DNA from: Albidovulum inexpectatum
GTDB taxonomy: Bacteria > Pseudomonadota > Alphaproteobacteria > Rhodobacterales > Rhodobacteraceae
Direction: 5' to 3'
DNA length: 61,331 bases
Assembly: GCF_002927635.1 (NCBI RefSeq)
Contig: NZ_PRDS01000011.1
Coordinates: 1-61,331, forward strand
Shown here piece by piece: positions 1-61,331 of this stretch (positions are counted from its first letter, which is position 1; every line of letters begins with the position of its first letter). The notes below the pieces were generated by a model. The model saw nothing but the letters and a program-made list of their open reading frames with translations, did no database searches and had not been told where the DNA came from. Both the position numbers and the translations under genes were made by a program.

Positions 1-30
1 CGGTACTAATCGCTCGATAGGCTTGATCTG
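1..30 (+). rRNA. 23S ribosomal RNA, 3' end only
   Basis: The first bases (CGGTACTAAT, then CGATAGGCTTGA) match the conserved last helix of bacterial 23S rRNA. Only about 30 nt lie in the window, and the exact 3' end is estimated. The 5S gene follows about 73 nt downstream in the same direction, the normal order of an rRNA operon. Confidence 0.8.
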
Positions 31-103
31 ATCCAGAAACAGCAAGACTCAATACCCAATCAAAAGCAAACATTCGACTTGGAAAACAAAGTGCTTCTTC
101 CTC

Positions 104-222
104 GGTTTGGTGGTCATAGCGCGAGCAAAACTCCCGATCCCATCCCGAACTCGGTCGATAAGTGCCGCAGCGCCAATGGTACTGCGTCTCAAGACGTGGG
201 AGAGTAGGTCACCGCCAAACCT
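104..222 (+). rRNA. rrf: 5S ribosomal RNA
   Basis: About 119 nt. The 5' GGTTTGGTGGTCATAGCG and the 3' GTCACCGCCAAACC pair to form the terminal helix. The internal CCCGATCCCATCCCGAACTC segment is the conserved 5S loop region. It lies between the 23S end and the initiator tRNA, as expected for an rrn operon. Confidence 0.95.
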
Positions 223-282
223 AGAAAGAAGCACTCATTCAAAACGTATCTCTCCATCACGATCAAAAAAAACCAATCATAA

Positions 283-359
<77 letters not shown>

Positions 360-388
360 AAACTCGCGAAGAATAGAGCTACTTAAGA

Positions 389-411
389 GCCTCCCTTGCG
401 GGAGGCCTTTT
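389..411 (+). terminator. Rho-independent terminator of the rRNA operon
   Basis: A 7-bp stem GCCTCCC/GGGAGGC with a TTGC loop is followed by CTTTT. It lies 30 nt after the initiator tRNA and 4 nt from the stop of cobS on the other strand, so it may also stop convergent cobS transcripts. Confidence 0.85.
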
Positions 412-414
412 GCG

Positions 415-1164
415 TTAAACGACAACAGCCAGAACCAGCCACGCCGCAATCTCCGCGATCTGCTGGCTTGCGCCGAGGACGTCACCAGTCTGTCCTCGGA
501 TCTGACGGAATGCCAAACCGGCGAGCAGCAAGGCTGCCAGTGTCATGCCAAATGCAATCGGGATGGCCGCGGCTCCGCCCAAAGGCAGCAATGCGACAAA
601 GCCGATCGCGATTGCAGCGACCGCGCGCGTCCGATCGACCTGCGCCGCCTTGCGTCCCAATCCTGCGGCCTTCGCCGGGGGCATCATTGCCAATGTGACG
701 GGCATGACGGCGCGGCTTGCAGCAGAAATCGCGAGCAAGGCGATGATTGCACAATCATGTTCCAGTGCCACGGCAATACCCATTGCGCGCAGGGCGAGCG
801 CCAGGATCAGCGCGATTGCGCCATAGCTGCCAATCCGGCTGTCTCGCATGATCTCGAGTTTGCGCGCACGGCCATGACCGCCGCCAAATCCGTCGGCGAC
901 GTCCGCAAGTCCGTCTTCGTGCAACGCGCCTGTAAGAAGGCACGATGTTCCAAGCGCCAGGAACGCTGCCATCATGGCCGGCGCCCCGGCGCTCATGAGC
1001 GCGGTTCCGACCAAACCGGCCCCAAATCCCACCACGGCGCCGACTATCGGCCACGCCCATGCGCTTGACCCCAGCTCGGGGGCGGGGTCTCGCAACCTCC
1101 CAACCGGAATTCGGCTGAGCAGCAGGAATGCAAGCCGCAGCTCGTCAAGCCGCGCGCGCGTCAT
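415..1164 (-). CDS. cobS: Adenosylcobinamide-GDP ribazoletransferase (cobalamin-5'-phosphate synthase)
   Basis: 249 aa, a polytopic inner-membrane enzyme that joins alpha-ribazole (or its phosphate) to adenosylcobinamide-GDP, the last assembly step of coenzyme B12. The family signature is visible: RIPVG near the N-terminus, then GALHEDGLADVADGFGGG with the acidic residues, then MRDSRIGSYG, followed by several hydrophobic helices. Its ATG overlaps the cobT stop by 4 bp (ATGA), so it is the last gene of cobU-cobT-cobS. It converges on the rRNA operon terminator. Confidence 0.95.
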   Translation of the reverse strand: MTRARLDELRLAFLLLSRIPVGRLRDPAPELGSSAWAWPIVGAVVGFGAGLVGTALMSAGAPAMMAAFLALGTSCLLTGALHEDGLADVADGFGGGHGRARKLEIMRDSRIGSYGAIALILALALRAMGIAVALEHDCAIIALLAISAASRAVMPVTLAMMPPAKAAGLGRKAAQVDRTRAVAAIAIGFVALLPLGGAAAIPIAFGMTLAALLLAGLAFRQIRGQTGDVLGASQQIAEIAAWLVLAVVV

Positions 1165-2180
1165 GCCTCTGCGACGCCCGCTTCGGCGAATGTTGCCATG
1201 CCGTTGTGACAGGCCAGGGCCGAACGAACGATGCCAAGTGCCAACGCCGCGCCGCTGCCTTCACCCAGTCGCATGTCGAACTGCAGGATGGGACGTTTGT
1301 GGATCGCGGCCAGCAACTTGCGATGTCCGGGTTCGGACGAAACGTGGCCAACCAGGCAATGGTCCAAAAGCCGCTTGTCTGCTGCGTACAGAACCGCGGC
1401 CGCCGCGGTACAAATGAAACCGTCAAGGATGACCGGAATGCGTGCAGCGCGCGCGGCCAGAACCGCTCCGCAGATCGCGGCCTGCTCGCGACCGCCAAGT
1501 GCGGCCAGAACCGCCGCGCCCTTGCCAAGACAATCGGCGTGCAGACGCAAACCCTTTTCAATGACCGCGATCTTGCGCGCGATACCGGCCTTGTCCGAAC
1601 CCGTGCCGGGGCCGACCCACTCCGCGACCGGCCCGCCAAAACAGGCCGCCGCAAGCGCAGCTGCGACCGTGGAATTGCCGATCCCCATTTCTCCCAGAAT
1701 CAGGATGTCCGCGGACGCATCCACCGACGAGGCCCCCTGCCAAAGGGCATCCAGGCATTCGGATTCGTCCATTGCCGGGGCCTCGGTAAAGTCGCGCGTC
1801 GGGCGATCAAGCTCCAGCGCGATCACTGACAAATCGGCGCCGTTGATTTCGCACAATTGGTTGATTGCCGCACCGCCTGACCGAAAATTGGCAACCATCT
1901 GCGCGGTCACCTCTTGCGGATAGGGGTTCACCCCCTGCGCGCATATCCCGTGATTTCCGGCGAAAACCAATGCCTGTGCGCGATCGATCCGGGGGCGGGG
2001 CGTGCCGCGCCAGGCCGCCATGAATTCGGCGATTTCCTCAAGCCGCCCCAGCGATCCCGGGGGCTTGGTCAACGAATTCTGCCGCTCTCGCGCCGCGATT
2101 GCGGCCTTCTGGTCTGCTTCGGGAAGACGATCTGCCAGTTTGGCAATCTGGGACAATGATGTGATGCTGGGCAGATCCAT
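1161..2180 (-). CDS. cobT: Nicotinate-nucleotide--dimethylbenzimidazole phosphoribosyltransferase
   Basis: 339 aa, the normal family length. It transfers phosphoribose from nicotinate mononucleotide to 5,6-dimethylbenzimidazole, giving alpha-ribazole 5'-phosphate. Visible motifs are KPPGSLGRLEEIA near the N-terminus, FAGNHGICAQGVNPYP, GEMGIGNSTVAAAL, and a C-terminal RLGEGSGAALAL loop that carries the catalytic glutamate. It sits between cobU (1 nt gap) and cobS (4-bp overlap). Its base substrate would come from BluB, encoded in the divergent operon at 6076-6699. Confidence 0.96.
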   Translation of the reverse strand: MDLPSITSLSQIAKLADRLPEADQKAAIAARERQNSLTKPPGSLGRLEEIAEFMAAWRGTPRPRIDRAQALVFAGNHGICAQGVNPYPQEVTAQMVANFRSGGAAINQLCEINGADLSVIALELDRPTRDFTEAPAMDESECLDALWQGASSVDASADILILGEMGIGNSTVAAALAAACFGGPVAEWVGPGTGSDKAGIARKIAVIEKGLRLHADCLGKGAAVLAALGGREQAAICGAVLAARAARIPVILDGFICTAAAAVLYAADKRLLDHCLVGHVSSEPGHRKLLAAIHKRPILQFDMRLGEGSGAALALGIVRSALACHNGMATFAEAGVAEA

Positions 2181-2181
2181 G

Positions 2182-2688
2182 TCATTTCACCTTCAGGGGA
2201 AGACCGGCGACGGCCAGCCAGACTTCGTCTGCGACCTTCGCGATCTTCTGGTTCAGTTCTCCGGCGGCGTCGCGGAAGGCACGTGCCAGCGCGTTCTCGG
2301 GGACGATACCGCTGCCGACTTCATTGGTCACGATGACGACCGGGCTGCGTTGCGCCGACAAGGCCCGGGCAAGTGCATCGCCCGCGCTTTGCCAATCACG
2401 ATCGGCCAGCATCAGGTTCGACAGCCATAATGTCAGGCAATCCAGCAGGCGTGGCCCCCGGCCGTCGGTTCGCGCGAGTGTTTGGACGATGTTGATCGGC
2501 TCTGCGATCGTTGTCCAGTCATCGCCACGCCGCGCCTGATGCCGGGCAATGCGCTGCGCCATTTCCGCGTCATGCGCCTGTGCGGTCGCGACATAGATCG
2601 CCGGCCGCCCCAGTTGCAGCGTCTTCGTCTCGGCAATGCCGCTTTTGCCCGATCGGGCGCCGCCCGTGACCAGTATCGTCTTGCTCAT
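2182..2688 (-). CDS. cobU: Bifunctional adenosylcobinamide kinase / adenosylcobinamide-phosphate guanylyltransferase
   Basis: 168 aa; called cobP in Pseudomonas and rhodobacterial nomenclature. It phosphorylates and then guanylylates adenosylcobinamide to activate it for CobS. The P-loop GGARSGKS is at residues 9-16, followed by LLDCLTLWLSNL and VIVTNEVGSGIVPE, all typical of the family. The reading frame stays open upstream to 2820, but the P-loop spacing fixes the start at the ATG ending at 2688. It is the first gene of the minus-strand cob operon, and only 52 bp separate it from the divergent phosphatase gene. Confidence 0.94.
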   Translation of the reverse strand: MSKTILVTGGARSGKSGIAETKTLQLGRPAIYVATAQAHDAEMAQRIARHQARRGDDWTTIAEPINIVQTLARTDGRGPRLLDCLTLWLSNLMLADRDWQSAGDALARALSAQRSPVVIVTNEVGSGIVPENALARAFRDAAGELNQKIAKVADEVWLAVAGLPLKVK

Positions 2689-2740
2689 GCCCAAGGGACA
2701 AAGCACAAAACGGGCTGAAGTGGAACGAAGGAATTCGACC

Positions 2741-3328
2741 GTGACCGGCCCGAAGACGACAGAGTTGCTCTTGATCCGCCACGCGCCCACGCTTGCGGCG
2801 GGGCGGTTGTGCGGGCGCACCGATGTCGCGGCGGATTGTTCGGCAGGCGCGGCATTTGGTGCCCTGCGCGCTGCGCTGGGGCATCCGGACCGGATTGTCG
2901 TCAGTCCAGCGCAGCGCTGCCGACAGACGGCGGATACCCTGTGGCCCGCGGCACAGGTCGAAATCCACCCGGCCCTGTGGGAGCAGGATTTCGGCGCGTG
3001 GGAAGGGCACGCCTATTCAGACCTGCCAGATCTGGGCCGCATGCCGACACTGGATCTGGCCCATCACCGCCCCCCCGCCGGCGACACGCCGGGTGAAAGC
3101 TTTGCCGATCTGTGTGATCGTGTCTGGCCCGTCCTGCGTTCGGTGGACACGGGCGGGCGCGTCGCGCTGGTCGTTCATGCAGGCGTGATCCGCGCGGCCC
3201 TGTCGATGGTGCTGCATTCGGTGGCGGCGGGCTTGCGTTTTCAGATCGCCCCGCTGTCGCTGACACGAATCGTGAATCTGGGTCAGGACGAATGGTCGAT
3301 CGCCGAAGTGAACCGGGCTGCTCAATGA
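2741..3328 (+). CDS. Histidine phosphatase family protein, probable alpha-ribazole phosphatase
   Basis: 195 aa. It belongs to the phosphoglycerate-mutase-like family, with the catalytic RHAPT motif (His14) near the N-terminus, VVSPAQRCRQTA, the acidic WEQDFGAWEGH region and the second histidine in LVVHAGVIRA. In this context it most likely dephosphorylates alpha-ribazole phosphate (CobC in Salmonella naming, BluF-like in Rhodobacter). The frame is open from 2636 inside cobU. I chose the GTG at 2741 because AAGGA stands 8 nt before it and the family core starts a few residues later. It overlaps the next gene by ATGA. Confidence 0.85.
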   Translation: MTGPKTTELLLIRHAPTLAAGRLCGRTDVAADCSAGAAFGALRAALGHPDRIVVSPAQRCRQTADTLWPAAQVEIHPALWEQDFGAWEGHAYSDLPDLGRMPTLDLAHHRPPAGDTPGESFADLCDRVWPVLRSVDTGGRVALVVHAGVIRAALSMVLHSVAAGLRFQIAPLSLTRIVNLGQDEWSIAEVNRAAQ

Positions 3329-4149
3329 CGCGCGGCGTGGTGCGCGTGTCCGGCCATCTGGGCGAGCTGATCCAGGGGCGGCTTGGGTCCGATGGTCCGG
3401 TGGCGCTGATCACGCTTCCCTGTCCGGCTCTGGCCGTCGAGGCATGGCACTTGCCCGGCCCGGGTCTTTCGATCCATGGTGGCGGGCAAAGGCTGCTGAC
3501 ACCGGCGCGCGCGCTGGACCTGCTGGATCGGCTGGGCCTGCGGCTGAGCGGTCGCATCGTTCTTTCGGCCAACATGCCGGCCGGGGGCGGGGCTGGCGTT
3601 TCCACCGCGGCGCTGGTGGCTGTCGCGCGGCTTGCGCGGCCCGATGTATCACCGCCGGCGCTTGCCCGCGCCTGTGTCGCGACCGAGGGGGCCACCGATC
3701 CGCTGATGTTCGGCATGCCGGAACGCCTGCTTTGGGCATCGCGCCGGGCCGAGGTGCTGAGTCGTCTGCCGCCTCTTCCCAGGTTCGAGATCGTCGGAGG
3801 CTTCTTTGGCGATCCGCGACGGACGGATCCGCGCGATATGGATTTCCCGGACATTTCCGATCTGATCTCGCCCTGGCGTGCCGCCGCAAGGGCGGGCGAT
3901 TCCGCGATGCTTGCGCAGCTTGCCGCGCGGTCGGCCGAGCGAACGCTGGCGATGCGAGGCCCGAAAGGAGACCCGACCGCGCGCATTGCCGAGCAGACGG
4001 GCGCCCTGGGCTTTGCCATTGCACATACCGGATCGGCGCGCGCGCTCTTGTTCCGTCCGGGGCATGCGCCGGCGGATCTTCCGGTGCGTCTGCGTCGCCT
4101 GGGTTATTCCCGGGTCATCCGGTTCACTCTGGGAGGAATGCCGCGATGA
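3325..4149 (+). CDS. bluE: GHMP-family L-threonine kinase (BluE/PduX-like)
   Basis: 274 aa. The GHMP kinase phosphate-binding motif is at residues 84-96 (MPAGGGAGVSTAA), and the N-terminus GVVRVSGHLGELIQG matches PduX-like kinases. In Rhodobacterales, BluE phosphorylates L-threonine; CobC then decarboxylates the product to the aminopropanol phosphate arm of B12. Position supports this: 4-bp ATGA overlaps join it to the phosphatase before it and to cbiB after it, and cobC follows. The start at 3325 is set by that overlap and by the motif position. Confidence 0.88.
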   Translation: MTRGVVRVSGHLGELIQGRLGSDGPVALITLPCPALAVEAWHLPGPGLSIHGGGQRLLTPARALDLLDRLGLRLSGRIVLSANMPAGGGAGVSTAALVAVARLARPDVSPPALARACVATEGATDPLMFGMPERLLWASRRAEVLSRLPPLPRFEIVGGFFGDPRRTDPRDMDFPDISDLISPWRAAARAGDSAMLAQLAARSAERTLAMRGPKGDPTARIAEQTGALGFAIAHTGSARALLFRPGHAPADLPVRLRRLGYSRVIRFTLGGMPR

Positions 4150-5087
4150 GCCACGCAGCCGCGATGCTGATTGCGATGCTCATCGACGCCGCGATCGGCT
4201 GGCCGGATCGGCTTTTTACCCGTATCGGGCATCCCGTGACCTGGATCGGGCGGTTGATTGCCTGGGCGGACGGGTCGGTCAACCGCGATGCCGACAGCCC
4301 GGCGCGTCGGCGCCTTGCGGGTGTGGCAACTGCCTTGTCCGTGATCGTCGTGGTCTGGGCAGCCGCCTCTGGTCTGCAATACGTTTTGCCCGAGGGATGG
4401 GCGGGAATAGTTCTGACCGGCATTCTCGCATGGCCTCTCGTCGCCCTGCGTTCGATGCATGATCATGTGCTGGCTGTCGCGCGACCCCTGACGGCGGGCG
4501 ATCTGCCAGCCGCCCGGCGCGCGGTATCGATGATCGTCGGACGCGACCCGAACCGCCTTGACGCCCCAGCCGTCGCCCGCGCCGCGATAGAAAGCCTCGC
4601 CGAGAACACCTCGGACGGGATCGTTGCCCCGGTCTTCTGGGGGCTCGTGTTCGGCCTGCCCGGCATCACCGTCTACAAGGCCATCAACACGATGGATTCG
4701 ATGATCGGACATCGCAGCCCGCGGCACGAGGCCTTTGGCTGGGCGGCCGCGCGGATCGATGACGTGGCCAATCTCGTCCCCGCGCGGCTGACGGGGCTGA
4801 TCTTCGCGCTGACCTCGGCCCGGCCGCGCGCCGCGCTGGTGACGATGCTGCGCGACGCGCCCGATCACCGTTCTCCCAATGCCGGCTGGCCCGAAGCGGC
4901 GCTGGCGGGTGCACTTAACATCCGTCTTTCCGGGCCCCGCATCTATGGCGACCGCGTTGCACCCGAGCCCTGGGTCAACGGTGAGGCCCCCGATCCCACG
5001 CCTGCCGACGTGATGCGCGCGCTGAGCGCCTATCACCGCGCCATGCTTGCGCTGGCGGCGCTGATCGCGTTAATCGCGGCCGTGTAA
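4146..5087 (+). CDS. cbiB: Adenosylcobinamide-phosphate synthase (CbiB/CobD)
   Basis: 313 aa, a membrane protein that amidates adenosylcobyric acid with aminopropanol or its phosphate. Signature stretches are IDAAIGWPDRLFTRIGHPV at the N-terminus, ESLAENTSDGIVAPVFWG, KAINTMDSMIGH and FGWAAARIDDVANLVPARL. Hydrophobic helices lie at both ends. It is called cobD in Pseudomonas and bluD in Rhodobacter. The start at 4146 overlaps the bluE stop as ATGA. The gene precedes cobC by 9 nt. Confidence 0.95.
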   Translation: MSHAAAMLIAMLIDAAIGWPDRLFTRIGHPVTWIGRLIAWADGSVNRDADSPARRRLAGVATALSVIVVVWAAASGLQYVLPEGWAGIVLTGILAWPLVALRSMHDHVLAVARPLTAGDLPAARRAVSMIVGRDPNRLDAPAVARAAIESLAENTSDGIVAPVFWGLVFGLPGITVYKAINTMDSMIGHRSPRHEAFGWAAARIDDVANLVPARLTGLIFALTSARPRAALVTMLRDAPDHRSPNAGWPEAALAGALNIRLSGPRIYGDRVAPEPWVNGEAPDPTPADVMRALSAYHRAMLALAALIALIAAV

Positions 5088-5096
5088 GGGGGGTGG

Positions 5097-6068
5097 ATGC
5101 GCGATCACGGCGGCAATCTGGACGGGGCAATCGCCCGCTTCGGCGGTCATGCCGGGGACTGGGTTGATCTGTCCACGGGTATCAATCGCCGCCCCTGGCC
5201 GGTGCCCGAAGGACTGCCGGCCGAGGCTTGGCGCGCCCTTCCGACCCGGACCGCGCTGCGCCGACTGAGCGATGCGGCGCGCGCGGCCTATGGAACCGGC
5301 GCGGCGGTCCTGCCGGTCGCCGGGGCGCAGGCCGCGATCCAGCTGATTCCCCGAATGACAAGGCCGGGCCTCGCGCGTGTGCTCTCGCCGACCTACAACG
5401 AACATGCCGCCGCGCTTGCCGCCGCCGGGTGGCGGGTCGAGGAAGTCACCGCGTCCGACGACCTTCCCGGCGCGGATCTGGCCGTCATCGTCAATCCGAA
5501 CAATCCGGACGGGCGTGTCCTGCCCCCAAGGCAGATCCTGCAGCTTGCCGGGCGCGTCGGGCGTCTTGTGGTGGATGAAAGCTTTGCCGACCCCCATCCG
5601 GCATGTTCCGTGGCTGCCCGGGCGGGCGAGGCCGGAATGCTGGTCCTGCGGTCCTTTGGCAAGTTCTATGGCCTTGCCGGCCTGCGCCTGGGATTCGCCT
5701 TGGGGGCCGAACATGACATCGCAAGGCTCGCTGACATGGCCGGCCCCTGGCCCGTCTCGGGGCCCGCCATCGCGGTCGGTAGCGCGGCGCTGGCCGACCG
5801 GGATTGGGCCGAAAGGATGAGGCGAACCCTTGCCGAAGATGCCGCCCGCCTTGACGATCTGGCAGCCGGCGCGGGCTGGCATCTCGTCGGCGGGACATCC
5901 CTGTTTCGCCTCTATCGCGTGCCGGATGCCGGCGCGACGCAACAACGGCTGGCGCGCGGGCACGTATGGTCGCGCATCTTTCCATGGTCCGATGACCTGA
6001 TCCGGCTTGGCCTGCCCGGGCCCGAGCACGAATGGCAACGCCTGGTGGCCGCCATGAATGCGATGTGA
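5097..6068 (+). CDS. cobC: Threonine-phosphate decarboxylase (PLP enzyme)
   Basis: 323 aa, a class I/II fold PLP enzyme that decarboxylates L-threonine phosphate to (R)-1-amino-2-propanol phosphate (CobD in Salmonella naming). Evidence is the N-terminal RDHGGNLDGA typical of the CobC subgroup, IVNPNNPDGR, LVVDESFAD, and SFGKFYGLAGLRLGF with the PLP lysine at K189. It follows the kinase and CbiB, so the three genes supply the aminopropanol linker from threonine. ATGCGC directly follows a GGGGGTGG ribosome-binding stretch. Confidence 0.93.
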   Translation: MRDHGGNLDGAIARFGGHAGDWVDLSTGINRRPWPVPEGLPAEAWRALPTRTALRRLSDAARAAYGTGAAVLPVAGAQAAIQLIPRMTRPGLARVLSPTYNEHAAALAAAGWRVEEVTASDDLPGADLAVIVNPNNPDGRVLPPRQILQLAGRVGRLVVDESFADPHPACSVAARAGEAGMLVLRSFGKFYGLAGLRLGFALGAEHDIARLADMAGPWPVSGPAIAVGSAALADRDWAERMRRTLAEDAARLDDLAAGAGWHLVGGTSLFRLYRVPDAGATQQRLARGHVWSRIFPWSDDLIRLGLPGPEHEWQRLVAAMNAM

Positions 6069-6075
6069 GGCATCA

Positions 6076-6699
6076 ATGCAGTTCTCAGATGACGAGGCCG
6101 CCACCCTGAACCGCATCCTGCGATGGCGGCGGGATGTGCGCCATTTTCGGACCGATCCCGTGCCGGAAAGCCTGTTGCTTGAACTGCGCGCGGCAATGGC
6201 AAGCGCCCCTTCGGTCGGCAATGCGCGCCCGTGGCGGGTATTGCGGGTCGAAAGCCCCGATCTGCGCGCGGCCATCCGGGCCGAGTTCGAGCGCTGCAAT
6301 GCCGAGGCCGCGGCGGCCTATGACGACGCGACGCGGGCCGAATATGCGCGCCTGAAGCTCGCCGGGCTGGACGCCGCGCCGGTTCAGCTTGCGGTCTTCA
6401 CCGTGGCCGATCCTGCGGCGGGCCGGCGACTTGGGCGGCGCACCATGCCGCAGACCCTGCAGCAATCCACCGCCATGGCGATCCATGCGCTGTGGCTTGC
6501 GGCGCGCGTGCGAAATCTGGGGCTGGGCATGGTGTCGATCCTTGACCCCGATCGGGTCTGCAGGATTCTGAAGACGCCCGACGACTGGATCTTTACCGCC
6601 TATCTGTGCATCGGCTGGCCGGAATTCACCGACGACACGCCGCTGTTGCATCGCACGGGCTGGCAGGAGAACGCGCCGACCGTCTGGCAGAAGATCTGA
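6076..6699 (+). CDS. bluB: 5,6-dimethylbenzimidazole synthase
   Basis: 207 aa, a nitroreductase-fold flavin enzyme that uses O2 to fragment FMNH2 into 5,6-dimethylbenzimidazole, the lower ligand used by CobT. Family features are LNRILRWRRDVRHFR at the N-terminus, APSVGNARPWR, and NLGLGMVSILDPDRV near the C-terminus. An in-frame ATG at 6058 would overlap cobC; the ATG at 6076 has GAGG 5 nt before it and matches the family start. It is the last gene of the plus-strand operon and converges on smc with 4 nt between the stops. Confidence 0.95.
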   Translation: MQFSDDEAATLNRILRWRRDVRHFRTDPVPESLLLELRAAMASAPSVGNARPWRVLRVESPDLRAAIRAEFERCNAEAAAAYDDATRAEYARLKLAGLDAAPVQLAVFTVADPAAGRRLGRRTMPQTLQQSTAMAIHALWLAARVRNLGLGMVSILDPDRVCRILKTPDDWIFTAYLCIGWPEFTDDTPLLHRTGWQENAPTVWQKI

Positions 6700-6703
6700 A
6701 GCG

Positions 6704-9700
6704 TCAGGCGACCATTGCCTCGGCGCGCTTCAGATCGACGCTGACCAACTGGCTGACACCCTGTTCCTGCATGGTCACGCCGAACAGACGGTCCATCCGG
6801 CTCATCGTCACGGCATGGTGCGTGATGATCAGGAATCTCGTGTCGGTCCGCCGGGTCATTTCGTCCAGCAGGTCGCAAAAGCGGGTCACGTTCGCATCGT
6901 CCAGCGGGGCGTCCACCTCGTCCAGGACGCAGATCGGGGCGGGGTTCACCAGGAAGACCGCGAAGATCAGGGCCAGGGCCGTCAGGGTCTGTTCGCCCCC
7001 GGACAGAAGCGAGAGCGTGGACAGTTTCTTGCCCGGCGGCTGACACATGATCTCCAGCCCCGCTTCCAGCGGGTCGTCGCTTTCGACCAGGACAAGATTC
7101 GCCTCGCCCCCGCCGAAGAGATGCGTGAACAGCATGCGGAAGTTCGAATTGACCTGCTCGAAGGCCGTCAGCAGGCGTTCGCGCCCCTCGCGGTTCAGCC
7201 CCGCGATGCCTGCGCGCAGTTTCTTGATCGCTTCTTCGAGATCCGCCTTTTCGGCGACCAGCGCGTCATGCTCTTCCTGAACGGCGCGGGCATCTTCCTC
7301 GGCGCGCAGGTTGACCGCACCCAGGGCATCGCGCTGGCGGCGCAGGCGCTGCACCTCGGCCTCCAGCGTCTCGGCATCCGGCATGTCGGTCGGATCGGCC
7401 CCGATGGCCGCCAGCAGCTCCTCGGGCTCCTGCTCGGTTTCCTCGCGGATGCGCTCGGCGGCATAGGATACGGTTTCTCGCGCGGCATCCAGACGTGCTT
7501 CGGCCCGGGCGCGGGCTTCGCGGGCCTCCGAGGCCATCCGCTCCGCGTCCCGCTCGGCGTCGCGGGCCTCGCGCAGGGCCGCTTCGGCCACGGACAGGCG
7601 TTCGGCAGCTTCGCTGCGTCGCGTCTCGGCTTCCTCGATGGCCTCGCTCAATTCCTCGCGCCGCGCGGCCAGTTCGGACGGCGCGGCCGAGGCGTCGCGC
7701 AGCTCCTCCTCGGTCGCGGCCTTGCGTTCGGTCAGTTCGCGTATCCGCTTTTCGGCCGTCTCCAGCCGGTGCTTCCAGCCCGAGATTTCCTTCATGACCT
7801 CCTGCCGGCGGCGGGTGCGGGCCTCGCCCTCACGGCGGAGCTCGTCATGGGCCGAACGCTTGGCCAGCATGGTCATCCGGGCCGCTTCCACGGTCAGCTT
7901 GACATCCTCGATCTTGGCCCTTTCGGCATCGAGATCGGGCAGGGCCTTCAGCGCGGCTTCGGCCTCGCGCAGCTGGCGCAGGGCGGCCCGCGCCTCCTCT
8001 TCGTGGCGTGCCACGGCAAGCCGGGCGCTCTCCAGCTTGCCCGCCGCGATCGAGCGATCCGCCTCGGCGCGCGACAGCGCCCGCGAGGCTTCGGCCATCC
8101 GCCGGTCGGCTTCGCGCCGCGCCTCGCGCGCGGCCCGGTCGGCCTCGGTCGCCGCGGCAAGGCGGGCAATCAGATCTTCGTGGGTTTGTCGTGCGGCTTC
8201 GGCCCGCGCTTCGGCGGCGTCCAGATCGCGCTTCAGTTCGGCCAGCCGGTTCAGCTGCTGCAGGCGCAAGGCGGCGGCGGAAGGCGCGTCCTCGGCCCCG
8301 GCGCGGAATCCGTCCCAGCGCCACAGATCGCCTTCGACCGAGACGAGCCTCTGACCGGGCAGAAGCGCCGCCTGCAGCTTGTCGCCCGCCTCGCGGTCCA
8401 CCAGCCCGATCTGGCCGATGCGCCGCTGCAGGACGTCGGGAACTGCGACGAAATCCGTCAGCGGCCGCACGCCTTCGGGCAGGCGGGGCGCTTCGTCATA
8501 GGCGGGCAGAACGGCCCAGCCCGAGCGCATCCCGGCTTCGATCATCGGCGCGCGCAGATCGTCGGCCAGAGCCGCGCCAAGCGCCTTTTCATAGCCCTTC
8601 TCGACCCGCACATGATCCAGGACCTGACGCCCCGAAGCCGATTCCCGATCCACCAGCCGCTGCAGGGCGGCGGCTTCGGCGCGCAGCGCCCCCGCTTCGC
8701 CCTCGGCCTGCGACAGCGCGGCGCGGGCCTCGGTTTCCAGGGCCTGCAATTCGCCCCGCGCCTCATCGGCGGCGATCAGCGCTTCCTCGGCGGCCTCGGC
8801 GGCGGCGGTGGCCTCCTCCTGGGCGGCAACGGCTGCGTCGTGATCGGCCTCGGCGCGCGCCAGAGCGGCTTCGGCCTCCTGTGCCGCGGCGCGGGCGCGG
8901 TCGGCTTCGGTTTCCGATTTCTGCATCGTGGCGCGGCTGTCACTGACCAAACGCTGCGCCGATTGATGTCTTGCGGCCAGCCGGGCGACATCCTCGGTCA
9001 GTTCGGCCAGCGTCGCCTCGCGGTCGGACAGGATCCGGGCCGCATCCTGTGCCGCCTCCAGCGCTTCGATCAGCCGGTCCTCATGCCCCTCAGAGGCGCG
9101 GGAGAGCTGTTCCAGCTCCCAGTTCAGCCGTTCGATCGTCTCGCCCGCATCGCGGTTCAGGCCGGTTTCGCGCTCGATATCGTGGGTCAGCTGGTCGATC
9201 CGGGCCCGCAGGGTCTCGATCGTGCGCAGGGCGCGATCTTCCTGTTCGGTCAGAGAATCGCGCTGCACCTGCAGACGCTGCAATATCGCCGCGGCAATGG
9301 CCTCTTCCTCGCGCAAGGGCGGCAGGGCATCCTCGCGCTCGGCACGAGCCTTCGCCGCGGCCCGCGCCGCGGCCTCGGCCTGGGAGGCCGCGCGGGTGCG
9401 CTCGGCCAGCAGGGTTTCGGCCGCGATCCGCGCATCTTCGGCCTCGCGCCAGCGGCGGTACAGCAACATGCCCTCGGCCCGGCGCAATTGTGCACCGATC
9501 TCGCGATAGCGCGCGGCCTGCCGCGCCTGCCGGGCCAGCGTCTGCAGCTGAGAGGCAAGCTGTTCGACGACGTCCTCGACGCGCGCAAGATTCTGCTCGG
9601 TCGCGTTCAGCCGCAGCTCGGCCTCGTGCCGGCGCTGATACAGGCCCGAGATCCCGGCGGCTTCCTCCAGCACGCGACGGCGGTTCTTGGGTTTGGCGTT

Positions 9701-10159
9701 GATCAGCTCCGAGATCTGCCCCTGGCGCACCAGGGCCGGAGAATGCGCGCCGGTCGAGGCATCGGCAAAAAGCATCTGGACGTCGCGCGCGCGTACATCC
9801 TTGCCATTGACCTTGTAGGCCGAGCCCGCATCGCGCGTGATGCGGCGCACGATCTCGATCTGGTCCTGATCGTTGAAGCCCGCGGGCGCGCGCCGGTCGG
9901 AATTTTCGAGCAGCAGCGAGACCTCGGCAAAGTTGCGCGCCGGGCGCGTCGCAGCGCCGGCAAAGATCACATCCTCCATGCCGCTGCCGCGCATCGCGGT
10001 GGGGCGGTTTTCCCCCATGACCCAGCGCAGAGCCTCGAGCAGGTTGGACTTGCCGCAGCCGTTCGGCCCGACCACGCCGGTCAGGCCATCGTGGATGACC
10101 AGATCGGTCGGGTCCACGAAGCTCTTGAAGCCGTTCAGTCGCAGCCGGGTAAAGCGCAA
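6704..10159 (-). CDS. smc: Chromosome segregation protein SMC
   Basis: 1151 aa, the full length of a bacterial SMC, an ATPase that compacts and segregates the chromosome with ScpA and ScpB (not in this window). The Walker A motif GPNGCGKSN is at residues 31-39. Two long Ala/Glu/Arg-rich coiled coils flank a central hinge (EKGYEKALGAALADDLRAP region). The C-terminal head has the LSGGEQ signature and Walker B ICVLDEVDAPLDD. The coiled-coil codon pattern creates a very long spurious open frame on the opposite strand. Upstream are DnaA-box-like sites. Confidence 0.97.
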   Translation of the reverse strand: MRFTRLRLNGFKSFVDPTDLVIHDGLTGVVGPNGCGKSNLLEALRWVMGENRPTAMRGSGMEDVIFAGAATRPARNFAEVSLLLENSDRRAPAGFNDQDQIEIVRRITRDAGSAYKVNGKDVRARDVQMLFADASTGAHSPALVRQGQISELINAKPKNRRRVLEEAAGISGLYQRRHEAELRLNATEQNLARVEDVVEQLASQLQTLARQARQAARYREIGAQLRRAEGMLLYRRWREAEDARIAAETLLAERTRAASQAEAAARAAAKARAEREDALPPLREEEAIAAAILQRLQVQRDSLTEQEDRALRTIETLRARIDQLTHDIERETGLNRDAGETIERLNWELEQLSRASEGHEDRLIEALEAAQDAARILSDREATLAELTEDVARLAARHQSAQRLVSDSRATMQKSETEADRARAAAQEAEAALARAEADHDAAVAAQEEATAAAEAAEEALIAADEARGELQALETEARAALSQAEGEAGALRAEAAALQRLVDRESASGRQVLDHVRVEKGYEKALGAALADDLRAPMIEAGMRSGWAVLPAYDEAPRLPEGVRPLTDFVAVPDVLQRRIGQIGLVDREAGDKLQAALLPGQRLVSVEGDLWRWDGFRAGAEDAPSAAALRLQQLNRLAELKRDLDAAEARAEAARQTHEDLIARLAAATEADRAAREARREADRRMAEASRALSRAEADRSIAAGKLESARLAVARHEEEARAALRQLREAEAALKALPDLDAERAKIEDVKLTVEAARMTMLAKRSAHDELRREGEARTRRRQEVMKEISGWKHRLETAEKRIRELTERKAATEEELRDASAAPSELAARREELSEAIEEAETRRSEAAERLSVAEAALREARDAERDAERMASEAREARARAEARLDAARETVSYAAERIREETEQEPEELLAAIGADPTDMPDAETLEAEVQRLRRQRDALGAVNLRAEEDARAVQEEHDALVAEKADLEEAIKKLRAGIAGLNREGRERLLTAFEQVNSNFRMLFTHLFGGGEANLVLVESDDPLEAGLEIMCQPPGKKLSTLSLLSGGEQTLTALALIFAVFLVNPAPICVLDEVDAPLDDANVTRFCDLLDEMTRRTDTRFLIITHHAVTMSRMDRLFGVTMQEQGVSQLVSVDLKRAEAMVA

Positions 10160-10257
10160 GGATCATCTCTCTGCCGTGATTCCAAGGTTTGTTCATCCTT
10201 GGCCCGGCAAGGCGGTGAGTCAATCCACAACCCCACGATCTGGATTGAAACGGGGGC

Positions 10258-10266
10258 TTATCCACA
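10258..10266 (+). promoter_or_regulatory. Perfect DnaA box TTATCCACA
   Basis: An exact match to the consensus DnaA 9-mer in the 138-bp spacer between smc and the upstream oxidoreductase gene. A weaker CAATCCACA lies 37 bp away at 10221-10229 in the same orientation and abuts a TTGACT (minus strand) that could be the smc -35 element. A single 9-mer can arise by chance, so function is only suggested. Confidence 0.45.
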
Positions 10267-10293
10267 AGATATCGCCATGAGCGGCGGTATCTT
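10266..10293 (-). terminator. Stem-loop after the FAD oxidoreductase gene
   Basis: Arms AAGATATCGCC and GGCGGTATCTT form an 11-bp stem with one G-T wobble and a 6-nt loop. It starts 5 nt beyond the stop of the minus-strand oxidoreductase gene. There is no long T run, so termination may be weak. Its last base overlaps the DnaA box. Confidence 0.5.
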
Positions 10294-10297
10294 GCTG

Positions 10298-11350
10298 TCA
10301 CAGACAGTCGCTGACCGACATGCCGGGCGGAACCCGGTCGGGCCCGTCCAGCACCAGGTCTGCCATGATGCCGGCGATGACCGGCGCCATGCCAAAGCCG
10401 ATCTTGAAGCCACCATTGGCCACGAAATGCCCCGGTCGGCCGGGCCAGGGACCAAGGATCGGGGCGCGGCTTCGAGCCCGCGGCCTGAGACCCGCCCAGC
10501 GTTCGACGACCGGCGCGTCGCGCAAGGCGGGGCATGCCGCGCGCGCCTTTTCGATCAAGACGTCAAGCTGCGCGTCCGTGCTTTCCGCATTTTCGAAGGT
10601 GTTCTCCGAGGTGGAACCGATTGCCACCGTGCCATCGACATGGGGCACGACATGCAGACCATCGACGTAAAGCTGTGGCTTGTCCGGGGCATTGCAGGCG
10701 AAGACCGCCGCCTGTCCCTTGACCGTCGATCCGACGCGGCGGCCCAGATCTTGCGACAGCGCCTGCAGCCCGGCCGCGCCGGTGGCCCAGATGACCGGAC
10801 CGGCAAAGCCATCGGGGGGAAGCGCCTGGCCCTCATGCACCTCTCCGCCGGTGGCGCGGATGGCCGCGACGAGGGCGGCGGCGGCAAGCCGCGGATGGAG
10901 GCGCGCGGACAATGTATCAAGGATCATCCAGCCGGTCGGGCTGGGCGGCGACCAGCCATCATCGCCGGCCGGCACGACCCGCCATTCGGCCAGCCCCTGC
11001 CACAGATCGCGTGCGGTGGTCTCGCGGCTGCGGGCCAGTTCCAGCGCGGCCGCGTTCGGTATCGGCTGGATCCGGCCCAGACGGGCATAGCCCGGATCCA
11101 CGCCCCCGGCCGCGCGCACGTCGTCCCAGAACGTGCGCTGCGCGATCAGGGAATCGAATTGCAAGGCCTTCTTGGCGTTCCACTGGTCCGGCACATGGGG
11201 CGCAAGCGCGCCAACGACCCCGCCAGACGCGCCCGCCCCGATCCGGTCGCGTTCGAACAGGCCGACCCTTGCGCCGCGCCGGCTGCATTCCCAGGCGATG
11301 GACAGGCCAAAGATCCCGCCGCCCATCACGACCACGTCGTAGATTGCCAT
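10298..11350 (-). CDS. FAD-dependent oxidoreductase, DAO family (possible MnmC oxidase-like partner)
   Basis: 350 aa. The N-terminal dinucleotide-binding motif is VVVMGGGIFGLSIAW (GxGxxG type, residues 10-15), followed by the acidic LFERD strand end. The C-terminal half has GLRPRARSRAPILGPWPG and a FAD-contact segment NGGFKIGFGMAP, as in glycine and sarcosine oxidase-like enzymes. Substrate is not known from sequence. It is divergent from an MnmD-type methyltransferase gene 43 bp away; in gammaproteobacterial MnmC those two domain types are fused. A tRNA cmnm5U-to-nm5U oxidase role is therefore an option, alongside a D-amino acid or glycine oxidase. Confidence 0.8.
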   Translation of the reverse strand: MAIYDVVVMGGGIFGLSIAWECSRRGARVGLFERDRIGAGASGGVVGALAPHVPDQWNAKKALQFDSLIAQRTFWDDVRAAGGVDPGYARLGRIQPIPNAAALELARSRETTARDLWQGLAEWRVVPAGDDGWSPPSPTGWMILDTLSARLHPRLAAAALVAAIRATGGEVHEGQALPPDGFAGPVIWATGAAGLQALSQDLGRRVGSTVKGQAAVFACNAPDKPQLYVDGLHVVPHVDGTVAIGSTSENTFENAESTDAQLDVLIEKARAACPALRDAPVVERWAGLRPRARSRAPILGPWPGRPGHFVANGGFKIGFGMAPVIAGIMADLVLDGPDRVPPGMSVSDCL

Positions 11351-11393
11351 ATCCGCTGCCTTCGCCTAACTGCCGATCGAGGGGGTAATCCAG

Positions 11394-12074
11394 ATGAACG
11401 CAAAGAGCCAGAGCGAGACCGTCCTGTGGCGGGAAGGGGGCACGCCGGTATCGGCGCTGTTCGACGATCCGTATTTCTCGCTCGTCGATGGGTTGGCCGA
11501 AACCCGCCATGTCTTTCTTGCGGGCAACGACCTGCCCGCAAGGTTCCGTGCTGGCTTTCACGTGGCCGAACTCGGCTTCGGCACGGGGCTGAACCTGTTG
11601 GCCACCATGGTCGAATGGGAGCGTGCCGGCATCGCGGGCGGGATGCGTTTCACCAGTTTCGAGGCCTATCCGATGCCTGCGTCCGACATGGCGCGCGCGC
11701 TGTCGGCCTTTCCCGAGCTGGCTGGTCCGGCCGCATTGCTGGTGGCTGAATGGGGCCGGGGCGCGCGGCGCTTCACGCTCGGTCCGGTCGAGGTCGAGAT
11801 CATCGAGGGCGACGCGCGCCAGACCCTGCCCGGCTGGCCCGGCCATGCCGATGCGTGGTATCTGGACGGCTTCGCGCCGGCGCGCAATCCGGAATTGTGG
11901 TCGCCGGACCTGATGCGCGAAGTTGCCCGCCATACCGCGCCCGGCGGCAGCTTTGCCACATACACGGCGGCCGGTTTCGTGCGGCGGGCCTTGCAGGACG
12001 CAGGATTTCAGGTAGAGCGGATCAAGGGCCATGGCACCAAGCGGCACATGAGTCGCGGCCGCATGCCCGGGTGA
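11394..12074 (+). CDS. mnmD: MnmD-type tRNA (5-methylaminomethyl-2-thiouridine)-methyltransferase
   Basis: 226 aa, matching the stand-alone N-terminal half of MnmC (DUF752/Methyltransf_30). It would use SAM to methylate nm5(s2)U34 to mnm5(s2)U34 in the wobble position. Visible features are the substrate-entry segment FDDPYFSLVDGLAETRHVF, SAM motif I HVAELGFGTGLNLL, and DAWYLDGFAPARNPELWSP, the characteristic family signature. The oxidase half is absent from this protein; a FAD oxidoreductase is encoded divergently next door. An EamA transporter follows 21 nt downstream. Confidence 0.88.
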   Translation: MNAKSQSETVLWREGGTPVSALFDDPYFSLVDGLAETRHVFLAGNDLPARFRAGFHVAELGFGTGLNLLATMVEWERAGIAGGMRFTSFEAYPMPASDMARALSAFPELAGPAALLVAEWGRGARRFTLGPVEVEIIEGDARQTLPGWPGHADAWYLDGFAPARNPELWSPDLMREVARHTAPGGSFATYTAAGFVRRALQDAGFQVERIKGHGTKRHMSRGRMPG

Positions 12075-12095
12075 TTTCGCGCGAAAGAGGTCGCG

Positions 12096-12974
12096 ATGGA
12101 CGAGGGCAATTTCCGCCTTGGCGCAGCGCTGATGATCGCGACCAGTTTCGTCTTCGCCATGCAGGACGGGATCTCGCGTCACCTGGCGGGCGAATACAAC
12201 GTCTTCATGGTCGTGATGGTCCGCTACTGGTTCTTCGCGGCCTTTGTCACCGTGCTGGCGCTGCGTCGCGCCGGCGGGCTGGGTGTCGTGCTGCGCCCGC
12301 GCTTTCCGGTTCTGCAGGTCTTTCGCGGCTTGCTTCTGGCGGCCGAGATCTGCGTGATGGTCACGGGTTTCACCCTGCTGGGGCTGGTGGAAAGTCACGC
12401 GGTCTTTGCCTGCTATCCGCTGTTGATCGCGGCCCTGTCCGGCCCGGTGCTGGGCGAGCGCGTGGGCTGGCGGCGCTGGGCGGCGATCGGCATCGGCTTT
12501 GCAGGCGTCATGGTGATCCTGCAGCCGGGTTTCCGGGTCTTCTCGCCCCAGGCGCTGATTCCGCTGGCCGCGGCATTCATGTTCGCGCTGTATGGGCTTC
12601 TAACCCGGTATGTCGCCCGCGGCGATCGCAGCGCGGTCAGCTTTTTCTGGACGGGTATCGCGGGGGCCGTGGCGATGACCGCGGTCGGCCTTTCCTACTG
12701 GCAGCCGATGATCCCGCGCGACTGGGTCTGGATGGCGATCCTGTGCTGCTCGGCCGCGCTGGGCCATTGGCTGATGATCCGCGCGCTGGAATTGGCCGAA
12801 GCCAGCGCGATCCAGCCCTTTGCCTATCTGCAGCTTGTCTTTGCCTCGGCGCTGGGGATGCTGGTCTTTGACGAGGTCTTGCGCCCCAATGTCGTCGTCG
12901 GGGCGGCGATCGTCGTTGGCGCGGGGCTGTTCACCCTGTTGCGCAGCCGAAAGGTGCGGGCGAGGCGCAGCTAG
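12096..12974 (+). CDS. EamA/DMT family transporter
   Basis: 292 aa with about ten hydrophobic segments arranged as two EamA repeats, the drug/metabolite transporter architecture. The first repeat starts at ALMIATSFVFAMQDGISRHL and the second around AFMFALYGLLTRYVARGD. Substrate cannot be told from sequence; members move amino acids, metabolites or drugs across the inner membrane. GAGG lies ahead of the ATG. The stop codon TAG is nested in a CTAG shared with the stop of the convergent transglycosylase gene. Confidence 0.88.
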   Translation: MDEGNFRLGAALMIATSFVFAMQDGISRHLAGEYNVFMVVMVRYWFFAAFVTVLALRRAGGLGVVLRPRFPVLQVFRGLLLAAEICVMVTGFTLLGLVESHAVFACYPLLIAALSGPVLGERVGWRRWAAIGIGFAGVMVILQPGFRVFSPQALIPLAAAFMFALYGLLTRYVARGDRSAVSFFWTGIAGAVAMTAVGLSYWQPMIPRDWVWMAILCCSAALGHWLMIRALELAEASAIQPFAYLQLVFASALGMLVFDEVLRPNVVVGAAIVVGAGLFTLLRSRKVRARRS

Positions 12975-14905
12975 CGCCCCTTCAGCTCGTCGGTCAGGTT
13001 GACCGGTCCAGCGCGTCCCGACAGTCGGGCGCGATAGATGGGCAATGTCTCGGCCACGCGCATGACGTAATTGCGTGTCTCGCGAAACGGGATCGTTTCG
13101 ATCCAGTCGATCGGGTCCACGCCCGGCGCACGCGGATCGCCCAGCTCGGCGATCCACTGGCGCGCGCGGCCCGGTCCGGCATTGTAGCCCACCGCGACAA
13201 GGATCGGTGAATCGCCGAATTCGTCCACCAGCTGCCGCAGATAGGCAGCCCCCAGCCGCGCGTTATAGCGCCAGTCCTGCGTCAGCCGCCCCGGTTCATA
13301 GGCCACGCCGATCTTGCCCGCCATCATCCTGGCCGTGCCCGGCATCACCTGCATCAGCCCGCGCGCCCCCGCATGCGAGACGACCGTGTGGTTGAACTCG
13401 CTTTCCCGCCGCGCGATGGCCAGCGCCAGTTCCGGCCGCACGGGCAGATCGAGCCCCGCCAGCGCGGGCACGGGGAAATAGGCACTGGGCCAGATCACGC
13501 CCTTGGCCGCCGCCGCCTTGGCCAGCGCCAGTGCGACATGGGGGTGATCTTCGTGCAGCGCCATGCCGGCCAGCGCGCCGATCTCGACGCCGTTCAGGCC
13601 TTCGGACAGGTGCAGAAGAAAGCGCGCCGCCAGGGTCTGGTCGCCCGCCGCCATCAGTTCGCGTGCCGCGCGCAGCACCGTCGAGCCGGCAAAGCGCTGG
13701 CTGCGCCAGTCGGGAAAGGTTTCGCCCCCGGCCAGCGCGGGGGGCAGGGGCAAGCCCACCTTCTCGGCCGAAAGCAGCCCATAGAAGGCGGTCGTGTAGC
13801 GCGCGCCTTCGGCATAGGCGCGTCGCGCCGCGTCGGCCTGTCCCAGGGCCTCATGCGCCCGCCCGATCCAGTAATGGGCGCGCGACAGGCTGATCGGCGA
13901 GCTGACGGCGCGTGCGAAACGGTCGAAATGGGTCAGCGCGGTCTGCGGATCGCCAAGCTTTCGCAGGGCGATATAGCCCGCCAGCCATTCGAGGTCGGCG
14001 AAATCGTCGCCCGATGTCAGGTGGTGGTTGGCCGCCATGCGATAGGCACGGCGCGGGTCACCCACGCGCATCTCGCGCCGCGCCAGGCGTCGGCGCCAAT
14101 CGGCCCATTGTTCGGGATCGCCCAAGGCCTGCACGCTGGTCGAACGTTCCAGAAGAAGATCCCCGGCAGAATCGTACAGATCGCGCCGGATACGCCAGCG
14201 AAACCGATCATAGGCCAGACCGCCCGATCTTTCGGCGGCTTCGGGCAATGCCGCGATCAGGGCATCGATACCGCTCTGGTTGGATTGCAGCGCGATCCGG
14301 GCCTCGGCCACGGCGCGGGTATAGGGGCTGTTCAGCGGCAACATGCGTCTGGCATCGGCAAGGTTGCCCCGACGCAACATCGTTGCGGTCCGCCCATCGT
14401 GGTGGTCGCGCAAGATCTCGGCATGACGCGCCAGGAACAGGGCATGTTCTTCGTCGCTCAGCGACAGGCTGCGCCAGGCGCGGACGGCCTCGGCCCGGGC
14501 GGCATCGCCCCGGCCGCGCGCCTGGTAGGCGTCGATCAGGGCCAGGCTGCCCATGCCGGTGCGGGGCTTCTGCGCCTGGAAATAGGCAATGACCGCTTCG
14601 GGCGACGTGTCGGCCTTGATCGCCTGTTCCCCCTTCTCGCGCAGAAGCGGCAGGCCCGGCCAGTCGGGATGGCGCGAAAGAAAGGCGACATACTCCTCGA
14701 ACACGCCCTTTCCGTCGCGCAGGCGCTCCCACTCGATCACGTCCGCGGCGATCGGCCCCGCCTGCCGGGCCGTCGTCACGGCCGAGGGCCAGTCACCGCG
14801 GTCGGCGGCTGCCAGCGCACGCGCGAACAGGGCCGGGTCGTCGGCCCGCGCCGCGATGGGCATGGTCAGCGTCACGAACGCTGCGATCAGGGTCTTGCGG
14901 ATCAT
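12971..14905 (-). CDS. Soluble lytic murein transglycosylase (Slt70-like)
   Basis: 644 aa, periplasmic. A signal peptide ([21 protein letters not shown]) is followed by a long helical superhelix with alternating short helices, as in Slt70. The C-terminal SLT domain has the catalytic glutamate in [14 protein letters not shown], then [12 protein letters not shown] and [13 protein letters not shown]. It cleaves peptidoglycan glycan strands to 1,6-anhydromuropeptides. The frame is open upstream to 15640, but the signal peptide fixes the start at 14905. It is divergent from dapA. Confidence 0.93.
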
Positions 14906-15052
14906 GTCTGGGCTGCCTCGAATGCGATTTTTCGCCAAGGATACAGGCACGCGCCCGGCCCGCAACACACAAACTTGGCAAGACCGATCAATCCCTATAG
15001 GTTCCGCCGCGACCAAGGGGCGAGTCTGCCCGAAAACAGCAAGGAGCGTGTC

Positions 15053-15928
15053 ATGTTCAAGGGGTCCATCCCTGCTCTTGTGACGCCGTTCAAGGACGGT
15101 GAACTGGACCTGGAGACGCTCGCCAAACTTGTCGAATGGCACATCGCCGAAGGCAGCCATGGGCTGGTGCCCGTGGGCACCACCGGTGAAAGCCCGACGC
15201 TGAGCCACGAGGAGCATGTCCGCGTCATCGCCGAGGTGGTCAAGGCCGCCGCGGGCCGCGTGCCGGTGATCGCAGGCGCGGGGTCGAATTCGACCGAAGA
15301 GGGCATCTTCCTGATCCGCGAGGCCGAACGCGTCGGCGCGGACGCGGCGCTGGTCGTCACGCCCTATTACAACAAGCCCACCCAGCGCGGGATGATCGCC
15401 CATTTCAAGGCGATGCACGACGCCTGCAACCTGCCGATCATCATCTACAACATTCCCGGACGATCTGTCGTGGACATGACGCCCGAGACAATGGCCGAAC
15501 TGGCCCAGCTGCCGCGCATCATCGGCGTCAAGGATGCAACCGGCAAGATCGAACGCGTCAGCCAGCAGCGCGCATTGTGCGGCCCCGATTTCATCCAGCT
15601 TTCGGGCGAGGATGCGACGGCCCTGGGCTTCAACGCGCATGGCGGCGTGGGCTGCATCTCGGTCACGGCCAATGTTGCGCCGCGGCTATGCGCCGAGTTC
15701 CAGGAAGCCACACTTCGCGGCGATTTCGCCCGCGCCCTGGAATACCAGGATCGCCTTATGCCGCTGCACGAGGCGATCTTCATCGAACCGGGGCTCTGTG
15801 GCGCGAAATACGCGCTGTCGCGGCTGGGGATGTGTTCGGAAGAGGTGCGCCTGCCGCTGGTGCCGATCCTGCCCGAGACGCGCGCCCGTATCGACGCGGC
15901 GATGCGGCACGCGGGCCTGATCGACTGA
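15053..15928 (+). CDS. dapA: 4-hydroxy-tetrahydrodipicolinate synthase
   Basis: 291 aa, a TIM-barrel Schiff-base aldolase that condenses pyruvate with aspartate semialdehyde, the first committed step to lysine and meso-diaminopimelate. Catalytic residues are in place: T43-T44 in PVGTTGES, Y132 and R137 in [10 protein letters not shown], and the Schiff-base lysine K160 in GVKDATG. AAGGAG lies 7 nt before the ATG. It stands alone on this strand between a lytic transglycosylase gene and convergent pdxJ. Confidence 0.97.
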
Positions 15929-15954
15929 TCCGGTCTGCTCGGGCAGGGCGCAGC

Positions 15955-15977
15955 GACCGACGCGGTGTCTGTCGGTC
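15955..15977. terminator. Stem-loop between convergent dapA and pdxJ
   Basis: GACCGAC and GTCGGTC form a 7-bp perfect stem around a 9-nt loop in the 47-bp space between the two stops; the far arm reaches into the pdxJ stop codon. There is no T run on either strand, so it is a possible bidirectional terminator rather than a firm one. Confidence 0.4.
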
Positions 15978-16722
15978 AGATCTGGCCGCGCGCGGCCTGC
16001 ATATGTCGGCGCATCTCGGCGATCGCGGCTTTCAGGCCGACAAAGATCGCCTCGCCAATCAGGAAATGGCCGATATTCAGTTCGCGAACCTGCGGGATCG
16101 CGGCGATCGGACCCACCGTTTCATAGGTCAGCCCGTGGCCTGCATGGACCTCCAGCCCCAGCGATTCGGCGAGTGCGGCGGCGTCACGCAGGCGGTCAAG
16201 TTCCTCATCCCGCGCGGCGATTCGCCCTTCGTAGTGAAAATCGCAATAGGCGCCGGTATGCAGTTCGACCACGGCCGCGCCAACCCTGTGAGCGGCTTCG
16301 ATCTGTCCGGCGTCGGCGGCAACGAACAGTGACACGCGGCAACCCGCATCGGCCAGCGGCGCGATGAACCGGGCAAGGCGGGCCTCGTCGCGCACCACGT
16401 CCAGCCCGCCCTCGGTCGTGCGCTCTTCGCGCCGTTCCGGCACGATGCAGACCGCATGAGGACGGTGACGCAGCGCGACGGCCTGCATTTCTTCGGTCGC
16501 GGCCATTTCCAGGTTCAACGGCAGCGAAAGCGCCTGCATCAGCCTGTCGATATCGCCGTCGGTGATGTGGCGGCGATCCTCGCGCAGATGGGCCGTGATT
16601 CCGTCGGCGCCGGCTTCCTGCGCCACCATGGCGGCGCGCAACGGGTCCGGATAGGTCGTGCCGCGTGCGTTCCGCACGGTCGCCACGTGATCGATGTTCA
16701 CGCCCAGTCTCAGCTCGGTCAT
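15976..16722 (-). CDS. pdxJ: Pyridoxine 5'-phosphate synthase
   Basis: 248 aa, a TIM barrel that condenses 1-deoxyxylulose 5-phosphate with 3-amino-2-oxopropyl phosphate to make pyridoxine 5'-phosphate. Family signatures are [17 protein letters not shown] at the N-terminus, [19 protein letters not shown] and [16 protein letters not shown] precedes the ATG at 16722; the frame is open further upstream but lacks family similarity. It is the last gene of the folK-rpoZ-rsh-DUF2062-pdxJ series. The acpS-lepB genes that often follow pdxJ in proteobacteria are not here. Confidence 0.96.
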
Positions 16723-16800
16723 GCGGGCCTCTTTGTGGGTCACGGATTCGCGCGGCAGACTAGCGCGGCCGGGCGGGCAACGGAACACGGAACGGCCGTT

Positions 16801-17451
16801 TCAGCCGCGACGTTCCTGGGCCTGGCTTTGCAGCCGTTGCTTGAGCTTTTCGAAACGCTCCTTCAGCCGCTTGCGGCGGTGCTTCTGATAGGCGGCGATC
16901 AGGGGTTCGGACGCGTAGAACGAGATGACCGCAGCGATCAGGCCCGGGATCAGCCCGCCCACCAGATAGGGCAGGAACACATCGGCAAAGAAGTGCCCCA
17001 GGTTGCCCCATTGCATTGTGTCATCGGTGAACATCGCAAGGAAGTTGTGCTTCAGATCCTGCCCGGCCCCCACGAACCGGTCGAACAGGGTGGCATGTTC
17101 GATCTCGTCGAACGCGTTGCCCAGCATGAGGCGCCCGATCTTCATCGAGGAATAGGCAATCAGCGGAAAGGTCAGGGGGTTGCCGAAGAACGTGCCCAGA
17201 AGCGCCGCCAGAACGTTCCCACGCAGAAGGCGTGCCAAGAGCGCGGCCAGGACGAAATGCAGCCCGAACAGCGGCGTGAAGCTGACGAAGACGCCGACCG
17301 CCAGTCCGCGGGCAATCCGATCGGGGTGATCGGGCAGGCGCCGGATGCGGTGTTTGACGTAGTGAAATGCGCGCGCCCAGCCGCCGCGGGGCCAGACCGA
17401 TTCGGTCAGGACCTGCCAATAGGACCGCGGTGTGCGCCTCTTGAAGACCAA
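16801..17451 (-). CDS. DUF2062 domain-containing membrane protein
   Basis: 216 aa. A basic N-terminus (MVFKRRTPRSYWQ) leads into a DUF2062 domain with the FTPLFGLHFVLAALLARLL and GTFFGNPLTFPLIAYSS motifs and three or so membrane helices. The tail is strongly basic (KHRRKRLKERFEKLKQRL). Function is unknown. It lies 16 nt after rsh and 78 nt before pdxJ, and reads with that operon. Confidence 0.85.
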   Translation of the reverse strand: MVFKRRTPRSYWQVLTESVWPRGGWARAFHYVKHRIRRLPDHPDRIARGLAVGVFVSFTPLFGLHFVLAALLARLLRGNVLAALLGTFFGNPLTFPLIAYSSMKIGRLMLGNAFDEIEHATLFDRFVGAGQDLKHNFLAMFTDDTMQWGNLGHFFADVFLPYLVGGLIPGLIAAVISFYASEPLIAAYQKHRRKRLKERFEKLKQRLQSQAQERRG

Positions 17452-17467
17452 TGTGGGCGTTCCTGAA

Positions 17468-19591
17468 TTACGGTTTTCGGGTCAGATCCCGGTGGCGTTC
17501 GACATGCGCGACGTCCGATTCGGCCTCGAGCGCGGTCAGCAACATGTGCAGATGTTCGGCGTCGCGCAACTCCACTTCGATGACAAGGCGGTAGAAGTCC
17601 GGTTTTCGATCCACGAACGTAAGATCCGAAATGTTGGCCTTCTGCTGGCCGATCAGGGTGCAGATGCGGCCCAGAACGCCGGCATCATTGGCGATCGTGA
17701 CGTTCAGGCTGACATTGTAGACCGCCGGATGGCGCCCGGAATGCCAGTGCAGATCGATCCAACGCGCCGGCTGGTCCTCGAACTCGGCCAGCGAAGGGCA
17801 GTCGATCGCGTGCACGACAACGCCCTGCCCGCGATAGGTGATGCCGACGATCCGTTCGCCCGGCAGCGGCTGGCAGCATTGCGCGCGCCGAAAGGTCTGA
17901 TCGGCCGTGAGTCCCACGACGGGGCGGCGTGCATCGACCTCGTGTTCGGGCTCGGCGCGGGCAAGCTCGGGATAGATCGCCTCGATCACCTCGCGCGTGG
18001 TCAGTTCCGCGCTGCCAAGACGCGCCAGGACCTCGTTCTCGTCCGACAGGCCAAGGGTGCGCGCGGCGGTCCGCAGGGCCTTTTCGGTCAACTTGCGGCC
18101 GTGATGTTCAAAGGCGGCGCGCGCCAGTTCCTGGCCCAGCTTGATGAACCTTTCCCGATCCTCCTGCCGCAAAGAGCGACGGATTGCCGCCTTGGCCCGG
18201 CCAGTGACGACAATGTCCAGCCACGTCGCCTGCGGACGCTGGCCCGCGGCGGTGATGATCTCGACCGACTGGCCGTTCTTCAGCCGCGTCCACAGCGGCA
18301 CGCGGATGCCATCGACCTTGGCGCCGACACAGGAATTGCCGATGCGGGTATGGATGGAATAGGCAAAGTCGATCGGCGTCGCGCCCTTGGGCAACTGGAT
18401 GACGTCTCCCTTGGGCGTGAAGCAGAAGACCTGATCGGAATACATCTCGAGCTTGACGTTCTCGAGAAAGTCGTCCGTGTCGTCGCCGTTGTCCAGCCGC
18501 TCGGTCAGCGTGGCCAGCCAGCGCGCGGGATCGACGGCAAAGGGGTTCTGCACCCGCACGCCATCGCGATAGGACCAATGCGCGGCCACGCCGCTTTCGG
18601 CGACTTCGTGCATCTGGCGGGTGCGGATCTGCACCTCGACCCGCTTGCCGTCGCGGCCTGACACGGTCGTGTGGATCGAGCGGTAGCCGTTCGATTTCGG
18701 CTGGCTGATATAGTCCTTGAACCGTCCGGGCACGGCGCGCCAGCGCGTGTGGATGACGCCCAGGATGCGATAGCAGTCGGCCTCGGTCTCGCAGATCACG
18801 CGGAAGCCGTAGATATCCGACAGGCGCGAGAAGGTCAGCTGCTTCTCCTGCATCTTGCGCCAGATCGAATAGGGCTTCTTGGCGCGGCCAAAGACGTCTG
18901 CCCGGATGCCCGCCTTGTCCAGTTCGGCGCGGATATCGGCGGTGATTCTCTGGATGACGTCGCCGCTTTCCTTTTGCAGCGTGATGAAACGGCGAATGAT
19001 CGAGGCGCGCGCCTCGGGATTGATGACGCGGAAGGACAGGTCTTCCAGCTCTTCGCGCATCCATTGCATGCCCATCCGGCCCGCCAGCGGGGCAAAGATG
19101 TCCATCGTCTCGCGCGCCTTGCGGACCTGCTTTTCGTGCGGCAGCGAGCGGATCGTGCGCATGTTGTGCAGCCGGTCGGCCAGCTTGACCAGGATCACGC
19201 GCAGATCCTTGGACATGGCCATGAACAGCTTGCGGAAGTTTTCCGACTGCTTGTTCGAGGTCGCCGACAGCTGCAGGTTGGTCAGCTTGGTCACGCCATC
19301 CACCAGCTCGGCGATTTCTTCGCCGAATTCGCGGGCGATGTCGGAATAGGTGGATTTGGTATCCTCGATCGTGTCGTGCAGAAGCGCGGTAACGATCGTG
19401 GCATCGTCCAGACGCTGTTCGGTCAGGATCGCGGCCACCGCGACGGGATGCGTGAAATACGGCTCGCCCGAGCGGCGAAACTGGCCTTCGTGCATCCGCT
19501 TGCCGTAATCATAGGCCTTGCGGATCAGGTCGGCGTTCGTGCGCGGGTTGTAGTTGCGGACCAGCGTGACAAGGTCTTCGACGTCGATCAT
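17468..19591 (-). CDS. rsh: Bifunctional (p)ppGpp synthetase/hydrolase (Rsh)
   Basis: 707 aa; also annotated relA/spoT. It makes and degrades the stringent-response alarmone. Domains in order: HD hydrolase with an intact LLHDTIEDT (about residue 72) and KLADRLHNMRT; synthetase with IYGFRVIC, RFKDYISQPKSNGYRSIHT and EVQIRT; TGS (QVFCFTPKGDVIQLPKGATP); and a C-terminal ACT domain (SLNVTIANDAGVLGRI). Intact HD residues indicate a working hydrolase. It follows rpoZ by 31 nt, the usual spoT context. Confidence 0.96.
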   Translation of the reverse strand: MIDVEDLVTLVRNYNPRTNADLIRKAYDYGKRMHEGQFRRSGEPYFTHPVAVAAILTEQRLDDATIVTALLHDTIEDTKSTYSDIAREFGEEIAELVDGVTKLTNLQLSATSNKQSENFRKLFMAMSKDLRVILVKLADRLHNMRTIRSLPHEKQVRKARETMDIFAPLAGRMGMQWMREELEDLSFRVINPEARASIIRRFITLQKESGDVIQRITADIRAELDKAGIRADVFGRAKKPYSIWRKMQEKQLTFSRLSDIYGFRVICETEADCYRILGVIHTRWRAVPGRFKDYISQPKSNGYRSIHTTVSGRDGKRVEVQIRTRQMHEVAESGVAAHWSYRDGVRVQNPFAVDPARWLATLTERLDNGDDTDDFLENVKLEMYSDQVFCFTPKGDVIQLPKGATPIDFAYSIHTRIGNSCVGAKVDGIRVPLWTRLKNGQSVEIITAAGQRPQATWLDIVVTGRAKAAIRRSLRQEDRERFIKLGQELARAAFEHHGRKLTEKALRTAARTLGLSDENEVLARLGSAELTTREVIEAIYPELARAEPEHEVDARRPVVGLTADQTFRRAQCCQPLPGERIVGITYRGQGVVVHAIDCPSLAEFEDQPARWIDLHWHSGRHPAVYNVSLNVTIANDAGVLGRICTLIGQQKANISDLTFVDRKPDFYRLVIEVELRDAEHLHMLLTALEAESDVAHVERHRDLTRKP

Positions 19592-19622
19592 TCTGGTCCG
19601 CAGGCCTTCGGTTTGGGTGTGA

Positions 19623-19976
19623 TCAGCCCTGGTTCTGGGCTTCCATCAATGCGCGCAGCAGCTTTTCTTCGGACATGTCGTCCTCGGCCGGGCGATCCGC
19701 CTCGGCGCCCATCAGCAGGGGCATCGAATCCTCTTCGGGCTCGTCCACCTCGATCTGGGTCTGGTGGCTGGCGATCAACCGTTCGCGCAGCTCTTCAGCG
19801 CTTTGGGTTTCCTCGGCGATTTCGCGCAGGGCGACGACGGGGTTCTTGTCGTTGTCGCGATCCACGGTCAGCGGCGCACCCTTTGCGATTTCGCGCGCGC
19901 GATGGGCGGCGAGCAGCACGAGTTCGAACCGGTTCGGGACCTTGTCAACGCAGTCTTCAACCGTCACGCGGGCCAT
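19623..19976 (-). CDS. rpoZ: DNA-directed RNA polymerase omega subunit
   Basis: 117 aa. The omega fold is recognised from [24 protein letters not shown] and REIAKGAP, followed by [14 protein letters not shown]. The acidic C-terminal extension ([11 protein letters not shown] and beyond) is longer than in E. coli, common in alphaproteobacteria. Omega helps assemble beta-prime and mediates part of the ppGpp response; it is placed directly before rsh. The start at 19976 is the conserved MARVT, 12 nt inside the longest frame. Confidence 0.95.
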
Positions 19977-20012
19977 TGGACACTCCAATCCGATTGGGAG
20001 ATATGGGAACCG

Positions 20013-20633
20013 CTATTTAGGCGTTCCGATCCCTCTTGACAAGCGATCTTGCCGTTGAATCGGAAGGATCGCGCCCTTTTCGGCATCCGAAAGCGCGTGA
20101 ACCATGTCAGATACGGTCCGACCGGTCAGGGGGTGACGCAGATTCGGCGCGATCTCGGCCAGCGGAATCAGGACAAAGCCGCGATCCTGCATCCGGGGAT
20201 GCGGCAGGATCAGCTGATCGGGTGCGGTGATTCGCTGTTGTGCTTCGGGCAGGTCGATCCAGTCGCGCACCGTCTTGGGGTCGGGCAGAACCATATCGCC
20301 CATCATCAGCAGATCGAGGTCGAGACTGCGCGGCCCCCAGCGCGTCTGTCGTTCCCGCCCGAACGCGGCCTCGATGTCATGAAGCGCCAACAAGAGCGCG
20401 TCGGCGCTCAGGTCGGCGCGGATCAGCGCCGCCGCATTGACGAAGTCGGGCCCGGATCCGGGCGGATAGGCGGGCGTGCGCCAGAAGCGCGAGACCGCCA
20501 GCAGCCGGCCGGGCATGCGCATCAGCGCGGCGCGCAGGGTCTCGGCCGGCGATCCGGCGGGCGACGGCGAATTGCCGCCGAGGGCAATAGCTGCTACCCT
20601 GCACTTTTGTACATGTGTGGATTTCTGAACCAT
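20013..20633 (-). CDS. folK: 2-amino-4-hydroxy-6-hydroxymethyldihydropteridine pyrophosphokinase
   Basis: 206 aa. It transfers pyrophosphate from ATP to the pterin in folate synthesis. HPPK hallmarks are IALGGNSPSPAG at the N-terminus, SRFWRTPAYPPGSGPDFVNA, and RWGPRSLDLDLLMMGD with the metal-binding aspartates, then LPHPRMQDRGFVL. It has an N-terminal extension of about 20 residues before the first strand, and the start is uncertain (20633 or 20660). It is the first gene of the folK-rpoZ-rsh group and is divergent from an NYN-domain gene. Confidence 0.93.
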   Translation of the reverse strand: MVQKSTHVQKCRVAAIALGGNSPSPAGSPAETLRAALMRMPGRLLAVSRFWRTPAYPPGSGPDFVNAAALIRADLSADALLLALHDIEAAFGRERQTRWGPRSLDLDLLMMGDMVLPDPKTVRDWIDLPEAQQRITAPDQLILPHPRMQDRGFVLIPLAEIAPNLRHPLTGRTVSDMVHALSDAEKGAILPIQRQDRLSRGIGTPK

Positions 20634-20736
20634 TTGGTCTATATCCTGATCAGGGATCAATCATTCTGACATGCGCCGCGTGTGCCACTCCACGCGCTTT
20701 TCGGCCACATGTCGGGTCATTTGAAGGGGATGATTT

Positions 20737-21321
20737 ATGTTCTACAAGGACGAGCGGCTTGCGCTGTTCATCGATGGGGCGAATCTCTACGCATCGGCCA
20801 AGGCGTTGGGATTCGATATCGATTACAAGCTGCTGCGGCAGGAATTCGAACGGCGAGGCAAGCTGGTGCGCGCCTTCTACTATACGGCGCTGCTGGAAAA
20901 CGACGACTATTCGCCGATTCGCCCGCTTGTGGACTGGCTGCAGTACAATGGCTTCACCATGGTGACGAAGCCGGCCAAGGAATATATCGACAGCCAGGGC
21001 CGTCGAAAGGTCAAGGGCAACATGGATATCGAGCTGACGGTCGATGCCATGGAGCTGGCGCCGCGGCTGGATCATGCGGTCCTGTTCTCGGGCGATGGCG
21101 ATTACAAGCGCCTGGTCGAGGCATTGCAGCGCCAGGGCGTCCGCGTGTCGATCGTTTCGACCATCCGCAGCCAGCCACCGATGATCGCGGATGAGCTGCG
21201 CCGCCAGGCTGACAATTTCATCGAACTGGACGCGCTGCGCGACGTCATCGGCCGGCCCCCGCGCGAACCGCGCGAGACGCGGAGCGAGACGAACGGCGGC
21301 GAGATGGCCACGGCGAAATAA
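20737..21321 (+). CDS. NYN domain protein (LabA/DUF88 family), putative nuclease
   Basis: 194 aa. The NYN (PIN-like) fold is indicated by [18 protein letters not shown] with the first acidic residue, [13 protein letters not shown], and [19 protein letters not shown] with further conserved acids. These are the residues expected to bind metal in an RNase-type active site. The C-terminal tail is polar and likely disordered. AAGGGGA lies 6 nt before the ATG. Biological target is unknown. It is divergent from folK-rpoZ-rsh across about 100 bp. Confidence 0.88.
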
Positions 21322-21397
21322 TCCGACAGACGGGTCGGTCAGGTTGTCGGGGCGCGCCATGTCGATTACTGTCGCGCTCCGACAGTCGAGGATTGCC

Positions 21398-22345
21398 ATG
21401 AAGTCACCCCTGACCCTGTATCTGGCGGCGCCGCGCGGTTTCTGCGCGGGTGTGGATCGCGCCATCAAGATCGTCGAAATGGCGATCGAGAAATGGGGCG
21501 CGCCGGTCTATGTGCGTCACGAGATCGTCCACAATCGCCATGTTGTCGAGGATCTTCGGGCCAAGGGCGCCGTGTTCGTCGACGAACTGGACGAAGTTCC
21601 GGACGATCGGCCGGTGATCTTCTCGGCGCACGGGGTTCCGAAATCCGTTCCCGCCGAGGCCGCGCGCCGCAACATGGTCTATGTTGACGCGACCTGCCCG
21701 CTGGTCTCGAAGGTGCATATCGAGGCCGAGCGCCATTTCCAGAACGGGTTGCAGCTGGTGATGATCGGTCATGCCGGCCACCCCGAGACGCTGGGCACGA
21801 TGGGCCAGCTGCCCGAGGGCGAGGTTCTTCTGGTCGAGACCGTCGAAGACGTCGCGAACATCGCGCCCCGAGACCCGGACAGGCTGGCCTATATCACCCA
21901 GACGACGCTGTCGGTGGATGACACGGCCGAGATCGTTGCCGCGCTGAAGGCGCGCTTTCCGAATATCGTCGGGCCGCACCGCAAGGACATCTGCTATGCC
22001 ACGACCAACCGGCAGGAGGCCGTCAAGGCGATTGCCGGCAGGATCGACGCGCTTGTCGTCATCGGATCGCAGAATTCGTCGAATTCCCGCCGCCTTGTCG
22101 AGGTCGGGCGCGCGGCGGGCTGTCCGCATGGGCAGCTGGTGAACGGCGCGCAAGAGATCGACTGGCGCGCGCTGGAAGGCACGCAGGCGGTCGGCATCAC
22201 GGCCGGCGCCTCGGCGCCGGAGATCCTGGTCGAACAGGTCGTCGAGGCCTTCCGCGCGCGCTTTGACGTGACGCTGATCCCGGTCGAAACCGCGCGCGAA
22301 GACGTCGAGTTCAAGGTACCGCGCATCCTGCGCGAACCCGCCTGA
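21398..22345 (+). CDS. ispH: 4-hydroxy-3-methylbut-2-enyl diphosphate reductase
   Basis: 315 aa, the last enzyme of the MEP isoprenoid pathway, producing IPP and DMAPP. The three cysteines that hold the iron-sulfur cluster are present: C16 ([12 protein letters not shown]), C100 ([12 protein letters not shown]) and C199 ([11 protein letters not shown]). The conserved [11 protein letters not shown] and [11 protein letters not shown] segments are also visible. The frame is open from 21191, but the family start and a GAGGA upstream support ATG 21398. rnhA follows 6 nt later. Confidence 0.97.
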
Positions 22346-22351
22346 CCCGCC

Positions 22352-22828
22352 ATGCCGAAAGTGTTTGCCTATACCGATGGGGCCTGTTCGGGCAATCCCG
22401 GGCCCGGGGGTTGGGGCGTCCTGCTGGTCGCGCGCGAGGGCGACCGGATCGTCAAGACCCGGGAAATGAAGGGCGGCGAGGCCGAGACGACCAACAACCG
22501 GATGGAGCTGATGGCCGCGATCTCGGCGCTCGAGGCGTTGAAGCGTCCGTCCGACATCACGGTGATCACCGATTCGGCCTATGTGAAGAACGGGGTCAGC
22601 CAGTGGATCCATGGATGGAAGCGCAACGGGTGGCGGACCTCTGATCGCAAGCCGGTCAAGAATGTCGATCTGTGGCAGCGGCTGGATGCGGCCCAGGCGC
22701 GTCACAACGTGCATTGGGAATGGGTCAAGGGCCATGCCGGCCATCCCGAGAACGAACGCGCGGATGAACTTGCGCGCGAGGGGATGAAGCCCTTCAAGTC
22801 CGGGCAGGCGGGCCATGACGCTGCTTGA
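22352..22828 (+). CDS. rnhA: Ribonuclease HI
   Basis: 158 aa, degrades the RNA strand of RNA-DNA hybrids. The catalytic acids are all present: D9 ([15 protein letters not shown]), E52 ([10 protein letters not shown]), D74 (VITDSAYV) and D138 (NERADELA), with the flexible His loop KGHAGHPEN. It follows ispH closely, and its last 14 bp overlap the next membrane-protein gene, suggesting one transcript. Confidence 0.97.
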
Positions 22829-23435
22829 GGCGCTGGATTATGCGTCGGTCTTCATCTTTGCGCTGACCGGTGCGCTGGTTGCCAGCCGGGCCCAGCTGGA
22901 CATCGTGGGATTTGCCTTTGTCGCCAGCCTGACGGCCGTGGGCGGCGGCACGGTTCGCGACCTTCTGCTGAATCGGCACCCGATCTTCTGGATCGACGCA
23001 CCGGGTTTGATCGGAACGGCCGTCATCGCCGCCGTCCTGGTGTTCTTCACCGCCCATCTGTTCGAAAGCCGCCTGCGCGTGCTGACCTGGCTGGATGCCT
23101 GTGCGCTGGCCGTTGCCGTTCCGGCGGGGACGGGGCTTGCGCTCAGCCTTGGCCATCATCCGGCGACGGTCGTTCTGATGGGCATGGTCACCGGATGTCT
23201 TGGCGGCCTGATGCGCGACGTGGTCTGCAACGAGGTGCCGCTGGTGCTCAAGCAGGGTGAGCTTTACGTCACCGCGGCATTCGCGGGCGCCACGGCGGCG
23301 GTTCTGGGCGTGCACTTTCTGCCGCAGGGCACGGCCCTGTTGCTATGCGCGGCCGTGACGCTGATTCTTCGCGCCGGCAGTCTGGCCTTTGGCTGGCGCC
23401 TGCCCGTCTATCGCCCGCGCCCCCCGCGCAGCTGA
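22815..23435 (+). CDS. TRIC/UPF0126 family membrane channel protein
   Basis: 206 aa with two tandem three-helix repeats. The family mark [10 protein letters not shown] and its second-repeat partner [14 protein letters not shown] are visible. Bacterial members are trimeric cation channels; some have been assigned glycine transport. The start overlaps rnhA by 14 bp. The stop is 3 bp from the convergent glsB-like gene. Confidence 0.88.
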
Positions 23436-23438
23436 CCG

Positions 23439-23681
23439 TCAGCGCCGTCCCGAGCCGTAGGTCTTCCACAGCCAGATCACTGCCATTGCCCCCAGAACGG
23501 CACCGACAAATCCGCCCGCCATGCCGGTGATCGTGGTCAGGAAACGCATCACCAACCCGCCCAGAAGCGCCCCGAAGACGCCGATCGCGATCGTCGTGAT
23601 CAGGTCGGTTTCCCAGCCCATCAGGCGGGTGGCGATAAAACCTGCTGCGGCGCCGATTATGATGAGTCCGATGACGGCCAT
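23439..23681 (-). CDS. GlsB/YeaQ/YmgE family stress response membrane protein
   Basis: 80 aa, small, three hydrophobic helices. Glycine-rich segments GLIIIGAAAGFIATRLMG and GVFGALLGGLVMRF are typical of the transglycosylase-associated (Gly-zipper) family linked to acid and envelope stress. It lies 12 nt after fmt on the same strand and is probably co-transcribed with def-def2-fmt. Confidence 0.88.
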   Translation of the reverse strand: MAVIGLIIIGAAAGFIATRLMGWETDLITTIAIGVFGALLGGLVMRFLTTITGMAGGFVGAVLGAMAVIWLWKTYGSGRR

Positions 23682-23693
23682 GCTGCGTCTCCT

Positions 23694-24590
23694 TCAGCCC
23701 AAGCGGGCGGGCAGAGTCAGCCCGCGCAATGCGTCCTGGGCGCGCATGGGGCGCCGTCCTTCGCGTTGCAATTCGGTGATCTCGACGGCGCCTTCACCGG
23801 CGGCAATGCGAAAACCACCCAGAACCTGGCCGGGAACCCCCGATCCCTGGGCCATGCGGGACCGAAGCAGCTTGACCCGCTCATCGCCAATCATGGTCCA
23901 GGCTCCGGGAAAGGGGGACAGACCCCGGATCATGCGGTCGATCTCGACCGCGGGCCGGGTCCAGTCCACGCGCGTTTCGGACTTGTCGATCTTGGCGGCA
24001 TAGGTCGCGCCTTCGGTTGGCTGGGGCTTGGGAACCAGGCTGTCCAGGCGCTCCAGCGTCTCGACGATCGCCGCGGCGCCCATCTCGGCCAGGCGGTCGT
24101 GCAGGTCGCCGGTGGTTTCCTCGGGGCCGATGGCGGTTCGGCGGCGCAGCAGGACCGGGCCCGTGTCCAGACCTTCGTCCATCTGCATGATGCAGATACC
24201 GGTCTCGGTATCGCCCGCCATGATTGCGCGATGGATCGGTGCGGCCCCCCGCCAACGCGGCAACAGCGAGGCGTGGATATTCAGGCAGCCCCGCCTTGGC
24301 GCTTGCAGGATCGCGGCCGGCAGGATCAGCCCATAGGCCACGACCACGGCCACATCCGGCTTCAATGCGGCAAACTCGGCCTGAGCCTGCGGGTCGCGCA
24401 GGCTGACCGGGTGCCGGACGGGCAGGCCCAGTTCCACGGCCGCCCTGTGCACGGCCGAGGGACGCTCGCGCTTGCCACGGCCGGCCGGTCTGGGAGGCTG
24501 GGTATAGACGCAGGCGACTTCGTGGCGCTGGGCCAGTGCCCGAAGGGATGGAACCGAAAATTCGGGTGTGCCCATGAAAACGATGCGCAT
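23694..24590 (-). CDS. fmt: Methionyl-tRNA formyltransferase
   Basis: 298 aa. It formylates Met on initiator tRNA using 10-formyl-THF. The N-terminus [19 protein letters not shown], the active-site region [19 protein letters not shown] (the catalytic Asn-His within it), and [16 protein letters not shown] are diagnostic; the C-terminal OB-like domain follows. Its partners here are two deformylase-family genes upstream (25 nt gap) and, at the start of the window, an initiator tRNA gene. Confidence 0.97.
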
Positions 24591-24615
24591 CGTGGCAATC
24601 CTTTTCGTGTTCCGG

Positions 24616-25146
24616 CTAACCGCGCGATGCGGCGGTTCCGGAGGCGCGGGATTTCCGCAGCTTTTCGGCCCGCGCGATCAGCATGCGCCGGCGCAGCGGC
24701 GACAGGTGGTCGAAATACATCTTGCCGTTCAGATGGTCGATCTGGTGCTGGACCGAAGTTGCCCACAGGCCGACGAAGTCGCGCTCCTCGATCTGGCCAT
24801 CGGCATTCAGAAAGCGCACCGTGACCGCGCGCGGACGCTCGACGACCGCGCTGACGCCGGGCAGGTTCGGGCTGGCTTCCTCGTGCCTGCGGGTCTTGAC
24901 CGAGGCATGCAGGATTTCCGGATTGGCCATGCGGATCACTTCGCCCCGGCGGGTCGAACAATCGACGACGGCAAGGCGCAGCATGATGCCGATCTGGGGC
25001 GCGGCAAGGCCGTAACCGGGCATCGCCTCCATCGTCTCGATCATGTCGTCCCAGATCATGCGCACCGTTTCGGTGATCGCCGGAACCGGCTGGGCGGGCG
25101 TGCGCAGCCGCCGATCGGGCCAGGGGATGCAGGGCCGAACGGTCAC
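24616..25146 (-). CDS. Peptide deformylase paralogue with degenerate active site
   Basis: 176 aa. The deformylase fold is evident: motif 1 [10 protein letters not shown] (residues 44-53), then [10 protein letters not shown]. However, motif 2, EGCLS in active enzymes, reads EASPN (residues 90-94), replacing the metal-binding Cys with Ser92. Motif 3 HEIDH reads HQIDH, replacing the catalytic Glu with Gln135; both metal-binding His (134, 138) remain. It is thus probably inactive as a formyl-hydrolase or has another role. It starts with GTG overlapping the def stop (GTGA), so translation is coupled to the intact def. fmt follows. Confidence 0.9.
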
Positions 25147-25664
25147 GCGCGGGCCATTTCGCGCTTCAGCTTGATCATGCGGCGCGTGATCAGCTGGCGC
25201 TTCAGCGGCGAGAGGTAATCGATGAACAATTTGCCGTTGAGGTGGTCGATTTCATGCTGGACACAGGTCGCCCACAGCCCGTCGAAGCGCTGTTCGTGAA
25301 GCTGCCCGTCAAGACCCAGCCAGCGCACCTCGACCTGGGCTGGGCGCGTGACCTCGGCATATTGCTCGGGGATCGACAGGCAGCCTTCCTCGTAGGTGTT
25401 CAGCTCGTCCGAAGCCCAGGTGATTTCGGGGTTCATCAGAACCATCGGATTGCGGCTGCCCTCGGGGTCCTTCGAACAATCCATCACCAGGATGCGTTTC
25501 ATCAGCCCGATCTGGGGGCCGGCAAGCCCCACGCCCGGTGCGTCATACATGGTTTCCAGCATGTCGTCGGCAGCGCGGCGCAGATCGTCCGTGATCTCGG
25601 TCACGGGATCGGCCACCTTCTTCAGGCGCGGGTCGGGATGGATCAGGATCGGGCGTATCGTCAT
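25143..25664 (-). CDS. def: Peptide deformylase
   Basis: 173 aa, removes the N-formyl group from nascent proteins. All three motifs are intact: GVGLAGPQIG (44-53), EEGCLSIP with metal ligand C95, and VQHEIDHLNG with H137, E138 and H141. It is the first gene of def-def2-fmt-glsB. The frame is open to 25916, but MTIRPILIHPDPRL is the family start. It is divergent from the MalY/PatB gene across about 100 bp. Confidence 0.96.
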   Translation of the reverse strand: MTIRPILIHPDPRLKKVADPVTEITDDLRRAADDMLETMYDAPGVGLAGPQIGLMKRILVMDCSKDPEGSRNPMVLMNPEITWASDELNTYEEGCLSIPEQYAEVTRPAQVEVRWLGLDGQLHEQRFDGLWATCVQHEIDHLNGKLFIDYLSPLKRQLITRRMIKLKREMARA

Positions 25665-25765
25665 GTGCGTGATGTAGGTCAAGCAGGGGGCTTTCGCAAT
25701 GGGGCAGCACCGGCTTGCGCCTTTGGCAAGGATCGGTAGGCTCGGCCCAAACACAAGGAGCCCCC

Positions 25766-26956
25766 ATGAATTCACACAGCTTCGATTTCGACGAGATCGT
25801 CGAATTTCGTGGACACCATTCCGAGAAATGGGACGGGATGGAACGGCAGTTCGGCATACCCGCGCAAGAGGGTCTGGCCATGTGGGTTGCCGACATGGAT
25901 TTCCGCGCGCCGCCATCGGTCATCGCCCGCGTGCGCGATGTCGCGGAAAGCGGCATCTTCACCTATTTCGGCGATCTGCGCGAATATCACGACTCGATCA
26001 TCTGGTGGATGCGCGAGCGCCACGGCTGGCAGATCGAGAGCGACGCGATCTTCACCACGCATGGGCTGGTGAATGCCGTGGCCCTGTGCATCCAGGCCTA
26101 TACAAATCCCGGCGATGGCGTGGTCGTCATGTCGCCCGTCTATCATGCCTTTGGCCGGGTCGTGCGGGCCAATGACCGGCAGCTTGTCGAATGTCCTCTG
26201 GCGGTCGCCCCGGATGGGACGTTCCAGATGGATTTCGATCGCTGGGATGGCATGATGACGGGCAATGCGCGCATGCTGATCCTGTGTTCGCCACACAATC
26301 CGGGCGGCCGGGTCTGGACGGTCGAGGAATTGCGCGGCGTGGCCGATTTCGCGCGCCGGCATGATCTGATCCTGGTGTCGGACGAAATCCATCATGATCT
26401 GGTCTTCCCCGGACACCGGCATACCGTGATGCCGCTTGCCGATACCGGAATCGCCGACCGGCTGGTGGTGCTGAGCGCGACGTCCAAGAGCTTCAACGTC
26501 GCGGGCATGCATTGCGGCAATGCGATCATTCACGATCCGGCCCTGCGTGCGGCCTTTGCGCGTCAGATCGCACGCATGGCGATTTCGCCTAATGCGATGT
26601 CCTTGCACATGACGCCCGCGCTCTATTCGCCGGAAGGGGCCGCGTGGCTGGACGCTTGCGTGGCCTATCTTGACGGGAACCATCAGCTGTTCCGCGAAGG
26701 CGTGCAGGCCATTCCGGGTGTGCGCATGGCGCCGATGCAGGGCACCTATCTTGCATGGGTGGATTTCTCGGGAACGGGTATGGACCAGGCGGAAATTGCC
26801 GCCCGCGTCGCGGGGCGGGCACGAATCGCTGCCAGCCCGGGGCCTGCCTTCGGTTTGGGCGGGGATCAGCATCTGCGCTTCAACCTGGCGATGCCCCGCG
26901 CGCGTATCAGGGAAGCGGTCGAACGCCTCCAGGCGGCGTTCGACGATCTTCAGTAA
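25766..26956 (+). CDS. patB: MalY/PatB family PLP-dependent cystathionine beta-lyase
   Basis: 396 aa, a class I/II aminotransferase fold. The PLP lysine is K241 in SATSKSFNVAG. WVADMDFRAPPSV, VMSPVYHAFG, CSPHNPGGRVW and VSDEIHHDLVF are the MalY/PatB subgroup motifs. Members cleave C-S bonds of cystathionine or cysteine conjugates, giving a thiol, pyruvate and ammonia. AAGGAG lies 5 nt before the ATG. It ends at a hairpin shared with the convergent unknown gene. Confidence 0.9.
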   Translation: MNSHSFDFDEIVEFRGHHSEKWDGMERQFGIPAQEGLAMWVADMDFRAPPSVIARVRDVAESGIFTYFGDLREYHDSIIWWMRERHGWQIESDAIFTTHGLVNAVALCIQAYTNPGDGVVVMSPVYHAFGRVVRANDRQLVECPLAVAPDGTFQMDFDRWDGMMTGNARMLILCSPHNPGGRVWTVEELRGVADFARRHDLILVSDEIHHDLVFPGHRHTVMPLADTGIADRLVVLSATSKSFNVAGMHCGNAIIHDPALRAAFARQIARMAISPNAMSLHMTPALYSPEGAAWLDACVAYLDGNHQLFREGVQAIPGVRMAPMQGTYLAWVDFSGTGMDQAEIAARVAGRARIAASPGPAFGLGGDQHLRFNLAMPRARIREAVERLQAAFDDLQ

Positions 26957-26963
26957 GTTGGAC

Positions 26964-26987
26964 GCCGGGCCGCCAGCGCGGCCCGGC
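26964..26987. terminator. Perfect 9-bp stem-loop between convergent genes
   Basis: GCCGGGCCG and CGGCCCGGC pair perfectly around a 6-nt loop in the 34-bp gap between the patB-like stop and the stop of the opposite gene. It lacks T runs; it is likely a bidirectional transcription barrier or transcript-end protector. Confidence 0.55.
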
Positions 26988-26990
26988 ATG

Positions 26991-27344
26991 TCACATGAAG
27001 GGCAGGGCGGCCACCGGCGCATCGTCCTCGCGCGCATAGTCGAGCGGCGCTGTCTCGCGCGCGGCTGTCATGCGCTTGGAGGTGCAGACCAGCTCGCCGT
27101 TGTCGATTTCCGATGCGACGATCAGCGACTGATACAGATGCCGCGCCCCGTCATAAATATCGACAAGACCGCGCAGATGCGCGACCTGGCCGGCATCCAG
27201 CCGGAAGACCGATTCCGAAAACCGAAGTATCGGGTAAGTCTCATCTCCGACCTGCACGCGCAGGCGCGCGCGGCGCAACTGGTCCCTTTTGTGGGCTTCT
27301 TCCAGCCCGGCCTGAACATCCCTTGGCAGACAAAAATCGGTCAT
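26991..27344 (-). CDS. Conserved small protein of unknown function
   Basis: 117 aa, no signal peptide or membrane helix. It starts MTDFCLPRDVQAGLEEA, followed by a basic patch (KRDQLRRARLRVQVG), a beta-rich middle (DETYPILRFSESVFRLDAG), then LRGLVDIYDGARHLYQSLIVASE and an acidic end. From memory it resembles uncharacterised proteins common in Rhodobacterales. The arginine-rich strand followed by short beta segments is loosely PilZ-like, but I do not see a clear RxxxR and DxSxxG pair. A G-rich Shine-Dalgarno lies 8 nt before the ATG. Confidence 0.7.
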   Translation of the reverse strand: MTDFCLPRDVQAGLEEAHKRDQLRRARLRVQVGDETYPILRFSESVFRLDAGQVAHLRGLVDIYDGARHLYQSLIVASEIDNGELVCTSKRMTAARETAPLDYAREDDAPVAALPFM

Positions 27345-27544
27345 CTCAAATACCCCCCGTCGTTCAGCATGCGCCATTCGCGCGGTGAATCAAGCTCGAC
27401 ATTCGATCTGTCACCATCCTGACCGGGAAAGGTAACGGGCCAATGAAGCCTTGGTTCCGTGCATGAATGCACGCAGGCTTCGCCCTGACGCGCTTTGGCC
27501 CGGTCCACGGATGCCCTATCTGTTGGCAAGGAAAGGAACCGATT

Positions 27545-28519
27545 ATGGGCATGTTGATCGAGGGGCGCTGGTCGTCCGAATGGTATGATACCGAAGCGAC
27601 GGGCGGCGCATTCAAGCGCAGCGAGTCGCGCTTTCGGAACTGGGTCACGCCAGATGGTTCGCCGGGTCCGACCGGGCGGGGCGGGTTCAAGGCCGAGGCG
27701 GGGCGCTATCACCTGTATGTTTCCTATGCCTGCCCATGGGCGCATCGCACGCTGATCTTTCGCGCGCTGAAGGGGCTGGACGACATCATCGACGTCTCGG
27801 TCGTCCATCCCGACATGCTGGATGACGGCTGGACTTTCGATACGGATTTCCCTGGCGCGACGGGGGACCGTCTGTTCGGGCATGACTACCTGCGCGAGGT
27901 CTATGTCCGGGCCGATCCGCGCTACACGGGGCGGGTGACGGTGCCGGTCCTGTGGGACCGCGAAACCGGCACGATCGTTTCGAACGAAAGTGCCGACATC
28001 ATTCGGATGTTCAATTCAGCCTTCGACGAGCTGACCGGAAATCGCGACGACTACTGGCCGAAAGACCTGCGCGACGGGATCGAGAAGATCAACGCCCGGA
28101 TTTACGACAAGGTCAACAACGGGGTTTACAAGGCGGGTTTCGCGACACGGCAGCAGCCCTATGATGAAGCGGTGCATGCGCTGTTCGACACCCTCGACGA
28201 TCTCGAGGACCGGCTGTCACGCCAGACATGGCTGATGGGCGACAGGCTGACCGAGGCCGACTGGCGCCTGTTCACCACGCTGGTGCGCTTCGATCTGGTC
28301 TATCACCTGCACTTCAAGTGCAACCGCCGACGGCTGATCGACTACCCGGCATTGTGGGCCTATACCCGCGCGCTGTATCAATGGCCGGGCGTGGCCGGAA
28401 CGGTTCGGCCGGATCACTTCGTGCGTCACTACCACTACAGCCACGAGATGATAAATCCGCACCGTATCATCCCGATAAATCCGGTCATCGATTTCGCGGC
28501 CCCGCACGGCCGCTACTGA
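27545..28519 (+). CDS. Glutathione S-transferase, glutathionyl-hydroquinone reductase (YqjG/ECM4) type
   Basis: 324 aa, cytosolic. The N-terminal thioredoxin-like domain carries C63 in YVSYACPWAHRTL, the motif that defines the Xi class and uses cysteine chemistry to reduce glutathionyl-hydroquinones. The WTFDTDFPGATGD, LYVRADP-like and VPVLWD segments and the helical C-terminal domain (GDRLTEADWRLFTTLVRFD) fit the family. AAGGAA stands ahead of the ATG at 27545; the longer open frame has no family similarity. It probably detoxifies quinone conjugates. Confidence 0.92.
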   Translation: MGMLIEGRWSSEWYDTEATGGAFKRSESRFRNWVTPDGSPGPTGRGGFKAEAGRYHLYVSYACPWAHRTLIFRALKGLDDIIDVSVVHPDMLDDGWTFDTDFPGATGDRLFGHDYLREVYVRADPRYTGRVTVPVLWDRETGTIVSNESADIIRMFNSAFDELTGNRDDYWPKDLRDGIEKINARIYDKVNNGVYKAGFATRQQPYDEAVHALFDTLDDLEDRLSRQTWLMGDRLTEADWRLFTTLVRFDLVYHLHFKCNRRRLIDYPALWAYTRALYQWPGVAGTVRPDHFVRHYHYSHEMINPHRIIPINPVIDFAAPHGRY

Positions 28520-28585
28520 CCCGGCCTTGCAATCCGGCCCGCCATCGGTGAGCCTTTTCCGGTCCGAGATGCAGGGGGGAAACCG

Positions 28586-29749
28586 ATGCGGCCCATCGTT
28601 GCGGCAATTGTCATGCTTGTCCTTCCGCAAACGGCCGTCGCCTGCGGTGGCCGGTTTGGCGACTTTGTTTCGGAACTGCGGCGCGAGGCCATCGCGATGG
28701 GGCACGATCCGCAGACGGTGACAGCCTTCTTCGCGCATGTCCGGCAGGACCCTGCCGTGCTGCGGGCAGATCGGTCCCAGGGTGTGTTTCGCAAGTCCTT
28801 CATCGACTTCGCGCGCGCGGTCATCCGGCGCGACCGGCTGGAGAATGGCCGGCGCAACGCGCAGAAATATGGGCCCGTATTCGACCGGATCGAGGCCGAG
28901 CTTGGCGTGCCCAGGGGCATCCTTCTGGCCTTCTGGGGGCTCGAGACCGATTTCGGCGCCGTTCAGGGCAAGTTCAACACGTTGAACGCGCTGGTCACGC
29001 TTGCCCATGACTGCCGCCGGCCGGAACTGTTCCGTCCCCAGATCTTTGCCGCGCTGGAACTGTATGAACGCGGCGACTTTGATCCACGCCGCACGACGGG
29101 GGCATGGGCGGGCGAGATCGGCATGGTCCAGATGCTGCCCGAGGACATCCTGCGCAACGGAGTCGATGGCGACGGGGACGGTCATGTCCGACTGAAGACC
29201 TCGGCCCCCGATGCGCTGATGTCCGCCGCGCATATGCTGCGCGGGCTTGGCTGGCGCCCGAATGAGCCCTGGCTGCAGGAAATCGTCGTGCCGTCCGACC
29301 TGGACTGGTCCCGAACGGGCCTGAACCATCCCAGGCGGATCGAGGAATGGGAGCGGATGGGCGTTCGCGGGCGCAGCGCCCCTCTGGCGCGTGGCCTGTC
29401 AGGTGCGATCCTGCTGCCGATGGGGCGCAAGGGACCGGCCTTCATGGCCTATCCGAATTTCAGTGTGCTGTTCGAATGGAACCGCAGTTTCGTCTATGTC
29501 ACGACCGCCGCCTATTTCGCCACGCGGCTGGAGGGCGCGCCGGTCTTCGATCCGCGCAATCCCGAACCTGGCCTGACGACCCAGCAGATGAAGGAATTGC
29601 AGCGCAGACTGGTGGCGCGCGGTCACGACGTGGGCGGTGTCGATGGCATCCTGGGCGAGAAAACGCGCGAGGCCGTTCAGAAGGAGCAAGTCCGTCTTGG
29701 CCTGCCCGCGGATGCCTGGCCGACGCCGGCGTTGCTGGGCCGGCTGTAG
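28586..29749 (+). CDS. Lytic murein transglycosylase, MltB-like, with C-terminal peptidoglycan-binding domain
   Basis: 387 aa. It has a short signal peptide ending at about residue 19 (TAVAC). The next residue is Cys20, but LPQTAVAC is only a loose lipobox. The catalytic glutamate is E120 in LLAFWGLETDFG, with the MltB-type AGEIGMVQMLPEDILRNGVDGDGDG following. Residues 320-387 form a PG_binding_1 domain (MKELQRRLVARGHDVGGVDGILGEKTR). It cleaves peptidoglycan glycan strands in the periplasm. Confidence 0.92.
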   Translation: MRPIVAAIVMLVLPQTAVACGGRFGDFVSELRREAIAMGHDPQTVTAFFAHVRQDPAVLRADRSQGVFRKSFIDFARAVIRRDRLENGRRNAQKYGPVFDRIEAELGVPRGILLAFWGLETDFGAVQGKFNTLNALVTLAHDCRRPELFRPQIFAALELYERGDFDPRRTTGAWAGEIGMVQMLPEDILRNGVDGDGDGHVRLKTSAPDALMSAAHMLRGLGWRPNEPWLQEIVVPSDLDWSRTGLNHPRRIEEWERMGVRGRSAPLARGLSGAILLPMGRKGPAFMAYPNFSVLFEWNRSFVYVTTAAYFATRLEGAPVFDPRNPEPGLTTQQMKELQRRLVARGHDVGGVDGILGEKTREAVQKEQVRLGLPADAWPTPALLGRL

Positions 29750-30060
29750 CGCGCCCGGGTCATTGACGATCCCGCGGGGCGGCCCCATTCGCGATTGGCG
29801 CGGTCGACTGCAATGCGGGGCGCGCCCATGGGGTGCAGATGGGTCCGGCGCTGCAATTGGACCGGTCTGGATGGCCTCGCGCGGTGTCGATCGGCCGCGA
29901 GCCGGGAGCGATGAATGTCCCGCGCGCGTCCGGTCATCAGCCGCTTCCGGTCATGCCGGGGTGCACGGATGCCAAGGGCCTGTCTTCCTTCTTGCGTTGA
30001 CATGTCGCGGACGAAAGCGTCTCTTGGTTCCGATCCATTGGGACAACAAGGGAGTTGAGC
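29750..30060. other. 311-bp non-coding gap before the TRAP operon
   Basis: I see no credible gene here: the short open frames lack start signals and resemble nothing. Near the right end, TTGACA (29997-30002) with a 17-nt spacer and TCTCTT (30020-30025) is a possible but weak promoter for the TRAP operon. AAGGGAG (30048-30054) is the ribosome-binding site of the next gene. The left half is GC-rich with no strong stem-loop recognised. Confidence 0.5.
29997..30025 (+). promoter_or_regulatory. Possible sigma-70-type promoter of the TRAP/BKACE operon
   Basis: A perfect TTGACA -35 with 17-nt spacing to TCTCTT, a poor -10. It lies 36 nt upstream of the start codon of the TAXI protein gene, a sensible distance. 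The weak -10 may mean it needs an activator, or the match may be accidental. Confidence 0.35.
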
Positions 30061-31023
30061 ATGAAACATGCCGTTTTTGGAGCGCTCGTTGCGCTTGGGC
30101 TTGCTGCGGGCCCGGCCGCGGCGCAGGACAAGTTCATTTCGATCGGCACGGGGGGCGTCACCGGCGTCTATTATCCGACGGGCGGCGCGATCTGCCGCAT
30201 GATGTCGAAGACACGGTCCGAACATGGCATCCGCTGTGCCGTCGAATCGACGGGCGGTTCGGTCTACAACATCAACGCCATCCGCTCGGGCGAGCTGGAA
30301 TTCGGCGTGGCCCAGTCCGACTGGCAGTACCACGCCTATAACGGCACCTCGAAATTCGAGGAGAACGGCCCGTTCACGGAGCTGCGCGCCGTCTTCTCGA
30401 TTCACCCCGAGCCGTTCACCGTCGTGGCGCGCGCCGATGCGGGCATCAAGACCTTCGACGATCTGAAGGGCAAGCGCGTCAATGTCGGCAACCCCGGTTC
30501 CGGCCAGCGTGGCACGATGGAAGTGGTGATGGCCGCCAAGGGCTGGACCATGGACGACTTCGCCCTTGCTTCCGAGCTGCAGGCGGCGGAACAAAGCCAG
30601 GCACTGTGCGACAACAACATCGATGCGATGGTCTACACCGTCGGCCATCCGTCGGGTTCGATTCAGGAAGCGACCACGGCCTGTGATGCGGTCCTGGTCA
30701 GCGTGACCGGCCCCGAAATCGACAAGCTGGTCGAGGAAAACCCCTTCTATCGCAAGGCGGTCATCCCGGGCGGCATGTATCGCGGCAACCCCGACGATGT
30801 CGAAACCTTCGGCGTGGGCGCAACGCTGGTGACGTCGGCCAATGTGCCCGATGACGTCGTCTATGCGCTGGTCAAGTCGGTCTTCGAGAATATCGACCAG
30901 TTCCGGGGCCTGCATCCGGCTTTCGCCAATCTGGACCCCAAGCAGATGGTCAAGGACGGCCTGTCCGCGCCGCTGCATCCGGGGGCCGAAAAGTACTATC
31001 GCGAAGCCGGCCTTCTGGAATAA
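30061..31023 (+). CDS. TAXI family TRAP transporter substrate-binding protein
   Basis: 320 aa, periplasmic. The signal peptide is [22 protein letters not shown]. The mature start [24 protein letters not shown] is the TAXI signature; [15 protein letters not shown] and [22 protein letters not shown] follow. It captures a carboxylate- or amine-type substrate for the fused permease encoded next. AAGGGAG lies 6 nt before the ATG. It opens a five-gene operon ending in a BKACE enzyme. Confidence 0.95.
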
Positions 31024-31040
31024 TCGGCCGGCGCCGATTG

Positions 31041-31061
31041 CGGCCCGGACAGCCCGGGCCG
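31041..31061 (+). other. Intercistronic stem-loop after the binding-protein gene
   Basis: CGGCCCGG and CCGGGCCG form a perfect 8-bp stem with a 5-nt loop, 18 nt after the stop and 95 nt before the permease start. There is no T run. Such hairpins often stabilise the upstream message or partly terminate, giving more binding protein than permease. Confidence 0.55.
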
Positions 31062-31156
31062 CGACCGGGCGCCGGCTTTGGTCGGCGCCCTTCACGTCTC
31101 AGGGGCTGACGGCCTGAAGATCCGGCACGGCCCCGCAGCAAACGAGGGACCCCGTG

Positions 31157-33802
31157 ATGAGCCAGAACCAGGATCGGAGCCAGGACCAGAGCGCCGCCGC
31201 GCTGTCCGAGGAAGAACTGCAGGAGCTGGTTGCCGCAACCGATACCGGAGGCCGCGCGCCGACCAACCGCAAGGTCGCTCTGCTGATCTCGGGCCTTGCG
31301 CTTGCCTGGTCGCTGTTCCAGCTGTGGATCGCCCAGCCGCAGCTTTGGTTCGGGGCATGGTTGCCGGTGATGAATTCCTCGCAGACCCGGCCGATGCATC
31401 TGGCCTTTGCGATGGTGCTGGCCTATCTCGCCTATCCGGCCTTCAAGTCTTCGCCGCGCGACCGCGTGCCTCTGGTGGACTGGATTCTGGCCTTCGTCGG
31501 CTTTGGCTGCGCCTTCTACGTCTTCGCATTCTCGACCGAGCTGGCGCTGACCGCGCGCTCGGGTCTGCCCACGCAGATGCAGGTCGCAATCGGCGCCGTC
31601 GGCATCGTGGTCCTGCTGGAAGCCTCGCGCCGGGCGCTGGGCCCCGCGCTGGCGATCGTGGGGACGCTCTTCATGCTGTATGCCTATATCGGGCAAGGCT
31701 GGCTGATCCCCGACCTGATCGAACATAACGGCCTGTCCTTCACGGCGCTGATCAATTCGCTGTGGCTGGATACGACAGGCGTGTTCGGCATTCCGCTGGG
31801 CGTCTCGACGGCCTTCGTCTTTCTGTTTGTCCTGTTCGGCGCGATTCTCGACAAGGCCGGGGCGGGCAACTACTTCATCCAGCTGGCATTTGCCGGGCTG
31901 GGGCATCTGCGCGGGGGGCCAGCCAAGGCGGCGGTTGTCGGGTCGGCGATGACGGGTCTGATCTCGGGCTCGTCGATCGCCAATGTCGTGACCACCGGGA
32001 CCTTCACCATCCCGCTGATGAAGCGTGTTGGATTTTCCTCGGAAAAGGCCGGCGCGGTCGAGGTCGCAAGCTCGGTCAACGGACAGATCATGCCGCCGGT
32101 CATGGGGGCTGCGGCCTTCCTGATGGTCGAATTCGTCGGGATTTCCTATGTCGAGGTGATCAAGCACGCCTTCATCCCGGCGGTGATCTCCTATATCGCC
32201 CTGGTCTATATCGTGCATCTCGAGGCGCTGAAGAAGGACATGCCCGCGCTGGGCGAGGCCCGCAGCCTGCTTCAGATGTTTCTCAAGATCTTCATCGGCT
32301 TCGTCCTGGCGGCAATCGCCTTCACGGCCCTGATCTATGGCATCCGCGGTCTGCGTGCCGCCGCGCCGGGCATTGCCGACTGGGTCGTGATGGCCGCGAT
32401 CCTGGGGGTTTATGTGCTGGCCGTGCGTGTTGCGGCGCGCCGCCCGGACCTTGCCCTGGACGATCCGAACTCGACCGAGATCAAGCTGCCCACCATCGCA
32501 CAGGTCTTTCCCACGGGGCTGCATTTCCTGCTGCCCATCCTGGTGCTGGTCTGGTTCCTGATGGTCGAGATGCAATCTCCGGCAAAGTCGGCCTTTTATG
32601 CCGTTGGACTGATGCTGTTCATCATCGTGACCCAGCGGCCGCTGAAGGCCATGTTCCGGGGCGAAGATGTGGCTCAGGCCACGCGGGCCGGGTTCTTGGA
32701 TCTGATCGAGGGCCTGATCATGGGCGCGCGCAACATGATCGGCATCGGCGTGGCCACGGCAGCCGCCGGCATCATCGTGGCGACCGTGACCAAGACCCCG
32801 ATCGGCACCGAACTTGCGGGTCTGGTCGAGCTCTTGTCGGGCGGCCACCTGTTCATCATGCTGCTTCTGGTCGGGGTCTTTTCGCTGATTCTGGGCATGG
32901 GCCTTCCGACGACGGCGAACTATATCGTCGTCTCGTCACTGATGGCGTCGGTCGTGGTCAGCCTGGGCGCACAGGAGGGCCTGATCGTGCCGCTGATCGC
33001 GGCGCATCTGTTCGTGTTCTATTTCGGGATCATGGCCGATGTGACCCCGCCGGTCGGGCTGGCAAGCTTTGCCGCCGCGGCCGTATCGGGCGGCGATCCG
33101 ATCCGCACGGGCTTCACGGCGTTCTTCTATTCCATGCGCACGGTCGCCTTGCCGTTCCTGTTCATCTACAACCCCACGCTGATCCTGTATGGCGTGGATC
33201 TGGGGACATGGGCGGGCCTGCTGCACGCGGCTTTCATCTTTGTTGTTGCGACCATCGCCATGCTTCTGTTTGCGGCCGCGACCCAGGGCTATCTGTTGGC
33301 GCCGTCGCGGCTGTGGGAAAGTGCCGCCCTGCTGCTGGTGGCGTTCACGCTGTTCGTGCCGGGGTTCTGGCTGGACCGGATCCAGCCCCGGTTCCATGAA
33401 AGCCCGCCGACCGATCTGGCCGCGGCCATCGATGCGGCGCAGCCCGGGGAGACGGTCCGCTTCGTGGTCGAAGGCCCGTCCTTCTCGGATGGCAGCATCA
33501 CCCGAATGACCCTTGTCCACACGGTGACGGAGTCGGATCCGCCGACCGGTCGCGCCGAGGCCGCCGGCCTGTTCCTGATCCAGGAGGGTGACAGGCTCTT
33601 CATGGACGAGCCGATGTTCGGGTCGTATTACGGCGAACAGCTGAAGGGATTCGACTTCTACACCGACACGCGGGTCGAGGTTGTCAGCCTTCTGACGCCA
33701 GCGCAGCGGATGCCAAAGCAGGTATTCTACATCCCCGCCCTGCTGCTGCTTGGGCTGGTCGTCGCGCTGCAACGCCGCCGCCAAACCAAACCCGCCTTCT
33801 GA
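31157..33802 (+). CDS. TRAP transporter fused permease (DctQM-type 4TM/12TM) with C-terminal DUF3394
   Basis: 881 aa. A hydrophilic N-terminus of about 40 residues is followed by a small-subunit (DctQ-like) helical bundle fused to the large DctM domain with many membrane helices. TRAP hallmarks include GSAMTGLISGSSIANVVTTG, INGQIMPPVMGAAAF-like SVNGQIMPPVMGAAAF, LILGMGLPTTANYIVVSS and ADVTPPVGLASFAAAAVSG. After about residue 715 comes a soluble DUF3394 domain and a final helix, common in TAXI-linked permeases. It is driven by Na+ or H+ gradients. An alternative GTG start lies one codon upstream. Confidence 0.95.
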   Translation: MSQNQDRSQDQSAAALSEEELQELVAATDTGGRAPTNRKVALLISGLALAWSLFQLWIAQPQLWFGAWLPVMNSSQTRPMHLAFAMVLAYLAYPAFKSSPRDRVPLVDWILAFVGFGCAFYVFAFSTELALTARSGLPTQMQVAIGAVGIVVLLEASRRALGPALAIVGTLFMLYAYIGQGWLIPDLIEHNGLSFTALINSLWLDTTGVFGIPLGVSTAFVFLFVLFGAILDKAGAGNYFIQLAFAGLGHLRGGPAKAAVVGSAMTGLISGSSIANVVTTGTFTIPLMKRVGFSSEKAGAVEVASSVNGQIMPPVMGAAAFLMVEFVGISYVEVIKHAFIPAVISYIALVYIVHLEALKKDMPALGEARSLLQMFLKIFIGFVLAAIAFTALIYGIRGLRAAAPGIADWVVMAAILGVYVLAVRVAARRPDLALDDPNSTEIKLPTIAQVFPTGLHFLLPILVLVWFLMVEMQSPAKSAFYAVGLMLFIIVTQRPLKAMFRGEDVAQATRAGFLDLIEGLIMGARNMIGIGVATAAAGIIVATVTKTPIGTELAGLVELLSGGHLFIMLLLVGVFSLILGMGLPTTANYIVVSSLMASVVVSLGAQEGLIVPLIAAHLFVFYFGIMADVTPPVGLASFAAAAVSGGDPIRTGFTAFFYSMRTVALPFLFIYNPTLILYGVDLGTWAGLLHAAFIFVVATIAMLLFAAATQGYLLAPSRLWESAALLLVAFTLFVPGFWLDRIQPRFHESPPTDLAAAIDAAQPGETVRFVVEGPSFSDGSITRMTLVHTVTESDPPTGRAEAAGLFLIQEGDRLFMDEPMFGSYYGEQLKGFDFYTDTRVEVVSLLTPAQRMPKQVFYIPALLLLGLVVALQRRRQTKPAF

Positions 33803-33813
33803 GGAGTTGAGCC

Positions 33814-34239
33814 ATGGCCAAGACGATCCTGCTGGCCGTCGATATCGGAAACGAGGAAACAAGCCGCGCGCCACTTGCCGCCGCGCTGGATCTTCTGCAC
33901 GACGGCGGGGTTCTGCACGTCATCACGGTGATGCCGGATTTCGGCCTGCCGCAGGTCTCGGGCTTCTTCCCCGAGGGATACGAGAAGAAGGCGCATGCCA
34001 AAATTCTGGAAAGCCTGAAGGACTGGATTCGTCGGCATGCGCCCGAAGGAATCGAAACCCATGCCCATGTCGGGCACGGCACGATCTACGACCAGGTCCT
34101 GAAGGCGGCGGACAAATACGATGTGGATGTGATCGTGATCGGGTCGCACCGTCCGGCATTGAAGGATTACCTGCTGGGGCCGAACGCGGCGCGGGTCGTT
34201 CGCCATGCCCGCCAATCGGTCTATGTGGCGCGGAGCTGA
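33814..34239 (+). CDS. Universal stress protein (UspA family) of the TRAP operon
   Basis: 141 aa with one Usp domain: KTILLAVDIGNEE at the start, LHVITVMPD, then YDVDVIVIGSHRPALKDYLLGPNAARVVRHARQSVYVAR. The ATP-binding loop departs from the classic G-2x-G-9x-G-S pattern (GSHRPALKDYLLGPN), so nucleotide binding is uncertain. It sits 11 nt after the permease. In Halomonas the Usp TeaD is encoded with the TeaABC TRAP system and regulates transport, a precedent for its role here. Confidence 0.9.
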   Translation: MAKTILLAVDIGNEETSRAPLAAALDLLHDGGVLHVITVMPDFGLPQVSGFFPEGYEKKAHAKILESLKDWIRRHAPEGIETHAHVGHGTIYDQVLKAADKYDVDVIVIGSHRPALKDYLLGPNAARVVRHARQSVYVARS

Positions 34240-34242
34240 GCC

Positions 34243-35571
34243 ATGCCCGGTCACATCTTTGGCCGCTCGACCCGCGCAAAGCTGCCTTTTGCCGTGGGTG
34301 GCGAAGGCTGCTACCTGATCGATGCCCAGGGCCGCCGCTATCTGGATGGGTCGGGCGGTGCCGCGGTATCCTGTCTTGGCCATTCGGATGAAAAGGTGTG
34401 CGCGGCACTGCATGCGCAGCTGGACCGGCTGGCCTTTGCCCATACCGGCTTTTTCACGACCGAAGCCGCCGAAGCGCTGGCCGACCGGCTGGTTGAAGAG
34501 GCACCCGAAGGGATCGAACGGGTTTATCTTGTGTCCGGCGGGTCCGAGGCTGTCGAGGCAGCCCTGAAACTTGCCCGGCAGTATTTCCTCGAGATCGGCC
34601 AGCCGGCGCGTCACAGGGTGATCGCGCGACGGCAAAGCTATCACGGCAACACGCTGGGGGCGCTTGCCGCCGGTGGAAACGAATGGCGCCGCGCGCAGTT
34701 CTCGCCGCTGCTGATCGAGACGTCCCATATCTCGCCCTGCTACGAATATCGCGGCCGCGAAGAAGGCGAAAGCGTCGAGGCCTATGGCCGGCGCGTCGCC
34801 GGTGAGCTGGAGGCCGAGATCAACCGGCTTGGGCCCGAAACGGTGATGGCATTCATCGCTGAGCCGGTCGTCGGGGCAACCGCCGGCGCCGTCCCCGCGG
34901 TGCCGGGCTATCTGAAGCGTATCCGCGAGATCTGCGACCGCCATGGCGTGCTGCTGATCCTGGACGAGGTCATGTGCGGCATGGGGCGTACGGGTCACCT
35001 GTATGCTTGTCTCGAGGACGGCGTGTCGCCCGACATGATCACGATCGCCAAGGGTCTGGGCGCGGGGTATCAGCCGATCGGCGCGCTGCTGTGCAGCGGC
35101 GCGATCTTTGATGCGATCGACCGGGGGTCGGGATTCTTCCAGCATGGTCATACCTATATGGGCCATTCCATGGCGGCTGCGGCGGCGAATGCCGTTTTGT
35201 CGCGCATCCTTGATGACGGGCTCCTGCCGCGCGTGCGCGCGCAGGGCCAGAAGCTGGACGCTGCCCTGCGGTCGCGGCTGGGGCAGCATCCCCATGTCGG
35301 TGACATTCGCGGGCGCGGCTTGTTCCGGGGCGTCGAGCTGGTCGAGAACCGCGAGACCAAGGCGCCCTTCGACCCCGCCCGGCGCCTGCACGCGCGGATC
35401 AAGACCGCCGCCATGGAGGTGGGGCTGATCTGCTATCCGATGGGCGGCACGATCGACGGGCGGCGCGGTGACCACGTGCTGCTGGCACCACCTTTCATCA
35501 TCAGCGATGACGAAATCGGTGAACTGGTGGACAAGCTGGCAATCGCCATCGACCGGGCGCTCGTGGCATGA
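34243..35571 (+). CDS. Class III PLP-dependent aminotransferase
   Basis: 442 aa, fold type I. The N-terminal GRRYLDGSGGAAVSCLGH, SGGSEAVEAALKLARQYF, RRQSYHGNTLGAL, LLILDEVMCGMGRTG (D241) and the PLP lysine K270 in ITIAKGLGAGYQPIG are class III marks. The family includes omega-amino acid:pyruvate and beta-amino acid transaminases. It starts 3 nt after the Usp stop and overlaps the BKACE gene by 4 bp (ATGA). That suggests its keto product is the BKACE substrate. Substrate cannot be read from sequence. Confidence 0.92.
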   Translation: MPGHIFGRSTRAKLPFAVGGEGCYLIDAQGRRYLDGSGGAAVSCLGHSDEKVCAALHAQLDRLAFAHTGFFTTEAAEALADRLVEEAPEGIERVYLVSGGSEAVEAALKLARQYFLEIGQPARHRVIARRQSYHGNTLGALAAGGNEWRRAQFSPLLIETSHISPCYEYRGREEGESVEAYGRRVAGELEAEINRLGPETVMAFIAEPVVGATAGAVPAVPGYLKRIREICDRHGVLLILDEVMCGMGRTGHLYACLEDGVSPDMITIAKGLGAGYQPIGALLCSGAIFDAIDRGSGFFQHGHTYMGHSMAAAAANAVLSRILDDGLLPRVRAQGQKLDAALRSRLGQHPHVGDIRGRGLFRGVELVENRETKAPFDPARRLHARIKTAAMEVGLICYPMGGTIDGRRGDHVLLAPPFIISDDEIGELVDKLAIAIDRALVA

Positions 35572-36347
35572 GCCTGCCGCGCGTGATGGTTGCGCCGAAC
35601 GGCGCTCGGCTTGGGCCGGACGATCATCCTGCGCTGCCCGTGACGGTCGAGCAGATCGTCCGGACGGCGCGCGCCTGTCAGGCCGCGGGGGCCGACGGAC
35701 TGCATGCCCATGTGCGCGACACCAAGGGCCAGCACGTTCTGGATGCCGGGCTCTATGCCGAGCTGCTGGCCGAGCTGAACGTTGCCTGCCCCGGATTGTA
35801 CGTTCAGGTCACGACCGAATCCGTGGGCCGCTACAGCCCGGCCGAACAGCGGGCATTGGTCGAGACCTTGCGCCCACCTGCGGTTTCCATCGCGGTTGCC
35901 GAGATCACGGCAGACGATGACGACGCGGCGAATGCCCGCCTGTTTGGCCTGTGCCACGAGGCCGGTATCGAGGTGCAGCATATCCTGTATGGCCCGCAGG
36001 ACATCGCGCGGCTTGCCCTGATGGTCGGCGCCGGGATCGTGTCGGCCGAAGGGCTTTGCGTTCTGCACGTCCTTGGACGTTATGTGCCGGGCCAGGTATC
36101 GACGCCAGATCAGCTGCTGCCGGTGCTCGAGGCGCAGAACAGCGCCGGGCTCGCCCCCGACTGGGCCCTGTGCGCCTTTGGTCCGCATGAAACCGAGTGC
36201 CTTGTGGCTGCCGTTGCCTCCGGCGGAAAGGCCCGAATCGGTTTCGAGAACAACCGCCTGATGCGGGACGGTCGCGTGGCGCGCGACAATGCCGAGCGCG
36301 TGGCGGAACTGATCGCCGAGCTTCGAGCCGCAGGACTGCACCGGTGA
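35568..36347 (+). CDS. BKACE family (DUF849) beta-keto acid cleavage enzyme
   Basis: 259 aa, TIM barrel. BKACE enzymes transfer an acyl unit between a beta-keto acid and acetyl-CoA, giving acetoacetate and a new acyl-CoA; the first known was the 3-keto-5-aminohexanoate cleavage enzyme Kce. The Zn ligands are visible: H46 and H48 in GLHAHVRD and E227 in RIGFENN. The N-terminal APNGAR loop marks a subgroup different from Kce, so lysine fermentation is not implied. It closes the TRAP-Usp-aminotransferase operon. Confidence 0.9.
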   Translation: MSLPRVMVAPNGARLGPDDHPALPVTVEQIVRTARACQAAGADGLHAHVRDTKGQHVLDAGLYAELLAELNVACPGLYVQVTTESVGRYSPAEQRALVETLRPPAVSIAVAEITADDDDAANARLFGLCHEAGIEVQHILYGPQDIARLALMVGAGIVSAEGLCVLHVLGRYVPGQVSTPDQLLPVLEAQNSAGLAPDWALCAFGPHETECLVAAVASGGKARIGFENNRLMRDGRVARDNAERVAELIAELRAAGLHR

Positions 36348-36400
36348 ACGGTAGAGCTGTTCACGCAGCCTGACAGGTCATGTATTTGCAGGGAAGGGGA

Positions 36401-36484
36401 TGGTGGGCGACCCTGGAATCGAACCAGGCATGGGTCTCCCCGGCGGAGTTACAGTCCGCTGCCGCACCTTGCAGCACGTCGCCC
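36401..36484 (-). tRNA. tRNA-Tyr (GTA)
   Basis: An 84-nt gene with acceptor GGGCGAC/GTCGCCC, encoded ACCA end, anticodon GTA at 36450-36452 (complement), a long variable arm and the GGTTCGATTCC T arm. The class II variable arm and GTA anticodon identify tyrosine. Confidence 0.96.
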
Positions 36485-36495
36485 GACGCGCTGGC

Positions 36496-36524
36496 TGATT
36501 ACTGCCCAACGCGCGGGGCGTCAA
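36496..36524 (-). promoter_or_regulatory. Promoter of tRNA-Tyr
   Basis: On the minus strand, TTGACG (36524-36519), a 17-nt spacer and TAATCA (36501-36496) precede the mature tRNA 5' end by 11 nt. Both hexamers are near consensus and the spacing is ideal for the housekeeping sigma factor. Confidence 0.7.
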
Positions 36525-36606
36525 CACCAAATCTTGGCCGCAATGCGCTTCACAGACCGCGTGATCTGGGATAGGCCCGGTTGCAACCCGAGATATGGAT
36601 ATCGCC

Positions 36607-37389
36607 ATGAAGAAACCCGCCTGGGTCATCGAAAAGGAGCGCGCCCGCCGCAAGGCCTCGGCCGAGACGGTGTGGCTGTTCGGCCTGCACGCGGTGCGCG
36701 ATGCGCTCGCCAATCCGCGGCGTGAACGGTTGCGGCTGGTCCTGACGCGCAACGCTGCCGACCGGCTGGGCTCGGATGTTCTGGGGGCGGCCGGGATCGA
36801 GCCCGAAATCGTCGATGCGCGTATCTTCGACAAGCAGGTGCCGCTGGACCCGGCCAGCGTGCACCAGGGCGCGGCGCTCGAGGTTCGCCCCTTGCGCTGG
36901 GGATCCGTGGACGAGCTGTGTTCGACCGGCCCGGGTGCCGTTGTCGTGGCGCTCGACCGCGTGACCGATCCGCACAATGTCGGCGCGATCCTGCGATCGG
37001 CCGAGGTGTTCGGGGCCCGCGCCGTGATCGCGCCTTCGCGCCATTCCGCGCCCGAAACCGGGGCGCTGGCCAAGACGGCAAGCGGCGCGCTTGAACGCCA
37101 GCCTTATCTGCGCGTCGGCAACCTGGCCGATACGTTGCAGCGTCTGCAGGCCATGGGCTATGTCGCGCTGGGCCTTGATGGCGAGGCCGAAACGACCCTG
37201 GAAGAGGGACTGGCAGAGGCTTCGGGCCGCCCCGTCGTTCTGGTGCTTGGGGCCGAGGGGCCCGGCCTGCGCGCGCGCACGCGCGAGACCTGCGATCGGC
37301 TGGTCCGTATCCCCTTTGTCGGCCAGTTCGGATCGCTCAATGTCTCGAACGCGGCGGCGGTTGCGCTTTATGCGGCCTCGCGCCGCTGA
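36607..37389 (+). CDS. rlmB: 23S rRNA (guanosine-2'-O)-methyltransferase RlmB (SpoU family)
   Basis: 260 aa. The N-terminal substrate-binding domain (VWLFGLHAVRDALANPRRERL) leads into the SPOUT catalytic domain with motif 1 VALDRVTDPHNVGAILRSAE, motif 2 VLVLGAEGPGLRARTRE and motif 3 IPFVGQFGSLNVSNAAAVALY, which form the trefoil knot and SAM site. RlmB-type is the best fit; a tRNA TrmH-type activity cannot be ruled out. An in-frame ATG at 36595 adds four residues; I chose MKKPAWVIEKE as the family start. Confidence 0.9.
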   Translation: MKKPAWVIEKERARRKASAETVWLFGLHAVRDALANPRRERLRLVLTRNAADRLGSDVLGAAGIEPEIVDARIFDKQVPLDPASVHQGAALEVRPLRWGSVDELCSTGPGAVVVALDRVTDPHNVGAILRSAEVFGARAVIAPSRHSAPETGALAKTASGALERQPYLRVGNLADTLQRLQAMGYVALGLDGEAETTLEEGLAEASGRPVVLVLGAEGPGLRARTRETCDRLVRIPFVGQFGSLNVSNAAAVALYAASRR

Positions 37390-37483
37390 CGGTTGGACAC
37401 AAGTCTTCACGCTTGCGGGAGCGGTCTTTCGCCACGGCGCGCGGGGTGACATCTTTGGCCTGTCCGAAGCCAGAGGAGGAAGA

Positions 37484-37975
37484 ATGCGATCCGCCCATGT
37501 CCGAACCGCCGGCCAAGCCGTGACGCGCCGCGCCATCATCGCGGCCCTGTTGTTGCTTCCGGTCACGGGGACGATCCTGCGCCCCGCACTGGCCACCGAA
37601 CCCGAGATCAATGCACCGGGGGGAATCGCGCTTTCGGGCTATGATCCGGTTGCCTATTTCACCCAGGGCAAGCCGGTCATGGGCCTGTCTTCGCTTGCGC
37701 TGAAATGGCATGGCGTGATGTGGTATTTCTCGACGCCCGAAAACCTCGAGGCCTTCGAGATGAATCCCATGGCCTATATGCCGCGCTATGGCGGCTATTG
37801 CGCCTATGCCGTCGCCAAGGGCAGCCTGGCGCCCGGCGATCCCGATGCCTTCACCATCCATGACGGGCGGCTGTACCTCAATTTCTCGCCCGAGATTCGC
37901 GCCATCTGGCGGCAGGACATCGCGACCTATGTGGCAATGGCCGATCGCAACTGGCCATCGGTTCTGGGGCAATGA
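37484..37975 (+). CDS. YHS domain-containing exported protein
   Basis: 163 aa. The N-terminal TRRAIIAALLLLPVTGTIL looks like a signal sequence with a twin-arginine, ending near ALA; export by Tat is possible. The YHS domain follows: INAPGGIALSGYDPVAYFTQGKPVMG, WYFSTPENLEAFEMNP and YGGYCAYAVAKG, with a Cys that may bind metal. Related proteins occur near metal and redox genes, but function is unknown. GAGGAGGA directly precedes the ATG. Confidence 0.88.
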   Translation: MRSAHVRTAGQAVTRRAIIAALLLLPVTGTILRPALATEPEINAPGGIALSGYDPVAYFTQGKPVMGLSSLALKWHGVMWYFSTPENLEAFEMNPMAYMPRYGGYCAYAVAKGSLAPGDPDAFTIHDGRLYLNFSPEIRAIWRQDIATYVAMADRNWPSVLGQ

Positions 37976-38006
37976 CGTGATCACATTCCCGCGACAGGTC
38001 TTTCAA

Positions 38007-38124
38007 GCCGACCGATCCGTCCTAAATTCCATACTGGAAGCGGCGCACACGGAACATCGCTGCTTCTCATTCACTGTCCCTCGTTCCGCGACTGGCGCCC
38101 GTTCTCTGGATCGGGCGCTTTTTT
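38007..38124 (+). ncRNA. Putative small RNA ending in a strong terminator
   Basis: The 165-bp gap between the YHS gene and the CoA-binding protein gene ends with GCGCCCG/CGGGCGC followed by T6 (38095-38124). About 60-90 nt upstream, TTTCAA with a 16-nt spacer and TAAATT resemble a promoter, so a transcript of about 90 nt is possible. The sequence could equally be just the 3' UTR and terminator of the YHS gene, or a leader attenuator of the next gene. No known RNA family is recognised. The exact 5' end is a guess. Confidence 0.3.
38095..38124 (+). terminator. Rho-independent terminator before the CoA-binding protein gene
   Basis: GCGCCCG (38095-38101), a 10-nt loop, CGGGCGC (38112-38118) and six T (38119-38124). 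It stops transcription 120 nt after the YHS stop and ends only 16 nt before the next ATG, so the next gene has little room for its own leader. Confidence 0.85.
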
Positions 38125-38140
38125 CGTGCATGATGACGCC

Positions 38141-38617
38141 ATGACCGCGTGTTCGGACGAATATCTGAAGGATATCCTGCGCACGACCCGCGTCGTTGCG
38201 GTGGTGGGGGTTTCCCCCAATCCGGTACGGCCATCGCATTACGTTGCGCGTTATCTTGGGTTGAAGGGGTATCGCGTGATCCCGGTCAATCCCGGCCATG
38301 CGGGGCAGACGATCCTTGGGCAGACGGTCTATCCCGACCTGGCCTCGATCCCCGACGAAGCCGGTGTGGACATGGTGGACATCTTTCGCCGCCCCGACGC
38401 CGTTCCCGCGATCGTGGACGAGGCGATGACGCATCTGCCGCGATTGCGCACCATCTGGATGCAGATCGGGGTCGAACATCCCGAGGCCGCGCGCAAGGCC
38501 GAGGCAGCCGGCTTGAGCGTTGTTCAGAATCGCTGTCCCAAGATCGAATATCAGCGGCTGTTCGGAGAATTGCGGATGGGAGGCTTTGCGACGGGCGTGA
38601 TATCGTCTCGGCTGTAG
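38141..38617 (+). CDS. CoA-binding domain protein (YccU-like)
   Basis: 158 aa, a single Rossmann CoA-binding domain as in succinyl-CoA synthetase alpha: [69 protein letters not shown] and [20 protein letters not shown]. It ends with [11 protein letters not shown]. Function is unknown. An in-frame GTG at 38126 is an alternative start. A terminator lies just upstream and no clear Shine-Dalgarno is seen. Confidence 0.88.
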
Positions 38618-38681
38618 GATGGCTTTGCAATCGCGCCCCGCTGTGGCAAGACGCGGCCGGAACCGACACGGAGAAGCCGCG

Positions 38682-39401
38682 ATGATCCTTTATCCCGCGA
38701 TTGACCTGAAGGATGGCCAATGTGTCCGCCTGCTACATGGCGAGATGGACAAGGCCACGGTCTTTGGTGATGACCCGGCCGCGCAGGCCGCGGCCTTCGA
38801 GGCGGCGGGCTGCGAATGGCTGCACCTGGTCGATCTGAACGGGGCCTTTGCCGGCCAACCCGTCAACGCCGCCGCCGTCGAGTCGATTCTGTCGCGCGTG
38901 AAAGTGCCCGCCCAGCTGGGCGGGGGAATCCGCGACATGGGCACGATCGAGATGTGGCTGTCCAAGGGGCTGGCGCGGGTCATTCTGGGGACTGTCGCGG
39001 TCGAGAACCCGGATCTGGTGCGCCAGGCCGCGCGCGCGTTTCCCGGCCGGATCGCGGTTGGGATCGATGCCCGCGACGGGCGTGTCGCGACGCGCGGCTG
39101 GGCAGACCAGACCGATGTCGTGGCCATCGATCTGGCCCGCCGGTTCGAGGATGCCGGGGTGGCCGCGATCATCTATACCGATATCGGCCGCGACGGCGCC
39201 ATGACGGGCCCCAATATCGAGGCCACGGCAGATCTGGCGCGGTCCGTCTCGATCCCCGTGATCGCGTCGGGCGGGGTGTCGTCGCTGGATGACCTGATCG
39301 CGCTGCGGGATACCGGCGTGATCTCGGGCGCGATCTCGGGGCGGGCACTGTATGACGGGGCGATCGATGTGACTCAGGCGATCCGTGCATTGGCGGGTTG
39401 A
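38682..39401 (+). CDS. hisA: Phosphoribosylformimino-5-aminoimidazole carboxamide ribotide isomerase
   Basis: 239 aa, a TIM barrel performing the Amadori isomerisation in histidine synthesis. Catalytic D8 ([14 protein letters not shown]) and D129 (VGIDARDG) are present, with the phosphate-binding QLGGGIRD and IASGGVSS halves. GGAGAA precedes the ATG; the frame upstream to 38619 is not part of the family. hisF follows after 57 nt. Confidence 0.97.
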
Positions 39402-39458
39402 GCGCGCCCTTTCCATCGCGGCGGTGGCGCGCTAGGACATTTCCGAAAGGATGCATCG

Positions 39459-40220
39459 ATGCTGAAGACCCGGATCATCCCCTGTCTGGACGTGGCCGAT
39501 GGCCGCGTTGTCAAGGGCGTCAACTTCGTGAACCTTGTCGATGCGGGCGATCCGGTCGAGGCGGCCAAGGCCTATGACGCGGCGGGCGCGGATGAGCTTT
39601 GCTTTCTGGACATCCACGCCACGCATGAAAACCGCGGCACGATGTATGACCTGGTGTCGCGCACGGCCGAGCAATGCTTCATCCCGCTGACGGTCGGCGG
39701 GGGTGTGCGCAGTCATCACGACGTGCGTGCGCTGTTGCTGGCCGGTGCCGACAAGGTGTCGTTCAACTCGGCCGCCGTGGCAAACCCCGATGTCGTGGCA
39801 GAAGCCGCAGATCGCTTCGGCAGCCAGTGCATCGTCGTCGCGATCGATGCAAAGACCGTCGAACCGGGGCGGTGGGAGATCTTCACCCATGGAGGGCGGC
39901 GCCCGACGGGAATCGACGCGGTGGAGTTTGCCCGCAAGGTCGAAGAGCGCGGCGCGGGCGAGATCCTGCTGACCTCGATGGATCGGGATGGAACCCGCGC
40001 AGGATTCAACATTCCGCTGACCCGCGCGATTGCAGATGCCGTGGACATCCCGGTGATCGCATCGGGGGGCGTCGGGACGCTGGACCACCTGGTCGAGGGC
40101 ATCGTCGAGGGCCATGCCTCGGCGGTGTTGGCCGCGTCGATCTTTCATTTCGGGGATTACACCATTCGCGAGGCCAAGGAGCATATGGCCCGCGCGGGCA
40201 TACCGATGAGGCTGGAATGA
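39459..40220 (+). CDS. hisF: Imidazole glycerol phosphate synthase subunit HisF
   Basis: 253 aa, the cyclase subunit that uses ammonia from HisH to make imidazole glycerol phosphate and AICAR. Catalytic D11 ([15 protein letters not shown]) and D130 (VVAIDAKTV) are present, with TVGGGVRS and ASGGVGTL. It overlaps hisE by ATGA. hisH and hisB are not in this window. Confidence 0.97.
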
Positions 40221-40534
40221 ACGTTCTGGAACGCCTGGCAGCGACGATCGATTCGCGCCGTGACGCCGACCCCGAATCGTCGTGGACGGCGCGGCTGTTG
40301 TCGCGGGGGCCGGAAAAATGCGCCGAGAAATTCGGTGAAGAGGCCATCGAGGCCGTGATCGAGGCCGTGCGTGGCAATCGCGGCAGGCTGGTCGCCGAAG
40401 CCGCCGACGTGCTGTATCACCTTCTGGTCATGCTGAGCGCGCGCGGCGTCACGCTGGAGGAGGTGGTGGACGAACTTGCCCGGCGCGAGGGCGTGTCGGG
40501 TATTGCCGAGCGGCAGTCGCGCAATCAATCGTGA
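40217..40534 (+). CDS. hisE: Phosphoribosyl-ATP pyrophosphatase
   Basis: 105 aa, an all-helical MazG-like enzyme for the second step of histidine synthesis. [13 protein letters not shown] and [16 protein letters not shown] carry the acidic metal-binding residues. It overlaps hisF by 4 bp and is the last gene of hisA-hisF-hisE; HisE is separate from HisI, as usual in alphaproteobacteria. Confidence 0.96.
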
Positions 40535-40565
40535 TGGCACTTCGGTCGCGCGGGGCGGGGCGGGC

Positions 40566-40594
40566 TTGAATTCCCGAACGCTTCCGCGTATCCC
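40566..40594 (+). promoter_or_regulatory. Possible promoter of secE
   Basis: TTGAAT (40566-40571), a 17-nt spacer and TATCCC (40589-40594), 33 nt before the secE ATG. The -10 is a weak match; the position and the -35 are reasonable. Confidence 0.35.
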
Positions 40595-40626
40595 GCCATG
40601 GTTCCACCACCGCGAAGGGTCCATTC

Positions 40627-40821
40627 ATGGCCACCAATCCGCTCAAGTTCATCCAGCAAGTGCGCTCGGAAGTTGCCAAGGTTCACTGGCCCAACCGGCG
40701 CGAGGTGATGGTCACCACGGCGATGGTCTTCGTCATGGCGGCGCTGACATCGGTCTTCTTCTTTCTGGTGGATCTGGTCATCCGGCTGGGATTGACCACG
40801 ATCCTTGGGCTCAGCAGCTGA
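40627..40821 (+). CDS. secE: Preprotein translocase subunit SecE
   Basis: 64 aa, the short single-helix form of SecE. The amphipathic FIQQVRSEVAKVHWPNRREV precedes one membrane helix (TAMVFVMAALTSVFFFLVDL). It stabilises SecY. It stands at the head of the secE-nusG-rplKAJL-rpoBC region, but a terminator separates it from nusG. Confidence 0.95.
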   Translation: MATNPLKFIQQVRSEVAKVHWPNRREVMVTTAMVFVMAALTSVFFFLVDLVIRLGLTTILGLSS

Positions 40822-40893
40822 AGGTGGCCGTGCCATTCGGCCTTGAAATTCGCGCCGAAGGCCTGTAACTGAACGCCTAACTGCCTGGGCCCG

Positions 40894-40926
40894 GCGCGCA
40901 TCGATTCGTCCTGCGCGCTGTTTTTT
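40894..40926 (+). terminator. Terminator/attenuator between secE and nusG
   Basis: GCGCGCA and TGCGCGC form a perfect 7-bp stem with an 11-nt loop, followed by TG and six T. It lies 73 nt after secE and 80 nt before nusG. It has all the parts of an intrinsic terminator, so nusG needs read-through or its own promoter. Confidence 0.75.
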
Positions 40927-41006
40927 GTTCAGGCAAGAATGGGGCAACCCGCTGAAATTCATTCAAGATCCGGCGTCGTGTCGCCGGCAGACGAGGTCAG
41001 AGGCAG

Positions 41007-41540
41007 ATGGCGAAACGGTGGTATTCGGTAAGCGTTCTCTCGAACTTCGAGAAGAAGGTTGCCGAGCAGATCAAGCACGCCGTGGCCGAGCAGGGCCTTG
41101 AGGACGAGATCGACGAGGTTCTGGTCCCGACCGAAGAGGTCATCGAGGTTCGCCGCGGCAAGAAGGTCAAGACCGAGCGCCGTTTCATGCCCGGCTATGT
41201 TCTGGTCCACATGGAAATGACCGATCGCGGCTATCACCTGATCAACTCGATCAACCGCGTGACGGGCTTCCTGGGTCAGCAGGGCAAGCCGATGCCGATG
41301 CGTGATTCGGAGGTCAACGCGATCCTCAACCGTGTCGAGGAAGGCCAGGAAGCCCCGCGCAGCCTGATCCATTTCGAGGTGGGCGAACAGGTGAAGGTCA
41401 CCGATGGCCCGTTCGACGGCTTTACGGGCATGGTCGAAGAGGTGGACGAAGATGCCAACCGCCTGAAGGTGATGGTGTCGATCTTTGGCCGGCCGACGCC
41501 GGTCGAGCTGGAATTCGCCCAGGTGCAGAAAGTCGCCTGA
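41007..41540 (+). CDS. nusG: Transcription termination/antitermination protein NusG
   Basis: 177 aa. The NGN domain begins KRWYSVSVLSNFEKKVAEQI, and the C-terminal KOW domain has VGEQVKVTDGPFDGFTGMVEEVD. It binds RNA polymerase and links to Rho or ribosomal S10. The gene starts 80 nt after the secE-nusG terminator. Confidence 0.97.
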   Translation: MAKRWYSVSVLSNFEKKVAEQIKHAVAEQGLEDEIDEVLVPTEEVIEVRRGKKVKTERRFMPGYVLVHMEMTDRGYHLINSINRVTGFLGQQGKPMPMRDSEVNAILNRVEEGQEAPRSLIHFEVGEQVKVTDGPFDGFTGMVEEVDEDANRLKVMVSIFGRPTPVELEFAQVQKVA

Positions 41541-41636
41541 GGCGTGTGTCGTGGGAGGTTCAGGCGGCAGCCTGGCCGGACCACTAAACTGCGCCAGACC
41601 CTTGGCGGGTGGCGCCAGTGAAGAAGGAGAGGCCAG
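41541..41636 (+). promoter_or_regulatory. Leader of the rplK-rplA unit
   Basis: A 96-bp gap between nusG and rplK with short GC-rich stems (for example AGGC/GCCT) and an AAGGAGA Shine-Dalgarno before rplK. In E. coli, L1 represses rplKA by binding in this leader; a similar site is expected here, but I cannot prove the fold by eye. Confidence 0.35.
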
Positions 41637-42089
41637 ATGGCCAAGAAGGTCGTTGGGCAGCTGAAGCTGCAAATCAAGGCGGGGGCTGCGAACCCGTCGC
41701 CGCCCGTTGGTCCGGCTCTGGGTCAGCGCGGCATCAACATCATGGAGTTCTGCAAGGCGTTCAATGCCCGCACGCAGGACATGGAAAAGGACGCGCCGAT
41801 CCCGACGCTGATCACCTATTACGCGGACAAGTCCTTTACCTTCGAGATCAAGACGCCGCCGGCGTCGTGGTATCTGAAGAAGGCCGCGGGTCTGAAGCCG
41901 GTCGGCAAGCGCAACCGTCCCAAGGGGTCGTCGAAGCCCGGACGCGAGGTCGCCGGCTACGTGACGCCCGCGCAGATCCGCGAGATCGCCGAGGCGAAGA
42001 TGAAGGATCTGTCGGCGAACGATATCGAAGCCGCGATGAAGATCATTCTTGGCTCGGCCAAGTCCTGCGGCATCGAGGTAAAGGGGTAA
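41637..42089 (+). CDS. rplK: 50S ribosomal protein L11
   Basis: 150 aa. [20 protein letters not shown] and [22 protein letters not shown] are the conserved N-domain with its proline hinge; the rRNA-binding C-domain ends in [13 protein letters not shown]11 binds the GTPase centre of 23S rRNA and is needed for Rel activation. It is followed by rplA 3 nt later. Confidence 0.97.
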
Positions 42090-42092
42090 GTC

Positions 42093-42791
42093 ATGGCCAA
42101 GCTTGGGAAACGCATGAAGGCGGCCCGCGAGGCCTTCGCCGGCAAGTCGAACGTCACGGTTGAAGAGGCGGTCAAGCTGATCAAGTCCACCGCCGGGGCG
42201 AAATTCGACGAAACGCTGGAGATCGCCCTGAATCTGGGTGTTGATCCGCGTCATGCCGATCAGATGGTGCGCGGCGTCGTCACGCTGCCGAATGGCACGG
42301 GCAAGGATGTGCGCGTGGCCGTGTTTGCCCGTGGTGCCAAGGCTGACGAGGCCAAGGAAGCCGGGGCCGACATCGTCGGCGCCGAGGACCTGGTGGAGAC
42401 GATCCAGTCGGGCAAGATTGATTTCGATCGCTGCATCGCCACGCCCGACATGATGCCGCTGGTCGGCCGTCTGGGCAAGATCCTGGGTCCGCGCAACCTG
42501 ATGCCGAACCCGAAGGTCGGCACGGTGACGAACGACGTCGCCGCGGCCGTAAAGGCGGCCAAGGGCGGCGAAGTCCAGTTCAAGGTCGAGAAGGCCGGTA
42601 TCGTTCACGCCGGCATTGGCAAGGTGTCGTTCGACGAAGAGAAGCTGGCGCAGAACGTCCGCGCCTTCGTCGATGCGGTGGCCAAGGCCAAGCCGGCCGG
42701 CGCCAAGGGCACCTACCTGAAGAAGGTGTCGCTGTCCTCGACCATGGGGCCGGGCATCAGCGTGGATCTCGCCTCGGCGACCGCGCAGTAA
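42093..42791 (+). CDS. rplA: 50S ribosomal protein L1
   Basis: 232 aa. [48 protein letters not shown] and the signature [21 protein letters not shown] are visible. L1 forms the L1 stalk and usually represses its own operon. A series of hairpins follows the stop. Confidence 0.97.
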
Positions 42792-42798
42792 CGGATTT

Positions 42799-42875
42799 CG
42801 GGGCGGGCAAGCCCGCCCCGGCAAGATTCCCGGTCCTTCGGGGCCGGGGATGACGGTGCCGCAAGCGGCGCCGTC
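42799..42875 (+). other. Three consecutive stem-loops between rplA and rplJ
   Basis: Hairpin 1 (42799-42820): 9-bp perfect stem, CAAG loop. Hairpin 2 (42829-42848): 8-bp stem with one G-T pair, TTCG loop. Hairpin 3 (42852-42875): 10-bp stem with one G-T pair, CAAG loop. None is followed by a T run. They separate rplKA from the rplJL leader and may mark partial termination or RNA processing. Confidence 0.7.
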
Positions 42876-43057
42876 CTGTCCGAGACGGAGGGCGGGGAAC
42901 TTCCCCATAAGTCCTTCCTGAGATGGGAAACGAGACTGGAACAACCGGGGCGATGCCTCGGGCGATCCTGGCCTCGGGACCATCACGGACCCGAACCCCG
43001 GCGAACGTGCCGGGACCTAGAGAGCCGGGGGGAAACCCCCATACTTGGAGTGAGACT
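42876..43057 (+). promoter_or_regulatory. rplJ-rplL leader, candidate L10(L12)4 autoregulatory site
   Basis: About 180 nt without a credible gene before rplJ. Bacterial rplJL leaders usually fold into a kink-turn element bound by the L10-L12 complex, which represses translation. The segment holds several G/C-rich paired stretches, for example around GCCGGGGGGAAACCCCC. I assign the role by position only. Confidence 0.45.
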
Positions 43058-43573
43058 GTGGATAGAGCCCAGAAAGAGAAAGTGGTCGAGGAACTCGGCC
43101 AGATCTTCGAAAGCTCTGGCGTCGTGGTGGTTGCCCGCTACGAAGGCATGACAGTTGCTCAGATGCAGGACCTGCGCGCGGCCATGCGTGAAGCGGGTGG
43201 GTCCGTCCGTGTCGCCAAGAACAGGCTCGCCAAGATCGCCCTTGAAGGCAAGCCCTGCGCAAGCATCGGCCAGCTTCTCACGGGCATGACCGTGCTCGTC
43301 TATTCCGAGGACCCTGTCGCAGCAGCGAAGGTCGCGGATGCCTATGCCAAGAAGAACGACAAGTTCGTGATCCTTGGCGGCGCAATGGACGGCACGGCGC
43401 TGGACCAGGCTGGTGTGAAGGCCGTTGCCGCCATGCCGTCGCGCGAGGAGCTCATCGCTTCCATCGCCGGCTGCATCGGGGCGCCTGCCTCCAACATCGC
43501 CGGGGCCATTGGCGCGCCTGCTTCGAACATCGCGGGCATCCTTTCGACCTTGGAAGAGCGGGAAGCCGCGTGA
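43058..43573 (+). CDS. rplJ: 50S ribosomal protein L10
   Basis: 171 aa, base of the L7/L12 stalk. The start is GTG at 43058 with GGAG 7 nt before it; the family N-terminus [18 protein letters not shown] begins there, although the frame is open to 42923. The RNA-binding domain has [13 protein letters not shown]. The C-terminal helix that holds L12 dimers has a tandem GAPASNIAG repeat. Confidence 0.95.
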
Positions 43574-43637
43574 GCAACAACTGCCTTCGTCGGCTGCGGC
43601 CTGACGTTGGAACACAAACCAGGAATGGAATACTGAA

Positions 43638-44018
43638 ATGGCTGATCTGAAGAAACTTGCCGAAGAGATCGTGAACCTCACGCTTCTCGAAGCCCAGGAG
43701 CTGAAGCAAATCCTGAAGGACGAGTACGGCATCGAGCCCGCCGCCGGTGGCGCGGTCATGGTCGCCGGTCCGGCTGCTGGCGGTGACGCTGGCGCTGCTG
43801 CCGAAGAAAAGACCGAATTCGACGTCGTTCTGACCGATGCCGGTGCGAACAAGATCAACGTGATCAAGGAAGTTCGCGCCATCACCGGCCTGGGCCTGAA
43901 AGAGGCCAAGGAACTGGTCGAAGCCGGCGGCAAGGTGAAGGAAGCTGCTCCGAAGGCCGAGGCCGAAGAGATCAAGAAGAAGCTCGAAGAGGCTGGCGCC
44001 AAGGTCGAGCTGAAGTAA
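43638..44018 (+). CDS. rplL: 50S ribosomal protein L7/L12
   Basis: 126 aa. The N-terminal dimerisation helix [21 protein letters not shown], an Ala/Gly-rich hinge, and the C-terminal domain [21 protein letters not shown] with [18 protein letters not shown] are complete. It recruits translation GTPases. The gene is followed by two long hairpins before rpoB. Confidence 0.97.
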
Positions 44019-44053
44019 GACCGTGTGGGGCTTCGGTCCCGACATGGAACTTG

Positions 44054-44084
44054 GGCTGGGTCCGGGGCTTTCCCGGGCCCAGCC
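44054..44084 (+). other. 13-bp stem-loop after rplL
   Basis: GGCTGGGTCCGGG and CCCGGGCCCAGCC pair over 13 bp with one G-T wobble and a 5-nt loop (GCTTT). It starts 36 nt after the rplL stop. It has no T run. In E. coli the rplL-rpoB gap holds an attenuator and an RNase III site; this hairpin is the likely counterpart of one of them. Confidence 0.7.
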
Positions 44085-44143
44085 GAACCTGTCTTGAAGG
44101 TGGCGCCGGGCACGGCGTCGGTGCCCCCTTCAAGGCGAGGTTC
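44085..44143 (+). other. Long compound stem-loop before rpoB
   Basis: Directly abutting the previous hairpin: GAACCT (44085-44090) pairs with AGGTTC (44138-44143), CTTGAAGG (44093-44100) with CCTTCAAG (44127-44134), and GGGCAC (44108-44113) with GTGCCC (44121-44126). That gives 20 bp in three blocks. A long, interrupted duplex of this type suits RNase III cleavage that separates ribosomal protein and polymerase messages. Confidence 0.7.
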
Positions 44144-44269
44144 ACGGTTCGGGAGTGCCCCGGTGGGACGGGGTGCATGAATTGAACCGGCCCCCTTCAT
44201 TCGCAAGCGGCGTGGCGCCGTGTCCCCGACGGAGCCACACCCGCGAAGAGACGAAAGGTGACGACGAGC

Positions 44270-48403
<4,134 letters not shown>

Positions 48404-48451
48404 GGGCGGTCTTCGCCCCACTCACCCATCCCCTGATCTGAAGGACGCAAA

Positions 48452-52687
<4,236 letters not shown>

Positions 52688-52706
52688 TACGGAGCGGAAG
52701 ATCAAA

Positions 52707-52733
52707 GGCCCCCGCAATTCGCGGGGGCCTTTT
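52707..52733 (+). terminator. Rho-independent terminator of the rpoBC operon
   Basis: GGCCCCCGC and GCGGGGGCC form a 9-bp perfect stem with a 5-nt AATTC loop, then TTTT. It ends the secE-to-rpoC transcription region and isolates the following glycolipid cassette. Confidence 0.9.
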
Positions 52734-52813
52734 CATTCAGGTCCTGCGTTGACATTGCGCGGTGCCGGCCCGCATCCTGCCGATCACCGAAGCGAATGGT
52801 GGGGGCGACACCC

Positions 52814-53647
52814 GTGCGCATACAGGTTCTCGGCATCTGCCGCTTTTCGTTGCTTGTCAGTGACGGATTTCAGCGCATGCCGGAAACCCTGGCCGAACGT
52901 CGCGCGCAGCTCTACGACCCGGGCCGGATGGCCCGGCGCATGGCATGGTTCACCGAGGTTTTCCTGCCCTCGATCGCCGGTCAGACCGATCCCGATTTCA
53001 CCCTGATCATCGCGACGGGCGAGGATCTGCCCGAGGACTGGTATGAACGCCTGGTCCGCGCCGTTGCGCGCGTGCCTCAGATCGAGATCGTCCGCCTTCC
53101 GGTGGGGCTGCAGGCCGACGTGACGCGGGCAGCGATCGCGGACCGGATCGACCCCCGGGCCGATATCGTTGCCCAGTTCAGGCTGGACGATGATGACGCG
53201 GTCGCGCGTGATTACGTCGAGCGGGTCCGGGGCGATTTTCGCATGTTCCTTGCGCCGGTCTTTGCGATGCACTCGGTGGCCGCGCTGGATTATTGCCACG
53301 GGCTGACGCTGTTGCCACGCGATGGTCAGCCCGAGGTCTATCGCGTGACGGCGCAATCGTTGTCCTGCGGCCTGACGATCTACATGCCGCCGGACCATGA
53401 TCGCACCGTTCTTGATTACGCCCACCATCTGGTATTCCGCCGCATGCCGGTACTCAGCCTGCAGGACCAGCCGATGTATGTGCGCGGCGCGCATGAGGAC
53501 AATGACAGCAACGCCGGCCGGCGCGCCTATGTCGCCCGGTTGGAGGATGCACGCGCCCGCCAGATCCTGCGCCGGCGCTTTGGAATTCGCGCGTGGCGGC
53601 TGATGCGGGCGCTTGAAGAGGCGCGCGCTGATTTACAATCGCCCTGA
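52814..53647 (+). CDS. Putative rhamnosyltransferase family protein
   Basis: 277 aa. It begins RIQVLGICRFSLL and has TLAERRAQLYDPGRMARRMAWFTEVFLPSIAGQ, FTLIIATGEDLPEDW, and a DxD-like FRLDDDDAVARDYVERV, matching the Pfam family of putative rhamnosyl transferases. It likely adds a sugar to a surface polysaccharide or lipid; donor and acceptor are unknown. I chose GTG 52814 after GGGGG over ATG 52796, because the family starts with this strand. Confidence 0.75.
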   Translation: MRIQVLGICRFSLLVSDGFQRMPETLAERRAQLYDPGRMARRMAWFTEVFLPSIAGQTDPDFTLIIATGEDLPEDWYERLVRAVARVPQIEIVRLPVGLQADVTRAAIADRIDPRADIVAQFRLDDDDAVARDYVERVRGDFRMFLAPVFAMHSVAALDYCHGLTLLPRDGQPEVYRVTAQSLSCGLTIYMPPDHDRTVLDYAHHLVFRRMPVLSLQDQPMYVRGAHEDNDSNAGRRAYVARLEDARARQILRRRFGIRAWRLMRALEEARADLQSP

Positions 53648-53692
53648 GCGGAAGTAAGACCCCGCAATCCGGGCCAATCCAGGGCATCTGTC

Positions 53693-54424
53693 ATGACCAT
53701 GATCTCGGTCGTCATACCCGCCAGGAACGAGGCGGAGAATATCGGTTCGCTGATCGACGAGATCGATGCGGCCTGTGCCGCGCATGGAAATTACGAGGTC
53801 ATTGTCGTCGACGATGGGTCGGATGATGGCACCGACAGGGTCGTGCGCGATCGGATGACGGGGCGGTCGAACCTGCGATTGATCCGGCATGACCGGTCGG
53901 GCGGACAAAGCGCGGCCATTCATTCCGGGGTCCGCGCCGCGCGGGGCGAGATCGTCTGCACGCTCGACGGTGACGGTCAGAACCCCCCGGCCGAGATCCC
54001 GCGCCTGTTCGCGCCGCTTCTGGCGCCCGGCAGCGATGGCGTCGGCCTGGTCGCGGGGCAGAGGGTCGGGCGTCAGGATACGTTCTCGCGTCGCATGGCA
54101 TCGAAGATCGCGAATGGTATCCGCTCGCGTCTTCTGCGCGACGGCACTCGCGATACCGGCTGTGGGCTGAAGGCCTTTCGCCGCGATGCCTTTCTTGCCT
54201 TGCCCTATTTCGACCATATGCACCGCTATCTTCCCGCACTGTTCAACAGGGACGGCTGGAAGATCGTTCATGTTGATGTTGGTCATCGGCCGCGCGGCGC
54301 AGGCCGGTCGAAATATTCCAACCTTCAGCGGGCGCTGGTCGGGATCGTGGACATGGTCGGTGTGATGTGGCTGATCCGGCGCCGCAAGCGGTCGCGCCCC
54401 ACTGAAATTGCCGTGGAAAACTGA
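53693..54424 (+). CDS. Glycosyltransferase family 2, polyprenyl-phosphate sugar synthase type
   Basis: 243 aa. The GT2 fold of the dolichol/undecaprenyl-phosphate sugar synthase group is shown by ISVVIPARNEAENIGSLIDEI, VIVVDDGSDDGTD, GGQSAAIHSGVRAARGE and the catalytic CTLDGDGQNPPAEI (DxD). The end VDVGHRPRGAGRSKYSNL is typical. It lacks a large membrane domain. It probably loads a sugar on a polyprenyl phosphate for the GT39 enzyme encoded two genes later. LABN follows 3 nt after the stop. Confidence 0.88.
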   Translation: MTMISVVIPARNEAENIGSLIDEIDAACAAHGNYEVIVVDDGSDDGTDRVVRDRMTGRSNLRLIRHDRSGGQSAAIHSGVRAARGEIVCTLDGDGQNPPAEIPRLFAPLLAPGSDGVGLVAGQRVGRQDTFSRRMASKIANGIRSRLLRDGTRDTGCGLKAFRRDAFLALPYFDHMHRYLPALFNRDGWKIVHVDVGHRPRGAGRSKYSNLQRALVGIVDMVGVMWLIRRRKRSRPTEIAVEN

Positions 54425-54427
54425 CGG

Positions 54428-54733
54428 ATGGAGCGGGTCTTCGCGATACTCCATGTCTCGGGCTGGGCCGAGTTCTGGTGGGTTGCCTTCGGTCTTCTGG
54501 GGCAGCTGATGTTCACCGGACGGTTCCTGGTGCAATGGATCGCGTCCGAGCGCGCGCGGCGTTCGGTCGTGCCGCTGGCCTTCTGGTACCTCTCCATGGC
54601 GGGTGGATTGATCCTGCTGAGCTACGCGATCTGGCGCCGGGACGTGGTGTTCATTCTGGGGCAATCCACGGGTGTCTTCATCTATGCCCGCAACCTGTAC
54701 CTGATCCACCGCGAACGGAATGCGGATGCCTGA
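54428..54733 (+). CDS. Lipid-A-disaccharide synthase N-terminal domain (LABN) protein
   Basis: 101 aa with three membrane helices. It is a stand-alone LABN domain: WWVAFGLLGQLMFTGRFLVQW, ERARRSVVPLAFWYLSMAGG and LGQSTGVFIYARNLYLI are typical. Function is unknown; such proteins are found beside or fused to GT2 enzymes in glycolipid operons. It overlaps the following GT39 gene. Confidence 0.88.
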   Translation: MERVFAILHVSGWAEFWWVAFGLLGQLMFTGRFLVQWIASERARRSVVPLAFWYLSMAGGLILLSYAIWRRDVVFILGQSTGVFIYARNLYLIHRERNADA

Positions 54734-56147
54734 GAACCGCGCGTGGTTGCCCCGCGCCGCCCTTGTCGTGGGCGTCGTGACATTCGCGCGGGTCGTCGCG
54801 CTGTGGTTCAACCGGACCGATCTGTTCGTCGATGAAAGCCAGTACTGGCTGTGGGGGCAGCGGCTCGATCTTGGCTATTATTCGAAACCGCCGCTGATCG
54901 CATGGCTGATCCGTGCCGTCACCGATCTGGCCGGATCCGACGCGCCCTTCTTCGTGCGCCTTCCCGCGCCGTTTCTGCATGCGCTCACGGCTTTGGTCCT
55001 TGGCGCGGTGGCGGCAAGGCTGCATTCCGCGCGCGCCGCGATCTGGGTTGCGGCCAGCTACGTGACATTGCCCCTGGCCGCGCTCGGCAGTCTCCTGATC
55101 TCGACCGACACGGTAATGGCGCCGTTTTTCGCGGCGGCCATCCTGTTGCATCAGCGCGCGATCGCGAGCGGCCGCATCACGGATTCGGTCGCGGCAGGCG
55201 TCGCCGCGGGTCTTGGCTTTCTGGCGAAATATGCGGGCATCTACTTTCTGTTGGGGACCATGCTGGCTGCGCTGTTCCTGCCGAAGGCGCGGCTGAGACT
55301 GCGGCAGTGGGGCGCAATGCTGGCGGCCTTTCTTGCCGTGATAGCGCCGAACATCCTGTGGAACCTTGGCCATGATCTGGCGACCGTGGCGCACACGCTC
55401 GACAATGTCGGGTGGGTCCGCCAAGAGGCCTGGTGGGCACGGCTGAACCCGATCGGCGCTGTCGCGTTCTTCCTTGCGCAGTTTGCCGTTGCGGGTCCGG
55501 TCCTGTTTTCCGCACTGCTCTGGGCCTGGCTTCGACCGGCGCGCCCCGGGCTGGGGCCGCTGATCTGGCTGTCGGCTCCGATCGTGGCGATCGTCTGCAC
55601 CCAGGCATTTCTGGACAAGGCCTATGCCAACTGGGCGGTCGCGGCCTATTTCGCGGGCACGATTCTGGCCGTCGTCCAGATGCTGGATCGCGCCCCCAGG
55701 CTTCTGCCGGTGTCGCTGGCAATCAACGGGTTCGTTTCGCTGGCTCTGCCCGTGTTGGCGGTTGTCGCGCCGTTTCCCGAAATCGGCGGCAAGCCCGTGC
55801 TTGAGCGGTATCTGGGCCGCGCCGAGCTGTCACGCCAGATCATCGAAACGGCGCAGGGCAATGGGGTCGATACCGTCGTTGCGGTCAGCCGCGACATTCT
55901 CGCCGATCTGTTCCATACCGGCCGCGATACGGGCCTGAAATTCCGCGCCCCACGGCCCGCGGGTCGTCCGCGCAATTATTACGAACAGACCTTCCCCCTG
56001 ACGGCCGGTCACGGTCCCGCCCTGATGGTTGGGGAAGATGCGCCGCGATGCGCCGGTGATGCCGTGGCCACTTTCCGCACACAGGGCGGAGCCTATTCCG
56101 GAAAGAACCTGCGCGGCTGGATTCTGCCGCAAGGCTGCGCGCCATGA
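54726..56147 (+). CDS. GT39/ArnT-like membrane glycosyltransferase
   Basis: 473 aa with about 11 to 12 membrane helices. The periplasmic catalytic loop carries FNRTDLFVDESQYWLWGQ (acidic residues of the GT-C fold) and LGYYSKPPLIAWLIR, as in ArnT/RgtABCD-type enzymes that transfer sugars from a polyprenyl-phosphate donor to lipid A or other acceptors. The start is ATG 54726 (GGA 7 nt upstream), overlapping LABN by 8 bp; ATG 54720 is possible. It overlaps the PAP2 gene by ATGA. Confidence 0.9.
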   Translation: MPENRAWLPRAALVVGVVTFARVVALWFNRTDLFVDESQYWLWGQRLDLGYYSKPPLIAWLIRAVTDLAGSDAPFFVRLPAPFLHALTALVLGAVAARLHSARAAIWVAASYVTLPLAALGSLLISTDTVMAPFFAAAILLHQRAIASGRITDSVAAGVAAGLGFLAKYAGIYFLLGTMLAALFLPKARLRLRQWGAMLAAFLAVIAPNILWNLGHDLATVAHTLDNVGWVRQEAWWARLNPIGAVAFFLAQFAVAGPVLFSALLWAWLRPARPGLGPLIWLSAPIVAIVCTQAFLDKAYANWAVAAYFAGTILAVVQMLDRAPRLLPVSLAINGFVSLALPVLAVVAPFPEIGGKPVLERYLGRAELSRQIIETAQGNGVDTVVAVSRDILADLFHTGRDTGLKFRAPRPAGRPRNYYEQTFPLTAGHGPALMVGEDAPRCAGDAVATFRTQGGAYSGKNLRGWILPQGCAP

Positions 56148-56836
56148 GGCAGGTAAATCATGTTCGACTGGCGCTGTGGCTGGCCGTGGTCACCACGATC
56201 GCGGCCGCTGTTTTCACGCTCTGGCCGCAGATCGACCTGGCCGTTTCGCGGCTGTTCTACCGTCCGGGCGCGGGCTTCTGGATTTCGGATCTGCCCGGAG
56301 TCGAGGCGCTGAGGCATTTCGTGTGGTATCTCAGCCTTGGCGTGGTCGGGTTCTCTCTGGCCGCGCTGGGTCTCGCACTGGCGGGCCGACCGATTCGCGG
56401 CTTTGGCGCGCGCGAGGCGGCGTTCCTGCTGACGCTCTACCTCTTGGGGCCGGGCCTGATCGTCAACGTGATTCTCAAGGCGCATTGGGGGCGCGCACGC
56501 CCGGCCGCAATCGCGGAATTCGGTGGTTCGGCACACTTCACGCCAGCGCTGCTGCCTGCGGACCAATGCGCACGGAATTGTTCGTTCGTATCGGGCGAGG
56601 GGTCGGCAGCGGTGGCACTGGCGATTGCCTTTGTCGTGCTTGTCCCTCTGGCGCGGCGCCTTTTGGGCAGGTTCTTCCCGCTATATGTCGTGGCAGCCAT
56701 GGGCCTTCCTGCGGCCGGTCTGGTCCTGAGGGTTCTGACCGGACGGCATTTCCTTTCGGACACGGTTTTCGCGGCGCTGATCGTTCTGGCGATTGCTCTT
56801 GTTCTGCACAGGGTGATGCTGTCCCGGCGACCCTGA
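56144..56836 (+). CDS. PAP2 family phosphatase
   Basis: 230 aa with about six membrane helices. Acid phosphatase motif C1 is K112-x6-R119-P120 (KAHWGRARP) and C3 is R196-x5-H202-x3-D206. C2, usually PSGH, reads VSGE (149-152). This variant occurs, as I recall, in alphaproteobacterial PAP2 proteins. Likely substrates are lipid A phosphates or polyprenyl pyrophosphate. It ends the cassette; the str operon promoter lies 9 nt after its stop. Confidence 0.87.
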   Translation: MRQVNHVRLALWLAVVTTIAAAVFTLWPQIDLAVSRLFYRPGAGFWISDLPGVEALRHFVWYLSLGVVGFSLAALGLALAGRPIRGFGAREAAFLLTLYLLGPGLIVNVILKAHWGRARPAAIAEFGGSAHFTPALLPADQCARNCSFVSGEGSAAVALAIAFVVLVPLARRLLGRFFPLYVVAAMGLPAAGLVLRVLTGRHFLSDTVFAALIVLAIALVLHRVMLSRRP

Positions 56837-56845
56837 GGCGCGGTG

Positions 56846-56874
56846 TTGACAACATCCGCGACTCCCCATATACG
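56846..56874 (+). promoter_or_regulatory. Strong promoter of the rpsL-rpsG-fusA-tuf operon
   Basis: A perfect TTGACA (56846-56851), 17-nt spacer and TATACG (56869-56874). It begins 9 nt after the PAP2 stop and 260 nt ahead of rpsL, giving a leader of about 230 nt. The near-consensus elements suit a heavily used ribosomal operon. Confidence 0.75.
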
Positions 56875-57109
56875 GCGCACACCCTGACCGCGGGCGTAGT
56901 GCGCGCGATCGGGGGACAGAACTGAAGAAGTGGTCATGATCCGGGCCGAAACGCCCCGATCCTCTGGAATTCCACCGCGTCGGCCCCATGGCGGGACGAT
57001 AGCGGTATTGGTGTTTTGCGGACGCGCAGGGCACGACAGTTGAGAAAAGCCCCCGGAGACGTCGCTGACGGGCGATGGTTGATCGGGCCGCAACATAGGG
57101 CGAGATTGA

Positions 57110-57481
57110 ATGCCGACGATCCAGCAGCTGATCCGGAAGCCCCGGGTAGCGAAAGTGCAGAAATCCAAGTCGCAGCACCTGGAGGGCTGCCCCCAGAAGC
57201 GCGGGGTCTGCACCCGCGTCTACACCACCACGCCGAAGAAGCCGAACTCGGCCATGCGGAAGGTGGCCAAGGTCCGTCTGACCAATGGCTATGAGGTGAT
57301 CAGCTATATCCCCGGCGAAAAGCACAACCTTCAGGAACACTCGGTGGTCCTGATCCGCGGCGGCCGGGTGAAGGACCTTCCGGGTGTCCGCTATCACATC
57401 CTGCGTGGCGTTCTCGACACCCAGGGCGTCAAGGACCGTCGTCAGCGCCGCTCGAAATACGGCGCGAAGCGTCCGAAGTAA
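57110..57481 (+). CDS. rpsL: 30S ribosomal protein S12
   Basis: 123 aa, complete. [40 protein letters not shown] and [14 protein letters not shown] are conserved. Lys43 (in TPKKPNS) is the wild-type residue of streptomycin-sensitive ribosomes. A leader of about 230 nt precedes it. rpsG follows after 12 nt. Confidence 0.98.
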
Positions 57482-57964
<483 letters not shown>

Positions 57965-57985
57965 TCCCGAAGGAAGGCAAGACTC

Positions 57986-60109
<2,124 letters not shown>

Positions 60110-60128
60110 TTGCGCGCAGTGAAATGAC

Positions 60129-60180
60129 GGTGCGCCGAAAGGCGCACCCTACCCACCCGTAGGGCGCCGGTTAGCGCACC
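60129..60180. repeat. REP-like palindromic element between fusA and tuf
   Basis: A local hairpin GGTGCGCC-GAAA-GGCGCACC (60129-60148) can refold: outer GGTGCGC (60129-60135) pairs with GCGCACC (60174-60180), and CCCTAC (60047 offset: 60147-60152) with GTAGGG (60159-60164). Nested inverted repeats like this are typical of interspersed REP/BIME elements, but only one copy is in the window. Confidence 0.55.
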
Positions 60181-60201
60181 GAAAAGGAACAGGAGGCCAT
60201 C

Positions 60202-61331
<1,130 letters not shown>

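Follow-up and report, generated by a model that had tools for sequence, protein, structure and literature searches.

Five consecutive genes on the plus strand of a 61,331-nucleotide stretch of the Albidovulum inexpectatum genome (the whole stretch analyzed, hereafter the window) form a conserved unit, as comparison with related loci supports. We read this unit, with a probability of roughly 45%, as a module that breaks down an amino compound of about the size of glutamate, most probably a beta-amino acid, which a class III aminotransferase (AT3) would convert to a beta-keto acid for cleavage by a DUF849 protein. The genes, together with the tRNA gene that lies directly past the operon and outside the proposed pathway, are arranged as follows:

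30061..31023, plus strand: TAXI-type TRAP solute-binding protein of the VcGluP (glutamate) type, 320 aa; TIGR02122, 385 bits
31157..33802, plus strand: TRAP fused permease with a C-terminal DUF3394 ("claw") domain, 881 aa; TIGR02123, 635 bits
33814..34239, plus strand: universal stress protein (Usp), 141 aa; PF00582, 80 bits
34243..35571, plus strand: class III aminotransferase of the PRK07483 type (AT3), 442 aa; NF005685, 788.5 bits; PLP lysine K270 by motif
35568..36347, plus strand: DUF849/BKACE-fold zinc enzyme of a distinct short subfamily, 259 aa; H46, H48, E227, I139, N228, E84
36401..36484, minus strand: tRNA-Tyr (ARAGORN)

The original prediction had placed these five genes on the plus strand and named their families correctly, as every profile score exceeds its cut-off: 385 bits for TIGR02122 (cut-off 84.35), 635 for TRAP_fused (320.65), 80 for Usp (24), 320 for Aminotran_3 (30.5), 788.5 for NF005685/PRK07483 (485) and 165 for the BKACE profile PF05853 (24.8). 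The aminotransferase thus belongs to PRK07483 (NF005685) by its curated cut-off, with K270 as the PLP lysine by motif. All five reading frames are open in the window. The spacings in gene order are 133, 11 and 3 nt, followed by a 4-nt overlap, so that the tight packing described earlier holds for the last four genes but not for the binding-protein and permease genes, whose 133-nt gap had gone unstated. Consensus matching alone gave 0 sigma-70 sites versus 1.2 expected and 8 terminator-like sites versus 4.2 expected, 5 of the latter being plus-strand sites within the block. When the junction was compared across the genus, the tRNA-Tyr gene marked the place where the operon sits in this genome.

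The earlier reading would have been refuted had the genes not been conserved together; we found that they are kept together across relatives. Of 157 distinct loci, 123 have the AT3 and DUF849 genes side by side on one strand. The 157 include 80 contig-derived loci taken as the best 80 of at least 481 relatives, so that the counts lean toward close kin. The two genes overlap or lie no more than 30 nt apart in 120 of these 123 loci, and TAXI genes occur near the pair in 83 of the 157. Chance juxtaposition is ruled out, since AT3-like genes were counted 126 times at no more than 300 nt from a DUF849 gene, as against 7 times elsewhere in these loci, over about 2.42 Mb. AT3 is missing next to DUF849 in 34 of the 157 loci, several of which have a luciferase-like and a PcaD-like gene there instead; contig ends truncate some of the loci, and mechanical ORF calling scored split or misread genes as absent (AT3 is in two pieces in locus L179). 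Searches matched the DUF849 subfamily in 79 of the 295 genomes from the family and in 58 of the 385 from the class; of the 81 family matches other than the organism's own, 80 were included and one fragment (G010) was omitted.

Judged by sequence, the transporter belongs to the glutamate type known from Vibrio (VcGluP), in keeping with the amino-acid import proposed originally. The TAXI protein is 64% identical to VcGluP (8S4J) and shares 10 of its 13 direct or water-mediated ligand-contact residues, including the main affinity residues Y45 and Q93. The resemblance to VcGluPQM of Vibrio cholerae, which is accompanied by uspA (PMC11574862), extends to the DUF3394 claw (permease residues 692–877), to the VcGluQM architecture as described there and to Usp, a known companion of TRAP transporters according to the same source. 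Unlike the Vibrio system, the window TAXI carries S40G, D157Q and M201T, and its genes are linked to an aminotransferase and a DUF849 gene. Equivalents of Y45 and Q93 are present in 82 and 83, respectively, of the 83 neighborhood TAXIs (window included), and these residues are reported to be common among TAXIs in general (78% and 54%; PMC11574862). Among 21 TAXIs of the compared genomes unlinked to DUF849 (linkage was set by hand from coordinates, with 28 of 30 loci yielding a row), 17 share only 22–35% identity with VcGluP and differ from it at the contact residues; the other 4 are also 58–60% identical to it. One of these four, in locus L305, is followed by genes for a carbon-nitrogen hydrolase and an Orn/Lys/Arg decarboxylase, and membership of the VcGluP-like clade may therefore not mean glutamate. 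A further locus, L306, holds a TRAP-AT3 unit without DUF849.

The decarboxylase following a related TAXI would fit a different substrate, one that is diamino, omega-amino or polyamine-derived (such as beta-lysine or N-acetyl-beta-lysine), with amide hydrolases freeing it in other variants and a TAXI that is not glutamate-specific. Genes for C45, M20, Xaa-Pro-peptidase-type and M81 hydrolases near AT3 in other variants are consistent with this, as is an ABC system called polyamine-type (PMC3596328) near the S. meliloti genes. We nevertheless consider such a substrate quite unlikely in view of the glutamate-type contact residues of the TAXI and of the ABC genes that replace TRAP beside the AT3-DUF849 pair in some loci, which are annotated GlnHPQ, albeit by automatic naming. 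GlnH and C45 also occur in two genomes of the genus. Other AT3-linked transporters are of the SBP_bac_8, NMT1, SBP_bac_5 and DctP types, so the substrate may vary. In Roseibium, a stretch of apparently unrelated genes separates an SBP_bac_5 ABC system and an M20 hydrolase from the unit, in which they were for that reason not counted; the ABC genes of Gemmobacter (L157, L159) lie closer to the pair.

The last enzyme had been predicted to be a BKACE, that is, in the functional sense, an enzyme that reacts a beta-keto acid with acetyl-CoA to give an acyl-CoA and acetoacetate, and this assignment is not borne out as stated. The zinc ligands on which it relied are indeed present: H46, H48 and E227 (His46, His48 and Glu230 of Kce) each occur in 127 of 127 AT3-linked copies, defined by an AT3-cluster gene within 2500 nt (L179 was added by hand). 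However, the catalytic-base Glu is replaced by Ile (I139) and the residue following the zinc Glu, Asp231 in Kce, by Asn (N228), again in all 127, and a new residue, Glu84, is invariant in the same copies. Asp231 of Kce presumably has a catalytic role. By comparison, all 18 canonical DUF849 proteins compared from the genus have Glu141, Glu143 and Asp231, these proteins being the motif matches (H-x-H, R-x-G-x-[ED]-[DN]) among 26 sequences tried from 30 loci (L112–L141), with 8 dropped. The subfamily of the window protein thus differs from canonical DUF849 (PF05853) in having Ile for Glu143, Gln for Glu141, Asn for Asp231 and Glu84 for Gly84, and usually in having Arg14 and Arg111. Because zinc ligands alone do not show a BKACE and both the base and the Asp are replaced, formation of acetoacetate and an acyl-CoA cannot be taken as given.

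Membership in the fold family is clear from the Pfam score and the TIM barrel. The predicted model is a complete barrel (pLDDT 95.6) closest to Kce, which rules out a truncated DUF849 protein. The match to PF05853 is nonetheless weak for the family, at 165 bits compared with 332 for the other DUF849 copy of the same genome, and the window protein reaches no NCBIfam cut-off. By its active-site residues it belongs to a distinct short DUF849 subfamily for which standard retro-Claisen activity cannot be assumed; within the wider family, groups G6 and G7 have been described as "not BKACE" (PMC4922564). The protein could still act as a canonical BKACE, transferring the acyl part of the beta-keto acid to CoA and releasing acetoacetate: it matches the Pfam BKACE profile, keeps R223 (R226 of Kce) and, in most copies, Y141 (Y145) besides the zinc ligands, and has Kce and BKACE15 among its nearest solved structures. 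We think this rather unlikely, given the 127 of 127 replacements, the complete retention of the three acidic residues in the canonical proteins of the genus, and the report that E171, the experimentally supported base of BKACE15, abolished activity when changed to Leu (E171L; PMC11961710). E171 corresponds to E143 of Kce through the equivalence of Tyr173 and Tyr145 (PMC12871164).

The unit might also be decaying in this genome, its regulator lost, its DUF849 protein evolving fast and its operon perhaps no longer working. The original statement that the block encodes no regulator is true of the window, but an RpiR-type regulator is present in the fetched neighborhood of 76 of the 157 loci, and the genome has one weak match only (27% identical). 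Identity to the sister operon L264 falls from 84% for AT3 to 69% for DUF849, and the end branch measures 0.46 versus 0.14 and 0.24. Decay is nonetheless very improbable, as all five frames are open, every residue that is invariant among the linked copies is retained, and the Ala111 of the window copy recurs in 10 of the 127 linked copies.

Variant loci bear on the substrate of the DUF849 enzyme. In 2 of the 16 plasmid regions opened (L242 and L244), a 3-hydroxyacyl-CoA-dehydrogenase-type gene replaces the aminotransferase directly before the same DUF849 subfamily, with a TctC gene also alongside; one of the two dehydrogenases is closest to carnitine-dehydrogenase models, yet below their cut-offs. 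Since both partners would yield a 3-keto acid, the beta-keto acid proposed originally is a plausible substrate and our best guess. Carnitine catabolism (PMC12482172, PMC12421898) follows the same logic, with a beta-keto acid formed by a dehydrogenase and then broken by a protein of the DUF849 type. In the present unit the first of these steps would fall to an aminotransferase, and the DUF849 subfamily is distinct. Alternatively, AT3 could act on 4-hydroxy- or another substituted glutamate, and the resulting alpha-keto acid could be the substrate of a DUF849 protein that works as a zinc aldolase or hydrolase; we assign this a low probability, as it leaves unexplained the two dehydrogenase-DUF849 pairs that point to a 3-keto acid. 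Glutamate itself, with AT3 just making 2-oxoglutarate, was ruled out as a dead end that leaves DUF849 without a role. A homarine or N-methyl route was suggested by a DMGDH-like gene, but this gene occurs in only 19 of 161 loci and was treated as a side input. In stretches of Pantoea and R. tropici without DUF849, a CMD-family gene, possibly an analogue, follows AT3 (in Pantoea, with a score under the Pfam cut-off).

For the proposed beta-amino acid module, we infer the chemical steps and the substrate as follows. The TAXI-TRAP system, with Usp, would take up the amino compound; AT3 would transfer the amino group onto pyruvate, 2-oxoglutarate or another keto acid; and the DUF849 zinc enzyme would break the resulting beta-keto acid. 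As the base Glu has become Ile and Glu84 is invariant, two chemistries are considered about equally likely: a retro-Claisen reaction whose base has moved elsewhere, or a cleavage that needs no acetyl-CoA, such as a zinc-assisted decarboxylation. Our most specific bet takes beta-glutamate, a known osmolyte (PMC1224877), to 3-oxoglutarate and then to acetoacetate and CO2; alternatively, 3-oxoglutarate and acetyl-CoA would give acetoacetate and malonyl-CoA. A CoA-transferase gene of the scoB/pcaJ type, above cut-off in the genome, could activate acetoacetate; no match in the genome reaches the cut-off for acetoacetyl-CoA synthetase.

The claim that no described pathway has exactly this gene set agrees with our literature searches. 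Among the papers searched, none joined a universal stress protein and an aminotransferase with TAXI and TRAP transporter, none joined the KAH-cleavage term with TRAP transporter and aminotransferase, and none combined two of the four annotation names. The nearest systems differ: the SAR11 BKACE was rejected as a match, being placed in a carnitine island (PMC12421898); the deoxyribonate pathway of Pseudomonas simiae, in the account given, uses an SDR dehydrogenase and no aminotransferase (PMC6365646); the cis-epoxysuccinate hydrolase CESH[D] is described with other catalytic residues than the window protein (PMC6429283); and ObcA is larger and is called a non-DUF849 member (PMC12871164).

More speculatively, the short subfamily may represent a new catalytic type in the BKACE fold, either a zinc enzyme that decarboxylates beta-keto acids or a retro-Claisen enzyme in which Glu84 has taken over as the base. 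Together with AT3 and the glutamate-type TAXI-TRAP, it would then provide a route, spread in marine and soil Alphaproteobacteria, by which beta-glutamate or a related beta-amino osmolyte is taken up and degraded; we hold this full version to be unlikely. At stake is whether BKACE, epoxide hydrolysis and the flavophos reaction are joined by a further chemistry in this fold; the public annotation of the subfamily as "3-keto-5-aminohexanoate cleavage protein" names a function that its active site does not support. We know of no degradation genes for beta-glutamate. Because the DUF849 subfamily is common in the family and class, a substrate found here would be assigned to a widespread transporter-enzyme unit, and if that substrate is beta-glutamate, the unit would supply genes for the breakdown of that osmolyte.

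The operon lies on contig C11 of a genome of about 3.0 Mb and reads, in plus-strand order, TAXI binding protein, DUF3394-containing fused TRAP permease, universal stress protein (Usp), AT3 (a class III aminotransferase of PRK07483 type) and a DUF849/BKACE protein, with spacings of 133, 11, 3 and -4 nt from 5' to 3'. The Zn ligands that the original prediction had assigned to the last protein (H46, H48 and E227) are indeed present in its sequence; it belongs to a distinct subfamily, here termed short DUF849, that carries Ile in place of the base Glu. On its 5' side the operon is preceded by a 311-nt stretch bounded by a lytic transglycosylase gene. The following features were located in the window:

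106..220 (+), 5S rRNA
283..359 (+), tRNA-Met; with the 5S rRNA, probably the last part of an rRNA operon lying at the edge of the contig
25760..26956 (+), PatB-type C-S lyase gene upstream of the operon, scoring above the NCBIfam cut-off
30061..36347 (+), the five-gene operon
36347..36595, tRNA-Tyr/rlmB junction, conserved in the genus, at which the operon is located
36401..36484 (-), tRNA-Tyr
44146..44239 (+), Rhodo-rpoB cis-regulatory RNA (Rfam), 68.7 bits

All 22 genus genomes contain an rlmB-like gene, and in 20 of them tRNA-Tyr lies beside it within the fetched stretch. None of the 21 other genus genomes carries an AT3-DUF849 pair at the rlmB junction, of which up to 1.5 kb was covered per genome, and in L313, one of the compared stretches, a different DUF849 gene (30% identical) occupies the same spot. 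The operon seems to have moved or arrived there; its G+C content (0.63-0.67) does not stand out.

Short DUF849 is patchily distributed, occurring in 79 of 295 family genomes (E <= 1e-20), 10 of 22 genus genomes (one match being a fragment) and 58 of 385 class genomes, the window's own genome being included in each count. The same genome encodes a second, canonical-looking DUF849 protein (contig C2, 113660-114523, stretch L125; 332 bits). We compared 161 neighbourhoods, comprising the window, 80 of 81 other family matches and the best 80 of at least 481 relatives from a contig search; four were duplicates, leaving 157. In 123 of these 157, a set that includes those best 80 of at least 481, AT3 and DUF849 are adjacent and share a strand; 120 of the 123 pairs overlap or lie no more than 30 nt apart, and AT3 is 5' of DUF849 in 79 loci and 3' in 44. 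Within the family draw alone, AT3 adjoins DUF849 in 61/80, and all five gene types occur together (AT3 adjacent, the rest within 9 kb) in 30/80. The window's exact gene order and strand are seen in 10 of the 157 loci, itself counted. A regulator cluster with a SIS domain, assigned to the RpiR/MurR type from scans of two representatives, accompanies 76 of the 157. No such regulator stands beside the window operon, and the single match in its genome is weak (27%) and located elsewhere.

The window's TAXI protein is 64% identical to VcGluP (structure 8S4J), the Vibrio cholerae binding protein described in PMC11574862 as glutamate-specific, with glutamine and pyroglutamate also bound. Ten of 13 direct or water-mediated ligand-contact positions are identical, the differences being S40G, D157Q and M201T. 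Alanine substitutions in VcGluP lowered affinity 213-fold at Y45 and 990-fold at Q93 (PMC11574862); Y45 is kept in 82 and Q93 in all of the 83 TAXIs found across the compared neighbourhoods. The comparison covered 28 TAXIs of the window's genome and of relatives; the seven linked to short DUF849 share 57-64% identity with VcGluP (one, incomplete, 44%), and 17 of the 21 unlinked proteins only 22-35%. Counting against a glutamate-type reading, however, the other four unlinked TAXIs reach 58-60%. One of them is in L305 (7521-15580), where genes for a carbon-nitrogen hydrolase and an Orn/Lys/Arg decarboxylase come after VcGluP-type TAXI-TRAP-Usp, and another is in L306 (775-8519), which has VcGluP-type TAXI-TRAP-Usp-AT3 without DUF849. 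The VcGluP-type clade may therefore span several amino acids. In L306, a glutamine-synthetase-type gene adjoins AT3 on the opposite strand.

The transporter itself is exchanged in some relatives. An ABC system annotated GlnHPQ, together with a C45 hydrolase, replaces TRAP in P. pantotrophus pPAN2, R. leguminosarum and two Rhizobium plasmids. Two genomes from the window's genus likewise have GlnH and C45 hydrolase genes. TRAP's place is taken by SBP_bac_5-type ABC genes in Gemmobacter, an NMT1-type ABC in P. aminovorans and, in S. meliloti, an SBP_bac_8-type ABC named polyamine-type in PMC3596328. In 19/161 loci there is an additional gene, for a DAO-GCV_T protein of 807 residues and of dimethylglycine/sarcosine dehydrogenase type.

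Two of 16 plasmid regions opened, from Comamonadaceae and Microvirga, lack AT3 and instead carry a 3-hydroxyacyl-CoA-dehydrogenase-type gene followed by short DUF849, with a TctC-type gene close by. The Microvirga dehydrogenase scores highest against carnitine dehydrogenase models, but below their cut-offs; the Comamonadaceae enzyme scores best against other models. A second short-DUF849 context (L098, L099, L163 and L189) comprises a luciferase-like monooxygenase, a PcaD-like hydrolase, an OsmC-like protein and a LysR regulator, with no aminotransferase beside DUF849. RpiR-AT3 pairs with no DUF849 in the stretch shown occur in L245 (6992-8866), L247 (6992-8871) and L246 (6995-8886). A small protein comes next in each, possibly as a stand-in for DUF849; it belongs to the CMD family in L245, gives a weak match under the cut-off in L247 and is hypothetical in L246.

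We propose, with a probability of roughly 0.45, that a glutamate-type importer would bring in an amino compound, which AT3 would convert to a beta-keto acid for the DUF849 enzyme to act upon. A beta-keto acid is retained as the DUF849 substrate mainly because AT3 acting on a 3-amino acid and the dehydrogenase acting on a 3-hydroxy acid would both yield a 3-keto acid. Transamination of beta-glutamate (3-aminoglutarate), an osmolyte in methanogens and some bacteria according to PMC1224877, would give 3-oxoglutarate. Beta-glutamate fits this combination of importer, transaminase and DUF849 enzyme and is the first candidate substrate, at a fairly low probability, followed by beta-lysine or N-acetyl-beta-lysine. 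The genome encodes an scoB/pcaJ-type CoA-transferase, above cut-off, that could activate acetoacetate, and gives no match above cut-off for acetoacetyl-CoA synthetase. The papers searched contain no description of the unit as such. The operon is a real and widespread unit, with a subfamily-level surprise within a known fold.
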